Below, piece after piece: positions 1 through 64,000 of a stretch of DNA of 64,000 bases (positions are counted from its first letter, which is position 1; each line of letters opens with the position of its first letter). The notes beneath the pieces were generated by a model. It worked only from the letters and a program-made list of their open reading frames with translations, did not search any database and was not told the DNA's origin. Source of the stretch: Schizochytrium sp. TIO01 (Eukaryota; Sar; Bigyra; Thraustochytrida; Thraustochytriidae); assembly GCA_004764695.1 (NCBI GenBank), contig SMSO01000035.1, positions 4,407,040 through 4,471,039 of the forward strand. The letters are read 5' to 3'. The position numbers and the translations under genes are program-made.

Positions 1-1240
1 GCGAGGAGCCTAAGCGCGAGAAAGGATATCCCATTGGGCTGGTGACAGTTGGAAGCGCAGGCACGCGCAGAGAGAGACGAGAGAGACGAGGCGCTCGGCC
101 CCGCAGCGTGGGCGCCGTAGGAGGGGCCCGGCCAGTGGAAAGAAGTGTTTTATTGCGCCTCACAGAGTTGAAGCTATCCACTGAGGTTCAAATTCTCAGT
201 GGGGTTGGAGGGGCTAAATTAGTAAAATTGAAGGGGACAGAGGGAGGTTTGGTGAGAGGAAGATTATCCCGTTACGACTGAGTAACACTGATAAATATTA
301 TTTGTGCCTTTAGGAAGTATGTATAGGAGATTGGTGAAGGGATTTTAGCATATATTTTATTTCACCGTATGAGGTACCACTGTAACCCATTACACTAAGT
401 GTTCGTGCAGTAGTATGGTTATGTTAAACTACTAATTGGTCGTGATTAACGATATAATTATTGAGCTTGTGTCGAGAAAAGAAAAAGTAAATATTTAATT
501 TAGTATAGTCAACTTGTTTTGCCGAACAAAGGAAAAATAAAGCTGTGGGACATACAAAGCTCCGTGAGGTGACATGCTGGTAGTGTGCTTCCAACTCCTG
601 CGTTTATAAAAGAGACTAACATCAAAAGGGTTCTCTGGAGAGAACGGGAATGAATACCCTCCCACTGGGCATCCCCACTCATCAATTTTGTCTCCACACC
701 TAGATTTACCTCTTAGCTTGGCCCTAGAAACTTTACTCTGCACACCTCTAATTTTGAAAAATATTTATAGATATGGAGGGATTGACATAGCTAATATAAT
801 AAAAGCTCCCAGTGGAGTTTGAGAGGGGGTACACTGCCGTTATCGGTTGCCTCACGCTTAGAGGGGAGATACACTGAGCAATAGTTTGTGAGGACGGCGG
901 GAGGTTTTTGGGACGCGGTGAAAAGTTGGGACGAATTGTAATAGTATCCAGGAACCGAGGTCCCCAAAGAACTGGGACCGCGCCCGCCGCTGCGTGAAGT
1001 TCTCTCCAGCAGGGCTCTGAGAGGTCTCTGCGCTCGGGGGTTCCTCAGACCCCTTTGCGTGCTGTCCACCTGCCCCGGTTTCCGCCCCGGTGCCCAGCTC
1101 CGGTGCCCTTTTCCACGCCCTTCTTCGCGCGAGCTAAAGCAGCGCGAGCGCCCGTGGCTCGATAAGAACCGTTACCCACTGCTAACCCGTAGCCCTTCCT
1201 AGGCGGCGGTAGGTCTTTTAGTACCGCGCTTCGTCAATAA
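1..1240. other. Gene-free left edge
   Basis: No reading frame here looks like a protein. The stretch is mostly AT-rich, with a GC-rich patch near 950-1200. A short hairpin at 178-202 is listed separately. No tRNA, rRNA or snRNA could be recognised. Confidence 0.5.
178..202. repeat. 8-bp perfect hairpin with a B-box-like loop
   Basis: CCACTGAG (178-185) pairs perfectly with CTCAGTGG (195-202) around a 9-base loop GTTCAAATT. The loop and its flanks resemble the T-arm (B box, GGTTCAAATTC) of a tRNA. I see no matching A box, acceptor stem or anticodon arm upstream, so this is not a complete tRNA. It may be a tRNA-derived remnant or chance. Confidence 0.4.
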
Positions 1241-1256
1241 AATACGTTGGACTGTA

Positions 1257-1344
1257 TGAAATGAATCAATGAACGAACGAATGAATCCATCAATGAATCC
1301 ATCGATGCATCAAACAATGAATCAATGAATGAATCAATCAACCA
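1257..1344. repeat. Degenerate TGAA/TCAA microsatellite
   Basis: The stretch consists almost entirely of tetranucleotides of the type TGAA, TCAA and CGAA. Reading frames across it are low-complexity and are not genes. Confidence 0.85.
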
Positions 1345-1742
1345 ATACCGCGGAGACGCAGGAGGCGAAGGAAACCGCTCCGCCTTGGAGCTCGGGAGCA
1401 GCTCTGCGGAGACCGGCGTCGGTCCCAGAGGGTCTCTGCGCAAGGCGTCGTCGCTCGCGGCGCTTCAGAGCTCCTGCAGAGGCAGGTCTCCTGGCGGGGC
1501 TTCTTGGCAGCCATTCTTGGCGTTCTCGTTCTCGATTCTTCTGCTGCAGGTTCTGCGTGCGTCCAATCTCGAGCCGCGGACTCCTCTCCAGCACCAGCGC
1601 AGTGCGGCGAGCGCCTCGGTCGGCCTGGGCCTGCCTCTCCTGCCGCTCTCCGCGCTACGGCGTCTGCTTCGATGGCTTTGTTTTGGCGCCCTCCGCTCTA
1701 TCTTTGCGGCGGCCGTCTTCAATGATTTAAAAGTTGTTTATC

Positions 1743-1802
1743 TGATTGATTGATTATTGATTATTGATTATTGATTATTGATTATTGATTGATTGATTGA
1801 TC
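1743..1802. repeat. TTGA / TTATTGA tandem repeat
   Basis: A run of TTGA units flanks about five copies of the 7-mer TTATTGA. It belongs to the same repeat family as the neighbouring TGAA arrays. Confidence 0.85.
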
Positions 1803-2012
1803 GAATGTTTAGAGCGGAATTGATTGATAGATTGATGGTTTGTTGGAGCGATTTCATCGAAGAAGCCGCAGCTCCGTGGAGCGATGGAGACGCTCTTGGG
1901 CGAAGGAATGAACTCTTTCTTTGCGGAATCGAAGAACGCCACTGAAGGATTCAAGTGTGGTGGGTTCCTCTTCGCACCGGACCTCGAATCGATGGATCCA
2001 AACCAATGACGC

Positions 2013-2108
2013 GTGAGTGAGTGAGTGAATGAGTGAATGAATGAGTGAATGAATGAGTGAATGAATGAATGAGTGAATGAATGAATGAATGAATGAATGA
2101 ATGAATGA
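2013..2108. repeat. TGAG/TGAA microsatellite
   Basis: About 24 tetranucleotide units interleave TGAG and TGAA. A purine-rich GAGAGG tract follows at about 2123-2175. The minus-strand frame across it codes only for repeated Ser-Phe-Ile-His and is not a gene. Confidence 0.9.
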
Positions 2109-2462
2109 GCAGAGATGAATGGGAAAGAGAAGGAGGAAGAGAGAGGAAGAGAGAGGGAGAGAGAGGGAGAGAGGGTTTCAATGGGAACTTGAGAAGGAGT
2201 GAGTGCTGAGAATGCAGAGCCTCCATTCACTCACTCACGCATTCATTCATTCACTCGTTCGTTCACTCGCGGCTCTTCCGTCCATCCCTGACGGAAGTCC
2301 GTCGGAGAGCGGAGAGGAATTGAGCAGAGGCTTCTTCTGCGATGAACGTCGAATCAGCCTCATCGAAAGGCTTAGCTGTCAAATTGAAAAGGAAACGAAA
2401 CACCTTCTGCTGCTACTACCCACTTAGTTAGCAGATTCCATAGATCGTGGTCAGAGATAGAG

Positions 2463-2549
2463 AATGAATGAATGAATGAATGAATGAATGAATTAATGAA
2501 TTAATAAATTAATGAATTAATGAATTAATGAATGAATGAATGAATTAAT
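2463..2549. repeat. TGAA/TTAA microsatellite
   Basis: An array of AATG units grades into AATTAATG and back again. Confidence 0.9.
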
Positions 2550-2735
2550 CTCTCTCTTAGTCAGTCGCTACGTAAGTAAGTAAGTAGGTAAGTAGGGCTT
2601 TGAGGGTACCTTAGTAGGTGCCTACGTGTGACTAAGTAGGTAGGTACTGCTAGCTAGCTGGCTAGCTAAGGAGGAAGGAAGGAAGTATGGAGGTAAGTGA
2701 GCAGTTAGTGAGAAGGTACGAAAGTTTTAGTTTGG

Positions 2736-2764
2736 CAGTCAGTCAGTCAGTCAGTCAGTCAGTC
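2736..2764. repeat. CAGT microsatellite, about 7 units
   Basis: A pure CAGT tandem run, seen directly in the sequence. Confidence 0.9.
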
Positions 2765-5000
2765 GATTCATGAATCATTTTGTTTGTTCGTACAGATGAG
2801 TGCAAGTCAGTTGAGGAATCAGCTGTTGAAGCAGCCATTTAACAACATGAGGTCTTCGAGATCATCCATGAGCTTCTTCGATGACATCAATTTGTAGTTG
2901 ATTCCAATTGGTCTTCCAAGCCATCATGTTACAAAGGGCCTTTCATGCTGGCTAGCTAGCTAGCTAGGCTTTCAACTATCTGCAAGCTATCTATAAATCT
3001 ATCTGTCTATCTATATCTTTCTTTAATTCTTTCTTCAATTCTTTCCTCAATTCTTTAATTCTTTCTTTACTTCTTTCCATTTGTTTATTTATTTATTTGT
3101 CTCCATTTGTTTATTTGTCTCCATTTGTTTATTTGTTTCCATTTGTTTGTTTGTTTCCATTTGTTTGTTGGGTTGTTTGTATGGATGAACCTGAATGAAT
3201 GCCAATTGATTCATTCGGGTAGCTACAGATAAGGCGGTGCTAGGAGTCCTCTCGCATAGAGCTATCTACTACATCACTATCGCAGAGTAGTGCTGCTAAT
3301 ATAAGGCCTATGAGCGATATCTGGCCATAGGGTAATCATAGGGCATGCTTAGCAAGAACAGTAGCACTAGAAGATGGATGGTACTACTAGCAGGAAGCAA
3401 GCACGTAGTAAGTATCTATCTATCAATCTCATTCTCATCATCACTCATGAATAGGTAAATGAGTTTATTCATGAGTTTATGCATGAGTTTATTCATGAAC
3501 GAATGAATAAACATCGTAATGTTTCAGGCCCATGAGTGCGTGAGTGCGTGCGTGAGTGAGTGAGTGAGTGGGCGAGTGAGAGTGTGTGTTGTTTATTCAT
3601 CATGTATGTATCTATTTATCAGTAAATATTTATATTTATAAATAAATGACCCGAAATAAATCGAAGAAAAGAATGAAAGTTGAGTGAATAGAGAAAGAAA
3701 GGAGGAAATGCATCGTAAGTAAGTAAGTACTGTGATAGGCTTTAAGTATGGTCATGAATCAATGATTGCAGAGAGGAATCACGCTTCGTGAATGGCGAAT
3801 GAAAATGAAGGTGAATCACCGTTCGCGAATCCTCGCGGTAACTCGTGGAAATCGCGGGAAACTTGCGTCCGTGGCGGCCTGTTCTTCTTCCTGAGAGCCA
3901 CTCGCTCACGCATTCGCTTTTTCATTCATTCATGAATAAACTCACTCGATTTGCCTATCGAGTGGAGGAAGGGCTCCGTCCACTTCCGTCATGAGTAAGT
4001 CTTAATCATAAGTCATAAGTCATAAAGTCATAAGTCATGGGTCATGAGTCATGAGTTAGTCAGCTTCATCAATGGATGCAGGCGCTGCTCATTCCTCCAT
4101 TCATGCAGGTCATCCATTTGCGTATGTTGAATGTGTATGTATGCATGTATGTATTTATGCATTCATGTATTCGCCCACGATCGTTCGTTGATTGCATCGT
4201 GAATGAATGAATGAATGAATCACCGCCTGGAAAGGAGTTCTTTCTCTCTCCGTTTCTTCGTTTCTTTCTTCGATCGCTTTCCTGCGTAGGGCAAGCGCTA
4301 TGTAGGTACTAGCAGCAAGCAGCAAATAACGATTTCCGAGGACTGATGCCGAAGTGGCCCAAAGAGTGGCGCAAAGTGGGTTATAGGAGAATAACCTACT
4401 GGGGATTTCGCCACAAGTGAGTTATAGATGGCTATAGCGCACTTGCACCGCCGCCCTTTGCTTCTTCGTCGGTCAGTTAGCCCACTGTAGGGGGTCCTAG
4501 CGGCCCATTAGGCCGTCAACGACATCTGGGTTTAGAATAAATAAATAGAATGAATTGTAGAGTGGCCCGTATCATCATAGCAGCGAGAAATGCGGACATT
4601 GATGTGGTTGCAGATATTCGTGGCCAGGTTCGAGAGAGCGAACTTCTAACTAAAGCTTGGGTTTTGCTCTTCTTCCTCTCCAGGTTTGGGCTCTTTATAA
4701 ATTCCGGGGAGGAATTTGGGAGTATTGGTGAAAGCCTGAAGACATCATGATTGGTGTTTTGAAGATTTCGCAAAGGTTTCGCAAAACTAAACCAAAGATT
4801 TTTTGGAATAACTCCAAATAAAAAGATTTTTTTGGTTGTTGTTGTTATTGTTGTTGTTACAAATCGATAAAAGAAAAACAAATAAAACTTTTAAAAATGC
4901 TTTTAAGAATGTTTCTAAAGTTAAACAAAAAATATGTTTACTGACAGTTTACATTTAAACCAAAAAGAAAAAAGAAAACTATTATGCTTAGATAGATAAA

Positions 5001-6547
5001 GCCTCCGCTAAAGAAAATGAATGAACAAATTCATAAACAATAACCAAGTAAGAAGCGGCGACAAGCGGCGGCTCGTCGCTCGCTGTTCATACTCCAATCC
5101 CCGGCCGAGACCGAGCGCCGGCCACACCGGGCTCCTGAGGCACGCTCGGCGGGGCGCAGATCCTCAAAGCCGCTGCCGCGGCCCCTGCCGCCCTCCGCCG
5201 GCGGCCTCCTCCTTGTCGAACTGCTCGACAACCCTCCTCTTCATCCCACTCGATTCCATTCCATTCGATTCTGTTTGTCTTTCTCTTTGTTGTGCTGTTA
5301 TTGATTGTTTGTTGTGGCTGTTGACGCTGTTTCCGCTTCTCCGCCGGGCCTCTCGACTGCGAAGGCCGCTAGCTGGCTGCTGGAGGTTGGCCAGCCTGTG
5401 TGCGTGCCTCTTGCCTGGTTTTTAACCGCTTGCTACCTTCTTCACTCCGCCTCCTGCTGTAGTAGGCCGAGCAGCGAGCAGTTAGTTGGCCAGCTCGCCT
5501 GATCAGTAGCGCTAACCAGTTAGTTGGTGGGCCGCAACCACGGCGACCTACGAGGATACCTGCTAGGATACCCTCGCCGCAGCTGCTCAAGGACAAGAAT
5601 AACAAATTTCTGTTCCCACTCTCTGAACTGGACCTGATATCTTCTTCGTCGACGTTGCTGCTGGCGTTAACGTTGCCGACCTTCTGGACCTCGGCAAGTT
5701 TCATCTATCTCTGAGGGTGACCTCGAGAAGCGGTTGTGGAAATACAAGCAGACATTTGGGATTCTCTTTGCATTCCCGCGACAGTCTCTATCTTCTTTGT
5801 AGGTTGGCTCCATTGCGGACCTGAACTTTGTGGGCTTTACGCTGTGAGTTTTTTGCTTGCTTGCTTACTTGCTTGCTTCTCTGCGCGAGAGGGTGCTTGT
5901 TGGTTGGTGAATCTATCTTTACATCAATTGGTCTTCTTGCGTGTGTAGGTCTAAGTGACTGTGCAGTGCGGAAAGGCTGGGTTGTAGCTCGTGTGAAGGG
6001 GGTGGGTGCCAGTAGAGTGTTTGTTGTTGTGACGTGTGGATAAGTTGAGATCTACACAGTTAGCAAAATAACACATCATCTGGTGCGGATATATTGGTAG
6101 AACTAGCCAGCCAGAGTCGTGTGGTATACTCGTTTACTTATAATTCTCGCGACCCCTGGGCTTGCATGAATACAAGACCACATTTGTATGCACAGGAGGA
6201 AAAGGGATATATATATATATATATGAATAGGCCATCTTCATACATTGAAGACTAGCGAGAAAAAGAGGTCCTTGCGATTTTCTCTCCTTTCTTTCTTCGG
6301 CCTAAATCTACATGCTACGAATAATATTCCACAGACCCAGTAACACCCATAGGCTCGCACGCACCGCTGAAGCCACTCGCACTGTTAAGGTGCTTGCTTG
6401 TATCTTTATTCTATCCAAAGGCGGTTGAACTGACATTTTATTTGCATTATTTGTAAAAAGAAAAAAAAGAGGCAAGAAACCAAAGAGCCTTGATCTGCAA
6501 CCACGACTCCGGAATCTGGAAACGCACGTCGCCACGGCCACTGGGCC
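5001..6547. other. Upstream region of the cyclin gene
   Basis: A GC-rich patch (about 5050-5240) is followed by T-rich sequence and an (AT)9 tract. No convincing coding sequence is present. The stretch probably holds the promoter and 5' leader of the cyclin E-like gene at 6548. I could not identify a specific factor site. Confidence 0.45.
6207..6224. repeat. (AT)9 dinucleotide run
   Basis: Alternating A and T, about 330 bp upstream of the cyclin start codon. It is TATA-like in composition, but it may be only a microsatellite. Confidence 0.8.
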
Positions 6548-9500
6548 ATGAGCAACCTGAGCAGTCGGCAATCGCGCGCAACTCGCCAACAAGGAGGGGC
6601 TGCTGCTGCTGCTGCCGAGCTTGACGCGGCAGCAACTTCAGCAACAATCGCTGAGCAGGTACAACAAATCAAAAATATCAATCTCGCAGAAAAAGGTGTC
6701 TTAACTCGCCGTCAAAATCAACTACTGGCCGCACGTGCTGCTGCTGCTGCTGCTGCAACGAAACCTGAGGTCCCTCAAGGAGACGGCGACCGTGGTTGCA
6801 CTTCCAGCGTAAACACTTCGGCCACAACAGCAGTCTGTTCTTCATCCTCAGCATCATCCAGCAGCTCTTCAGTAGCTTCTACAACATCCTCCTCTTCACA
6901 AACTTCTTTTACCTTTTCATCGCAGATCCTTCATCATAACAATTCACACAACGGTAGATCTGTGACCCTTGCAGATCCTCGGCCTAAGGCTTCACAACAG
7001 ACACTCTCGTGGATGCAGCACTTACCCGAAGAAATGCCTTCGTCTTCCACTTCTTCACGTTTAGCAAATGGAACAACAGCAGTTGGCCGATCTCGAACGA
7101 CTCGCTCGACTTTGACATCGTCGCGGAATGCCAACAGCAGTGATCGGCGATTGAGATCCTCGTCTCGACTTAGCGAAACTAACAACAATAGTAATGGCCC
7201 CGTGTTCTCAAATCCAGCAGCGAACACTCACCAAATGATGCCCCAACACCAGGATGAAGTCTCGCGAGACTCCCTTGTCTCGGAAGCTGACGGACTCTTC
7301 AGCTCAGATGAGCACCCTGATGCGTCAAATTCCTCTTTTCAAAGTACCAGTACAAACGATCTCATCGTGAAGATATTAGAAAAGGGACCACGTGCTCAGG
7401 AGAAACTTTTACATGCTGTACAATTTATGCAAAATGCGAATAATCAGGAGGTACAACCTGAGGCCGTCGCAAACGCTCGTACACTAGCACAGGAACTCTC
7501 GAGGTACAACCACCAGCACCGACAACAACGCTGCCAACAGCAGCAACAGCAGCAGCAGCAGCAGCAACAACAACCACACTCTACTTCACAACGCCCCCAA
7601 AAACGGAAGGACAGGCCATCTGGAAACCCAAATGTTTCCACTTTGTCCAATCAGGCTGGGGTATCAAAGCGCAAGCGAGACAGGCTCCCTGTTGCCACTC
7701 ACAACTTGATAGGCGTACATCGTCACATGCACGAGGGTGTGAGCGAGTTTGGTGATGGAGTTCTCATTACGATGCGTCGCCGCGAACAGCATAATCGCCC
7801 AGACGTAGCCTATCTTGAGAACCAGGCCAACCTAACCCGTGACATGCGAGCGACTCTGTTTGACTGGATGTTCGAAGTTGGCCAAGAATTTGTGCTTAAC
7901 CGAGAGACCTTGCATACTGCTCTCACATTTGTGGATCGCTACCTATCACGCGCGCACCATGTAGCTCGTCGCAAGTTACAGCTCGTTGGTGTCACTGCAC
8001 TTTGGCTTGCTGCGAAAGGCAAAGAAGTGTACCCGCCACGCGCCAAGGAGTTTGCTTACACTACGGATCGAGCCTACGAGACTTCTCACATGGTCGAAAT
8101 GGAGATGGACATGCTTACCAAACTGGAATGGGTTCTTGATCCCATTACACCCTACCTTTGGGTCGACTGGTATCTTCATGAACTTTTCTATTATACTTGC
8201 CTTGATGAAAAGGAAGCCAAAAACAACCAATGCCAGCCACATGATGAAAAAGCAACTGGAACTGCGGTTGTTGGTGTGAAGCGAACTCACTCAATGCGCC
8301 AAGCTTCTTCTTCTTCTTCCACCTCCTCCTCCTCTTTAGCATCAACTTCAAACGTTGCTTCAGCATTGTCCACAATGAACACCCGAGCAAGCACTCGCAA
8401 TATCGCGGGCTCGACACGCACAAGCCGCAACACGCGTGCGCGCAACGGATTGGAACCGTGCTGCGCCGACGCGGAGGCTCCGAGCACCCGATCTGAATCC
8501 CATCTTGCTGGCTTCACTGACGATAACACCACCAACAACAATCATAGCAACAACGTGGTTAAGTCCCAGCAGCAGGAGCGGGACGAAAAGACCAAATTTT
8601 ACATGGCGAGCACGCGCGTCCCAATCGTAATATTCTCGCGCATCATGGAGATTATTGACACCGCACTGCTCGACATGAACTCGCTCCATTTTCTGCCTTC
8701 AGCCTTGGCGGCCACGGCAGTCGCACATGTTATTCAAGAAATGAACATTGCTGACATGGGACAAATTGAGCGGGTCACCGGCTACTCCGAAGGCGAACTG
8801 CTCTTGTGCAGGGACTGGATGTCTTTTGCCTTTGAGCTGCCTCCGAACGAGTCGCCGAACCATCCTAAGCATAAGCACATCCTCCATTTTTACGAGGACC
8901 GCGACCTGCACTGTATTCAGCGTCATAACGGAAAATCTTTGGGTTTGTACAAGAACCATGCACCACAATTCGATATCATGACACAAGCAACGGCACCCGT
9001 ATCAAGTGCACAGTGGTCTAACCATGGCACTATGACAAACTCTCCGCTTGATGCCGTGGAAAATAGCCTCGATAATGCCGATATCTCCGCCTCCTTCCAA
9101 CGAGAGCGAACCAACGCATCATTCGTGCCCCCAACCCCGCAACAGGAGCGCTTTGCAGCAGCAGCCACTGGAAAGGTACAACAATCTGGTAGCAGGGCAT
9201 CTCGCCGTGGAGCTGCCTCGCGGAGGCGCGCTCGCGATCCGCCTACACTGGTGCTGGATGCATCCTTTACTTCTGTGGATTCCTCAGCGTCTGGCACATC
9301 TATGGCCTCATCTTCGTCAACCATGATTGATGCTACAATGTCTAGTGAGGCTTCTCCCCCTACTCTTCTGTCTGCGGTAGAGGAGGCTTCCAACGAACTC
9401 GATGATGATGAATTGCGTTACAGCCGAAGTTCGCGTCGTAGACGCACTAGTAGCAGTACCAGAAGCCGCAGCCGTAGCAGCAGCAACAACAATACTATCA

Positions 9501-9649
9501 TTGGAGCTACTAGGGGCAGCGGGTCAACGGTTCTCGAGGCAACCCGTACTTCATTTTCCATGGACCATGATGATCTTGATGAGGAAATTGGCAATCTCTC
9601 ACAGGCGGATGATATCCTTATTGATCTTGAGTCTAATGAGACATTGTAA
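6548..9649 (+). CDS. Cyclin E-like G1/S cyclin
   Basis: Predicted regulatory subunit of a cyclin-dependent kinase, acting in the nucleus at G1/S by family analogy. It is one uninterrupted 1033-residue frame starting at an ATG. The N-terminal cyclin fold lies at about residues 400-545, with the cyclin-box signature MRATLFDWMFEV at 433 and a downstream YPPRAKEFAYTTD segment that closely resembles metazoan cyclin E. A second cyclin fold at about 684-770 ends in CRDWMSFAF, again E-like. A Ser/Asn/Thr-rich insert of roughly 125 residues separates the two folds, which is unusual. The first 400 residues are low-complexity (Ala, Ser and a 13-Gln run near 331). The C-terminal 250 residues are Ser/Arg-rich and acidic, ending in an Asp/Glu-rich tail. 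The protein is about twice the length of animal cyclin E. A/B-type cyclin is less likely because of the YPPK/R-type motif. No intron was seen. Confidence 0.85.
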   Translation: MSNLSSRQSRATRQQGGAAAAAAELDAAATSATIAEQVQQIKNINLAEKGVLTRRQNQLLAARAAAAAAATKPEVPQGDGDRGCTSSVNTSATTAVCSSSSASSSSSSVASTTSSSSQTSFTFSSQILHHNNSHNGRSVTLADPRPKASQQTLSWMQHLPEEMPSSSTSSRLANGTTAVGRSRTTRSTLTSSRNANSSDRRLRSSSRLSETNNNSNGPVFSNPAANTHQMMPQHQDEVSRDSLVSEADGLFSSDEHPDASNSSFQSTSTNDLIVKILEKGPRAQEKLLHAVQFMQNANNQEVQPEAVANARTLAQELSRYNHQHRQQRCQQQQQQQQQQQQQPHSTSQRPQKRKDRPSGNPNVSTLSNQAGVSKRKRDRLPVATHNLIGVHRHMHEGVSEFGDGVLITMRRREQHNRPDVAYLENQANLTRDMRATLFDWMFEVGQEFVLNRETLHTALTFVDRYLSRAHHVARRKLQLVGVTALWLAAKGKEVYPPRAKEFAYTTDRAYETSHMVEMEMDMLTKLEWVLDPITPYLWVDWYLHELFYYTCLDEKEAKNNQCQPHDEKATGTAVVGVKRTHSMRQASSSSSTSSSSLASTSNVASALSTMNTRASTRNIAGSTRTSRNTRARNGLEPCCADAEAPSTRSESHLAGFTDDNTTNNNHSNNVVKSQQQERDEKTKFYMASTRVPIVIFSRIMEIIDTALLDMNSLHFLPSALAATAVAHVIQEMNIADMGQIERVTGYSEGELLLCRDWMSFAFELPPNESPNHPKHKHILHFYEDRDLHCIQRHNGKSLGLYKNHAPQFDIMTQATAPVSSAQWSNHGTMTNSPLDAVENSLDNADISASFQRERTNASFVPPTPQQERFAAAATGKVQQSGSRASRRGAASRRRARDPPTLVLDASFTSVDSSASGTSMASSSSTMIDATMSSEASPPTLLSAVEEASNELDDDELRYSRSSRRRRTSSSTRSRSRSSSNNNTIIGATRGSGSTVLEATRTSFSMDHDDLDEEIGNLSQADDILIDLESNETL

Positions 9650-11748
9650 TCGATCTGGTTGCTCAAGGTCTGTTTGGTTGCAAATGGTGAGAACCATTCT
9701 GCAATACTTTTTCAACTTTCGTTTGCTCGCCTGATCCTCGGCTGACCTTTTTTAAAAAAAAGGGCTTTCAAAAGACAGACCTTTAGTTCTTCAAGATATA
9801 GGTGTATGATACACTTTTTCTTCTGGCAAACCACTCGCTCATTTCATGGATTGAGCTGAGCTGATCTTATGTCGATGGCTGTTGACTTTCTGTCTGTCTC
9901 GGATGCCTCTCTATTTCTCTTGTTTTCGTTTCCGTGTGTTTGTGTCTGTATCTGGTCAAGTCATTGCATGCCTACAAAATATCTGATCCTCAAAAGCTCT
10001 TGGTATCACGTCATCTGGAATGTGTAGCGTGGGCAACGCAATGTAATGGTCAAAAGCTACAAATTACGGAATCTACCCTTTCCTGTACATTCTGCCTCCT
10101 TTGTTCAAGAACATGATCAAACAAGAAAAGCACCAACTTGCATAGGCTCATATTATGAAATGGCCTCTGTTTGTAGGAAGTAGTCTTTTCTGCCTTTAGA
10201 GTTTGGCTTTGTTCTTATGGAGGAAAAAATAATACCAGGACATGCGCCCTCGCGAAACGCACAATTTGCCAAGACGAATATATGGTAACTCTCTTCGTCT
10301 GGAGAACTTCTGTTTGCAGTTGACGACTCCTTTTGTGTTCAGTATCAAAATTTATGTACCTGCATATTTGCTGTCAATTAATCAGTCAACTACACAGCGC
10401 TCTCTTTAATGAGTGGGCTTGCTATCAGTTATTGTTGATGACAAATGATTCTTTGCCAGATTCCTTGTTGCACCTTAAGGTTAACATTTTTTCAAAATTA
10501 AGATAAGCAAAATCTTACCCTCTTTCTTTTTTCTTCTTCTTCTTTTTCTAAATTTGAAAAACTCTTTTCGAAAGTGAATGAATGCTCTTGTGCTCATCAA
10601 GTTGGATTTTTTGTGGGATATGTCCAACAAGTCATCGCGTGGCTTATCTGTTTTGGCCTTGCACTTTTTGAAGACCTGACAGTATAATGTGATAGAATGG
10701 AACCTTGAAGAAAGTTCGAACGTTTGAAGAAATGACCTCTTTCGAGTCGGATCTTCGTGTTGAATCAATGATTTCTGTTTCTAAACTGTGAGAGTTGTCA
10801 AAGGAGGGGTCAAAAGATATTTTATGCTCTTTTGATTTTAACCAAAATATAGCGCCATATTTTAGGACTACAATTGAAAGAGTAAAGAAATAAAAAACGG
10901 GCTTTATTATTATTTATTATTATTATTATTATTATTATTTTAAATATTTGCTACTTCTATGAATGATATTATTAATAGTAATAATAAAGCTGATTATTTC
11001 TCCAGTTGATCATCCATATCAATCCCTCGCTCACTTCTACACTCCCTCGCTCACTCGAACGAAGACCCATTCGAGTAAGGCAAGAAGCTTGTTGAAGCAG
11101 AGGGTCGCGTGGCAAACGGCGCATGATAATATTCACTTACCTAAGATCTCCGAAAGAGTTTCAAGTATATTAAAAAATATGTTTCTACTAGTTATAGTGA
11201 TGTCTTCGGAAGAAAGAACACACCATGCCTATGATCAGATTTTGCTTACGTTGGTGATGCTTTTTTGTACCCAATCACGTCGTACGCCCTCTTTGTGTTT
11301 TGGCATGAACTGGAAGAGATGAAAACAGCCTGGAAGTTCAAGGTAAATTGACAGCTTTTCGTAGGTAACATCTGGAATCTCAGCTGTAAGCTTACTTGTA
11401 ATCGAACAGTTACAAGAAGGATTTGGTGCTGAAGCGGGTGATTGCAAGAGAAGATCTTTTGTACCTATAGCAACTGTTATATTTGGTTTTGCTTTACAGA
11501 GATGCGTTATCCTAATGTACGCTGTAATGTTTTTGCAAATGAGACTTTCTCAAGGCAGTCTAGCTAAGGACAACTCCGTGCCTATTGAGTGAGCGGGGAA
11601 AAAAGTTCACCAAAACATAGCGCGGGCGAGTACGAGAGAAAGCAAGAGCCGTCTTCAATAAAACCTTCTGCCGGTGCACTCACAACCTGACCGCATAGTA
11701 TCAAAGTAGGTTGGCAGCCTTTAGATCTTCGTAGATAGTAACACATCA
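9650..11748. other. Intergenic between convergent cyclin and PRCC-like genes
   Basis: Both flanking genes end here, so the stretch should hold their 3' UTRs and polyadenylation sites. It is AT-rich with an ATT microsatellite. Short open frames (for example 10963-11322) have no recognisable protein content. Confidence 0.5.
10903..10940. repeat. (ATT)n microsatellite
   Basis: About 12 near-perfect trinucleotide units. Confidence 0.9.
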
Positions 11749-12753
11749 TTAGAAGCCGTACTTCTTGCCAGCATTAGCACGTGCTTGTTTTTCGCGAGCC
11801 CACATCTTCTGAAGATCTCCCTCGTTTTGTTGCGCATCGAGGGCTATAGACATGAGCTGGTGTTTGCGTTTCATGGTGCCTGTAACGTGACGCGCGTCGA
11901 TGGAAGCGCCCGCCACTGCCGTTGTCCTTACTGGGTCAAGGCTCCTGTCAGCATCAGCCTTCTCCCTAACGGCCTTAGCATGGGCCTTAACATTGTCTGC
12001 GCTTAGTGATGTGACGTTGACTTCCGCTGCATCAAGACTTCTACCTTCACTCAAAAGCTGGCGAATCTTTCTATCAGAAGCACGAGCTGTCGTTACGCTG
12101 TCATCGCCTGTATCCTCGTCCTCAAACCCTTGGGAAAAGGCTAAAGCCGCTCCGTATTGGGCGTCTGCATCGAATGAGGGCGCCTGAGGTCCATGTGCCG
12201 ACGAATTTAAGCCTGAGCTAGATGCACTGAATTGAGAATCCTGCGCCATCACATTGGCACTTGCATCTTCCTCGTCCCAGAGCGACGACAATTTCCCCAG
12301 CGTGGGGTTCTTGTGGATATCATCGTCATAATCCTCCTCATCAGAGAATCCATCATCATCGTCGCTGTTCTTGTTTAAATCGACTGGAGCCTCGATGAGA
12401 GGGAGTCCTCCTTCGGGCGGCTCCAGTGACTTGTGTTTCCTGCCTTTGCCTTTGCTCTTCTTGTGCTTTTTCTTGTCCTTCTTTATCTTTTGTTTCTTCT
12501 GCTCTGTGTTAGCATCGTCCCCGGGCGCCTCTGCCCTCAGTTCTTCTTTCCCCGCTAGAATTGCTGCGCTCTGCGAGGCGCCTGGGGCTGTTGCGCCTGC
12601 CTCTGTTTTCGCGTCATGTCCAGTTTCACCACCTGCCTTTGAGATCGGGAGGAGGCTCTGTTGCAGATCAGCTTGCTGTTGTTGCTGCTCCTGCTCCTCC
12701 TCGCGGTCGCTGTCCTCGTCCTCCGAAGAGGCGTACGCCACGATGCCTGCCAT
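11749..12753 (-). CDS. PRCC-like nuclear protein (mitotic checkpoint/splicing factor family)
   Basis: 334 residues from the ATG at 12753. The open frame extends four codons further upstream, but only to a GTG. The start MAGIVAYASSEDED matches the MSLVAYASSD-type N-terminus of human PRCC, which fixes this ATG. The C-terminal ~90 residues include a KRKHQ motif, then a charged helix, and end in the family's terminal KYGF. The centre is highly charged: a Gln/Glu stretch near the start, a Lys-rich probable nuclear localisation segment (about 88-112) and acidic Asp/Glu runs. PRCC proteins are nuclear, bind MAD2L2 in mammals and associate with splicing factors. The role in this organism is inferred from the family. 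The gene converges with the cyclin gene. No intron was seen. Confidence 0.8.
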   Translation of the reverse strand: MAGIVAYASSEDEDSDREEEQEQQQQQADLQQSLLPISKAGGETGHDAKTEAGATAPGASQSAAILAGKEELRAEAPGDDANTEQKKQKIKKDKKKHKKSKGKGRKHKSLEPPEGGLPLIEAPVDLNKNSDDDDGFSDEEDYDDDIHKNPTLGKLSSLWDEEDASANVMAQDSQFSASSSGLNSSAHGPQAPSFDADAQYGAALAFSQGFEDEDTGDDSVTTARASDRKIRQLLSEGRSLDAAEVNVTSLSADNVKAHAKAVREKADADRSLDPVRTTAVAGASIDARHVTGTMKRKHQLMSIALDAQQNEGDLQKMWAREKQARANAGKKYGF

Positions 12754-15231
12754 TCTCACGCGCACGAGTTTTCGAAGGACCTCTGCTCTTCTTCAATTTC
12801 TTCTTCCCTTTCCTTGCGATCCCCATTCTCATTTTTTATTTTGAGATATGATATCATTAAAAAAATAATAATAACTTTTCCATCGTGTGAGATTACCCTC
12901 ATAACATTACGACTTTTGGCGTCAAGAAAACTATTGTTACAAAGGCAAATCCAAGACGACTTGGCGATTTTGAGAGCGCAGCCACTTGCACCAATGCCTT
13001 GGGGCGTTCCATTAAGGGCGATTAGAATACGTTACGTGTTCAGATCATGACTTCAAGCCTTGCCACGGCTCCCATGGAGACAGCGAGAACTGCCTCGTGA
13101 AGGTGAGGTCATTTTTGCCGCAGGCTCGCGCACAGAAGAAGTCACGCTGCGATTGCTTTGCAGAAACTCTACAACGCCCCGCTTTATTAATCCCTTGGCG
13201 TGGAAAACCTGCAATAATGCCTTGCAAGACGCATCTCGAACCCAGAACCAACGCGAGTTCTGATTCACCTCGGCCCCGTAATGCGTGCACGTGCGTGTAC
13301 AAGGCCAACGTCTCGCGGGACTTGCAGCAGAGGCAGCAATTCCATAAACTTCCCGCCGATTGCCAGCTGCTGCCAGCAGGTCTCGAGCCATTTGGCCATG
13401 ACCTGAAGTCCTCCACGAGGTCGCCGTCGCCGTCGCGGTCGCCTTGGGCCAGCCTTGGGCTCCGCCCGCTGCCTCGCATCACGCTCGTGAGCGGCCAAGT
13501 TGGAGCACGCTACTGGCGCAGGAAGCACTGCATTGGCCGGCGCCTCCTACCTGCCTTCCCAAGATGTCCCGTACGTGCGTGTGCCACCAGGAGGCCACCG
13601 CAGACGCCGACATCGAGGCCAATAAATGCTCTGCGAAAGCTTCTGTGCGTGCCGGACTCCTTGGCGTGTTCGGGTCCTGTCTGTGCACGCGGAGAAGAAG
13701 AACTCAGGATGGCTGTGCGGCACGCTTTGATCCTCGTGGTGGCAAATGCTGCTCACGAGGCTTTGTTAATTCCCGAGCGGTGGTTCCTATTTGGAGACTC
13801 GTGTGGTGGCGGCGGAGTCACTCAGAATCACAACTAGTCTAGCATCGCTTTGGCTGCGCCTGCATTCGCATAAACAACCTCATCGAGCACGGGCAGGCTC
13901 TCTAAGCGAGCTTTATTTATGCTCTTCATGAAAGCCTGCACGTGCTGCACGTGACCGCATTGTGAGACGATGTGCTGATTGATAGCACAGTTGCCACGCG
14001 CCGCGAGCCAGCGCCGGCACTTGAGCTGATGTCGCAGCATGATATAAAACTGTGTTGAGGTAGTCGGAGGGGGCATCGGCTACGAGCACTGAAACCATTG
14101 AGGAGGACGAGTATCCACTTGCACTCTCGCAAACGCTTATGACGAGCGTGTGATTGTCTCTATTGTTGGAGGTGTGTCTCATTGTAAAAGATGCCTTTTG
14201 TATGACTAAATAAACATCATCAAATAGATTAGATGTAGTATGTATAGTAAAACAGGCCGAAATGAAGCTGGCGCATACTTGGAGAGGGAGGCGGTGGAAT
14301 TCAAGAAATGAACCAGGCTTTTTGATAGAAAATCAAGACTCTCGTACGCTTAGTACCTACTGAGAAAAAAGTAACCAAGTGGAGGATTAAGGCTGATCCT
14401 GCGATTAATAAGTAGAGTAAAAATATGGTGGAGAGTTCATTTCAATCTTTTTGATGATGTATTCAAGGGACACGATGACCTAATTGCTAGAAAGGTCAAG
14501 GCAAGACAAGTGCCAAAAATTCCAGTTTCATCTTGCGATCATTTTATTGAAAGTGTGGTTCTGCTTTCATGATTACGATCGTTCTAATTTCTTTTCGTTT
14601 TCAACTTTTTTTTTGTTTTTTGTTTTTGGCAAGCCTAAAGCAGATACGCGGGCTCAGAAGTCTGAAAGAACGATCAGTACAATTCGAACTAGATTACGCC
14701 TACTTTTAAAGTTGCATCGAAATGTCAAAAATAGCAACGGTCAACCAGCATATTTTTCAATTCCTACCGCACAAAGTGAAGTTTTGATCGTTCGCGCCGT
14801 AGCAAAAAGCCATGTTCCAAAATATGAAGATTAAATGATAATTTACTACTGAATCATATTCAATACTGGACTCAGCGGCGTTTATCTAAAAGGGTTCATT
14901 CCCTTTCGTATCGCTTTTCAGGCTCTATCTGTTCTGAGCCGTCGAAGTTCTGACAAGTTTGAGCCTCCTTCCATGCCCAGTTCCAGGGACTAACGAATGA
15001 TGTCTTTCTGTTAAAGGATTTTAATTTTAAAAACACATTTTAGAAAGAATAATTGTTTTAAAATTTTAAAAATAATTGAGAAAGAAAAAAAAAATTGAGT
15101 CGAAAATGGCAAAAAGCAGAGTTAAAAAATGTTTTTAGACCTGAAGTTAAACGCTTTGATTGATTTATTGATTGATTGATTGAAAGGAAAAAGAGAGAAT
15201 TGGATTGCGACCAAATCGATGCCGGCCTCTC

Positions 15232-15283
15232 AAGCTGTCGCATTCTATAACTCCACAAAGCTGTCGCATTCTATAACTCCACA
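15232..15283. repeat. Perfect 26-bp tandem duplication
   Basis: AAGCTGTCGCATTC followed by TATAACTCCACA occurs twice, head to tail, without mismatch (15232-15257 and 15258-15283). It looks like a recent local duplication. Confidence 0.9.
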
Positions 15284-15692
15284 TACGCTGCTTTCTTGGT
15301 GGTAGGATGTGATAGTCTTCTCAACGTTGTGCGTTTTCGCAAATTCCATGAATTTCCCAGGCTCACGCATTGCCACGTATACGACGCAAGCGACGCTCCT
15401 GCGAGCAATCATAACACTAAGCTGGAAACCCGAACAAGATTCGAGCACCTCGCATAATTTGCAGACAGAAGACCTAAGCAAAGGCAGAAGCGAATCGGCC
15501 GCAGAGATATTTTGCACATGATGGTAAATCAATGCAAAGGCCATGTTGGATCTGAGTGCACTTCCGTCGCGCGTCTTTTCGATCTGCGAGTTTGAGCAGA
15601 CTTTATATACTGCTACTGCTCTCTTATGATGACGACGATAGCAAACTTGGCCTGAGTAACTATTTATAAGCAGAACAAGCGGCAATGCGACC

Positions 15693-15721
15693 CTGATGCA
15701 TTGAGTCACTCAATGCATCAG
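15693..15721. promoter_or_regulatory. 29-bp perfect palindrome containing TGAGTCA
   Basis: Two 14-bp arms, CTGATGCATTGAGT and ACTCAATGCATCAG, are exact reverse complements around a single C at 15707. The centre contains TGAGTCA, the AP-1/GCN4 (bZIP) recognition sequence. The palindrome is certain; binding by a dimeric factor is inference, and no gene is clearly adjacent. Confidence 0.5.
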
Positions 15722-18025
15722 CTTTGCTTTGGCGAATGCGCGAGCAATTGAAGGCTCAGGGCAATCAAGTCAAACCTTCGTAGGGGTCGTTGGGTGCGTG
15801 GACCCACGGGTCTTGCCGAATTGTCTATCGCACACTCTGCAGCATTGAGGCACCAATTGCCAACAATGATGTAGGAAATGTAGTTCATGCTCCTCGAATT
15901 TCGAGACGCTGTGGCTTACACAAGTCTTCTCAAGGCTGAGGCGTGAAGAACCCTTGGGCAAAGCAGACAGTCCTCTCGGAGCAGACAGATTGCATGTAAA
16001 TTAGATGAGGCGATCGACCTCTGGCTACGAAAGCGAAGGCTTCTGTGCGTGGAGTGTTAGAACGACATTTGGGGCAGGGTGTTCGTTTTCTGCACTCCAC
16101 GAGGCAAAGCGTAGAAAGCGAATGAATGCCTTCTCAACTCGACTCAACTCGGTTCAACTCGATCCACGAGATCGAAGTTGTTAAACCTTCGCCTGCGGTC
16201 GAGGGATTAGAAGGCTTACCTTCTTAGTTTGATAACGTTGATAGAAGTAATGTCAGCTCAGAGAGTGGGTGAGTGAGTGTTTCTCAACTACTTGCAGACG
16301 TTCGCAGGCTCCCTATCCATTGCGCCAAGCAGGCCCTTAGCGAACACGCAAGACAACAGATGCGCAAACAGATGAGCAGACAACGCTCGATCTTATGAGC
16401 CGTGTGACCTCCAAAGCGAAGCGCTCCCGGTTCGTGGAAAGAAAGCGGTGTTCTTGCTGCAGCAGTTCTTGCCCTAGAGCAGCTCAGACTGTTGAAGAGA
16501 CTGTTGAGCAGTTTCCAAAACTGGATGGAGATGTCGCTGGAGACTGAAACACCCTCACTGAGCGAGCAGTGAAGAAAGAAGATGATCCCTCACGATCCAT
16601 CCATCGGCCATACATGCCTGTCTCCAGCGCGAAGGCGAAGCAGTCTGCGGAAGAGAGCGAAACTCCTCCTCCGTCTGAGTCGAGAGAAGATCTGGAGACC
16701 CAAACTTCTCGAGAGACCTGGCGTCGCTGAGAGCGGCGTGGTTGAGGGTAGATGTGTAAATGCGGGTTGAAGTGAGCTGCGTGCGATAAGCGAATAAGCG
16801 TCAGGGAGGTGGCGGTAGGGTGCGTAGTCGGTGATTTTATGAAAGCTGCGACATGGATGGTGCGATGTTTGTCGTGATGGAAGAGTTGGCTTTGAGAAAT
16901 GGCAAACTCAAGTGTGTGATGGTTTGGCTTTCGTTCAAGTGGATACTTTTAGTCTTATTGAAAATGCTTTTTTTTTTTGTTTTTCTTCCACTAAATACGA
17001 TTTTTTTTTCACTGCGTTTTTTCCATTAAAAAAAAAAAAACATATTAACTAGAAATCAACTAATTAACTAATTAAAAGTAATATAATAATAGTATAATAA
17101 TTGAAGTTGTAAAAACGAAATAAGAATAATGTTTTGATGTTCATGATGACGCAAGACAAGAAAGAACCCGCAAGGAACTCACTCCACAGACAATCAATCA
17201 ATCATCAGACTGCCAAAAGAGTTGCTTCTTCAAGAACCAAAGCTCCTCAGGATCCTCGTGTCCTTTGCTTAGTCATCAGAGGGATAATTGCTGTCTTCGA
17301 CTTCAAGTTCTTCAAGTTCTCCAGGATTGCTCTGCTGCACCATCTTTGCTTCGTTCCTGCACAAGAAGAGCAATGTAATGTATGTATCAGTCGCGGAGTA
17401 GTCAACAGTCACTCAGTTAGTTTCGATGTGAGCTTTGCAGACGAAACGGTATCTGAGAGGACCAACAACTCATAAAAACGCGCGAAGATTGGACAAAGGG
17501 TTCGAGCAGTGGCATCTTCGAATCCGCAGGTTATCCGCAATCGATCTATGTTCAGAACTGACAAGTTCTTACATAAAGCAAGCCCAATCCTTTCGCTGCG
17601 TTTGCAGATACAGACTGTTCAAGGGACAGCTCGAACGTGAGAAAGCAGAACTCCGCAGGTCCATCCGGTGATCAAGAACCGACGTTGGCATTGCCGTGTA
17701 ATCGAACGAATGGATCATTCGTTGACGGAGTGTTTGTTCTGTCCAAGGTCGTTCGTGGTCTGTGCCACAAAGCAAACCAAGAAGAACCGTGACTCGAAGA
17801 GACAAAGCTAAATAGCCAAAGCAAAACAACAGCGAATGTGCTGACGAACCAACTTTCAAGAACGACTGAATAGCGAGGATTGAAGTTGCAAACCCGACTG
17901 CTCGTGTCACGGAGCGAGGAGATGCGGACTCAGTCAGTGCCTTGCCTCAGTCCTTCTGCGTGGCCTTTATGTGGCTCGACCCGGCGATCTTCAAGATCTG
18001 CGCAGAGAAGAAGTGAAACGTACTT

Positions 18026-18067
18026 TGATTGATTCATTGATTCATTGATTCATTGATTCATTCATTG
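18026..18067. repeat. ATTCATTG tandem repeat
   Basis: About five octamer units (TTGATTCA phase). Confidence 0.85.
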
Positions 18068-18273
18068 ACGACACTTGCAATGCAATGATGATGTTTGCAG
18101 AGACGATAGAACTCGAAGAAGGAGCGAAGAAGAGGAAGACCTTTGGGTAAACTGAGGCGGGATCTTGAGATGGCCTGTGGTGGGCGAGCGAGAGCAGTTC
18201 TTGCGCTCAATCGCTGGGATTGATCGCCATCGGTTCGTGCCTCACCCTTCGATCTCCACTCCTTTCATGGCGT

Positions 18274-18323
18274 GTTTGTTTGTTTGTTTGTTTGTTTGTT
18301 TGTTTGTTTGTTTGTTTGTTTGT
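18274..18323. repeat. (GTTT)12 microsatellite
   Basis: A pure tetranucleotide array of 50 bp. The plus-strand frame across it codes for Val-Cys-Leu-Phe repeats and is not a gene. Confidence 0.95.
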
Positions 18324-20274
18324 TCTTTCGATTTATTATTACTCATTGAGTCAAAAGTTAATTTCGTTCCTTCTTCCTTCGTCGTTCATCGCAATCTCTC
18401 ACTTCCTTTCTTCCTGTTCCTTTCTTCCTCCATTCCTTCGCAATGAATGAAACTCTTTTTTGGCCAGTAGCCACAATTAGGGCCTTCCTAGGCCATATGC
18501 CTAGGAGGAGTCCTTTTTCAAACCGAATAATCACTACTTTCTAAAATAACAAGAAATGAAACCTGCTGAGTTGTGCCTAACATGCACTTAGCAGTGCCTA
18601 CGTGTTGTTATTTTATTTTATCTCTAAATGAAGAACAAAGAATGATTGAGATTGGCAATCAAAGGGAGAATTTCTACATCTGAAAGGCGACAAAAGTTTT
18701 AAAGTCGAATGAGGAATCGCGATTGAAATTTGAAATAGAAAGAGTGAAAACTGAGCGGGGCTGGCTAGGCGTAACCGGTAGGGGTCGCTAGGCAGTCAGT
18801 TCTCCTTGCTCTCTCTTTAGTCTGTTTGGTTTCCTTCTCTTCTTCTCTTACGATCGAACTTCGAGCGATGAACCACTCCGTTTATTACACGCAGTATTGG
18901 CAATCGAACAACGCTCAGGCGCCAGCAATCCGCATTCGACGAGCGCCTCGGCCGGCAGACCCGCTCGCCCAGCAGGCGCCGCCCCGCCTGGACGTGCGCG
19001 AGACCCCGCTGCTGGCGCGGCTCGCTTGTTCTCGCCTGCCGCTCCTTCGCCGTTGTTGTGGCGCTTTGGACTCTTCGCGTTCTCTCTCCTTCAAACAGAC
19101 AGAGAAACAGAGAAACAAAGAGACAAAGAAACAAAGAGGAAAGAAGATTGCTCGCTTGCTGCTGCTCGCTTGCTGTCGCTCGCAGACCCAGCGCCGTCTC
19201 GAGGCTGCAGGCGGCGACCGCGAGGGTAAAAGGCAGACTGCAGAGCGCAGTTGAACTTTGCCGCGACCGCAGTGCCCCGGATCACTGCCGCAAAACGCCC
19301 GCGGATAGACTCTGAGAGCTGCCGAGGGACTCCATATATTCTATATATTAGGCATCATCGTATTGCAATATTCTCATAGAGAGATATTATAAGAGAAGAA
19401 TATTGCAATCGTGAGTGAGAGTATTCGACATTAGGGGCACATCTGGCGATCTCTGTCGCTGCTGCGAGGAGGTTGTCAAGCTGGACCAAGCTGACTGACT
19501 GCCTTGGTTGGGCTCTTTGGCTTGCTGACGGCTGGCTGCCTGGACAGCTTAGCTAGGCTTGGAGGATAAAGCCTGTTTAATTGCTTCTTGCCACGCGCCA
19601 CAGGACCACTGGGGAAGTCGTCCGCCTGCAGACTGCTCAGCCCGGCTCGCTCAAGATCGGAGGGCGCCACATCGAGAGGTATCTTGTTGACATTGACCCT
19701 GTCCTTCCTGCTTGCTTCGTGATAATTGCAAGCTTTGCATTGAGGCGAGTGTTGTTTTATAGCGAGGCAGCTTTCAGTTTCGAGACCCGACGAAATTCTT
19801 GTCTCGAAGAAAAGCCAATCAGGCCGACTTGCTCCTGCTGAGATTTGTCTTTGGTTGCTGAAGTGCACTGTTCGTGCATTTTCCAGAGACCATCGAGTTG
19901 TGAGTAAAACCAGTTTGCCACACAGTAGGTGCTCCAGTGCACAGAACTTAGTTTCCTAGAGAAGAAGTGCTCGCTGCTTCAGGTCCCATTGTTAGACCCG
20001 GGACACTGCCGGCTTGTTCATACGCGCTATAATCTTCTCGCCTGGAAGCCCAGTGCTGGGGGGAGGGAGTGGGAAGGGGAAGACGGCGCAAAGGCGACTG
20101 TCTGGCTGCTGTGTATAGCTGTTGTCAACAGTTTCCAAACATCTGCTGGAGACGCCACATCAGGCTGTCTCATAATTCTCAAACACCAGCAAACACAAAA
20201 CACTGAACAACTCGACAGAGCAACACTCAGCAGCTATCTTTGATTGCAGGTCTTTAACCTTTGTGGAAAGAATC

Positions 20275-21327
20275 ATGGAGACGCGAAAGGAGCCACTCGG
20301 AAGTCAAAGTATCAGCAGTGACGACGTGGCTTGGCAAACAGTCTGGAGGCTATGCTCACTCAATGGTGCGCAAAGTGAGAAACCTCTCGGCTCACCACAA
20401 GGTCACGTCTCATTGACTCGTTTCAATCTCACAAGGCATCGCACGATTTGCAATCTTCAACCCGGATATTACAAACTTTACATCTTCGTCTACACGGGCG
20501 GCTACAATGATGAGGAAGAACGGAATGCGATGTCGCCTTCTCAGGATACTTCACCTGGCTCAGAACGTTCACCAAGATCAGGTTCCGTAGACTATTCGAA
20601 ATCCAAACATGCTTCGGGACTGCGCAGTGTGATTAAAACAGCAACCTTTGGCCGTATTGGTAAGCTCGAGGTTCGCGCAGACTGGGATCTGGTATCATTT
20701 CCGGACTCTCAGAACAGCATGGAGGCCCAAGGAATGCCTGTGCGTCATTTGCAACACGTTTCAAAAATTGTATCAGTTGAGGATGTTCCCGTCCGGGAAA
20801 TCACCTTCACCATTAGACCAGAGGATGCACCGTGCCAAGCTCTTTTCCGCTTAGCATCTACTTCTACGATGACTTCACTTAATGTTGCCGCACAACTTTA
20901 TCGCCGTGAGGATGACGCATCCATACATGGGGACATGGACTCTATTGCTTCAGATGATGAATTGGCATGCACATCGCCAAAGAATATCAATGGGAATGGG
21001 AAAACCCCAAATGAAAATAACAACAAATCCACTGAAGAAACCATCGCAGCAAAGAGGAACTCAGTCAGCGCAGCTTCTGGCAAAGAAGCTTTAATACCAA
21101 CAGCTGACCGTGTAGATCTTCTCGAAACAGTTCTTTTGGAGGGATCTGATCGTTCACGTGGCCTTTTGCTCACTGCTGCTTTTCTTGGATTTGCTCTGGG
21201 AATCAGTTCTCTATCGTCCGTTTACCTCATGTTCATGTTTTTAGTGATTGCATGCACCGCACAAAGTGGTGGTGGAGTCCTTATTGCAACTCCTTGGGCT
21301 GCTGCCGAAGGCAAGAAGAACCTGTAG
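20275..21327 (+). CDS. Hypothetical protein with C-terminal membrane segments
   Basis: I do not recognise this protein. From the first in-frame ATG (20275) it has 350 residues. The open frame begins at 20176, after a TAA, with only GTG/CTG codons before that ATG. The N-terminal ~80 residues include a hydrophobic beta-like patch (GYYKLYIFVYT). A Ser/Pro-rich linker and a second ordered-looking stretch (about 115-205, ending in EITFTIRPEDAP) follow, then a low-complexity Asn/Lys/Ser linker. The last ~50 residues contain one or two strongly hydrophobic helices (LLLTAAFLGFALGISS and VYLMFMFLVIACTA), so it may be tail-anchored with its bulk in the cytosol. TTGCAG just upstream (20244-20249) resembles a splice acceptor, so a 5' exon is possible. 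Confidence 0.65.
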   Translation: METRKEPLGSQSISSDDVAWQTVWRLCSLNGAQSEKPLGSPQGHVSLTRFNLTRHRTICNLQPGYYKLYIFVYTGGYNDEEERNAMSPSQDTSPGSERSPRSGSVDYSKSKHASGLRSVIKTATFGRIGKLEVRADWDLVSFPDSQNSMEAQGMPVRHLQHVSKIVSVEDVPVREITFTIRPEDAPCQALFRLASTSTMTSLNVAAQLYRREDDASIHGDMDSIASDDELACTSPKNINGNGKTPNENNNKSTEETIAAKRNSVSAASGKEALIPTADRVDLLETVLLEGSDRSRGLLLTAAFLGFALGISSLSSVYLMFMFLVIACTAQSGGGVLIATPWAAAEGKKNL

Positions 21328-22090
21328 AAGAAAAATACAAAACAACCCATGAGCCAAGCAACTACCAGCGTACCATACCTAATGACTGAATTGGCTTGAT
21401 TGACTGCCTTTCAGTTCGACACGAACCTGCAAAAACCAAAAATGTTTCCATTTAGTACTAAGAAGTGATCTGAAGAGCATCACTTCCATTTGTATTTGAT
21501 TTTTTAATCCTTCTGCCACATCCCGCTTCTCGATACGCTCATCTTACTCACAGTCAGAGAGCAAGTACTGTTCCATGGTCTTGACCCTTATTGAAAGAAC
21601 ATACAGGAACTCCTATATACCAGTTCTTGGCTCTCTTAGAGAGTCATTCGAGCTCTTCAAGATTGCATATTTTAGAAACCGTTGTAAACATAGGTAGGTG
21701 AGTCTATTATACCCCAGTTTAATCGCAACAGCAGTATGGAAGCTCTGGCTTTGAAACGTTCAATAATCTTTATCCATCAACAGGCTTGCATTTTTCATCT
21801 TATAAAAGCCTTCATCTTGCATCTTGCGTTTCATTCGTGTTCTTTCTATGTGCCCTCCAACCATCTAAGGCCTAAGCAACTACAATAACTCACAGGTGTT
21901 GCACCAGGGAAAAGTCCAAGTCTAGGGCAAGGAGCTTTATTGGAATCTATTCATCTTTTACATCCTACCTACCCGTCATTAGCAGGCGCATAGGAAAGAC
22001 TACTTAACCTAAGAATAACGAAGACGAAAAAAGGAGGTTGGAGCGGGTAAAATCAAATCGTGAACTACACTCCCCTAAGTCAAAATCAAG
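21328..22090. other. Intergenic, no gene seen
   Basis: Spacer between two plus-strand genes. It should contain the 3' UTR of the hypothetical gene and the promoter of the ZIP transporter gene. No distinctive motif was recognised. Confidence 0.5.
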
Positions 22091-23634
22091 ATGGCTGGAA
22101 CTAGTCACGCGAAGGCGCGAAGATCTCTCGCGCGGATTTCTGTGCTGTGCGTTGCACTGATTCTTGTGGTACTTTCCCTTTCGCAAGTAGGAGCGCACGA
22201 TGTGGCTTGTGCGCATGAGGACTGCCGTGTCCCAGAGACCAAGGATACGAAAGTAAAGGACGCCTCGGCTCGCACGCTTGCTGGACAGCATGTACATGAT
22301 AACAATGTAGACGACCATGACCATGAACATGATGACCATGATCATGGCCACGACCATGATGACCATGATCATGACCACGATCATGACCACGATGGCCACG
22401 ATCATGACCACGATGACCACGATCATGACCACGATGGCCATGACCATGACCACGATCATGACCACGGTGACCACGGTGACCACGATGACCACGAACACGA
22501 TCATGATGACCATGGGCCACGATCACGACCATGATAGCCACGACCATCACCATGACAGCCATGGCCACGATCACGATCACGATCACGATCACGATGACCA
22601 CGACCATGAGCATGTTCACGCGCACGGATTGGAGGCAGATACTTTGGTAGGCGGCAAGGCCATGTTCAAGAAAATCATTGCCGAGCTTAACAAACACAGT
22701 CTTCAAAATAAAGCTCTGGGTGCTACCATCTTTGTGACGCTTGGAGGCAATGCAGTCATTTTGTTGTTTCCTCTTCTTTAAGGTGAGCAAGGCACAGCTG
22801 AATGTAATGGTTGCCTTTGCTGTTGGTGGTCTTTTAGGTGATGTCTTTTTGCATCTTATTCCGCATGCACTGGAGGCACAAGCTTCCAGCGGTAGTGGAT
22901 CCCATGAACATGGGCATTCACACGGGCATTCACATGGTCACTTGCACGAAGAAGAATCAGGTGAGCATGTTCATGATCTTACTGTTGGTTTGGCAGTGTT
23001 GGGTGGTATTCTTTCTTTCTTTCTTATTGAGAAGCTTCTGCGTGTCGCTGGCCGAAGCAGTGGGATGCATGGCCACAGCCACAACGATGATCCTGTGGCA
23101 CGCAAAAAGAAGGATGATGATGCACCGGATGTGGATGAGCATGAACAACACCACATCACGCCTCTCATTTTTGGCCTTCGCCCTGGTGCCATTCTGAATA
23201 TGGCCGCAGACACCGTTCATAACTTTACCGATGGCATGGCTTTGGCAGCAGCTTTTCAGACTGGAGATGCAGTGGGTTTAACCATGACAATTGCTGTGCT
23301 TGTGCATGAAGTACCCCACGAGCTTGGCGATTTCGCAGTGCTCCTTGCACAGGGATTTTCCAAATGGGGCGCCTTCCGCGCTCAGTTTGTATCTGCTATC
23401 GGTGCACTGCTCGGGTGCTACTTTGGTGTTGCTGTTAGCTCCTCGCAGCCCGCAGTGATCTTGTCATTTACAGCTGGAGGCTTTATTTACATTGCGCTAG
23501 TGTCGATTGTGCCGGATTTGCTTGAAGAGCCTGCTACTCTGACAAACACATTTTTGCAATGTTTAGCTGCGTGCGCTGGCATCTACATGATGATCATTAT
23601 TGCTGATCTCGAGGCACAAACACATGCGCATTAG
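22091..23634 (+). CDS. ZIP zinc transporter, SLC39A7/KE4-like, read in three frames
   Basis: Predicted eight-helix Zn transporter releasing Zn from the ER/Golgi to the cytosol, by analogy with KE4/SLC39A7. From the ATG come a signal peptide, a Cys-containing segment and a very long lumenal Asp-His repeat. Membrane helices follow, with the conserved FAVGGLLGDVFLHLIPHAL, the HNFTDGMA motif and the LIV-1 metal site HEVPHELGD; a second His loop (HGHSHGHSHGH) lies between helices. The frame is broken twice. The first frame ends at TGA 22532 and the His repeat continues in the next frame, explained by one extra G in GGG at 22514-22516. That frame ends at TAA 22779, and helix 2 continues in the third frame, explained by one extra T in TTT at 22777-22779. 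Removing either base restores family similarity. Sequencing error, pseudogene and +1 recoding all remain possible. Confidence 0.8.
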
Positions 23635-24894
23635 CTCAGAGATGTTATGCTGCTTCCGCAATTAATGCTGCTTCAGAAATTGGTGCGATCGAACCTAATA
23701 ATCCATATATCTATCGGATGAATTCACATCCGTGTTCGAAATGTAATAGGACTATGAGAATCTTCTTCTTTTGCATTCTTTAATTTTTTTAATTTAAAAC
23801 AAACAACCATTCGCAAAGATAGATCTTTTTTGGCGATGTGTCTTATCGTACTTGAATTCCTCATGCGCTCCTTCTCCAATCAAAATGACTTAATTCCCAG
23901 CCACATAACACCTGGCCCCGCCACCCCATACGGTAGAATATAATATCAATGGCTGATTCTCGCCTTGGAATCTCGGCTTAATAGTTGAACATGCTATCGC
24001 CAGGGTTTGCGACGTCTTCATCACAATGTGGTTCTGGCTTGCATGATCATCTTTGCAGCACAGAACCGTACCCTCAACAACAAACACACCCAGAGTTCAT
24101 GCTGGCAAATCCTTTCACCTCAGCCAGACCTTCTCCATCGCCCACCGCAGCAGGGCTTGGCGGTAGGAAGGCCCTCGCCAGCTCGCCAGCCAGCTAGCTA
24201 GCTTGCTCGCTAGGTACTACCTTCAGGGTCACTTCTGAGTCGTTCGAGCCTTGCATGAGAACACTTGCAGCAGCAGCTTCCAAGGGGCGGACAGAGGCCA
24301 TCTTGAGCGAGGCCTCAGTCTCCCCTGGTTCCCATCTCCTTCGAATGTACGCTACGGGCTTCGCTCAGTTCGACTCGAAGCTGGTTCCAGGGCTGAAGCA
24401 GCTGATGAGCGAGTTCTGGCTCTGAGGTCGGTCTCAGAGCGTGCTCCGGAGGCAGTCGCGGCAGCAACGTCATCCATCCCGCCTGAGGCCATTTCCTCGA
24501 GAGGCGCTGAAGAAGTATCGCATCGATCGCCGCATTATTGCGATTTGCTCGCAGAGAGAGAGACAGACTGAGAGAGGGCCTCGACGCAAAGGAGAACAGA
24601 AGGCTGTAGGGCCCCTAGCTGTGCCGGTAGCAGTGAAAAGAACGCGCTGTCTCGCCAACGAGAACGCTCAGACTTAGAGAAAGAAATTCAGAAATTCAGA
24701 AATTCAGAATTTTAGAAATTTAGAAAGAAAGAACTCGAAAGAAAGTCCTTCGATCCCCTCAGTTAATGCGGATTCACATCATCTTCTTCTGCCGTTCCCT
24801 GTTATGTAGTGGTGGTAGTAGTAGTAGCAGTAGTGAGGACCATTGATTGTTGTGCTTCTTTCATGAGAGCTGAAGAGTTGAGAGAGGCACAGGA

Positions 24895-24931
24895 ATCTCT
24901 CTCTCTCTCTCTCTCTGTCTCTGTCTCTCTT
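24895..24931. repeat. CT-rich dinucleotide run
   Basis: A (CT)n run with a few CTGTCT interruptions. Confidence 0.85.
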
Positions 24932-25106
24932 TATCTTCGACCTGTGAAGACCACGAAACACAGGTTTGTTTGGGAATGGATGTGCATTGTGGCGAATTGA
25001 GTTGAGTTGAACGTCTGCGATCGTCTGCGTCGAGGAAACCATCGATCGCCCACCGAGTTTGGCGATCTACGCCATGGCCAGGAAGCAGTCTATGCGAGCA
25101 CGCATT

Positions 25107-25170
25107 ATGAGTGAATGCATTTATGAGTGAATGCGTTTATGAGTGAATGCGTTTATGAATGAATGCGTTT
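25107..25170. repeat. 16-bp minisatellite, four copies
   Basis: Four head-to-tail copies of ATGAGTGAATGCGTTT with one or two substitutions (a in place of g in the first copy; ATGAATG in the fourth). Confidence 0.9.
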
Positions 25171-25467
25171 ATGTTTGTATGAATCATATGCAGACTTTGT
25201 CTTCGGATTGGCAAAGCTCTCGCGTCTGGGAAACAGAGTTTGGGAGCTCTCTCGGGAGACCTGGAGAACCTCCCTTCGCAGGAACCCACTTAGAGGCGAG
25301 CACGCACCGTGCTTCGAGGCTGGTCTCTCGCGTTCCTGCAGCGCCTCTGAGAGAACCTGCATTGGCGCTGCTGTTGGCGCTGTTGTTGGAGCTCCACGGT
25401 ATCGATTGTTCTTCGTGGTTCGTGATGAGCGAAGAGAGGAAAGCTCACAAAGCAAAAGAAAAGAAAT

Positions 25468-25533
25468 GAAAAGAAAAGAAAAGAAAAGAAAAGAAAAGAA
25501 AAGAAAAGAAAAGAAAAGAAAAGCAAAGAAAAG
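25468..25533. repeat. (AAAAG)n pentanucleotide array
   Basis: About 12 units, nearly pure, ending in AAGCAAAG. Frames across it code for Lys/Arg/Glu repeats and are not genes. Confidence 0.95.
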
Positions 25534-25925
25534 AAGGAGGCAGCCATATGAACTGCGGTGTTCTGTTCTAATGCAGGGGACTCATAGTAGTATCTAGGGG
25601 CTACATAGGCTCGTGGCAGTGGAACAGGGCTTAGATACTAGCTTAGGTGGTTATTAGGTATGAGAGAGAGGGAGAGTAGGAGATAGATAGATAGATAGCG
25701 ATAGGAGTATGGAGCTTCTTGAATTTCTAGCGGCAAATCTCTCTGTCTCCACTCTCGCGCTTCGTCGTTCGCAGCGATCAGGCATAGAGAAGGGAGTGGA
25801 CGAGCGTGTTCTGATACTGCGGAGTGGAGCTTGGGCTAGATTAGGGCAATCGAGGATCGTTCTTCAATGGAGTTGGGAAGAAAAGGAGGCATAAGGGGAA
25901 AGCAGCAACCTTCAAGTTGGTTTAT

Positions 25926-26008
25926 AAAGGAAAGGAAAGGAAAGGAAAGAAAGGAAAGAAAAGAAAAGAAAGAAAAGAAAAGAAAAGAACAGAAAGAAAA
26001 GAAAAGTA
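25926..26008. repeat. GGAAA/AAAAG purine tract
   Basis: A strictly purine-rich plus strand made of GGAAA, then AAAGA and AAAAG units. It lies about 170-250 bp upstream of the start codon at 26177. Confidence 0.9.
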
Positions 26009-26176
26009 AAATAGAGGAAAAGCACATAGAAAGAAACAAAGGAACAAACTCCGCAAAGGGAAAGCAAACCAATCCAAACACGAGACGGCAGCACCCACAG
26101 CACCTGCGACAACCTTGAACTGCTTTCTGTATCGCCCTTCTTCGTGAACCCCTTCTGTCCACTCATACCCTCCAAG

Positions 26177-26509
26177 ATGGCCTCCCTGGGATCGCTCGTG
26201 ACCTCCCGCGGCTTCTCCGCTGCTGCTGCTGCCTCCGAGGGCGCCAATGGCGCTGAGGTCCGCGCGCTTTTCCGCCGCTTCCTTCGCGCTGCTCACAACT
26301 TTGGCGACTACAACCTTCGCGAGTACACCAAGCGCCGTGCTAAGGAGGAGTTCCGCGCCAACGCCTCCGCCACCTCTGCCGAGGTGCCCAAGCTTGTGGC
26401 CCGCGCCGCTGGCGACCTCGAGGTGGTGGAGCGCCAGGCAGCCATCTCCAAGCTCTTTAAGCACGCCAACTCTGTCATGGACCTCGCCCCTAGCAAGCGC
26501 GTGGCATAA
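26177..26509 (+). CDS. ISD11/LYRM4-like LYR protein of the mitochondrial Fe-S assembly complex
   Basis: 110 residues from the ATG at 26177; the open frame reaches further upstream only through a GTG. The family's role is to stabilise the cysteine desulfurase NFS1 and link it to acyl carrier protein in the mitochondrial matrix. The ISD11 pattern is visible: ALFRRFLRAAHNFGDYNLREYTKRR corresponds to the LYR-type helix (here L-F-R in place of L-Y-R) followed by the conserved F..YN.R.Y..RR. Next come FRAN, and RAAGDLEVVERQAAISKLF matching the C-terminal helix of ISD11. The first ~25 residues (MASLGSLVTSRGFSAAAAAS) look like a mitochondrial targeting peptide. Codon usage is markedly GC-rich and uniform compared with neighbouring genes, which may reflect high expression. 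Confidence 0.8.
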   Translation: MASLGSLVTSRGFSAAAAASEGANGAEVRALFRRFLRAAHNFGDYNLREYTKRRAKEEFRANASATSAEVPKLVARAAGDLEVVERQAAISKLFKHANSVMDLAPSKRVA

Positions 26510-28539
26510 GGCGCTGGCGGCTTAGCTGAGCCCAGTATTTTTGTTCGTCTTTGTTGTTCGGCCGATCGTCGATCATATTGATCACCATTGATTGAGCCAT
26601 TCATCATTTGATCCATCTTCGAGCAATCCATTATTAACTACGAGTGAAGCAGAAGAAATCAACGGAAGCTACTTAAGACCAGCCCCTATTGGAAAGGGAT
26701 TTTCTTTCTAGCAACTCGGTGTGAAACATTCTATCAAGATGTCAACATTGATGCAGGTCAACCAGAGGAAGCATCTGTTGTGCTCTCTTTTGCTCGCGAG
26801 TAAAAATTTGGATATTAAATCTCATGGTGAGATTTATCTTTGATTCGGATCGAATTATCATTAATCACCATCATCACCATCACCATTGCCATCATCACCA
26901 TCCTCATCATCATCATTACGTATGGCCGCTCGGTCATTTTATGAACCAGTCACCGCGTGTGATAGTTTGTTGCTTGCCTGGGGGGTTACGTAGGACGCGG
27001 TGTTTTTGAGACCACACGAGGAGCACCTACCACATATAGAGTAAAGAGGTTAGCAAGGTTTGGTGGACGTTGCTTTCTTTGCTGTTGTGGTCATTTGCAA
27101 CCGTTATAGTCTAGCACTTCCGTCGTCTGTCTCAACTTCATACTTCATCTACCCTTTTAAAAACCAAGTATTCTTCTCTACAGTATTAAGAACCTTTTCT
27201 AGCTCACTTCCACTTGCCACATATTACTAAGCAGTAAAATGTTTCTATCGCAGCTACTGTGAAAAACATCCATTCTCTGTGAAAATACTATTTCTATAAC
27301 TCTTTAGCTACAGGCTTTATCGAGAGCTCTCTTCTAAATAACAGGATGTGTCAACTGTATTTATGCGAACTACACGGAATAAATTCCGCATTATTTTCGC
27401 ACCAACTTTCGATTGAAGAGGTACAAAATCCCTTGCTTGCACTAGGTCGTACAAAGTCATCATTTCTCCTACATTTATCAAGTCCTGCAAATGCTAGCGA
27501 CAAGAAGGGAATTCAAGCAAATGGGTTTTGATCTGACTCCGTCACACAGCAGAAAGGAAAAGAGAGAAGGTCAATATTTGTTCCCACCAAAAATGTATCC
27601 GTCGCAACTTAAAAAGAGAAAGTTAAGAAAAAAAAAAAGTATGTATAAAGTTGTATATCTAAAACATTTTCAACCCGCTGCGCGCTGAGGGGTACCGTGT
27701 ATTTACGGAGGAACCCAGTCGCAGAGCTTTTTTTCCGTGTTTGTCTCACGTCAGCAGCACGATCTGAGGGGCAAGATTACACAAATAGTTACCAATGCAA
27801 CACTAAGCATGGGAATGCAATGGCTGACAAGTACTTTCCAAAAGTGCATAAGGCAACCCCTAAGTGACCAATGGCAGCAACTATGGGTGACAACGCCTCG
27901 TGCAAGTAGGTAAGTCTGAGGATGCGAATCAGTATCTCCAACAAGCACCAGCCAATGACACAAAGCAACATGACAGCTAGCCAAGGTTGAATTAATCATA
28001 TGAACAGCGCATATTAGTTATACATTTTCTCCATTCAAATAAAAAAACTTGTTGTAATTCGCCACTTGGAGATGGTATTTGATATCTTGTCACTAATAAT
28101 GCCACCTGCATTCGCATGGGATCTTTAAAAGGCAAACTTCCGTACGTATGACGTTTGCTTCTCACATAAAGCGAGGAGAAAGAAGAAAGTAGAGAAAATT
28201 AAACAGAGAAAGGGAGAGAGAGAGGAGGAGAGGATATCGCTGCGGCGTGTGTTGATCTTGATAAAAGAAGATCGAAAGCGGGGGAGGTCTCCTCCGTATA
28301 TGTGGAGTGACCAATGAAGAGCGATGCAATAAAATGCATAAGTGTATATTTGGGAATGTGTATGGTTGCATGTATGCATGTATGTAAGTAAGAAGGTAGG
28401 AACGTAAGAAACGAAGAGAAGAGAGAAAGTAGATGTGGGAAAACACCTACCGCGAGAAGAAGAATTATCAACAGGTCGCAACGTGCGCCCATTTGCAGAG
28501 TGAATGCTTTGTGATTTTCATACATTAAATCAATCCTGA
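26510..28539. other. Intergenic between convergent genes
   Basis: Holds the 3' ends of the ISD11-like and CHMP2-like genes. It is AT-rich with a CAT/CAC repeat. Small open frames (for example 28125-28525, minus) look like shadows of low-complexity DNA. Confidence 0.5.
26864..26917. repeat. CAT/CAC trinucleotide repeat
   Basis: A run of CAT and CAC trinucleotides with a few interruptions. Confidence 0.85.
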
Positions 28540-29199
28540 TCAGGTTCCTCTGCGGAGGTTGTTGAGGCGGGCCTCAAGATCACTCACAGCAGCATCCTCT
28601 GCAGCGTCGGCAGACACCATTGCGGGCTGCTTCTCTTGGGCAGCCGGCTCATTGACCGCTCCCTGGGGCGCTGCCTGCAGATCGTCGTGCATTCTAACAC
28701 CGATCTCGTCGAGAACCTGGCTGACAATAGCGTCTTCCTCCTCCTCGTCGGCATCGTCAAATGCATCATCCATGACATCATTCATCATCTCTTCAGTGAG
28801 TCCAACCTTCTCGTTCTCCATCTCAAACTCGTGGACCATCTTGGAGAGACTGCTGGCGTTCATCTTTTTGTTCATGCGCTTCATCTGTTTGGTCATCTTG
28901 CCCATTGCAAGGCCCATTTCATGCTGAGTTTTGATGGTCTGCATTTTCAGAGATAGACTTTGAAGATTGCTTCGCATAACATAGAACTTGGAAATGTACT
29001 GTCTCGTGCGCACAAGGTCCTTGGCCATCACTCGCACGGCCTGCATTTCTCCCTTTTCAGCAAGTTTTTTGATGTCGCGTTCAAGCTTGACCTGCTCCCG
29101 CTCCAACGATGTGCGTTCGCGATCCATCTCACGGATCGCACGGTTGATCATGCGCTTGTTCGAGCGCATCTGCTCTTGAAGAGTCATACGGTTGCCCAT
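28540..29199 (-). CDS. ESCRT-III subunit CHMP2/Vps2
   Basis: 219 residues from an ATG. CHMP2/Vps2 co-polymerises with CHMP3/Vps24 to sever membranes in multivesicular body formation, cytokinesis and repair. The Snf7-fold basic N-terminal helices are clear: RAIREMDRERTSLEREQVKLERDIKKLAEKG split over two helices, then the diagnostic VRVMAKDLVRTRQYISKFYVMR. An acidic C-terminal half follows with EEMMNDVMDDAFDD and VSQVLDEIGV. The terminal LEARLNNLRR is the MIT-interacting motif recruiting Vps4. The protein begins MGNRMTLQEQMR, lacking the LFGRRKTP segment of animal CHMP2A, so a tiny upstream exon is conceivable, although the ATG is otherwise suitable. Confidence 0.92.
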   Translation of the reverse strand: MGNRMTLQEQMRSNKRMINRAIREMDRERTSLEREQVKLERDIKKLAEKGEMQAVRVMAKDLVRTRQYISKFYVMRSNLQSLSLKMQTIKTQHEMGLAMGKMTKQMKRMNKKMNASSLSKMVHEFEMENEKVGLTEEMMNDVMDDAFDDADEEEEDAIVSQVLDEIGVRMHDDLQAAPQGAVNEPAAQEKQPAMVSADAAEDAAVSDLEARLNNLRRGT

Positions 29200-30231
29200 C
29201 TCGCTTCTTCGCTTCGAGTTTGCTGTTACACCTCCGCGGCCTCCTTCTCTTCCCGGCGTGCTCGCCTAAGTCTCAACGCCTGTGAACCTCTGCCTGCGGG
29301 TCTTCTCTCGGTCCTTCCCAACCGCTGCCTGGGCCTTTGTCTGCCTTTGTCTACGCAGCTAGCGAGCTAGTGTTCTGCTGCCTCCTGGTCTCAGCTCTGA
29401 GTCGCTCCTCGGCTTCTTCGCCTTCTTCCTCTTCCTCAGCTCTCTTTCTCTCTCTTTCTCTCTCTTTCTCTCTCTCTTTGATCACAATTCTCTGAAGCGC
29501 CCTTCTACCGTTATGCCTAGCTAGCTGGCTAGCTGGCTATCAGTTCGTTTATTTTAATTTTATTTTGATTTGGAGCGAGTAGGACTAGACTACCTCCTAC
29601 TCCTACTAAGTAGTAGGTACAACTGGGCATTTCCTCCTTCGACTTGTTGCAGCATCTGAAGATGATCGAGCTTAGAATATTGGCACTTGCTGCGCTGCGT
29701 GTTTATCCTTCACATCACTAGATTGCTATTAGGTCCTCCTTCTTGATGATAGCTTGTGTGACTCTCCTGTCTTCTCGGGCCTCATTCGTACCATTGCATA
29801 ATTGGTATTGCTGACTTCTTCTTCATCTTCTCTCATGTGCACTCTCCGTCTCTTTTCCAGCGCACTCTTAGTTTGATATTTTTCATTCCTTTTTATTAAG
29901 TGGTACCTAAGGACCCCATGTACTGATAACTAGTACAAAGCTAGTAGTAGAACGCAGATAGAAAGGAGGTAGTCATGGGTAGTAGGTACGAAGTACCCAC
30001 TTCCAGCAGCCACATGGTTCATCGTTTACAATTTGCAGCAAGCCTACCTAGCCGGGGGGTTCATGAAACGCACTAGTGGATCTTCTCCTCGGCCAGATTG
30101 CCAATGCATGCATGCATACATACATGCATTTGTGTCGCATTGAATCTGCCTGTAATCAAATCCAACGAATCAGGCAACTCCAGTTTCTTGTTTGTGTTTG
30201 TTGTGCCCTGAATGTACCAAGAGCAGGCCCC

Positions 30232-30295
30232 TTAGCTAGCTCTAGCTAGCTCTAGCTAGCTCTAGCTAGCTCTAGCTAGCTCTAGCTAGCTCTAG
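30232..30295. repeat. 10-bp minisatellite of TCTAGCTAGC, about six copies
   Basis: Five exact TCTAGCTAGC units plus partial ends. Each unit contains the self-complementary GCTAGC/CTAG core, so the array can fold into several alternative hairpins. Confidence 0.92.
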
Positions 30296-31568
30296 TGGTG
30301 ACTAGGAGATACTGCTCCTGCACTTCTCCGCCTTCTTCTGTTGCTGTTGCTGTTCCTACCCAGGTACAGAGACGTACAACGCGGCCTTGACATCTTCATG
30401 AACTACCTCACTAGTGGCGAAAACAACCAGGCAGGTGCCTATTCATCGGCCCGCTATGCAGGTCCCCTCGAGTGCCATATCTCGCCTCCGGATCTGCTCT
30501 TCAAGTTGGCATTGGGCTGGGAGGGTGTGCGCTGCTTAAAGAGAGCTCTAGCTGGCTAGTGAGCACGAATTAGCATTTCTTGGCACATCTCGGCACGTGA
30601 AATTGGTTCACGCTGGTCTCTCTTATCTGCTCAGAGGTGGACTCTTCCAGGGGATTGCAGAAGAGAGCGCAGAGAGAACTACGGAAACCCTCGCTCGGAT
30701 GAATCGCTGCTGTTCTCGCAAAGAATGAAAAGGCGCATGGCTTCTCGGTAATGCTGGGGGGAGACAATTTGATTGATATCCTTCGCGGCGATCGCAGGGA
30801 AGCACGAACGTGCGTGAGGAGCCATGCAACGTTAAGCTTTTTCATGTTTCAAAAGATGGTATGGGTTGTGAATCAACAGAAGATGCGCAAGACTGATTAT
30901 AGAAAATATGACGATGGTCCGTTTGCAATATGCGAAAGCAGTTAGGCGTGACAAATATGTTTTGTTTTGTTTTGTTTAGCTCGCTCGCTCTGCCTGCAGC
31001 ATGTCGATTATTGTCATGGGAATGGCGATTCATGACGAAATGATTAAAAATTAAAGGTTCGCCATCGTTGAGCACAGCTACTCTACCCCTGCCGAATGTT
31101 ATTTACTGTACAGCAATATGCAGATATGTGATTCATGGCGTTTACCAACATTTCACATTCAGCTGCTTAAGTATCTGTACAGCAACCACAAAAAGATGCG
31201 CTGTTATAACCAAAGCAAGTATGTCCCGAAACCTAGTCGGGGAGTGAGTGTTGCGATAGTCCAACTGATTGTTTTTACTAAGATCGAACAACCTTTAGTA
31301 TTTCCATGAGCACCTGGAGGCTAGGGCAAAGACTTTCAATTGTAATCGTCTCTGTCATGGTCACAATACTCAGTCTTGAATATCTGGACATGACCTTGAT
31401 TCGTGTTGCAAGCTCGGTGCTTTTTATTATTGGTGTGCTGGAACCATTAAGAATCATTAGACATTCCTTGGTATTGATTTGACGCTTATACTTGAAAAAA
31501 TAGCTTATTCCAACTCTGTCTGCTCAAAATGAAAGTCTTGATTCCCAAGAATAATAGGTAAAACATTT

Positions 31569-31575
31569 AAAAAAA
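31569..31575 (-). terminator. T7 RNA polymerase III terminator of tRNA-Ala
   Basis: A run of seven A on the plus strand, i.e. T7 on the tRNA strand, begins four bases past the 3' end of the tRNA gene. This is the usual Pol III stop signal. Confidence 0.8.
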
Positions 31576-31579
31576 TTGA

Positions 31580-31651
31580 TGGACACTCGGAGAATTGAAC
31601 TCCGGACCTCCCGCATGCTAAGCGGGCGCTCTACCACTGAGCTAAGCGCCC
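31580..31651 (-). tRNA. tRNA-Ala (anticodon AGC)
   Basis: On the minus strand a 72-nt cloverleaf folds fully. The acceptor GGGCGCT pairs with AGTGTCC and carries the G3:U70 pair, the identity element for alanyl-tRNA synthetase. The D arm contains AGCTCAGTGGTAGAGC, and the CCCGC/GCGGG anticodon stem carries loop TTAGCAT (anticodon AGC). The T arm is CGGAG-TTCAATT-CTCCG, and the discriminator base is A. CCA is not encoded and there is no intron. The D and T arms serve as the internal Pol III A and B boxes. Confidence 0.97.
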
Positions 31652-32128
31652 AATTGTATTTGATGATTCTTGTAAGCACCCTGAATTATATATATTTGGT
31701 GAATTTTTATGTGTTTGATTTTTTGATTTTTGAGATTGAGACTTCCACCAGGTTCTGCTATAATTTTTATGTTTATTTTTTTTTTTAATTAGGGAGGAAG
31801 CGGAGACCCCCAGCTGGATATATAATTGAATCATGAATTATAATTCTCTTGGATTATCAACGAAACGGGAAAAGAAATGCATAGAAAGGCAAGTTATTTT
31901 GGGTTTGTAAAATAATTCTAAGGTAAAAAGGGTTGAATGGTTGAATGGCGCCTTGACTTGCTTGTCACTCCCAAGACACAAATGTCCCTCGCTCTCACTG
32001 ATAGCCTCAGCTAACTTGTTAAAGAGCTTGGGGAACGGTGAGTGATGTTTGGCGACTTACTCGAGATTCGAGGGATATGATGATGATCGGTAGAGAATGA
32101 AATCCACAATTATATATAATGTGTCAGT
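31652..32128. other. Intergenic, no gene seen
   Basis: AT-rich spacer between the tRNA gene and the 3' end of the phosphomannomutase gene. Nothing distinctive was found. Confidence 0.5.
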
Positions 32129-33157
32129 TTACTGCTCATCCTTCATGAAGAGCTCAGTACAGATCTTCATGGTGTCTTCGAAGGAAGTGACAGTGTGACC
32201 AATGGTACGGGGATCGTTGAAGATCTCGTAGTCGTTACCGCCTTCATAGGTCTTATCACCAAAAAAGTGAATCTCGTCGTAGCCCTCGCCCTCAACAAAC
32301 TGGAGGCAGTAAGTCTTGTCCCATCCACGAGGGAAAACATCAAAGGAAATCTGGCCACCAATGGAAAACTTGAGGCCAAAGCTCTCACCGAACTCCTTTT
32401 CCAAAGCAGCAACCATCTTATCACGGATCTTGTGCTCGTGGTCGTAAGCCTCGAAGGCGTTGCGCTCCTCCCGGGAGCAGGTGCGGCCAATCGGGGAAAT
32501 GTTCAACATACCCTGGCGGTACTCGACAAAAGTTCCACGCTTGACAGGGCAATCTACATCAGCAAGGTAACGAAGGACAAAGTTGATAAAGGTCTTCAAC
32601 TTCTCCTCTCCGAGGTAGCCAACAAAAGACTGGGTGTGAAAGAGTTCGCCCTTGCGGTAAGCGACAAGGCCGTTCTCAGAAAAGCTGTAGTCGTACTCCT
32701 GGGTGACATCAGCACCAACCTGCTCGCGCTGCTTCTCCAAGTCAGATCCGCCGACAACACCAACAACAATCTTCTCGCGAAGCTTCTTCATGAAGGCATC
32801 CATCTCAGGGGTGATTGCCTGTGTAATATTAGTATCACGTAGTACGTGGAGAGTTCATAAACCATGATGATCGATCGTCCATGGAGAAGTTAGTTAACTT
32901 TTTCGCATTGAGCTGTTTGCTTTGAGCATGTACAGTTTCCTTTTCTCAAGAAGAATGTAATGCAATAGAGAACGTGGAAAACGGGGATCGAGAACTCAAA
33001 TGGCACAGTGCATTTGCGTATAAGTTCTGTATGTCTGCATACATTATCAAGCAAGCCGAGTGGCCAGATGTTATTGATTACTTACCTTACGCGCGACGGT
33101 CAGGGTGCCGTCGACGTCGAAGAGAGCAAGGATCTTGGTGTTCCTGGTGGCAGCCAT
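32129..33157 (-). CDS. Phosphomannomutase (PMM/SEC53), two exons
   Basis: Converts mannose-6-phosphate to mannose-1-phosphate for GDP-mannose, hence N-glycans and GPI anchors; cytosolic. Exon 1 is 33157-33086 (24 codons), the intron 33085-32819 (267 nt, GTAAGT...ACACAG) and exon 2 is 32818-32129. The join is in phase 0 and gives 253 residues, the normal family length. Exon 1 carries the HAD catalytic motif DVDGT, with D14 as nucleophile and D16 as general acid. Exon 2 continues [15 protein letters not shown] and the conserved [12 protein letters not shown]. It also has the cap-domain NGLVAYR and NISPIGR, and later [22 protein letters not shown] Mg-binding [15 protein letters not shown] segment lies near the C-terminus. 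It is followed downstream by tRNA-Ala on the same strand. Identification is secure. Confidence 0.95.
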
Positions 33158-34609
33158 CTTTGCAAAAGTGAGGTTTGACTAACTAGCACCTGCGTGTCCT
33201 GCAGAAGAAAAGACTCGGGAGTCGTACTATGAAGCGGGTCTGCCTCTGCTGTTCTTGTTGCCCTTTCTTTTCAATGCAAAGAAACAAAGACTTTTGATGA
33301 ATTCGTTCTGCCTCTGCCAAACTGGAATGGATTTTCTGCCTCTTGTCTCAGCAAACAGCAGCCCTCACATATTTTATCCTTTCTCATCGGCTCCTCTCTC
33401 CCCAAGTGCACTACGTGGGGGTATATAGCCACGAATCAACACGGAAAGACCGGGAAACAATGAGGTTGTCTCTCAACTTACTTTATGTACTGCATCAGAA
33501 ACGTTTTGTATACACCCCAGGTGAAAATAGCCCGTGGAGCGGAGATATAGCGGTATCTCGACTTCCAAGCACGCAGAGTTTTGGGCACTTGTTCAAAGGT
33601 CTGCTGCAAGCAACTACGTGGCGATCAGTTTCCTACCGGATGTGGCAAAGAACTTCTGACCACTAGTAAAACAAAATCATTTTTGTTACGGAATCTTTTG
33701 TTACAGTATGTGGATATTACCACTACTAGGATCTGTTGGCGCATGCACCAAGAATACAAACCGCTGGCTTCTACGTTGTAATGTGGTAGACAATGTTCAT
33801 GATATGCTTTGATTTGAGTTTTCACACAAGGAAATGGTATTTTAAATCGAAGGAACACTAGTGAGAAAGGATGGTGTTATATGTCGTTCTTATTCTGACA
33901 GAATATTTATTAGACCTAAGGACGCGTCGATGGATAAATAGATGTGAAACATGAGATTAGGATGCCAACCTCATTTCAGATCAAGCTGATCAAGCTGTAT
34001 TGAGAATAATTCTCCGATTCCAAAGTCCAGTATGGTTGTAGATTGAGGAGGAGCAGTAGCACATGCCTAGACCCGAAGCTCCAACCAATTCCAAAGTGCA
34101 TCATGAGGCATTATGCCAAACATTCGGAACGCAATTGTCTATTGGCTCGGTTACAGAGCACCAACAAATACCCCACTATCTGCTTTCTTGCCAAAAGAAA
34201 TAAAGTTTCTCTATCCTCCCCATTGCTAAATTAGTACAAGAATATATGCTCTATGGTTACCATTCTGATACGAGTAAAGAAAAGAGCAAATTGGGCAAAA
34301 CGGGTGTCCAGTGAATAATTTCCCAGAGGCAAGCTGTCCTTGAAAAATGTCCAGGTCTTCCAAGGTGTATTCATGTACAACAACTTGACACTTTACAAGT
34401 AGGTGATTTATTCTTGCATGAACAAAGTGAAATATTTTAAAGAGCTATGCACATAGGATCAGCCTCTGAACTCGGTCTCTATTATGTTATTGATTTCGCA
34501 TCGCATGTAAATGGGAAGGAAATGTGTGCCATGGGGTGAACATTCTTCAAACTATTATTTTTGAAGAATTAGCATCACATGAATATTTGATTATGAGAGG
34601 TATGACGAC
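33158..34609. other. Spacer between CDK8-like and PMM genes
   Basis: Contains the PMM promoter and the CDK8-like 3' UTR, both on the minus strand. No gene was recognised on either strand. Confidence 0.5.
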
Positions 34610-36263
34610 CTATCGGCCATTGTTATAGCGGGTTTCACGAACTCTCTGTTGTGCAGCGACAATGTTCTCTGGTAGAGGCTTAGGGTTTGCTCGAGGGTAA
34701 TCGTTAGGTTGGCGTTGGAACTGCATCGTGAGAGGGTCATCCAGAGCATTCTTACGAACTTGTTCTGTATATTTAACATAGAATTCGGTAAAGCACGGAT
34801 GACTAAGAGCTTCACTTGCAGAAATACGTTCTTTTGGGTTAAGTTTGAGCATTTGCTCCAAAAGATTCAGGAATCCAAGATTGGGTGGAGATTCAGCATG
34901 CCGTGTCAAAATTGCATTGAGTTGTCCTGTCGCAGGCCAGTTGTGTGAAGAAGACTTGTCGTTTATAAGTGCTTTGTAGTGTGGCAAATCTTCCACACCT
35001 GGCCACGTATTATTTGTTGGGATACCAAGAACGCTAAAAACTTGTTTGCTCTGATCAGCTTCGAAATGCGAGCTCTTCTCGTTCTGACGACCAGCAAACA
35101 GCGCGGGTGGAGCACGCTGAGCATGCGCAAATAGAAGCTCTGCGAAAATGCACCCAAGGGACCATACATCGACTGCAGTCGTGTAGTGCTTCGCTCCAAG
35201 CAAAAGCTCAGGGGCGCGGTACCAAAGAGTCACCACAGTCTTGTCCACAACTCCAAGTTTCTCCGTAGGGCTTCGAAAAATGCGCGCTAGACCCATATCC
35301 GCAAGCTGCAAAGTTCCGCGTTTCTTTCCATCACCAATGATCAAAATGTTTTGAGGTTTCAGATCGCGGTGAAGGACCCAATTCCGATGCATGTACTCCA
35401 AACCCTTGAGCATTTGACACATCATTGCTTTGCACATATAGTCGGAAATCTTTTCCTTGTCCTTGCGGTGTTTCCGCAATACGCTGTCTAAAGTCCATGC
35501 GGCAAAATCCATGACAAGAGCAACATCCCTTTCCCTGGGATCAATCACCACATCAGTGAGCTGGACAATATTTTCATGGTTCAGCTCGCGTAGAAGCTTG
35601 ATTTCTCGAAGAGTACTGATAGATGTTACCGAAGGACGCTCCATTTCATCGTGGCTGCGTTTGATCATTTTGATTGCATACACAGTTTCATCATTATCCT
35701 GACCAGGGTTTCGCCATCTTTTTGCGCGATAACTGTCATGAGAAACACACAGAGATAAATAATAGGTGAAGAGACCCACCAAATGAGACATCAAAGTTAG
35801 TCATCTTTCAAAGTTCTCCAGCGCAGAATTTTCATCCATCTACCCACAGCTAACATGCCATCGCTTGTACCAGTCCTTTTAGCATTTCCGAGCGCCAAAT
35901 GCCTTTCTTCAATGTAATAGCCTCCCTAGTGAAATAGAGGAGAAGACAAACACATTGAGACGAATTCTCTCCAAACAACTATGGTAGTGATTTTAAATAA
36001 TCAGGGAGGGGAGGGGGGGGGGGGGGGGGGGGGGCAATAACGCAGAGAGAAAGCTTATCAAAAGCGATCAAGATCCAAGATCTAATGCTGGGTTTAGAGA
36101 ACGGCACGAAGCGCATTAATACTTGCTCCATGTATGTTGTTGTCCACACTGTTCTGCTCCAGGTTGACCTGAAAATTTTAAGAAAGCTAACCTACACGCG
36201 ACCATAAGTTCCCTCGCCAATCTCTCCTTCGAGCTCGTATCGAGACAACAGCTCAGGACTCAT
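34610..36263 (-). CDS. CDK8-like (CDKE) Mediator kinase, two exons
   Basis: Predicted kinase of the Mediator CDK8 module, acting on RNA polymerase II transcription. Exon 1 is 36263-36196, encoding MSPELLSRYELEGEIGEGTYGR plus two bases; the intron is 36195-35733 (463 nt, GTAGGT...GACAG) and exon 2 is 35732-34610. The splice completes Val-Tyr of the glycine loop (GEGTYGRVYRAKRW), giving 396 residues. Visible features are K44 in AIK, the alphaC segment with LREIKLLREL (E66), HRDLKPQN (D146) and the activation-segment start DMG (D168) typical of animal CDK8, where most kinases have DFG. VVTLWYRAPELLLGAKHYT and IFAELL follow, then a C-terminal lobe with WPGVEDLPHY. The alphaC signature is SVTSISTLRE, neither SMSACRE nor PSTAIRE. 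CDK8/CDKE fits better than CDK9 or CDK11. Confidence 0.9.
36013..36034. repeat. G22 homopolymer inside the CDK8 intron
   Basis: Twenty-two consecutive G on the plus strand, C22 in the pre-mRNA, preceded by more purines. It lies inside the only intron of the CDK8-like gene, about 160 nt from the 5' splice site. Confidence 0.9.
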
Positions 36264-37100
36264 TCTCCCTTCAGCGAGCACAAGACGACGCCACAGAGAT
36301 AGAGCATTGCTCTCATCCGCCGCTTTCTTTCTTTCTGTCTTTCTTTCTTTCTTTCACTTTCTGCTAATAGCCTACTACTTCTTAACTACTAGATACTTAC
36401 CTACCACTAAGTAGCGCTTACGACCTTCTACATTCAGCTTACTATTTGGGCCAAGAGAGTAAAGGTGAAGCTTCTACTTAAAGATACAACGCGAGCGCGT
36501 AGAGGCATCGTTTGCTTACATTGAAGAAGTATGTCTTCCTACACTCTGAGACACTCATTTGTTAGAGGTTTCTTGATCATGAAGTAAGATTATTGGAGCT
36601 CACTTATTTTCAGATTATATGTAAACTAAAAGCAATTTCGCCTGGTTTTTAATACAAAATGCAGTGGCATAGACGTGTCAAACGTACACCTTCAGTTGAA
36701 TCTCTTGATATTGAAAAAAAAAAAAAAAAAAAAAAAAAACGTCTACAATACTAATTCAAGGTAAACGTGTCTGCTTTCACCAGTCAGAGCGTGCGACAAG
36801 ATTCTCTCTTTTGCGAAAAGACCCTACATACTGATCAGCGCTGCCACGCACAATGCGCTCAAGGTAGGGGTGCTAAGCTTCCTTGCTACCAGCATTATCA
36901 TATCCTTTAACTTGAGTTTTTGCCCAACTTGAAGCAGAATTTTTATAGGAATGATTGGAGAGTACAGCACATTACCTTAGTCGCGGCTCGTTCCACAACA
37001 AGCTCAATGGCGGCACATAGTTCAGAAAAGGAACATGAAAAAATAACAAAGACATAAGAATAGAGATGTGATAGTAAAATTAGCCTTGCAGGGAACTAGA
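36264..37100. other. Spacer between Noc4 and CDK8 genes
   Basis: CDK8 promoter side and Noc4 3' UTR. It includes a CTTT repeat at about 36325-36357, AT-rich DNA and an A26 run. No gene was seen. Confidence 0.5.
36714..36739. repeat. A26 homopolymer
   Basis: A pure run of 26 A, without retroelement features that I can see around it. Confidence 0.9.
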
Positions 37101-39164
37101 TTATGACAACGTAAAGACAGGGACTGCAACAATGTTACTCATGGCGCCGGCAAGGTTGTCGGTGTCAGCCTCTTCAGCGCTCTCATCCTCGGATGAGGAT
37201 CCTGAGCCCTCCTCATTATCATCACTATCATCATCGTCAATCATTTTCGTAGCAGGTTTAGGGGCCGCTTCTCCAGGGGCTACAAAGTTAAGTGGCACAG
37301 CACGGCGCTTCTGGCCCTTTCGGAGCTCTTGGTCAAACAAAGACTTGTAGGTGATCGCCACAAACTCGTCAAGGGGAATAGGGGGTTGGATTTTCTTAGA
37401 CTCCATACTTGCCTTCAGCTCAGTCTCAAAAATTGAGTGAACCAAGGTTGCTACCTTGGGGCAATAGTGCTTGCCAAGAGCCTCTACTTCCCACAAACAG
37501 GAGTCCATAGCACCGCACTTGGCAGGGTCTGTCTCCTCAAGGCGGAATGGGTCTTCGGAAGCATTTCCCTTTGCGGACTTCTCGAGCTGCTCCAGTTTAC
37601 GTTTCTTGCTCATGGTAAATTCATCGTTGTCACCTGTGTCGTCCTCCTTGTCTTCAGACTTAGCTGCTTTGCCGCCGAGAGCAAGGCGCAACGAAGCTTC
37701 CTTGATGGCATCGATCTTGCCACGTTTGTCAAAATCGGCATCATCTGCAACCTCTTCTCCGCGGTCACGCTTGAGTTCGGTCTCCGTAGGTTTGTGCAAG
37801 AGGGACAGGCAGGTCGGGTGGCGTTTGAGCAGGTTTCCAATCAGGACAACTGCGAACATGGCGCCGCTCGGCGGGGCGTAGAGCGCGAGGCGAGCAATCT
37901 TCTTCGCGAAGGCAGCCACGAGGTAGGAAGCCAAGTGAGTAGAAGCCATAACGCGGCTGAGCAACTCGAAGAATTGCGCCCTGTGTTTAGCGTGGAAGGT
38001 GTCGTAGTCCAACAGTCTGTAGAGCTTAGAGTAAAACTCCGGATAGTCGAGATGGTGCTCCATCATGAGTTGAAAGAGCGAGTTCAAGGCCAACATCGCC
38101 GTGGGCCCTCTTTGTTCGTACGCGTCTGTGAGGAAGTCACTCAGCAAGAGCGGGTCCTGGAGATATGGAACTACGCGATTAGGAAGGCAAACCATAATAC
38201 GCCTGTAGAGACGCGGTGTGAACGAGCCAAGCTGCAAGAATGAGAGCCAAGCTGCCTGGAAGGCACGCCGCTGATTCTTGAGCTCGCGCTTTGGGTTCTT
38301 CGGTACGCGCTGGATCCAGAACTTCTCCTCCACCTCCATATCCTCAGGATCCACTTCCGAGGGTGTACTATAAAGAATCTCAAACACATTCTCCCCCAAT
38401 ACCTTACGGTCCAGATCGGACGGGATCTTTCCAAAAATGTTCTCCTTTGCGTTCTCGCCATTCTTCTTTTTGGCATCCTCACTGTCACCTTCGTCGCTGT
38501 CCTCAGAATCGTCTGTCTTCCTAGTGGTATCCTTTTGCGCTGCGCAAACCTTCTGCACGGCCAGCAATGTGTGGTAGCGCACATCCACGTACGACTCGAT
38601 ATACTCCTCTCTCAGCGTACGAAGCAGCTGTCCCTCTGCGCCCCCGGAAATGGGCTGCGCAACCAACGCAGACACGAGCACGGTGTAGAGCTCCGTACCA
38701 AAGGATCCTTCTGTTGCATCTGTAGATAGTTCTGAGGACATTGCGTCGCGCTGTACGAGGTGCATAAGCGTACGCAGAGCGGCCACCTGGCAAGTATCCT
38801 TCTCGTGGTAAAGCCATTCGGTGAGGATGGTGCAGTAAGCAGAGTAGCGCTCGCGAAGCCAGCGTCTGAACTTGCGGAGTGTTTCACGTTTAGCAAGCTG
38901 GTCCTTCTTAGCATCATTGGACTCGGCCTCCTCAAGCTCAGACACGGTGGGCCTGGGCAGAGGGCGCAGGTCGCCATCCTCGAGGAAGCGTGAAAAGGTG
39001 CGGCGCAGAGCGTGCATGGCAGCCATGGCCTCTTCAGAGCCAGATGAGGAACCCTCGCGCATAGCACGGAGCATCTTGACCACATTGTTCACCTTGCTAA
39101 GTCCAGCATCGCGGACGTCGGCCTCAAGAGACCGCACGCCGGAGTCGGCGTCCTGTTTGGGCAT
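37101..39164 (-). CDS. Nucleolar complex protein Noc4 (CBF/MAK21 family)
   Basis: 687 residues from an ATG, single exon. Noc4 partners with Nop14 in nucleolar maturation and export of the small ribosomal subunit. The conserved CBF/Noc region is at about residues 300-480: LTDAYEQRGPTAMLALNSLF, then YPEFYSKLYRLLDYDTFHAKHRAQFFELL split across the core, and LASYLVAAFAKKIARLALYAPP, which closely resembles human NOC4L. NLLKRHPTC follows, and a second block with DSCLWEVEALGKHYCPKVATL. The C-terminus ends FTLS, like NOC4L. Two acidic/Lys-rich low-complexity inserts (about 215-240 and 465-535) and a Ser/Asp/Glu-rich stretch near the C-terminus are lineage-specific. The gene is part of the minus-strand run with CDK8 and PMM, but independently spaced. 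Confidence 0.93.
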   Translation of the reverse strand: MPKQDADSGVRSLEADVRDAGLSKVNNVVKMLRAMREGSSSGSEEAMAAMHALRRTFSRFLEDGDLRPLPRPTVSELEEAESNDAKKDQLAKRETLRKFRRWLRERYSAYCTILTEWLYHEKDTCQVAALRTLMHLVQRDAMSSELSTDATEGSFGTELYTVLVSALVAQPISGGAEGQLLRTLREEYIESYVDVRYHTLLAVQKVCAAQKDTTRKTDDSEDSDEGDSEDAKKKNGENAKENIFGKIPSDLDRKVLGENVFEILYSTPSEVDPEDMEVEEKFWIQRVPKNPKRELKNQRRAFQAAWLSFLQLGSFTPRLYRRIMVCLPNRVVPYLQDPLLLSDFLTDAYEQRGPTAMLALNSLFQLMMEHHLDYPEFYSKLYRLLDYDTFHAKHRAQFFELLSRVMASTHLASYLVAAFAKKIARLALYAPPSGAMFAVVLIGNLLKRHPTCLSLLHKPTETELKRDRGEEVADDADFDKRGKIDAIKEASLRLALGGKAAKSEDKEDDTGDNDEFTMSKKRKLEQLEKSAKGNASEDPFRLEETDPAKCGAMDSCLWEVEALGKHYCPKVATLVHSIFETELKASMESKKIQPPIPLDEFVAITYKSLFDQELRKGQKRRAVPLNFVAPGEAAPKPATKMIDDDDSDDNEEGSGSSSEDESAEEADTDNLAGAMSNIVAVPVFTLS

Positions 39165-40116
39165 GGCGAAGGATGTCTGCGTCTCTCAGGTGTCTAGCGA
39201 GAGCTCGATCACTGGTGGCGTGCTCGCTCCCGCAAGCCAGTCAGTCTTCAGCAGTCAGTGCCACCCACCGCTGCTGATCTGATGCTGCTTACGCTGCTCC
39301 TGTTGCTACAGAATTGAAGACACCAAAAATGAAAGCGCAAGAACCACTCACTCAAATTCATTCACTCCACAGCCTTCTTCGCCACACTCACTAGAACCAC
39401 TCGTACTTTGCATAATAGTATGCTTTCTTTAGTAGCGCTACCAATTCCTACCTATCTACTATCGCCTAGTACTACAATTGTGGTTAAATAGAATAGGAAA
39501 ACAAACCAATTACCATATCATGTACCAGTAAACAGTTTTAATTCGGACCCTCGGTTGTAACTTGAATTAAAACTCACTCTAGCCTGGCTGCTGCCTCTGT
39601 CAATCTTTAACTTTGGTAAAAAGTATGATCCAAGATTCATGCCAAATCAAATTAGACATATGCGTCCATGATCAGCAACAATTACAGCCAATTTATTTCT
39701 ATAGCAGTGATAGTGAATTACTAGTACTGCGTATGTATAGTACTAGATACCTACGTATAGTAATAATAGGTAGTACATAAGTGCCTTAAAATCTTATCAT
39801 TCAGTTTTTGCCCTTGGTGGGATGACGATGAGAGTGCAAGATCGCAGAGACGCGCAAACCCTCAACGAGGATGAGAAAGGAAACTTAGGAAGCGAAAGAG
39901 GGTCAGACTTGCAGTTGAAGACGACTGGGAAGGTGGTGGAGACATCACAGCGAGGAGGCTTCTTTTTCAACGCTTTCTGCTTTTTGTTCTGCGACGGAAC
40001 TAATTGAGTCGTTTATGAGAGGAAAGGGCCACGCTTATACACGACTCACCTCGACATAAGTAGTTGATTTTCTTCAACAAAGCAACGCAGGGATCCTTGT
40101 GGACGACTAAAACCTA
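39165..40116. other. Divergent intergenic region, Noc4 / UbiA-family genes
   Basis: The two flanking genes are transcribed away from each other, so this 0.95 kb should contain both promoters. It is AT-rich with several TAGTACTA-like stretches (39680-39780). No specific element was identified. Confidence 0.5.
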
Positions 40117-40983
40117 ATGCTTTGGACACTCGTACAAGTCTCGCGACCAGGATTCTGGATCATTACTATCTGGTGCTATGTGGTGGGACTTCAAGGACAG
40201 GGTATTTCGCACATTCACGAGCCGGTCCTTTGGCTAGGGCTGTTTTATGCAGCGTTCCCAGCAAATGCTCTGCTCTACGCTTGGAATGACCTTAATGATG
40301 CAGACCTAGATCGTCATAACCCGCGAAAGGGCGCTTATCTGTTGGGTATTTCCCATCTCTCCAACCAAGAGACTCTTGACGTCTTTCAGGCGGCGTTTGC
40401 AATCAATCTTGGGTTTTTGTTTGCTTTGGGACTTATGACTAACCTGATTTCAATTGTAGGTTGGTTTATATGCGCATGCATTACAAACTATGCATACAAT
40501 AATTTTCCTTGCTGGCGAGAAGGCCCGGCACCTTTTGATTTCGTCGGTCCAATGGGTTACCTTCTTTTCATCTGGTTTGCTGCTATAGTGAATGATCTAC
40601 ATCTGCCCTCTGTGGCAACCTTCGCTTTTCATCTTTTTATGGTGATGCGCTCTCAGCTATGGGGTCAAATAATTGACCTTGGACCAGATGTCAAGGCTCG
40701 TCGCCAAACCACAGCGGTGGTTTTAGGTATCAAAGGCGCTCGAGCGTTACTGGCATGCTTAGTCTTTTGTGAACTCTGTGTTGCTATTTTTAGTTTGGGC
40801 AACCAATATGTGATACTCTTTTCTGCTCTTAGTATGTTCACGGCCTTGCTGGAGCTCTTCATTTACCCATCCCGAAGTCCAAGTCTGCAAGAGGCTGCTC
40901 TGACCGGGATGCTCATGACACCTGCCGCTGGGGTTCTATTGCTACATTTGTTTGTGGCCACATCGGATGTTCCCTTTCCATAG
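40117..40983 (+). CDS. UbiA-family membrane prenyltransferase
   Basis: 288 residues, mostly hydrophobic, with about eight to nine predicted membrane helices. The two Mg-diphosphate motifs of the UbiA superfamily are present: NDLNDADLD (N57-D65) and DLGPD (D187-D191). The sequence after the first, RHNPRKGAYLLG, resembles the lycopene-elongase/carotenoid branch (NPRKGG-type) more than COQ2, chlorophyll synthase or COX10. It therefore probably transfers an isoprenoid chain, but the acceptor cannot be told from sequence. There is no evident organelle leader. The gene is convergent with the Coq11-like SDR gene 388 bp away. An intron-free bacterial-like sequence could reflect transfer, which is untested. 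Confidence 0.8.
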   Translation: MLWTLVQVSRPGFWIITIWCYVVGLQGQGISHIHEPVLWLGLFYAAFPANALLYAWNDLNDADLDRHNPRKGAYLLGISHLSNQETLDVFQAAFAINLGFLFALGLMTNLISIVGWFICACITNYAYNNFPCWREGPAPFDFVGPMGYLLFIWFAAIVNDLHLPSVATFAFHLFMVMRSQLWGQIIDLGPDVKARRQTTAVVLGIKGARALLACLVFCELCVAIFSLGNQYVILFSALSMFTALLELFIYPSRSPSLQEAALTGMLMTPAAGVLLLHLFVATSDVPFP

Positions 40984-41371
40984 TTCTGAAAAATGTACTC
41001 GACAGGACCACAAGTCCATAAAACGGCAAGCTGTGAAATTATTATCTGTAAACATTGGTTTCTTTTTTAATTTTGCCTTGTTTTATTGTTATAACCTTCT
41101 CAGTCTCTTTCCCTTTTTGCTCATCAACATCTTAAAGGGCATCATAATAATATGCGTGAATTAGTCTTGAGATTGCGGTTTCTGGCCAATTTAATCGATC
41201 GGTCTTGTCCTGATATTCTCTGTCTCAAGAAGTCGAGAGGTATTATCCCTGCCTTTTGAAACTGGGGGACGCGAGAGAAAGGTGAATTTTACATTTTATC
41301 TTTAACATGACAATCCCTTCCTAGCAATTCCTGTCACTAAGAACGGTCAAGTAGTAATATTTAATTCTTCC
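40984..41371. other. 3' spacer between convergent UbiA-family and SDR genes
   Basis: AT-rich, holding both 3' UTRs. No gene was seen. Confidence 0.5.
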
Positions 41372-42184
41372 TTAGTTCGACACATCTGCTGTCTGAGGAG
41401 AACGAGTGTCCCGAGCAAAACGGTACGCAATTATGTCATCAGCCTCCACTTCGAAGACACCATTACCTCCAGGAAGCCTGTCCATCGATGCAGCGTCCAC
41501 AGCAGCCCGCGCCACTGCGTCAACAGAGACGGGGGGGGAAAGCACGCCCTTGAATACCGAAGGAACGCTACGCTCCAGGTATCCAGAAATGCCAGTTTGT
41601 GACAACCCTTGCATGAGAAAACTTGTGGGAGCCATGACTGTCCAGAGTGGGATGGGCATTCCGCCTTCCGTATAACGGGTACCGTATATGGCCGAAGGCT
41701 TCAGGATAACTGCACCGCGATCATTTGACCCCTCAGCAAACTTAATCGCTGCCTGGCGGGCTAGCTCTTTGCCTTCACGGTACCCGCTTGGAGTCCATTC
41801 CGGCATTGTTGCATTGATAAGAACAAGACGTTTCACACCCTGCTCAGCAGCAGCCTCAATAATGGAGACGCAGGTTTCTCCGTTCGCTTTGACCTGTTCG
41901 AGACGGGCCTCCTCAGAGTTTGTAGGGAGAGGAGGACTTCCGACTGAAATGATGACAGCTGAGTCGCTGCTGAGACGATCCTTGAAAGTTCCAGGCTGCA
42001 GCGAGTCTCCCTGGGCCCATTCAACCTTATTCAGCCACTTGGGCTGGTCCTGTCTGTGCGGAGGTTTGCCACTCCTTGTGAGAGACACGAACTCGCTGGC
42101 ACTGCCACGACTCACCATCATTTCCAGGATCCTGGAGCCCACGAAGCCCGAACCGCCAAAAACAACCATACGTTTAAACACCAT
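41372..42184 (-). CDS. Atypical short-chain dehydrogenase, Coq11/NDUFA9-like
   Basis: 270 residues from an ATG. The N-terminal Rossmann motif VVFGGSGFVGSRI (GGSGFVG at 10-16) is the NAD(P)-binding signature of atypical SDRs. It is followed by LTRSGKPPH, similar to the VSRSGKAP of yeast Coq11 (YLR290C). Further on are VISVGSPPLPT, VKRLVLINA in the position of the core beta strand, and a YREGKELARQAA segment at the usual YxxxK site. VILKPSAIYGTRYTEGG has the LKP..IYG of the Coq11/NDUFA9 group. These proteins are mitochondrial in other eukaryotes, acting with the CoQ synthome or complex I. No clear targeting peptide precedes the Rossmann fold here, and plastid SDRs are another possibility. A (GGAAA)7 array lies just upstream of the start codon. 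Confidence 0.75.
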   Translation of the reverse strand: MVFKRMVVFGGSGFVGSRILEMMVSRGSASEFVSLTRSGKPPHRQDQPKWLNKVEWAQGDSLQPGTFKDRLSSDSAVIISVGSPPLPTNSEEARLEQVKANGETCVSIIEAAAEQGVKRLVLINATMPEWTPSGYREGKELARQAAIKFAEGSNDRGAVILKPSAIYGTRYTEGGMPIPLWTVMAPTSFLMQGLSQTGISGYLERSVPSVFKGVLSPPVSVDAVARAAVDAASMDRLPGGNGVFEVEADDIIAYRFARDTRSPQTADVSN

Positions 42185-42205
42185 GGTTCTTCTGTTCGCA
42201 AATGC

Positions 42206-42240
42206 TTTCCTTTCCTTTCCTTTCCTTTCCTTTCCTTTCC
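42206..42240. repeat. (TTTCC)7 pentanucleotide array in the SDR leader
   Basis: Seven pure units, i.e. GGAAA on the coding strand, ending about 22 bp upstream of the SDR start codon. It is therefore probably in its 5' UTR or core promoter. Confidence 0.92.
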
Positions 42241-42741
42241 TTCAGACACGCAGAATTACTTGCACACGAGGTTTTGCCAATTGTCAATTGCGCAGTGCCT
42301 GGGCTAAGGGGGGTTGCCTCTTCAAGAGTCTCTTCTATGGCCCGATGCTTCAATTCGGATCTGCTGACGCTCGATGATCCCAATCGCCATCAAGAAACCT
42401 TCACGTTAGAGAGAGGTAGTATGTATCCGCCTAAGACAGGCACGTAGCAGCAACCTACTGATAACTAGGAGCAATTGATTCTTTTCCCATTCTTTTAAAT
42501 CTATTGCTTTTGTTTTTGGCAGGAAGGCAGTGAGTTCTTTCACTACAAAAGTCTATCATCTGGAACGAACTCCACGATCCCATGTTCTCTCAGAGTGCAA
42601 ACAGAGAGCCAATCGCTATTTATTGTTGAAAACAGCTGCAGAGCGATCACCGTCACCATGATCGGCGCAGGCAGGCGTCGAACGAGGTAAGCCAAGCAAG
42701 ACAAGCCGCCTCCAAGACAGCCAGATGACGAGGTAGAGTAC

Positions 42742-42784
<43 letters not shown>

Positions 42785-42823
42785 TTTCGAAATCTTTCTT
42801 TTCGAGCTCTTTCTTTTTCGAGT

Positions 42824-42907
<84 letters not shown>

Positions 42908-43013
42908 TTTCGAAATCTTTCTTTTCGAGCTCTTTCTTTTCGAGTTCTTTCTTTTTCGAGCTCTTTCTTTTTCGAGTTCTTTCTTTTCGAGTTCTTTCTT
43001 TTTCGAGTTCTTT
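42742..43013. repeat. 270-bp TTTC tract with TTTTTCGAG higher-order repeats
   Basis: (TTTC)n at 42742-42783 and about 42826-42908 alternate with a composite unit of CGAAATC, CGAGCTC and CGAGTTC separated by TTTCTTTT. The order CGAAATC then CGAGCTC occurs twice (42788-42812 and 42911-42932), so this is a higher-order duplication. The minus-strand frame codes for Glu-Arg-Lys-Lys repeats and is not a gene. Confidence 0.92.
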
Positions 43014-43523
43014 TGCAATTCAACAGAGAACGCAAAGTGCTTTGATGGAGCAGTCCCTTTCTCCCCTCTCTTCCCTCCCTCTTAGCTGCCGCGGCTATTG
43101 CTACTATATTTCTGCCTCTAGCGAGAGAGAGAAGCAGCCAAAGCGCCTCAGAGCCTCAGAGCCGCTTCTTTATTCACTCCAAGGATCTTCCTCCTTCTCA
43201 AGTGAGACGAAAACTGGAAGAAGAAGAAAACAAAGGAAACTAAGAAAACCACACAGAAGAAGAAGAAAACAAAAGAAGAAGAAGAAGCCAAAGCCAAAGT
43301 CAATGAGTGCGTGATATCTTTGCCTTCAGGCCACTCTCAGAGGCAAAAGGCAGAGCCCAAGTGTCAGCTTGGGCACAAAGCACTCACGCACTCGAAAGGC
43401 CCAAACCATCGCCCATTGCGCCTTCAAGTTTTATTTGAGGGTGTGTAGGGAGGGAGGGATGCCTCGCCTCAGTCCGGGTCCTTTCGAAGGCCTTCCGGGA
43501 GCAGCGACTTAGCTGGCTTGCTT

Positions 43524-43575
43524 GACAGACAGACAGAGAGAGAGACAGAGAGACAGAGAGACAGAGAGACAGACA
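43524..43575. repeat. GACAGAGA purine-rich repeat
   Basis: GACA and GAGA units in tandem. Confidence 0.85.
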
Positions 43576-45796
43576 AAGCAGCAGCAGCAGCAGCATGGTG
43601 CTAGCTAGCAGGCGGAGGGATCTTCTGTTTGGCTATTCGAGCAAAAGAAAGTGGAGAGATCTTCTGCAATCGACTGGATACCCAGTGGCTGGCTAGTGAG
43701 CTCCTAGGCGCTGCTAGTCGCTTTATTTGGATAGACGAATGCGTGCTTCTTTCTAAGGCTATCATCTTCGAGCGGTCTGCTTCCATTGGCGCCCACGCAG
43801 AAGAAAGATCTGCTGCTGCTGCCAGTGCTGCTGCTGCCAGTGCTGCTGCTGCTGCTGTCTACGCGGACAGTCTCTGGTCGGCTTGAGAGGGAAGACAGAC
43901 ACCACGAGAGAAGGCTTTTAGTGAAAGAGTCAATCTTTAGACTCGCAAGTGGAAAATGGCTCAGACTGATCTACTCCATCCACGACTGCAGTGCAATGTG
44001 CTATCTATCGTTGCTCGTGCATCGATCCATCTATTGATTGATTGACTACTGACTGACTGACTGACTGACTGATGGATTGATCTGTCGATCTGTGTATCTG
44101 CGAAAGAGAACGATGCCTCATGGACCCATGGATAGTTGAGTTCCTTTTTCAGAAAGAACTGGTGTCCGGTGTGATAGATACGCATATTCAACAGATCTGG
44201 TGCCATGCGCTTTTGGCATCACGACGACGATCGAACGCTCAATCGAAGGTCACTCCGCATATTCCGGGCAGCCATCGATCCATCCATGCATGCATCCATC
44301 TGCTGCACGAGTTCATGCATACATACATACATCATATACGCCCAGCACAATCCAATTCCTCGCTGCACCGAAGACCTCCGTGGTCCTCTTCATTTACCGA
44401 CATCGTGTACTCCCTTCGTCACGTGCGAGATTGATTGCCAAGAGCAGAAAGAACCCACTGCTGGCCATCTTCGCGTCCCTCTCTCTCTTTGAGTCGAGTG
44501 GAGTGGAGTGGAGTGGAGTGGAGTCTTTCTGGTCGAGGGAAGGAAGACTCCATCAGCAGCAGCAACAACAACAAAGCAGCAGAAGCAGCAGCAGCAGCAG
44601 ACTCGGAGACAAACGCAGGACGAGGCGAAGAAGAAGCTGAACGTGGAGATCGGCCACGTCTGAGCTGAGCATGTGCGAAGACGTGATGCCAGCCTCTGTC
44701 GTCTCGTCTGCCGCCCTCGCATGCCTCTCGAAGGGAGGTTGCTCTGTTGCGGGTTCGAGTTCTTCTTCGATTTTCTTACTTAGTGTCGCAGTTCTCTCTT
44801 CTTTTATCTTTTTATCTTTTTTTAATCTCTGTTTTTCAATAAATAGTTTTAATTTAAAACCTAAAAAGGTATGTTTCGTTGCAAATAGACTCCAGGGATG
44901 ATCGAAATTAAAACCTTTTAACCATTTCTTTCTTCTTCTTCTTCTTCTTCCTCCTCTTGTGGGTTGTTGTTCTTGTTCAATCAATGTAGGCCTGCAGGCA
45001 TGCATGCATGATGATGCTAGTAGTCCTCCCAGTCAGTCTGAAGATGTCTGAAGATGCCTGAAGATGCCTGCCTGAAGATGTCTTTCTCTCTCTTCTCTAG
45101 AGCTACAAAGAGTACGCATGTTTTTCTCTTCTTTTTTTTCCTTTGGGAAGCCATTGGGAAAAGCCTCGAGGAGGTTGAAAGGAGGATCCATATGGTCATA
45201 AGGGAGGGATCGATGGAGTTCATTCACTCTGCGCTGCTCCCACGATCTCTCTCTTCTCGGCAGGTTCGAGTGGAACTGGCTTGGCCTCCGAGAGAAAGGA
45301 GGCGCGCTAATGCTTCGTTTGGGACGCAGCGAGAGCATAAACGCCGCTTAAATGGCCGAGGCCCCCTTCGAAGATTGAGTGCCTACCTACGAAAAGCTCG
45401 GAGACAGACCGCTCCGGACGCAGGGCAATCGAGGTCAGCCCGAACCTCGTTCGAGCGCTTGGTTGGGAGGAGGACCTGCTCGCCATGACGCAGGGACGAC
45501 CTCGAGATCGTCCCGGCCAAGGTTTCTTGGGTTTGAGAAACGAGTTGGTTGCAGAAAGCGTCGAACTCGAAGAGGGACCCAAGGCAGCGCCGAGGGACTG
45601 ACTTTCGAACTAACTGCCTCTCTACCATCCATCCTCAAGCAAGTACAACAACACCTTTGGCTCCAAGCTGTGTGCGTGTGTGCGTGTGCGTATGCTTCTG
45701 TGTGTGAGTAGCCAGGGACCCTATCTACCTCGGTATCGCGATTCATGGCGTGATCAACGCTGAAGATGCACGCGTGCTTTTCAGAAGGTGCCTTGA

Positions 45797-45835
<39 letters not shown>
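45797..45835. repeat. (CCTG)9 microsatellite
   Basis: Nine tandem CCTG units, then CCTACC. Confidence 0.92.
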
Positions 45836-46486
45836 ACCACTGGCACGCACGTGAATCCAATCCAAGTGAATGGGTGCTTCTTCTAACGTCACGAATACTA
45901 CGAACCAGTAAAGCGAATACGCTCACTCCCTTGCAATGGCGGAGGTCACCTCAGGCGGTGGCTTGTTTGCGGGCCTGCAGCGATACATGGTCGCACGTCC
46001 ATTCTATTTGGGCCATAGATGAGATAGATACAGCAGACAGCAGTGTGGAGTACGAAGGTCTGAGAAACCGCAGCATAGCATAGTAGACCAGAGCCAGAGG
46101 AAGCTCCGCACATGACTTCTGTTATGAAAAATGTTAATGCATCGTGTCAATAGAATGCACAATAACCAAGTTATTACTATTGAAAAAAGGAGCTTAGAGT
46201 CCTTCATAAAGACTTTTAATGATGATGAAGAGAAAAACACATAATGGAAATTGGAATTACAATTGACCAGATTTCAAAGCTAGTAAGTACCCGAAGCTGG
46301 GAGGCGAAGCCTTTATGTCATACAATACAGGAGGTCTCAAAAGATGCAAGATGCGAGAGTCTTATTGATAGGAGCCTCCATCAATTTATACGGTGGAGCA
46401 AACGGCCACGACATTATACAAAAACTAAAATGATCAAGACAAGCCTAGGCCTACAGTGGAATACAAGAAACAAGAAGACACAAGTC

Positions 46487-47773
46487 TCAATGCCCTGAGG
46501 ACATTATAGATTTGAGTCGTTGTTCCAGAGAGGCATTGGTCTGCAAAAGCTCATTCTTTGCTTTCTCGGCTTTGTGCCTGCCTTCTTTCTCTCTATCCAA
46601 TTTGAGTTTTACACGAGTCACACGAGAGTGTAACTCCCCAACACGTTGCTCTAGCATTTTGTATCGACCATCCTCATCACCCTGAGCATATGCAATCTTA
46701 AAGTGCTGCATGCTCAGCTTGAGAAGCCCAAATTGCTTATGGAACTCCTCACGGAGTAAATCGGCTTCACTTGGACCGGAATTCTTAGATTGGTTGAGCC
46801 TATTCGCCTTGGCAAGCTCGCGAGAAAGCCGGGCATTCTCTGCAGTTAACAAACGCACTTTTTCTTGTAGCGCAGCAATATCATTGCAGTCAGAACCTTG
46901 CCCAGAAGAATTGTTTCCGTTGCCACCGAGTGCGCCTGCCCCCGTTCGCTGAGAAGCATCTCCTAACCCTGGAACCATCACTTGCTGTAGTTTCCCGAAT
47001 TGGCGCTCTACTTCGACATAGAGCTCTTGCATTTTCCCACCCCGCGATCCAGAAGATGTCTTCCCGGTAGGACTGCGCTCTTTGCTTGAGGTTGATTTTT
47101 TGGGTGTTCCTGATGTCGACGCAGAAGCTGAAGATGCAGATGATGATGGTGCAGAAGTGGTCTCTATGGCTGAGGAACCCGCTTCTATTGCAGACGAGGC
47201 TGCTTGAGAAGAGGTAACTGTGCTGGATTCGCGAGCTCGCCCCAGGCGACGCATCTCCTTTGACTTGGATTCGTGGTAAGACGCAAGCATTCCAAGTGCA
47301 TCAGCAGTGGCCGGATCGTAATCCCATGAACTGCTTTTAAGCGCAGAGTGAAAATAATCATGTGCAGCAAGGTGCCTCGCTGAGGCCTCTCTGAACTTGG
47401 AGTTCTTGGAGGCGTTCTCCGCCGCAAGCGCAAATGTGTGAGCCTGAACAACCAAAGTGCCATCCTTCTGGGCTTGCCCAACGTGTGCAGAATATATGGA
47501 TTTCGATGGTACAGCTCCCAACATTGAAGAAGCAGCAGCAGCAGAAGAAGAAGAAGAAGAAGAAGAAGAAGAAGCTTGTTGATTCGTTGCCGCCCCTGCT
47601 GAAGAGCCGTACACTGAAGACATCGGAGTGCTCTCGCCGAGGGAAGACGACGAAGAACTGCCCGCTCTCACCATGGAGACCGGTCTGCTGGAGCGGCGCC
47701 GGGGCGTCTCGTGAGAAGATGAAGTCGGACGCAACGCATGAGACATGATTCCGTGCAGGTCCCCCGCCTCCAT
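46487..47773 (-). CDS. MIT-like/coiled-coil protein, possibly NRBF2/Atg38-like
   Basis: 428 residues from the ATG at 47773. The open frame continues 26 codons upstream without an ATG, and an overlapping out-of-frame ATG frame begins at 47861, so the start is uncertain. After a Ser-rich leader (including a Ser run from TCT repeats), residues about 97-175 form a helical MIT-like region: HTFALAAENASKNSKFREAS, then AAHDYFHSAL and the ATADALGMLASYHESKSKEM helix. A long Ser/Thr linker is followed by the coiled coil IAALQEKVRLLTAENARLSR, similar in pattern to the NRBF2 coil (AENERLRKEN). A C-terminal basic coil ends the protein. NRBF2/Atg38 is a subunit of autophagic PI3-kinase complex I; this assignment rests on architecture and is tentative. 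No catalytic domain was seen. Confidence 0.6.
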   Translation of the reverse strand: MEAGDLHGIMSHALRPTSSSHETPRRRSSRPVSMVRAGSSSSSSLGESTPMSSVYGSSAGAATNQQASSSSSSSSSSAAAASSMLGAVPSKSIYSAHVGQAQKDGTLVVQAHTFALAAENASKNSKFREASARHLAAHDYFHSALKSSSWDYDPATADALGMLASYHESKSKEMRRLGRARESSTVTSSQAASSAIEAGSSAIETTSAPSSSASSASASTSGTPKKSTSSKERSPTGKTSSGSRGGKMQELYVEVERQFGKLQQVMVPGLGDASQRTGAGALGGNGNNSSGQGSDCNDIAALQEKVRLLTAENARLSRELAKANRLNQSKNSGPSEADLLREEFHKQFGLLKLSMQHFKIAYAQGDEDGRYKMLEQRVGELHSRVTRVKLKLDREKEGRHKAEKAKNELLQTNASLEQRLKSIMSSGH

Positions 47774-50474
47774 ATCGATGCTTCGAGGACGTTGCTTGAG
47801 AGTGCCACGAAGGGATCTGCTTTGGTCTTGGTTGGGAAGAAGAACGAACAAGCATGTTCATACTAGGAGTACCTAGGTACCAAGGCTAGTAGTAGCTACT
47901 ACCTACTTAGCTTACCCCACCTATCTAACCAACATACGAGGAGACAAATTCTTAAATGAAGACAAACTTTGATTTCCTGCTATTCTCTGCATACATAGGC
48001 TGTGCTCTCTAGAGAGGCATAACTTAAATAAGCAAACAGATTGCTACCTAATGCATAGGTAGGTACGCACATATTAGCAATCGTGACGGTCACTTAGACT
48101 TTAACCTGTAAAATCTGCGAAACTTGCCTTTCCTTGCCTTTCCTTTCCTCTGTGATAAAGTGGGACTAAGGCCCAATCGAGGGCTAAAAACTAACCCGTG
48201 ACTCAAAGGCACTTGAAAAGATCATGTCATTGGGCGGATAGGTAGCGCAAAAGAATGCCTCTGGCGGCGCGGATATCACGATCGGCTACGTGGTCGCATT
48301 TTTTTAGGGGCATTTGGCAGCCCTGGATGTTTTGTTCCGAGTTTGTCGCGGATGGTACCGCATTCATTGCACGGTTTTCGAGTGCAATCCTCTCGGCAAA
48401 TAACCAGTTTACACAGAAGGAAAGCTCGGATTTGTGAAAGAGCGCTTGGAAGCCAACGAACGAGACATCACTCGAGCTGTCTTGATTTCGATCCATCTTG
48501 TTAACTCGTTGAATTTCCAAATTAGGCAAAAGGATAGATCTCACAGAACCAAGGTCCAAGCTCGCGGTGAATCTCGGTAGCCCAGGAGGGCCCGCGAGCC
48601 CGGCCTGTGGAAGGTGATCCCTACAGCGATGCCTTTGTAGACGGCGGAGGCGTTTGGACAGGTCACCAATCTAGCAATTGAGGTTTTCTTTTTGCTTACT
48701 CTGGTGTAGATAATCGTTCAGTCAGTGCTGCGATGGCCACGGCCGCCGGAACAGACCGCAGCCATAGGTGCGCTCAACGTCGTCACTTGCGTATGTGAGA
48801 TTGCCTCCGGTGATGCACCTGAAGGGCACTTGCCAAGGCGTCAAACTTCTTGTTGAAGTACTTTGGTCATTTGAATTGAAGGTTTGAAGTATTTTTGACG
48901 GTTTAGATTCAAGGTTTGAACTATTTCGGTAAATTGAATTGAAGGTTTGAAGTAGTTTGATGGTTTGAATTGAAGGTTTGAAATACTTTGATGGCTTGAA
49001 CTGAAAGTTTAAAGTATTTTGATGATTTGAATTGAAGGTTTGCTTCATTTGGAGCATTTGGAGCTCGATGGTTCCTTGGTCATCTCATTCTCTTACCCAA
49101 CCTCCATTTCTTAACAAAAACCCAAGTAATTATACTAAATCATTTGAATGGAATAGTCGCTATCATTCGAAGGTTACATTAGTTATAACGTTCTCAGATT
49201 AGCGTAGGGCATTCTCACTTGTGATCGTGAATATCTAATGATGATTTAATTTTTTATAATCCTCGTTTTAATAATAGTAAAACTTCAAAATGGGAACCCA
49301 AAACCCCATCCAAAACAATCACTCATTGAAGCCCACCATAAGTTAGTGACCCAAGTAGATAGTTTACTTAGAACGGCTCAATCTGTTTCCTCTCTCATTC
49401 ATCACCACCCAAGTCATAGCAGGTATATATGAGTGAGTGATTTGCTTTGACTTGAGGTCGACCCAAGCAAAAGGATCGACAGGAAGAGCGTCTGATTGGC
49501 GAAAGTAAAAGTGCCCATAGCATGCATGATACGACCCGTTTCCTTTGTTTTGCTGTGGGCTATTAATTTGAGCTAAAAGCTCGAAGTTTCTCAATCGTGT
49601 CGTGGGCTTTTATCGTATCACATGATGACAAAGAAACTCAAAGTTAGGCCTCTGTGTGAGATAGCAGCAACAACACATAGAACATAGGTACCTAAGGACT
49701 GGGCTCTTCTTCTCTTCTTCTTCTTCTTTTAATTAGTATGTTGCATAAAAAAGCAACGAAAGTTGGCTTTGGTTTGGACTTCGCCAGAGCATTTCCATCT
49801 CCTGATTGACCAGCTTCTTCAGAGAATTTGAGGCATCCAAAGGCCAACTAGGCGCCTTCAAGACTAGAAGACCTAGGATTACAATGCCGAACGAGAAGAG
49901 TTCCTACCTACCAGTAGATTACAGTTCAAGAACAGTTGATAAACTAAACTTTTCTTTGGCTTCTCTTGTTTTTCTTTCCAGCATTTTCTTTGAAGGCCAC
50001 TCCTATTGGTTATCCATAAAGTACTACGTAAGAAAAATCAGCGGTTCTTTTATTATTCCCTTTTAGTTTAGTCAGCTAGACAAAAGGTGCATAACTACTT
50101 TTAGTAGTTTTCTTTCAAATTTAGTAGAAAAAGTTATACCTCTAGAGTAGCCTAAGAGGGGAAGGTAGGTCTACCTACTAAACTAAACTACTAGTATGAT
50201 AACATCATGATGTGACTGAAAAAAGATTTTCTTTTTATTTTGAGCAACTTTGAAAGAATATTTTGGATGTTCGTTTGTTTTGGATTCAATTTGCAAACCT
50301 TCAAGCAACAGAGGGAAGGAGACCCCGTCGAAAGTCGGACAAGCTCGCGGGCAAAAGAGCTCGCGGCGAAAGGTGTGCAGGTGTATAAGGCTATTAGCTT
50401 ATATCATACGTATTTCGAACCAGGTCAGATCAACCCTGAGACGAGGTGGGGACGGAGCGGGACTGGCCAAAGTC
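47774..50474. other. Gene-free divergent region with a 31-bp minisatellite
   Basis: Lies between divergent genes and should carry both promoters. It holds the minisatellite at 48865-49042. Open frames such as 48227-48559 (minus) have no recognisable content. Confidence 0.5.
48865..49042. repeat. 31-bp degenerate minisatellite, about 5.5 copies
   Basis: A unit close to TTGAATTGAAGG followed by TTTGAAGTATTTTGATGG repeats head to tail with scattered substitutions. The minus-strand frame reads a repeated Phe-Gln/Asn-Ser-Lys motif but is interrupted and unlikely to be a gene. Confidence 0.85.
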
Positions 50475-53400
50475 ATGGAACTCACCAAGAGCCATGCAGC
50501 ACGCCTCCTTGCGAGTTTGCTGCTAGTTATGCTGGGAGTCTCCGCATGTGCAGACCCAGGAAACAATTTGCGGGCTACGAATAAGCAGTCTAGTCACGGA
50601 GAGACAATTCAGCTCCATGTGGTGTCCCACACTCACGATGATACTGGCTGGCTTATAACGGTGGACCAGTATTTTGAGCAAGAAGTTCGTTATATCCTCG
50701 ACACAGTCGTCGATAATCTTGTGCGGGACCCTAACCGCAAATTTAACTTTGTAGAGATGGCATTCTTCTCAAGATGGTGGGAAGAACAAAGCCTTGCTCG
50801 GCGCGACACGGTCCGCAAACTTGTGAAGGAAAAACGATTGCAGTTCCTTAATGGTGGCTGGTGTATGCATGATGAAGCAAGCCCTTTGGCTCTTGAAATG
50901 ATTGACCAGACAACCCGTGGTCATCAATTTATCCTTCGAGAGTTTGGTGAAGAGGCTGCTCCCCGTGTAACATGGCAGATCGACCCATTTGGCCATTCTA
51001 ACACACAAGCTTGGCTTCTTGCCGCTGAAGCAGGGATGCCGGCCATGTTCTGGGCTCGGATGAACTATGATGATCGTGAAAAGCGCAAGATTGACCGTGA
51101 GCTCGAGTACATTTGGCAAGGTAGTAAAAGCAACGGGGCGAACTCGCAAATTCTAGGAGGTGAGCTTTGGGGCCAAAAGGGATCAGGTCTCTACGGCTGT
51201 CCTTTTACTTTTGAGGATTACACTCAAGCCGCGGCAATGGTTGCCAACCCTGAGCGACATGACTATAATATGGAAGACTGGGTGGAGCGCACGGTCAGTG
51301 TAGCTAAAGAACAGGCTGCAAACTTTAAAACAAAGCATATCATGTGGGCTGCCGGCTTTGACTTCACCTATAAGAACGCAGGCACATGGTATGAGAGTCT
51401 TGACAAATTGATGAAGTTTGTCAACAAAGACGGCCGAATCAAGATGTTCTACAGTACCCCAGGAGATTATGTAGATGCCTTAAACCAAGACAAAAATGCG
51501 ACCTGGGAAATCCGCGAAGACGACTTAATGCCTCTCCACGAACATCCTCATGTTTATTGGACAGGCTACTTTTCAAGTCGCGTCGCCCTCAAGCGTCTCC
51601 TGCGGAGAAGCTCATCCCTCTTACAAGTGGCACGCCAGCTCTCTTTCGCAGCAGGCATTCGTAGTATACCTGCGAGCCAACCGCATCATGGACCCCGCGT
51701 TGGGACATCATGGACAGATGCTTTTGAGGCCGCTGTTGCTGTTGCTATGCATCATGACGGAATTTCTGGCACCGCAAAACAAGCTGTCGCTAACGATTAT
51801 GCACTCCGTGTATCGGAAGGTCAGGAACAACTTAATCGTGGCATGGCAGCCTGCCTTCGATCTTTGACCCATATCCCAGATCTTATGTTATGCCCTGCAT
51901 TGAATATTTCTTTGTGCGAGATCACCTCTGGAAAGGAGCACCAGGATTTCTCATTTGTGGCTTGGAACCCCCTTTCATCAAAGCAATATAATCATACATT
52001 TGCCATTCCTGTGACGTTCTCCTCTGGAACATACAATGTGACGATGAATGGCGTTGCAGTCCAAGTTCAGCTCACGCAAATTGATGCGTTCACTAAAACA
52101 ATTCCGCAGCTCTACATCAACTCATATGCAATGTCCGAAGAAGAGACCCTCTCCATGAAGAATAACCTCTTTAATGATGCCACACATGTGCTACAAGTAC
52201 AGGCTGATATTCCACCTATGCAGGCAGTTGTATTTAATGTCACTCACGTAGCCGTATCTGCTGATCCTGATGAAGCACAAGCTCAGAAGCAGATTTTAGC
52301 AAAGACAGTCCAGTGGCATCCTCATCACCCTCCGCATTGGCATCCTCCTCATTGGCATCCGCAACCTCCGAGTTGCGAGGAGAAAACATACACCGTGGAG
52401 TCTGGCAGTTTTCTTCTGGAATTTGATGGATGCACGACAAGACTCATCCGTATTACTAATAAGAAGGCTGCTCTTTCTGCTAAACTATCTCTAAACTGGG
52501 GCTTTTATGAATCAGCAAGCGGCCCTTGTGCCGAGACAGGTTGTGCAGCCGGCGCCCTCTCAGGTGCTTACTTATTTCGTCCCGCGTCAAGTAAGCTGCA
52601 TTCGATTGCATGTGCCGCCAATGAGCAGCCAGGTAACATTACAACTACTGTACACAGGGGTTCGATTGTCACTGAAGTTCACCAAAAGGTAGCACCTTGG
52701 GTTTCCCATGTTATCCGTTTGCGTGAGGGTACTCCTTATGTAGAAGTTGAATACACGGTTGGACCAATTCCAATTGAAGATGGCAAAGGCAAAGAGGTTG
52801 TCTTACGCTACACCTCAGATCTGGCCACACATGGCGCCTTTGCTACAGACTCCAACGGACTTGAGCTCGAACCTCGCATTCGTGACAGGCTTCCTGCATC
52901 TTATCCTGAACCACGTCTCGTGGAAGATGAACCCATAGCAGGTAACTACTATCCTGTGAACTCCATGATTTCAATGACCGAGTCAGACCGTGCTCAACTG
53001 ACAGTGGTGACAGATTCTACGCAAGGTGGATCATCTTTACACGATGGTGAAGTAGAGCTTATGGTGCACCGCCGTGTTTTACATGATGATAACAAGGGTG
53101 TTGTAGAACCTCTAAATGAAACCATGTGTGGGTGCAACGGTGCCAACAACCCGACTTGTTACTGTGCTGGACTTGCCATTCGAGGTGTTCATCGAATTGT
53201 CTTTGATTCGCCAGTACAAGCTAATGCTACTCGACGCCAGGTTGCTGATGCCTTGCACTTTGCCCCGGAGCCCTTTTTCCACAAACATTCTGCAGATGCA
53301 GCCGCATCTCCCCTTAAAATCAAGCACATGCCATCGATGATTGCCTCTAAGCTACCGCCTTCAATCCGTCTTTTGAGTATTGTGGACAACTACGAAGAAA

Positions 53401-53732
53401 CACTTGGCGCAAATACCTTGCTTATTCGTTTGCAACACATTTACAGCGTCGATGAACATTCGGACTTATCCCAACCAGTAACTGTGGAACTCCGAGAGCT
53501 GATTGCAAGTAGGCAGGTGCTCAGTGCATATGAAACAACACTAACAGGAAATATGCCTGTCGAAAAGAAACCCACCTATGAATGGCTCACAAGCACGCAG
53601 AGTAAAACACCTTCACGAAAACCTCTGGATCACGAAAGTCTTTCAGTGGAGATTGGTCCGATGCAAATTCGCACGTTTGTACTGCAGCTAACCCCCTTAT
53701 CCTCGGAGGCAACAGTTACGGAAACAATGTAG
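50475..53732 (+). CDS. Lysosomal-type alpha-mannosidase (GH38)
   Basis: 1085 residues from the ATG at 50475; the frame is open upstream, but only to a TTG. Acid alpha-mannosidases trim mannose from N-glycans in lysosome or vacuole. The N-terminus has a signal peptide (RLLASLLLVMLGVSACA). GH38 hallmarks are HTHDDTGW (Zn ligands H54 and D56), GGWCMHDEA, and TWQIDPFGHSNTQA with the nucleophile D170. They continue with FWARMNYDDR, AAGFDFTYKNAGTWYESL, YFSSRVALKR and MHHDGISGTAKQAV. The C-terminal mannosidase domains include EVEYTVGPIPI and SNGLELEPRIRD and end with TFVLQLTPL. Many Asn-X-Ser/Thr sites support secretion. A WHPHHPPHWHPPHWHP insert (about 613-635) between domains is unusual. It sits where the human enzyme is proteolytically processed only loosely, so function is unknown. 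Confidence 0.93.
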   Translation: MELTKSHAARLLASLLLVMLGVSACADPGNNLRATNKQSSHGETIQLHVVSHTHDDTGWLITVDQYFEQEVRYILDTVVDNLVRDPNRKFNFVEMAFFSRWWEEQSLARRDTVRKLVKEKRLQFLNGGWCMHDEASPLALEMIDQTTRGHQFILREFGEEAAPRVTWQIDPFGHSNTQAWLLAAEAGMPAMFWARMNYDDREKRKIDRELEYIWQGSKSNGANSQILGGELWGQKGSGLYGCPFTFEDYTQAAAMVANPERHDYNMEDWVERTVSVAKEQAANFKTKHIMWAAGFDFTYKNAGTWYESLDKLMKFVNKDGRIKMFYSTPGDYVDALNQDKNATWEIREDDLMPLHEHPHVYWTGYFSSRVALKRLLRRSSSLLQVARQLSFAAGIRSIPASQPHHGPRVGTSWTDAFEAAVAVAMHHDGISGTAKQAVANDYALRVSEGQEQLNRGMAACLRSLTHIPDLMLCPALNISLCEITSGKEHQDFSFVAWNPLSSKQYNHTFAIPVTFSSGTYNVTMNGVAVQVQLTQIDAFTKTIPQLYINSYAMSEEETLSMKNNLFNDATHVLQVQADIPPMQAVVFNVTHVAVSADPDEAQAQKQILAKTVQWHPHHPPHWHPPHWHPQPPSCEEKTYTVESGSFLLEFDGCTTRLIRITNKKAALSAKLSLNWGFYESASGPCAETGCAAGALSGAYLFRPASSKLHSIACAANEQPGNITTTVHRGSIVTEVHQKVAPWVSHVIRLREGTPYVEVEYTVGPIPIEDGKGKEVVLRYTSDLATHGAFATDSNGLELEPRIRDRLPASYPEPRLVEDEPIAGNYYPVNSMISMTESDRAQLTVVTDSTQGGSSLHDGEVELMVHRRVLHDDNKGVVEPLNETMCGCNGANNPTCYCAGLAIRGVHRIVFDSPVQANATRRQVADALHFAPEPFFHKHSADAAASPLKIKHMPSMIASKLPPSIRLLSIVDNYEETLGANTLLIRLQHIYSVDEHSDLSQPVTVELRELIASRQVLSAYETTLTGNMPVEKKPTYEWLTSTQSKTPSRKPLDHESLSVEIGPMQIRTFVLQLTPLSSEATVTETM

Positions 53733-54582
53733 TGAACAAACTCATGGTTTTCATTCTCTTGTTGTTGTTTTTTTCACTTTCCCCATGCGGAATGATATTT
53801 TTCTTTAAAAGAATCAGAATTCCATATTTCTTTTCACTACTACTACTACCTGCACGATTGAGCAAATGCCTGTCTCACTACATCCATACCACGTTCCTGT
53901 CATTACACCTATTTATGCTCACTCCTCTCTCTCCCTTGTATTGTCTCTGCATTTCTATCTTTCTTTGAGGTCCACAAGAAGTCTATTAGGTAATCTATCA
54001 ATAAACAAAATGAGAAAAAGGAAAAAAGACACTAGGTGAAAAACGCAGCGACTTTATACATGTGTCCCTTTAACGGATAGGATCTGTACAGAAGTGCTAT
54101 ACTTGTGTATTCAATTGTGCCTAAGAAGCATTTGCATCACATTTACAAATCTGGCACGTAACGTCTATTAACCATCGCGTATGATAGCCATGGTACCAAC
54201 GCTTAACTAAAGCGGGTTAAGCACAGATATTTGCGCGAATATGAAAAGACAGAACTAGCTAGCTAGCTGATTGTATTGATAATCTAAAATAGTTTACGTA
54301 TGGAAGGAAAAAATAATTATAATAAATTAATAATAATAAAATATATATAGGCACGCCACGGTTGACTACTCCGCAAAGCTGCTCTTTCTGAGCAAAGTCT
54401 CGCCTTATTCAGCAAAAATTTGTCATTCTGATTGGAAAAGGAGGTGTCAAACTAGAAAGCCATCTACTTTGTCAGCCAAGATTAAGAATTTAGGAGGTAT
54501 TGCATGCAAATATTGACGCTCGCCACAAGCCGGGTAAGCCAAGGATTACCCTAGGCGCCCCACTTGACTTGGGAACGACCCG
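53733..54582. other. Intergenic, no gene seen
   Basis: AT-rich spacer between two plus-strand genes, including a run of CTAG units (about 54256-54267). It holds the mannosidase 3' UTR and the promoter of the ankyrin-WW gene. Confidence 0.5.
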
Positions 54583-56565
54583 ATGGGAGCCGAAGAGGCG
54601 CGGAGGCTCGCTCAAACAGATTTTGCAGATACTGAAGACCACAATGTACCATCAAATAGAGCAAATGCACAAGGAACTCGTGTTTTAAGGGAAAATGATG
54701 AAGCATCTTTTCTAAAAATTGATGTGAGTGCTAGCACCAACGCAGGAGCTCGTCAAATCATGAGTCCCTCCCAACGAAAATATAACATGCATGCTCCAAG
54801 CAGTCCAAAGGATCCAAATTTCAAGAGGAAAAGAACAATTCGTCGCTCCAGCGTGGCTACACAGTCAGGATCTAAAACTGAAAATAAACCTTTAAGCTGT
54901 CCACGATGCGGAAAAGAAGGATTTGAGGATGTACGCGCACTCGGAAAGCATGCTATTTCCTGCAAAGCAAAGTCTGACTCACCAGCCGATGCGAGCAAGA
55001 ATCTCCGTTCTCTAGGAAACGACAGGATGGCAAAATTGATGCACATCAAACGTATGCAGCAACAACATGAAGAAAACGAAAAGTCTAAAGAAGAGCAGGA
55101 AAGGATTGAGCGGGAAATGCAGCTCATTATTAAGATGGAGCGTGCTAGAGCTGAGCGTGATGAGATTTTGCAGAAACAAAGACAAGTTCAAGAGCAGGAG
55201 CGACTTGTACGAGAGGCTGAGGAAGCAAAAACTCGACAAGAAAAAGAAGCTCTTGAAAAGCAAATTCAAGCCAGAGCAGAACAACTGATGGTCGACAGTG
55301 ACAGCGATGATGACAATGACGACGATGCCACCGCAGCTGCAGAGAGGCGAAGGCAACTTGCAGAAAAATTAGCCCTTAAAAAACAAGGAAATGCGAAGTC
55401 CTCCAACAAGGTTCATAGCCATTCTTCACCACAATCACAAAACATACTACCAAAAACTGAAGGTAAGACCCAGGCCCATGCAATAAGTGCACAAATCACG
55501 GCATCAACATCAGACTATACGCAACCACACAGGGAGACAGGGGAGGTTATACCTCTGAATGAAGAAGTAGATTGGCTTGCATCTCCTTATGAGAACGAAG
55601 GATACACTGCCGCTCACATGGCTGCGTACTATAATGACGCAGCTCACATGTTGAAGGTGATTGAACTTGGAGGAGATATCCTATCCCCTGATCCTGAAGG
55701 GAAAACCCCCTTGCACATCTGTGCATTATATGCTCACAATGATTGTCTTGAACTTCTGGTTCAAAAGCTTAAGATGATCCCAGGCGGGTTATCAACCTTA
55801 GATAATGAAGGAATGTCAGCTCTCATGTATGCAGCATGTGTAGATAATTTCACTGGCGTTGCTATGCTTGCTGACGCAAACGAAAGTATCCTAGAGAAGG
55901 CGGACTACAATGGTGATACCGCTCTGCATTATGCAGCTTACTATGGATATAAAGACATTGTTGTGTTACTCCTGCAGCTTGGTGCAGATCCTGATGGCCC
56001 CCCAAACAATGAGAATAAATCACCTGCCGTGATGTGCATGAATGCAGAAATCCTCGACCTTCTCGTGTCACACGGTGCAGACTATTACGGGATTGACAAT
56101 AACGGAAGAAGTATCCTTTTTGCCGCGTGTGCAACAGGCCTCATTGACGTTGTTAAATATCTTGTTGATATCAATCCATTAGAGTCAGATGATGCACAAA
56201 ATCTTTTAAATTACGCTGATTTCAGAGGCGATACCCCATTGCACGCTGCTGCATGCAATGGCCATGCAGAATGTGTTAAACTGCTTCTAGACAAGGGCGC
56301 CAAAACTAATATCCTTAATCATGCACAGCTAAGTGCTGCAACCTTGGCTATCTGTGTCGAGCAACGAGAGTGTTCAGCAATATTTAAGGAGCACGGGATT
56401 GAGGCTCAAGATTTAGATGCTGAATGGGAAGTCGCTGACCCAAACGCACCTGAGCATTGGCAGACATACACAGACGTAGACTCTGGTTATGACTATTACT
56501 ATAACAAGTATACAGGTGAGACAACTTGGGAGAATCCTTACCCAGAAATTTTGTCATCATCATAA
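54583..56565 (+). CDS. C2HC zinc finger - coiled coil - ankyrin - WW protein
   Basis: 660 residues from an ATG. Order of domains: a basic disordered leader; a small C2HC-type finger CPRCGKEGFEDVRALGKHAISC read as C106, C109, H123, C127; a charged coiled coil (about 140-225, EEQERIEREMQLI...); an acidic run DSDSDDDNDDD; and six to seven ankyrin repeats (about 325-600). Clear ankyrin repeats start GYTAAHMAAYYND, GKTPLHICALYAHNDC, GDTALHYAAYYGYKD and GDTPLHAAACNGHAEC. A C-terminal WW domain ends the protein (WQTYTDVDSGYDYYYNKYTGETTWENP, broken here as W...YYYN...TTW..P). The whole looks like a multivalent adaptor; binding partners, probably Pro-rich, cannot be named. Its last 28 bp overlap the end of the opposite-strand oxygenase gene, which also has ankyrin repeats. 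No intron was seen. Confidence 0.85.
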   Translation: MGAEEARRLAQTDFADTEDHNVPSNRANAQGTRVLRENDEASFLKIDVSASTNAGARQIMSPSQRKYNMHAPSSPKDPNFKRKRTIRRSSVATQSGSKTENKPLSCPRCGKEGFEDVRALGKHAISCKAKSDSPADASKNLRSLGNDRMAKLMHIKRMQQQHEENEKSKEEQERIEREMQLIIKMERARAERDEILQKQRQVQEQERLVREAEEAKTRQEKEALEKQIQARAEQLMVDSDSDDDNDDDATAAAERRRQLAEKLALKKQGNAKSSNKVHSHSSPQSQNILPKTEGKTQAHAISAQITASTSDYTQPHRETGEVIPLNEEVDWLASPYENEGYTAAHMAAYYNDAAHMLKVIELGGDILSPDPEGKTPLHICALYAHNDCLELLVQKLKMIPGGLSTLDNEGMSALMYAACVDNFTGVAMLADANESILEKADYNGDTALHYAAYYGYKDIVVLLLQLGADPDGPPNNENKSPAVMCMNAEILDLLVSHGADYYGIDNNGRSILFAACATGLIDVVKYLVDINPLESDDAQNLLNYADFRGDTPLHAAACNGHAECVKLLLDKGAKTNILNHAQLSAATLAICVEQRECSAIFKEHGIEAQDLDAEWEVADPNAPEHWQTYTDVDSGYDYYYNKYTGETTWENPYPEILSSS

Positions 56566-58331
56566 ACCATTGCAATTTCACCTCTCAGAATAACTTTTGA
56601 AGCGTGAACTAATCTACCTTCGTGTGGGCACTTGTGAGGAAATACTAAAAGACGACAAGGTTTGGGAGAAACCACATATAGAGCTACCTCAGGCGTCTTC
56701 AGCGATGCTAGCAGAGCAGTTTCTCCACCACTTTTGTTTGAGAAACTCTCGGTAGGATATACTTCATTGCCATCACCAGAATCGGGATGACCAGAGATCT
56801 GACTCCTGGATGAAATATCATCGTCCCCATGGTCACCTTCGAGATATAAAATAAACGTATGCGTTGAGGTGAGTCCGTCACGATCAGTGCGATGAAGGTC
56901 AATATGTGGAGCAAGGGAAATGCCTGGTGAATAGGTCAGTGTCCGCATTGCTGGATACACACGAAGCAACTTTACATTTTCGAGCTGCTGTAATGCTGAG
57001 GATAGAAGAGCCCGTATCCATCCCTGAGAGTCAAGTAAGTACCGCCGCTCCGCTGCTGGCGGAGCATTGGGGCACATAGCTACTGGTTCGATTGTTTGTG
57101 AGGTCTCTAGCAAATAAGTAGCACACGAACGAGAGCACGCATTGTCAATAACGAAGCTTCCAGCGCCTGGGTGTGCTTTGGACCAAGGAATAGCTGTTTG
57201 AACTTGATAACCTTGCGCAGGTGCCCATGGCGGAGATAGATTGAGTGTCAAGTCTACCTGACTAACGCCCAAATTGCACTGTAGATTTGGGCTTGCACCA
57301 GCATCTAACAGTAGGTTTATGATATGGTGAGCCTGCAGAAGCATCGTCGCCCAAATTAATGCTGTTGCGCCGTGCTGATCTCTAGCGTCTACATCTATCC
57401 CTAAGTCGATAAGAGCGCGAACGCGAGGGGCATCTCCGTCAAGCACCGCATTTAAAAACTTTTCCATGCGCCGATCTTGAGTATCGCCAGGCATTTCATA
57501 TTTGGCAATAGTGGGAGATTGCCGCACAAGTTTTGGCTTGGGAGTGGCGTGTAGAGCTTTGATAAACTTTAGTGGAAGTGCTTCAAACATTTCTAAACTT
57601 TGCCTGCGAATTTCTTCTGGAGCACCAAGTGTCGACAGCGCTGGAGGGGGCTGATCATCGGGCTGATGAATACCACACGATGGACATGAGAGAGCAGAGC
57701 TTTTAGAGTCTTTCCGAGAGCTTGCAGAGAGACTGAGAGCTTGAGCTGTACAGGTTGAACATATTGCATGCAAGCATTGTGGCCATTCTAGTAGGTCGAA
57801 TTCATCTTGTAATATCACCTCACAGCTATCGCAACGGCAAGCAGACTCATCAATCTGACCGGACTGTTTTCCTACTTTGCTCTGTCTTGCGTCGTATGCG
57901 GACTTGAGAAAGGCAGCAATCCAGACTTGGGCGCTCGGGGAGAAAAGACGCACACACTTGGTAAGACTTTGACTCAACTCATCTTCGTATTCAGGCAAGA
58001 TTGATGCTCCACCTTGTAAAATAGCAAACGCAATAGCATCCTGCCCCTCGGATAATGCTTCACGCAGCAGAGAGGTTCGATCCAAGTCGATTTGCATTAG
58101 TTTCCGAATTCCGAAGCGAGCCTGCTGGCCTTTCCTTATGCATGAAAGGAGTTCTTCTTCTTCTTCGGCACTAAGAATAGTCTTGGCACGCTCAGTCTCT
58201 ATCTCGCATGAAACTAGAGATGCATTCTTATTACGAGCTGCCCGTCGCCGAGCTGCTCGAGCACACGTTCTACCGACACCCCCACCTTCGCTAGCTGGGC
58301 GCTCCTTACGAGCCACCCGTCTACCGCCCAT
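56538..58331 (-). CDS. RING - ankyrin - 2OG-Fe(II) oxygenase fusion
   Basis: 597 residues from an ATG. A C3HC4 RING pattern is complete: C167, C170, C186, H188, C191, C194, C216, C219, suggesting a ubiquitin ligase module. Ankyrin-like repeats precede (about 88-113) and follow it (about 290-355, with LIDLGIDVDARDQHGATALIWAT split over a repeat, then LLLDAGASPN). The C-terminal ~200 residues form a prolyl-4-hydroxylase-like double-stranded beta helix. It starts SFVIDNACSRSCATYLLE and has the iron ligands H476-x-D478, THTFILYL, GGETALL, and the distal H576 with R583 seven residues later for 2-oxoglutarate. All iron and co-substrate residues are thus in place. Function is inferred as oxygen- or 2OG-dependent hydroxylation coupled to ubiquitination. 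The substrate is unknown, and I do not recall this architecture. Confidence 0.85.
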   Translation of the reverse strand: MGGRRVARKERPASEGGGVGRTCARAARRRAARNKNASLVSCEIETERAKTILSAEEEEELLSCIRKGQQARFGIRKLMQIDLDRTSLLREALSEGQDAIAFAILQGGASILPEYEDELSQSLTKCVRLFSPSAQVWIAAFLKSAYDARQSKVGKQSGQIDESACRCDSCEVILQDEFDLLEWPQCLHAICSTCTAQALSLSASSRKDSKSSALSCPSCGIHQPDDQPPPALSTLGAPEEIRRQSLEMFEALPLKFIKALHATPKPKLVRQSPTIAKYEMPGDTQDRRMEKFLNAVLDGDAPRVRALIDLGIDVDARDQHGATALIWATMLLQAHHIINLLLDAGASPNLQCNLGVSQVDLTLNLSPPWAPAQGYQVQTAIPWSKAHPGAGSFVIDNACSRSCATYLLETSQTIEPVAMCPNAPPAAERRYLLDSQGWIRALLSSALQQLENVKLLRVYPAMRTLTYSPGISLAPHIDLHRTDRDGLTSTHTFILYLEGDHGDDDISSRSQISGHPDSGDGNEVYPTESFSNKSGGETALLASLKTPEVALYVVSPKPCRLLVFPHKCPHEGRLVHASKVILRGEIAMVYDDDKISG

Positions 58332-60221
58332 TATGAATCAGCACAAGAATTTCAACAGGTCCTGAAACTTTTGCCCCTAGTTAGATTTAAAATATTACAG
58401 ACCGCAAAGCTGTTGCTTCCTGGCGGAGAGAGCTGCTGCGTACCTTGCACGGAAATTGACTCAGAATGTTGGTTGAGTATTGTTGTTTGAAGTTGCCAAC
58501 AGGGTGTTTGCGACAATCGTATCAACTGTGAAATAGTGTTGTGAGTGATTGTCAAGCACCGCTTGTTTGACGGGAGAGCGCCTACTGAGTCAAGCAAGAC
58601 AGCAGTGATGAAGACCTACAATTACTTCCTCACCCAAATCAATCTGGGCAGAACCCCTTTTCTGCGAAGTGACTATTGAAGAAAACCTGCTCTTCCCTAA
58701 GTTGTGTATATATTATGAAAGGAGAGCACTGTTCCAGAAAAGAAAGTCCAGGACACCTTGCTTAGCCAGGCTGACAACACAAGAGGAACTGAGCCTTGCG
58801 AGTAGAGAATCACTGCCATCCCCACTCGTTCCTTCACAATCCATCGACATATACTCCTTGCCGCGGTTTGCAGAACCCACTTTACTGCAACCCTTTTCGG
58901 GATAGGTACACACCTCCCTGTTTAACTAAACGAAGAGATAACTCGATTCGTAACGGATTTCTCCTTGAAAGAAAAGCATCTTTCTGGTGCCCATGGAAGT
59001 ATGATCGAAAGGTCATATATCAATATTTCAGTATAGTGCAGGTACACCAAAATCCATTCTAAGGAATAGATCACGGTAGTCAGAGAAGGAAGAGATGCGG
59101 CGGAGTCCAAGTAAAATCCTTTCAAGACTTGAAGGCTTGAATACTCTTTGCGAGAGCACAGAGGTATGACTGATTTTTCACGTACATTGGCACAATTTAC
59201 TTTCCTATGTATCTACTCCCTCTAGTATTTCGTTTACTCTTTCAATAGTTGTAGCTTTAGGTAAACGTTTAGTGCCAACGACTATCTTTGTCAAGTACTA
59301 AGTTTTCAATTTCTTCAGCCGGGAAGCAGGTCCCTTTGTTACAGTGAAGCCAACATGAAAAAAGTCTCGCAGAATTGCTCCCCTCTGTTTACCAACAATG
59401 GCGACTTGTTCTAACTTGCTATCATAGATCAATGAAAAGGTATATTTTGTCGTCCTGAAAGGAAACCGTATTCTTCATTCCCTTTGCCCTTGTGCTCTGG
59501 AAATTTACTATCTCAAAGTGGTGTGCGACAGACGTTGTTAAAGCAAGCACAGATTTCCATAAACAACAGTCATCTCGGTTGTAGTCCTCCGAGTGTGGTG
59601 CGTTGCTGTTATTCGTTTTTTTTTTTAATTCAAGTCACGGTGGTAGGTAGCAGGTATCAACACGCTTTCGGAGGAAAATATTTTTTAATAGTATGTATCT
59701 ATCTATATATCATATATATGTTTGTTTTTTTTATTTTAATATTTACTTTTTTAATTATAATTATAAATATGATGCCAAACTACCTATACTTAAAGAGATA
59801 TGTGGCATACTATTTGTGCCTAGGAGTGTACTGGAATACCTGAGTTCGCGTGAGAAGCAATTCTTTGTTGATTAGTGGCTTCATTTATTGTACAAACCAT
59901 CCTCTCTGCTCACTTGAATAGAGACTTGATCGATTCTTTGCCAGCTGGTTGGGCAACTTATCAGACGGCCTTATACTTTGCAACATTGGTGATAGTCGTG
60001 ATATCGTCGTCACAAAAGAACTTGCTAGCGACAGTGAAGAAGTTCTCCCCTCTGTGAAGTCCTGAGTGCAGTGCTAACACCGGCGTTAAATGTGTATGTA
60101 TGTAAACCAAGTTTGCCAGACAGTCAAGCAACTATAATTTCGAAAGGGGAAAACACTTAATGGTTATCTGAGAGTTGACATCTTCGCACGTGTGAAAGAA
60201 AGAAACCAGCTAGAGAACATC
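58332..60221. other. Divergent intergenic region, no gene seen
   Basis: 1.9 kb between the oxygenase (-) and phosphodiesterase (+) genes, presumably with both promoters. It is AT-rich from 59600 to 59780. Small open frames (for example 58669-58905 and 59484-59843) show no recognisable domain. Confidence 0.5.
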
Positions 60222-62975
60222 ATGATGGAAACAAGCGATCTTGCTCGCGTGGTAGTAATCATTAATTCAAATGCCTTACCTCAAAAGGGCTCAACATTGG
60301 AGCTACTTCGTACAAATGAACTTGATCTAGGCGTCACGTACTCTGTTCTAGATCTGAAAGAAGACGGCAGCATTGATGGTAAGGTTGATTTCGCAGATCT
60401 CATTATCTCCAGTGAAGTATCATTGTGCACATCACCAGCTATCATGGATACTCCAGTTTTTTTACTAGTCTCTGATACTACCAAAGAGGGCGACTATATC
60501 GCGCAAGGAGCGGCAGACATCATGTCGGACACTGTGGACCCAAGACTGTTGTATCGACGGGTGGATAACTTACTTGAGCGAATGAATTTACATCACAAAC
60601 TTAAGTCCCGGGCGCCCCTGCAAAGACAAAGATCAAGCAGCACACTTAAAGCTCGGCGCCCAAGCGAAACAGCTATTTCAAACGAAACCGCACTAGCTCG
60701 GAAAACTGTTTTTGGAGCTCTTCAAGAAGCCATTGGGAAACATGTCAACACTTTTGCTAGGAAATTTGACGGTCAAGATAAATTGTATGAAAGCAGGCCT
60801 ATGTCTTCTGGGGTAAATCCAGATATCGATCATGCCTTTAAGGCGGTCTCCTCCCAGGAAGGATTTTCCAATAACCTCGCAGGAGACGAGGATGCAGATG
60901 TCGAAGGCCGCAGTCCGAGCATGCGAAATATTCTTGACATTGCTAATGACGACAATGAGTTGGACTTGCTCACGAAAGACACAGAGTATGAACTTGGACC
61001 CGCTCGATCTTTTGGTGCTTCGAGTTCGTGTTCATCAGTAGACTCAGGTCATATTCCATCTCATCCAGCAGAAACGGAGCTTGACTACTTGAGAAGAAGA
61101 TCTGTGAAGCTGAGCTACCAATTAAGTTTGCAAAAGGCAGAGACCAAAAGACTTTTACGGACAGAGGAAATGGTTCAGAAATTCCGCTCAGACCTTGGTC
61201 GAGTATCTGATCTCTTGAATGACTACGAAAGTAACACAGTTGAGACGACAGGTAAATCAAAGACAGAAGCACAATATCTCTACAGTACCATCCGAGAGAT
61301 CCAACGCGTTGTTGCAAAGCAGCATGGCACGTTTGAGGATGTCGAAGTTGATACAAGCACTAAAAAATGGCTGGATAGTACATTTTATACTCAGGAAACC
61401 GGCATTGAACTTTCCAAGGATGAGAACGAGCCGGATCGTGACGATAATAGCCATAAAACAGCATCAACCATAAATGAAGAGGAATCAAAAACGCAAACAG
61501 ACTCATCTGTTTACTCCGCTACAGGGCGGCGCAGCCCAATGGCAAGCCCATTGTCTCCCATGAGCCCCCACTCTCCTGGAGGATTTTTGCCTGTAAAAGA
61601 GCATGAGGTTGGATTTGCTGAAAACACGAGGCCGCTCTCACCAGGCAGTTGCAGTCTCACAACAATCTTGCATCGCTCCTCTGTACACACATGCACCATG
61701 CGTTGGACTAAAGTATTTCGTGCAGCTGGTCAAGATGCTCTGCGTGAGCATGCTGCCAGCTCTCCTTTAGCTATTAAGGACCTTTCTCAAAGTGAATCAT
61801 GCCGTTCCTCCCTTGCTCAAACATTTGTCGAAGCGGTTATTCGATGTGAAGACGAATGGGATGTGTGGAAGCTCGGAGAAATACACATGATGGCAGACGC
61901 TTACGAAATGCTTCAGCAATTCGGCATGACCGACATCTTTGGTGTCAGGCAAACTTCCTTCAAATCCTTTTTCACCTTTTTAAGCAACGGATACCGGGCC
62001 AAGAACCCTTACCACAACTTATTCCATGGCTATGATGTAATGAAGACGACCTTTTTTCTGCTGGAAGTTTGTGGTCTAGCTCAAGGCCTACCAAATTTAT
62101 CAGGGTACTCTGTTCTTGTCGCTGCTCTAGGACATGATGTAGGACACCCAGGATTGAATAACGTTTTTCAGATCAAAGCAAGCACTGACTTGGCCCTTCG
62201 TTATAACGATAATTCTGTTCTAGAGAACTACCACGCTGCAATTGTCTTTCGTTGTTTTCGCAAGGGTAATGATGAAATGTATGGCAATTTAGACCTTGTC
62301 GGTCGCAGAGAAATGAGAAAAATTATTGTAGAATCTATCTTGGCGACAGATGTAAGTAAGCATGTAAAAATGCTGAAGGTTGTCAATGAAGGAAGTACAG
62401 ATCACCTGCTTCAGCTCAAACTTTTACTCTGCGTGGCAGATGTCTCTAATCCGTTTAAACCGACTAGAATTGCAGCCTCTTGGACAAACCGAGTTAATGA
62501 AGAATTCTTCCTGCAAGGCGATGAAGAAAGACGTAGACGCATGGAGATTTCACCTTACTGTGATCGACAACAGGGTGTGAGTGCTAAAGCTTCTCTCAAT
62601 TTTATCAACTTTATTGTTAATCCTGTGCTCGAAGCCGCCAAGTCAATGTTTCCCACCCATGAAACAAATATGCAGGTTCTCCTAGACGTTCTTGGAGAAG
62701 AAATTGCTCGTCTTAAAGCTCTAATGCATGAAGAAACTCGTGGTCACAACAATCCTGACCTTGCCGACACTCGCCTGCAGGAAGTAAGCGAAGGGGTAGA
62801 AACATCTCAGCATCGTCCACTTAGGAGTTCAAGGTCCCCGCCCCCCAGCATTGTGCGTTCCGTGAAAAAGCTCCCTCCTATTAAAAGTTTGTCTCCCCAG
62901 CTTGGATTAGACGGTAAAAAGCGCAAGGAGCTCCAAAGGCGACTCGAAGCAGCTTATGGACAACCGATGCCATGA
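60222..62975 (+). CDS. Class I cyclic nucleotide phosphodiesterase with receiver-like N-terminus
   Basis: 917 residues from the ATG pair at 60222/60225; upstream the frame opens only through a GTG. It hydrolyses cAMP and/or cGMP in the cytosol. The catalytic domain is at about 585-860: YHNLFHGYDV (H598, general acid), GHDVGHPGLNN (metal ligands H638 and D639) and CVADVSNP (D740, metal). YCDRQQGVSAKASLNFI contains the invariant glutamine for the purine. The first ~125 residues (VVVIINSN, then ADLIIS, VFLLVSD, AADIMSDTVDPRLLYRRV) have the alternating pattern and length of a receiver domain, as in PDE8. No conserved phospho-acceptor is obvious, so it is probably a pseudo-receiver. A coiled coil (about 290-345) may dimerise the enzyme. 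Ser/Pro motifs around 435-480 are possible kinase targets. Confidence 0.88.
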   Translation: MMETSDLARVVVIINSNALPQKGSTLELLRTNELDLGVTYSVLDLKEDGSIDGKVDFADLIISSEVSLCTSPAIMDTPVFLLVSDTTKEGDYIAQGAADIMSDTVDPRLLYRRVDNLLERMNLHHKLKSRAPLQRQRSSSTLKARRPSETAISNETALARKTVFGALQEAIGKHVNTFARKFDGQDKLYESRPMSSGVNPDIDHAFKAVSSQEGFSNNLAGDEDADVEGRSPSMRNILDIANDDNELDLLTKDTEYELGPARSFGASSSCSSVDSGHIPSHPAETELDYLRRRSVKLSYQLSLQKAETKRLLRTEEMVQKFRSDLGRVSDLLNDYESNTVETTGKSKTEAQYLYSTIREIQRVVAKQHGTFEDVEVDTSTKKWLDSTFYTQETGIELSKDENEPDRDDNSHKTASTINEEESKTQTDSSVYSATGRRSPMASPLSPMSPHSPGGFLPVKEHEVGFAENTRPLSPGSCSLTTILHRSSVHTCTMRWTKVFRAAGQDALREHAASSPLAIKDLSQSESCRSSLAQTFVEAVIRCEDEWDVWKLGEIHMMADAYEMLQQFGMTDIFGVRQTSFKSFFTFLSNGYRAKNPYHNLFHGYDVMKTTFFLLEVCGLAQGLPNLSGYSVLVAALGHDVGHPGLNNVFQIKASTDLALRYNDNSVLENYHAAIVFRCFRKGNDEMYGNLDLVGRREMRKIIVESILATDVSKHVKMLKVVNEGSTDHLLQLKLLLCVADVSNPFKPTRIAASWTNRVNEEFFLQGDEERRRRMEISPYCDRQQGVSAKASLNFINFIVNPVLEAAKSMFPTHETNMQVLLDVLGEEIARLKALMHEETRGHNNPDLADTRLQEVSEGVETSQHRPLRSSRSPPPSIVRSVKKLPPIKSLSPQLGLDGKKRKELQRRLEAAYGQPMP

Positions 62976-63064
62976 TACAATGTACGCCATATACCTTCCC
63001 AAAATAAGGTTTAGTTTCACCTGCTACACTACTCGTAAAACGTGTGCACACATGAGCTGCCTTG

Positions 63065-63703
63065 TCAACCAATAAGAGCTGGCTGGTCTTTGAACTCTGA
63101 GATGGTGACGTGACGGACTTCCTCAAATTCATCCAAAGCAAGAATGTCGTCATCTGTTGGGATTGCTGAGAGACTTCCTTCTTCTTCACTAATGTCAACA
63201 TTCCATATTCTTCCTGTTATGGAAGGATTCTGTTGACGTTTTCCAAGTAACTCTTCCGCAATGCGAGGCCACTCAATAAAGCAAATGTCCCGTCTTAAAA
63301 GAGCCTCATCCCACTCGAAGGCCTCCTCTTCTGCACGTGTAATTTCTTGTAACCTATACAGATCGTAATGCCGTAGAAGAGCTCCTTTACAAGCTTCACT
63401 CGCTAATGCTGGGCCATAAACTAATTCGAGCAGGAAGGTTGGTGATGGGACAGGTAATGAAGAGTCCTCCATAGCAGCGCGAATGGCTCCTCGTGCAAAG
63501 ACGCTTTTTCCGCCTCCCACATCGCTCTGAAGGAGCACCACATCTCCAGCTCGAAGCCAGTCACGAAGGAACCAAGCTCCTAAGCTCTCCATGTCCTCGG
63601 TAGATTTAATTGCGCCTTCCCATACTGCTGTTCTTCTGCCTCGTGAGTCTCCTGTGCAAAGTCTACGGAACGGTACTCGAGCGATTATCCTTGACGTAAG
63701 CAT
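63065..63703 (-). CDS. TsaE-like ATPase for tRNA t6A synthesis, probably mitochondrial
   Basis: 212 residues from the ATG at 63703; the frame is open upstream, but only to a TTG. In bacteria TsaE is the small P-loop ATPase that drives TsaB-TsaD to make N6-threonylcarbamoyl-adenosine on tRNAs. Visible here are GDVVLLQSDVGGGKSVFARG with the Walker A motif GGGKS (K66), VPSPTFLLELVY, then LLRHYDLYRL and the acidic EEEAFEWDEALLRRDICFIEWP typical of TsaE. The N-terminus MLTSRIIARVPFRRLC is Arg-rich without acidic residues, as expected of a mitochondrial leader. The acidic C-terminal extension (about 170-212) is longer than in bacteria. The gene converges with the phosphodiesterase gene, 89 bp away. 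Confidence 0.88.
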   Translation of the reverse strand: MLTSRIIARVPFRRLCTGDSRGRRTAVWEGAIKSTEDMESLGAWFLRDWLRAGDVVLLQSDVGGGKSVFARGAIRAAMEDSSLPVPSPTFLLELVYGPALASEACKGALLRHYDLYRLQEITRAEEEAFEWDEALLRRDICFIEWPRIAEELLGKRQQNPSITGRIWNVDISEEEGSLSAIPTDDDILALDEFEEVRHVTISEFKDQPALIG

Positions 63704-64000
63704 GTTGGTGGTGGCGAAGCAATTCCAGCAAAGAGTGAGTGAGTTGCTTTGAAAAGGTGAAGACAAATCAGCTTCACGTCGCGGGCTAAAGTAACCTGAT
63801 AAACTAGATGTTATCTTTCTAATTGATTTGAATGCGTGTGGTTCTTCTTAGTGAGTTTCTTGGCTAGGCGTTTCTGCTTTCTCGTGAGTTGCAGCGTTGA
63901 AGGACTACTTCAAGTTATATCCTTGATTTGATTTTTAACTTTATTAATTTAAAATGGTTTTTTAAATAGTTTTCCTTAGCTAGGCTCAATCTTACTAGAA
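63704..64000. other. Right edge, upstream of TsaE-like gene
   Basis: AT-rich sequence carrying the promoter side of the TsaE-like gene. No further gene was recognised before the window ends. Confidence 0.5.

What the first reader, a model, noticed from the sequence alone, without database searches (positions are those of the whole stretch)
56538..58331. RING E3 - ankyrin - 2-oxoglutarate oxygenase in one polypeptide
The sequence shows a complete C3HC4 RING spacing (C167 to C219), ankyrin repeats and a prolyl-hydroxylase-like domain with HxD (476/478), distal H576 and R583, in one intron-free frame. In animals, oxygen-dependent hydroxylation (PHD) and ubiquitination (VHL E3) are separate proteins. 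A single enzyme that could hydroxylate and ubiquitinate the same client would be a compact oxygen/2OG-responsive degradation switch. I do not recall such a fusion, but could not search.
Basis: partly seen in the sequence, partly recalled or inferred. Interest (0 to 1): 0.85.

Follow-up and report, generated by a model that had tools for sequence, protein, structure and literature searches.

The report
RING-like, ankyrin, prolyl-hydroxylase-like fusion protein
A protist gene joins a RING-like zinc module, ankyrin repeats and a prolyl-hydroxylase-type oxygenase in one protein, an unusual domain fusion, but its RING lacks the usual ubiquitin-enzyme contact residues, so the proposed hydroxylate-and-destroy switch remains a guess.

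Summary
Window 56538-58331 (-) is one intact 597-aa frame, single copy in its 64-Mb genome (probably a thraustochytrid). It holds eight zinc ligands in exact C3HC4 spacing (C167-C219), about two ankyrin repeats (290-352) and a C-terminal 2-oxoglutarate/Fe(II) oxygenase (380-597), whose AlphaFold model matches prolyl hydroxylases best. Two residues are misassigned: the distal iron ligand is H570 (HEG motif), not H576, and the likely 2OG-binding residue is K579, not R583. RING and 2OG match Pfam only below the curated cut-offs; ankyrin passes.

The RING has Ser where the 15 other RINGs retrieved from this genome all have Ile/Val/Leu (main E2 contact), and Gly at the linchpin position. E3 activity is doubtful; coupled hydroxylation and ubiquitination is untested. 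Proteins joining an oxygenase to an E3 component are not unheard of (KDM2A/B, recalled). I read it as an ankyrin-guided protein hydroxylase with a RING-like scaffold: a new combination of known parts. Ten literature searches listed no such fusion, but listings were capped and no eukaryotic sequence database could be searched.

The parts
56538..58331 (-). Whole open reading frame, 597 aa (stop included in coordinates)
   Evidence: intact, one match in own genome at E <= 0.001
57675..57833 (-). RING-like C3HC4 zinc module, residues 167-219; S169 at the E2-contact position; G220, just outside, at the linchpin position
57276..57464 (-). About two recognisable ankyrin repeats, residues 290-352
   Evidence: (Ank_2 295-351, above cut-off)
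56541..57194 (-). 2-oxoglutarate/Fe(II) oxygenase region, residues 380-597, prolyl-hydroxylase-like fold by model
56898..56906 (-). HxD iron ligands H476 and D478
56622..56624 (-).
56595..56597 (-). K579, likely 2OG-binding basic residue (P4H type)
56583..56585 (-).

Best explanation
The gene encodes a protein hydroxylase of the prolyl-4-hydroxylase-like 2OG/Fe(II) class. Shown: the frame, the zinc-ligand spacing, the ankyrin repeats, the iron ligands and, by model, the fold of the last domain. Inferred: the ankyrin stretch and the RING-like zinc module are the docking and scaffold part that brings a client protein to the oxygenase, which hydroxylates it with O2, 2OG and Fe(II) held by H476, D478, H570 and K579. 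The RING-like module most likely serves protein contact or dimerisation; ubiquitin transfer is possible but not favoured, because S169 and G220 replace the usual E2-contact and linchpin residues.
For: Iron ligands kept in 6 of 6 rows and a basic residue at K579 in 6 of 6 rows of A5 and A6, window protein included; H476, D478, H570, K579, R583 invariant in 5 of 5 rows of A3: the window protein, two same-genome and two bacterial relatives. Profile from 14 same-genome 2OG proteins without the window protein: 24.8 bits, reverse not reported. Model pTM 0.73; 211 PDB matches at E <= 0.001, 49 of the 50 listed named prolyl hydroxylase, best E 3.3e-07. The A3 profile (window protein one of its five rows) finds a bacterial P4H, 3itq, at 1.2e-12. 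Ankyrin above cut-off. Of 15 other RINGs retrieved from the genome, the pre-C2 residue is I/V/L in 15 and the linchpin R in 10; here S and G.
Against: No substrate, activity or expression data. The 2OG match is below the Pfam cut-off, and phmmer of the domain against the PDB gave nothing at E 10. The model rests on 6 sequences, mean pLDDT 66, TM-scores (by query length) 0.44-0.54, rmsd 5.2-8.3 A in the listed matches; its alignment held true 2OG proteins, which may have guided it. A low-complexity insert follows D500; aligners differ on whether GGET at 535 or the GDG ending at 521 is the conserved turn. The whole-protein fold failed (mean pLDDT 37), so module arrangement is unknown. The RING comparison set was chosen with an XB3 RING profile and leans to consensus RINGs.
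Confidence: 0.6

Rival explanations
1. Active E3: the RING does transfer ubiquitin and the oxygenase does hydroxylate, on the same client or on different ones.
For: All eight zinc ligands in exact C3HC4 order, the Pro of the last CPxC kept, ankyrin module and intact iron ligands in the same chain. 2OG enzymes and E3s are linked elsewhere: KDM2 proteins, PHYa-SKP1.
Against: S169 and G220 at the E2-contact and linchpin positions; 15 of 15 other retrieved RINGs have I/V/L at the first. Pfam RING models below cut-off. A profile from 12 of those 15 RINGs aligns only residues 185-219, 18.5 bits. No data on ubiquitin transfer.
Confidence: 0.15
2. The oxygenase modifies ankyrin repeats, its own or those of partners, as FIH does on ankyrin proteins, with the RING as a structural element.
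For: Ankyrin repeats lie directly before the oxygenase; FIH hydroxylates ankyrin repeat domains (title and start of abstract of PMC3569879, listing).
Against: FIH is a JmjC-type enzyme (recalled), this fold is P4H-like by model; no hydroxylation data.
Confidence: 0.1
3. A diverged scaffold: RING and oxygenase keep ligands but have lost catalysis, and the protein works through ankyrin contacts alone.
For: Both modules score below curated cut-offs; no close paralogue in the genome; a low-complexity insert within the oxygenase.
Against: Iron ligands and K579 are kept although identity to relatives is only about 15-28%, which argues for selection on the active site.
Confidence: 0.15

Closest known systems
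HEG-type 2OG-FeII_Oxy_3 oxygenases (same-genome L016, L017; planctomycete MAG L043; Sorangium MAG L044). The subgroup name is mine.
   Same: HxD, HEGxxV, K and the R of LRxDV
   Different: L016 and L017 frames hold no C3HC4 pattern, L043 and L044 frames are only 197 and 202 aa; the window protein adds RING-like and ankyrin modules and an insert
Prolyl 4-hydroxylases and PHD2/EGLN1
   Same: Predicted fold, iron ligands, basic residue
   Different: No MYND finger listed by Pfam at E 1 (that PHD2 has one is recalled); Lys where PHD2 has Arg383 (recalled). Other proteins of the genome look PHD/PhyA-like to me (L004, L005, L012, L018; motifs)
XB3-like ankyrin-RING E3 ligases of plants
   Same: Ankyrin plus C3HC4 RING in one chain (abstract of PMC3596331); best Pfam RING match is XB3/XBAT31
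   Different: 23.3 bits against cut-off 50; RING precedes the recognised ankyrin repeats (ANK-then-RING order of XB3 is recalled); an oxygenase follows
KDM2A/KDM2B (JmjC 2OG demethylase plus F-box, recalled)
   Same: 2OG oxygenase and E3 component in one polypeptide; ubiquitin-ligase role mentioned in a passage of PMC5371873
   Different: JmjC rather than P4H-like fold, F-box rather than RING, chromatin targets (recalled)
S. pombe Ofd1
   Same: P4H-like 2OG enzyme whose inhibition by hypoxia stabilises Sre1 (passage of PMC10371230)
   Different: No RING or ankyrin (recalled)

Membership tests
RING-type E3 ligase | Eight zinc ligands in C3HC4 spacing | tested here: met
   C167-C219; 0 of 200,000 shuffles
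RING-type E3 ligase | Match above a curated RING profile cut-off | tested here: not met
   19.5 of 21 (zf-C3HC4), 23.3 of 50 (XB3/XBAT31), 18.7 of 25.2 (zf-RING_UBOX)
RING-type E3 ligase | Hydrophobic E2-contact residue before the second Cys and Arg linchpin after the last Cys (roles recalled) | tested here: not met
   S169 and G220; in the 15 other RINGs retrieved I/V/L in 15, R in 10
RING-type E3 ligase | E2-dependent ubiquitin transfer | not testable with these tools
   needs an in vitro assay
2OG/Fe(II) oxygenase, P4H-like (PF13640) | HxD...H iron ligands and basic 2OG residue | tested here: met
   H476, D478, H570 in 6 of 6 rows, K/R at 579 in 6 of 6 rows of A5 and A6, window protein included
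2OG/Fe(II) oxygenase, P4H-like (PF13640) | Pfam gathering score | tested here: not met
   20.1 (whole protein), 24.2 (domain alone) against 27
2OG/Fe(II) oxygenase, P4H-like (PF13640) | Double-stranded beta-helix fold | tested here: met
   by model only: pTM 0.73 on 6 sequences; 49 of 50 listed PDB matches are named prolyl hydroxylases
HIF PHD/EGLN class | Closer to PHD/PhyA-type than to HEG-type relatives | tested here: inconclusive
   profile of five PHD/OGFOD-like sequences 19.2 bits, of two HEG-type 12.4, of six collagen-P4H-like -0.8; the HEGxxV..K..LR motif agrees with HEG type
Ankyrin repeat protein | Ankyrin profile above cut-off | tested here: met
   Ank_2 28.1 of 27.3, one stretch
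XB3-like ANK-RING family | XB3/XBAT31 RING profile cut-off; ANK-then-RING order (order recalled) | tested here: not met
   23.3 of 50; recognised ankyrin follows the RING

The most novel reading that the evidence does not exclude
A single-chain oxygen/2OG-gated degradation enzyme: ankyrin repeats bind a client, the P4H-like domain hydroxylates it and the non-canonical RING ubiquitinates that same client, doing in one polypeptide what PHD and VHL do in animals.
Probability: 0.1. Interest if true: 0.85.

Novelty: new variant of a known kind. Interest (0 to 1): 0.42.

Why it matters
If the RING is active, this would be a compact oxygen-dependent degradation enzyme outside animals and a direct test of whether hydroxylation and ubiquitination can be coupled in one chain. 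If not, it is still a P4H-like oxygenase tied to docking modules in a protist: a named candidate for regulatory protein hydroxylation. A passage of PMC9618697 cites the HIF/PHD/VHL pathway as not found in choanoflagellates or other protists, though the same paper reports PHD, FIH and VHL homologues in one choanoflagellate and in Ascomycota.

Tried and rejected
H576 as iron ligand and R583 as the 2OG residue: rejected by alignments. XB3 membership: rejected by score and order. Two joined genes: no support, no internal stop, GC3 of 60-codon blocks 0.28-0.48 without a step; RNA would be needed. An in-frame intron in the insert: six GT-AG pairs keep the frame; I saw no convincing pyrimidine tract by eye; not excluded.

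Relatives sought: full protein in viral contigs, 7 pattern stretches, none a relative; A1 in viral contigs, 77 stretches, none; A2 in bacterial/archaeal genome contigs, 37 stretches, 2 relatives, L043 and L044; A3 in viral contigs, 12 stretches, 9 relatives, whose printed frames are 172-225 residues, too short to hold all three modules. Phages, tblastn of the oxygenase: no match at E 0.01. PDB by phmmer: oxygenase none at E 10, RING 8 weak, best 0.23. Full-length single-sequence fold: useless. NCBIfam hits to ankyrin effectors are far below cut-offs and reflect ankyrin similarity.

Literature: ten searches. By titles and abstract starts of the papers listed (20, 20, 20, 10, 9, 1, 6, 15, 12 and 10, of 39, 1441, 1183, 59, 9, 1, 15, 142, 8989 and 10 found) none describes a RING-ankyrin-2OG fusion. 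Two listed papers holding most of the terms were checked by passages: PMC3482391 (no occurrence in the 300,000 of its 357,715 characters that are held) and PMC1654190 (domain tables only). Passages of PMC11241480 and PMC3685328 did not bear on the question.
Full report
The frame. Window 56538-58331 on the minus strand is one ATG-to-stop frame of 597 residues. Its GC3 is 0.38; two neighbouring long frames have 0.37 and 0.41. The window's genome, G000, has 64.06 Mb in 37 contigs, and the whole protein has one match there at E <= 0.001, itself. The oxygenase alone finds itself and one chance-level match (E 4.4); the N-terminal-to-RING part finds itself and two chance-level matches (E 0.67 and 0.79). 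The genome holds a PfaA-type polyunsaturated fatty acid synthase above the family cut-off (1157 bits summed in one frame, cut-off 1010); from this I infer, from recalled knowledge, a thraustochytrid. No direct test of lineage was made.

The RING-like module. C167, C170, C186, H188, C191, C194, C216 and C219 give exact C3HC4 spacing; 0 of 200,000 shuffles of the protein hold such a pattern. Pfam RING profiles hit below cut-off on the isolated stretch: XB3/XBAT31 23.3 of 50, zf-C3HC4 19.5 of 21, zf-RING_UBOX 18.7 of 25.2. Searching the genome with the XB3 RING profile gave 16 matches at E <= 1, none above the cut-off, the window's own ranking tenth. In the other 15 the residue before the second zinc Cys is Ile, Val or Leu in 15, and the residue after the last Cys is Arg in 10; in the window protein they are S169 and G220. 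For L037 the pattern may have run too far, so its last position is unsure. A profile from 12 of the 15 gives the window protein 18.5 bits (E 0.002 with the database size set to 24,736) and its reverse -7.5, but aligns only residues 185-219. That these positions contact the E2 and stabilise E2-ubiquitin is recalled. A zinc fold is likely; E3 activity is doubtful, not excluded.

The ankyrin repeats. Ank_2 matches residues 295-351 at 28.1 bits against 27.3; ankyrin structures match up to 290-364. About two repeats are recognisable. The stretch before the RING looks helical by eye and in a very poor model and might hold diverged repeats, but no Pfam family matched it at E 10 (protein 4).

The oxygenase. 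PF13640 scores 20.1 bits in the whole protein and 24.2 on the isolated domain, cut-off 27. A profile from 14 other 2OG proteins of the genome (L004-L017; L018 with a stop and L019 with a partial match were dropped) gives 24.8 bits and does not report the reverse. Subset profiles gave 19.2 for five PHD/OGFOD-like sequences, 12.4 for two HEG-type ones (reverse -2.2) and -0.8 for six collagen-P4H-like ones (reverse -1.6). The higher PHD-like score speaks against a firm HEG assignment; the motifs speak for it. In A3 (window protein, same-genome L016 and L017, bacterial L043 and L044) H476, D478, H570, E571, G572, V575, K579 and R583 are invariant in 5 of 5 rows. In A5 and A6, with L043, L044 and three phage-contig proteins, H476, D478 and H570 hold in 6 of 6, position 579 is K or R in 6 of 6, position 583 is R in only 3 of 6, and position 576 is His in the window protein alone. 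The A3 profile finds bacterial P4H 3itq at 1.2e-12, its HGG...K motif lying on HEG...K (the window protein is one of the profile's five rows). H570 and K579 thus take the places of the distal His and 2OG-binding Lys of P4H (roles recalled), not H576 and R583.

The model. AlphaFold on residues 380-597 with six sequences: mean pLDDT 66, pTM 0.73. Foldseek reports 211 PDB matches at E <= 0.001; of the 50 shown, 49 are named prolyl hydroxylases (viral, human PHD2, Pseudomonas, algal, Trichoplax, Dictyostelium) and one a putative oxygenase. TM-scores by query length are 0.44-0.54 and rmsd 5.2-8.3 A, so the fold class is supported, not detail. Among viral predicted structures the best match is a Marseillevirus LCMAC102 2OG oxygenase, E 8e-10. 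An insert rich in Asp, Ser and Gly follows D500; aligners differ on whether GGET at 535 or the GDG ending at 521 is the conserved turn.

The rest of the genome. Of 17 PF13640 matches, 16 pass the cut-off and the window's does not (counts are lower bounds by the tool's note). None of the 16 other frames, as far as they lie in the fetched loci, holds a C3HC4 pattern. Among the 2OG proteins found, the RING fusion is therefore alone.

Mechanism. Shown by sequence and model: zinc ligands, ankyrin, iron ligands, P4H-like fold, one frame. Inferred: ankyrin and RING-like parts dock a client and the oxygenase hydroxylates it (0.6). An active E3 in any form gets 0.15, and its strict form, hydroxylation and ubiquitination of the same client, 0.10, since it needs an active RING despite S169 and G220.

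Comparison with what is known. The parts are known families. The order RING, ankyrin, P4H-like oxygenase appeared in none of the titles and abstract starts listed by ten searches. I read passages of PMC10371230, PMC9618697, PMC5371873, PMC3685328, PMC11241480 and PMC1654190 (a look for terms in PMC3482391 found none) and the abstracts and outlines of PMC3596331 and PMC13223302; no paper was read whole. No eukaryotic genome set or UniProt was available, so absence elsewhere is not shown. 2OG enzymes are linked to ubiquitin ligases elsewhere: PHYa-SKP1 in Toxoplasma (abstract starts), Ofd1-Sre1 degradation (passage), KDM2 proteins (passage). Hence new variant of a known kind, interest 0.42.

Neighbourhood. 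The next frame, 54583-56565 (+), has ankyrin repeats (Ank_2 129 bits) and a WW domain just below cut-off (26.5 of 26.9); the two coding ends overlap tail to tail by 28 bases. Of the 10 frames of 300 aa or more in the window, 8 were scanned: besides these two, a cyclin, a CBF/Mak21 protein, an alpha-mannosidase, a protein kinase and a cyclic-nucleotide phosphodiesterase, and one without a family. Nothing in these eight suggests a mobile element.

Noticed in passing
L040 (G000:C36, match 1807987-1808157, minus): One frame (599 of its 727 residues seen) holds a VHL beta domain (31 bits, 27.5, cut-off 21) after a stretch that I read as P4H-like (SHID ... LPHG); Pfam named no 2OG domain in it. If right, a hydroxylase-like and a hydroxyproline-reader-like domain in one chain, closer to a PHD-VHL fusion than the given finding.
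   Followed up: partly
L013 C-terminus; also L008 C-terminus and the halves before the 2OG domain in L009 and L014: P4H-like proteins with a short extra beta-like module (my reading). In L013 it resembles VHL beta below cut-off (15.4 of 21); in L008, L009 and L014 no VHL match.
   Followed up: partly
54583-56565 (+): Ankyrin protein with a WW-like end whose coding end overlaps that of the studied gene by 28 bases, tail to tail.
   Followed up: partly
L054-L056 (G000:C4:608161-617209): PfaA-type PUFA synthase frames, suggesting a thraustochytrid.
   Followed up: partly
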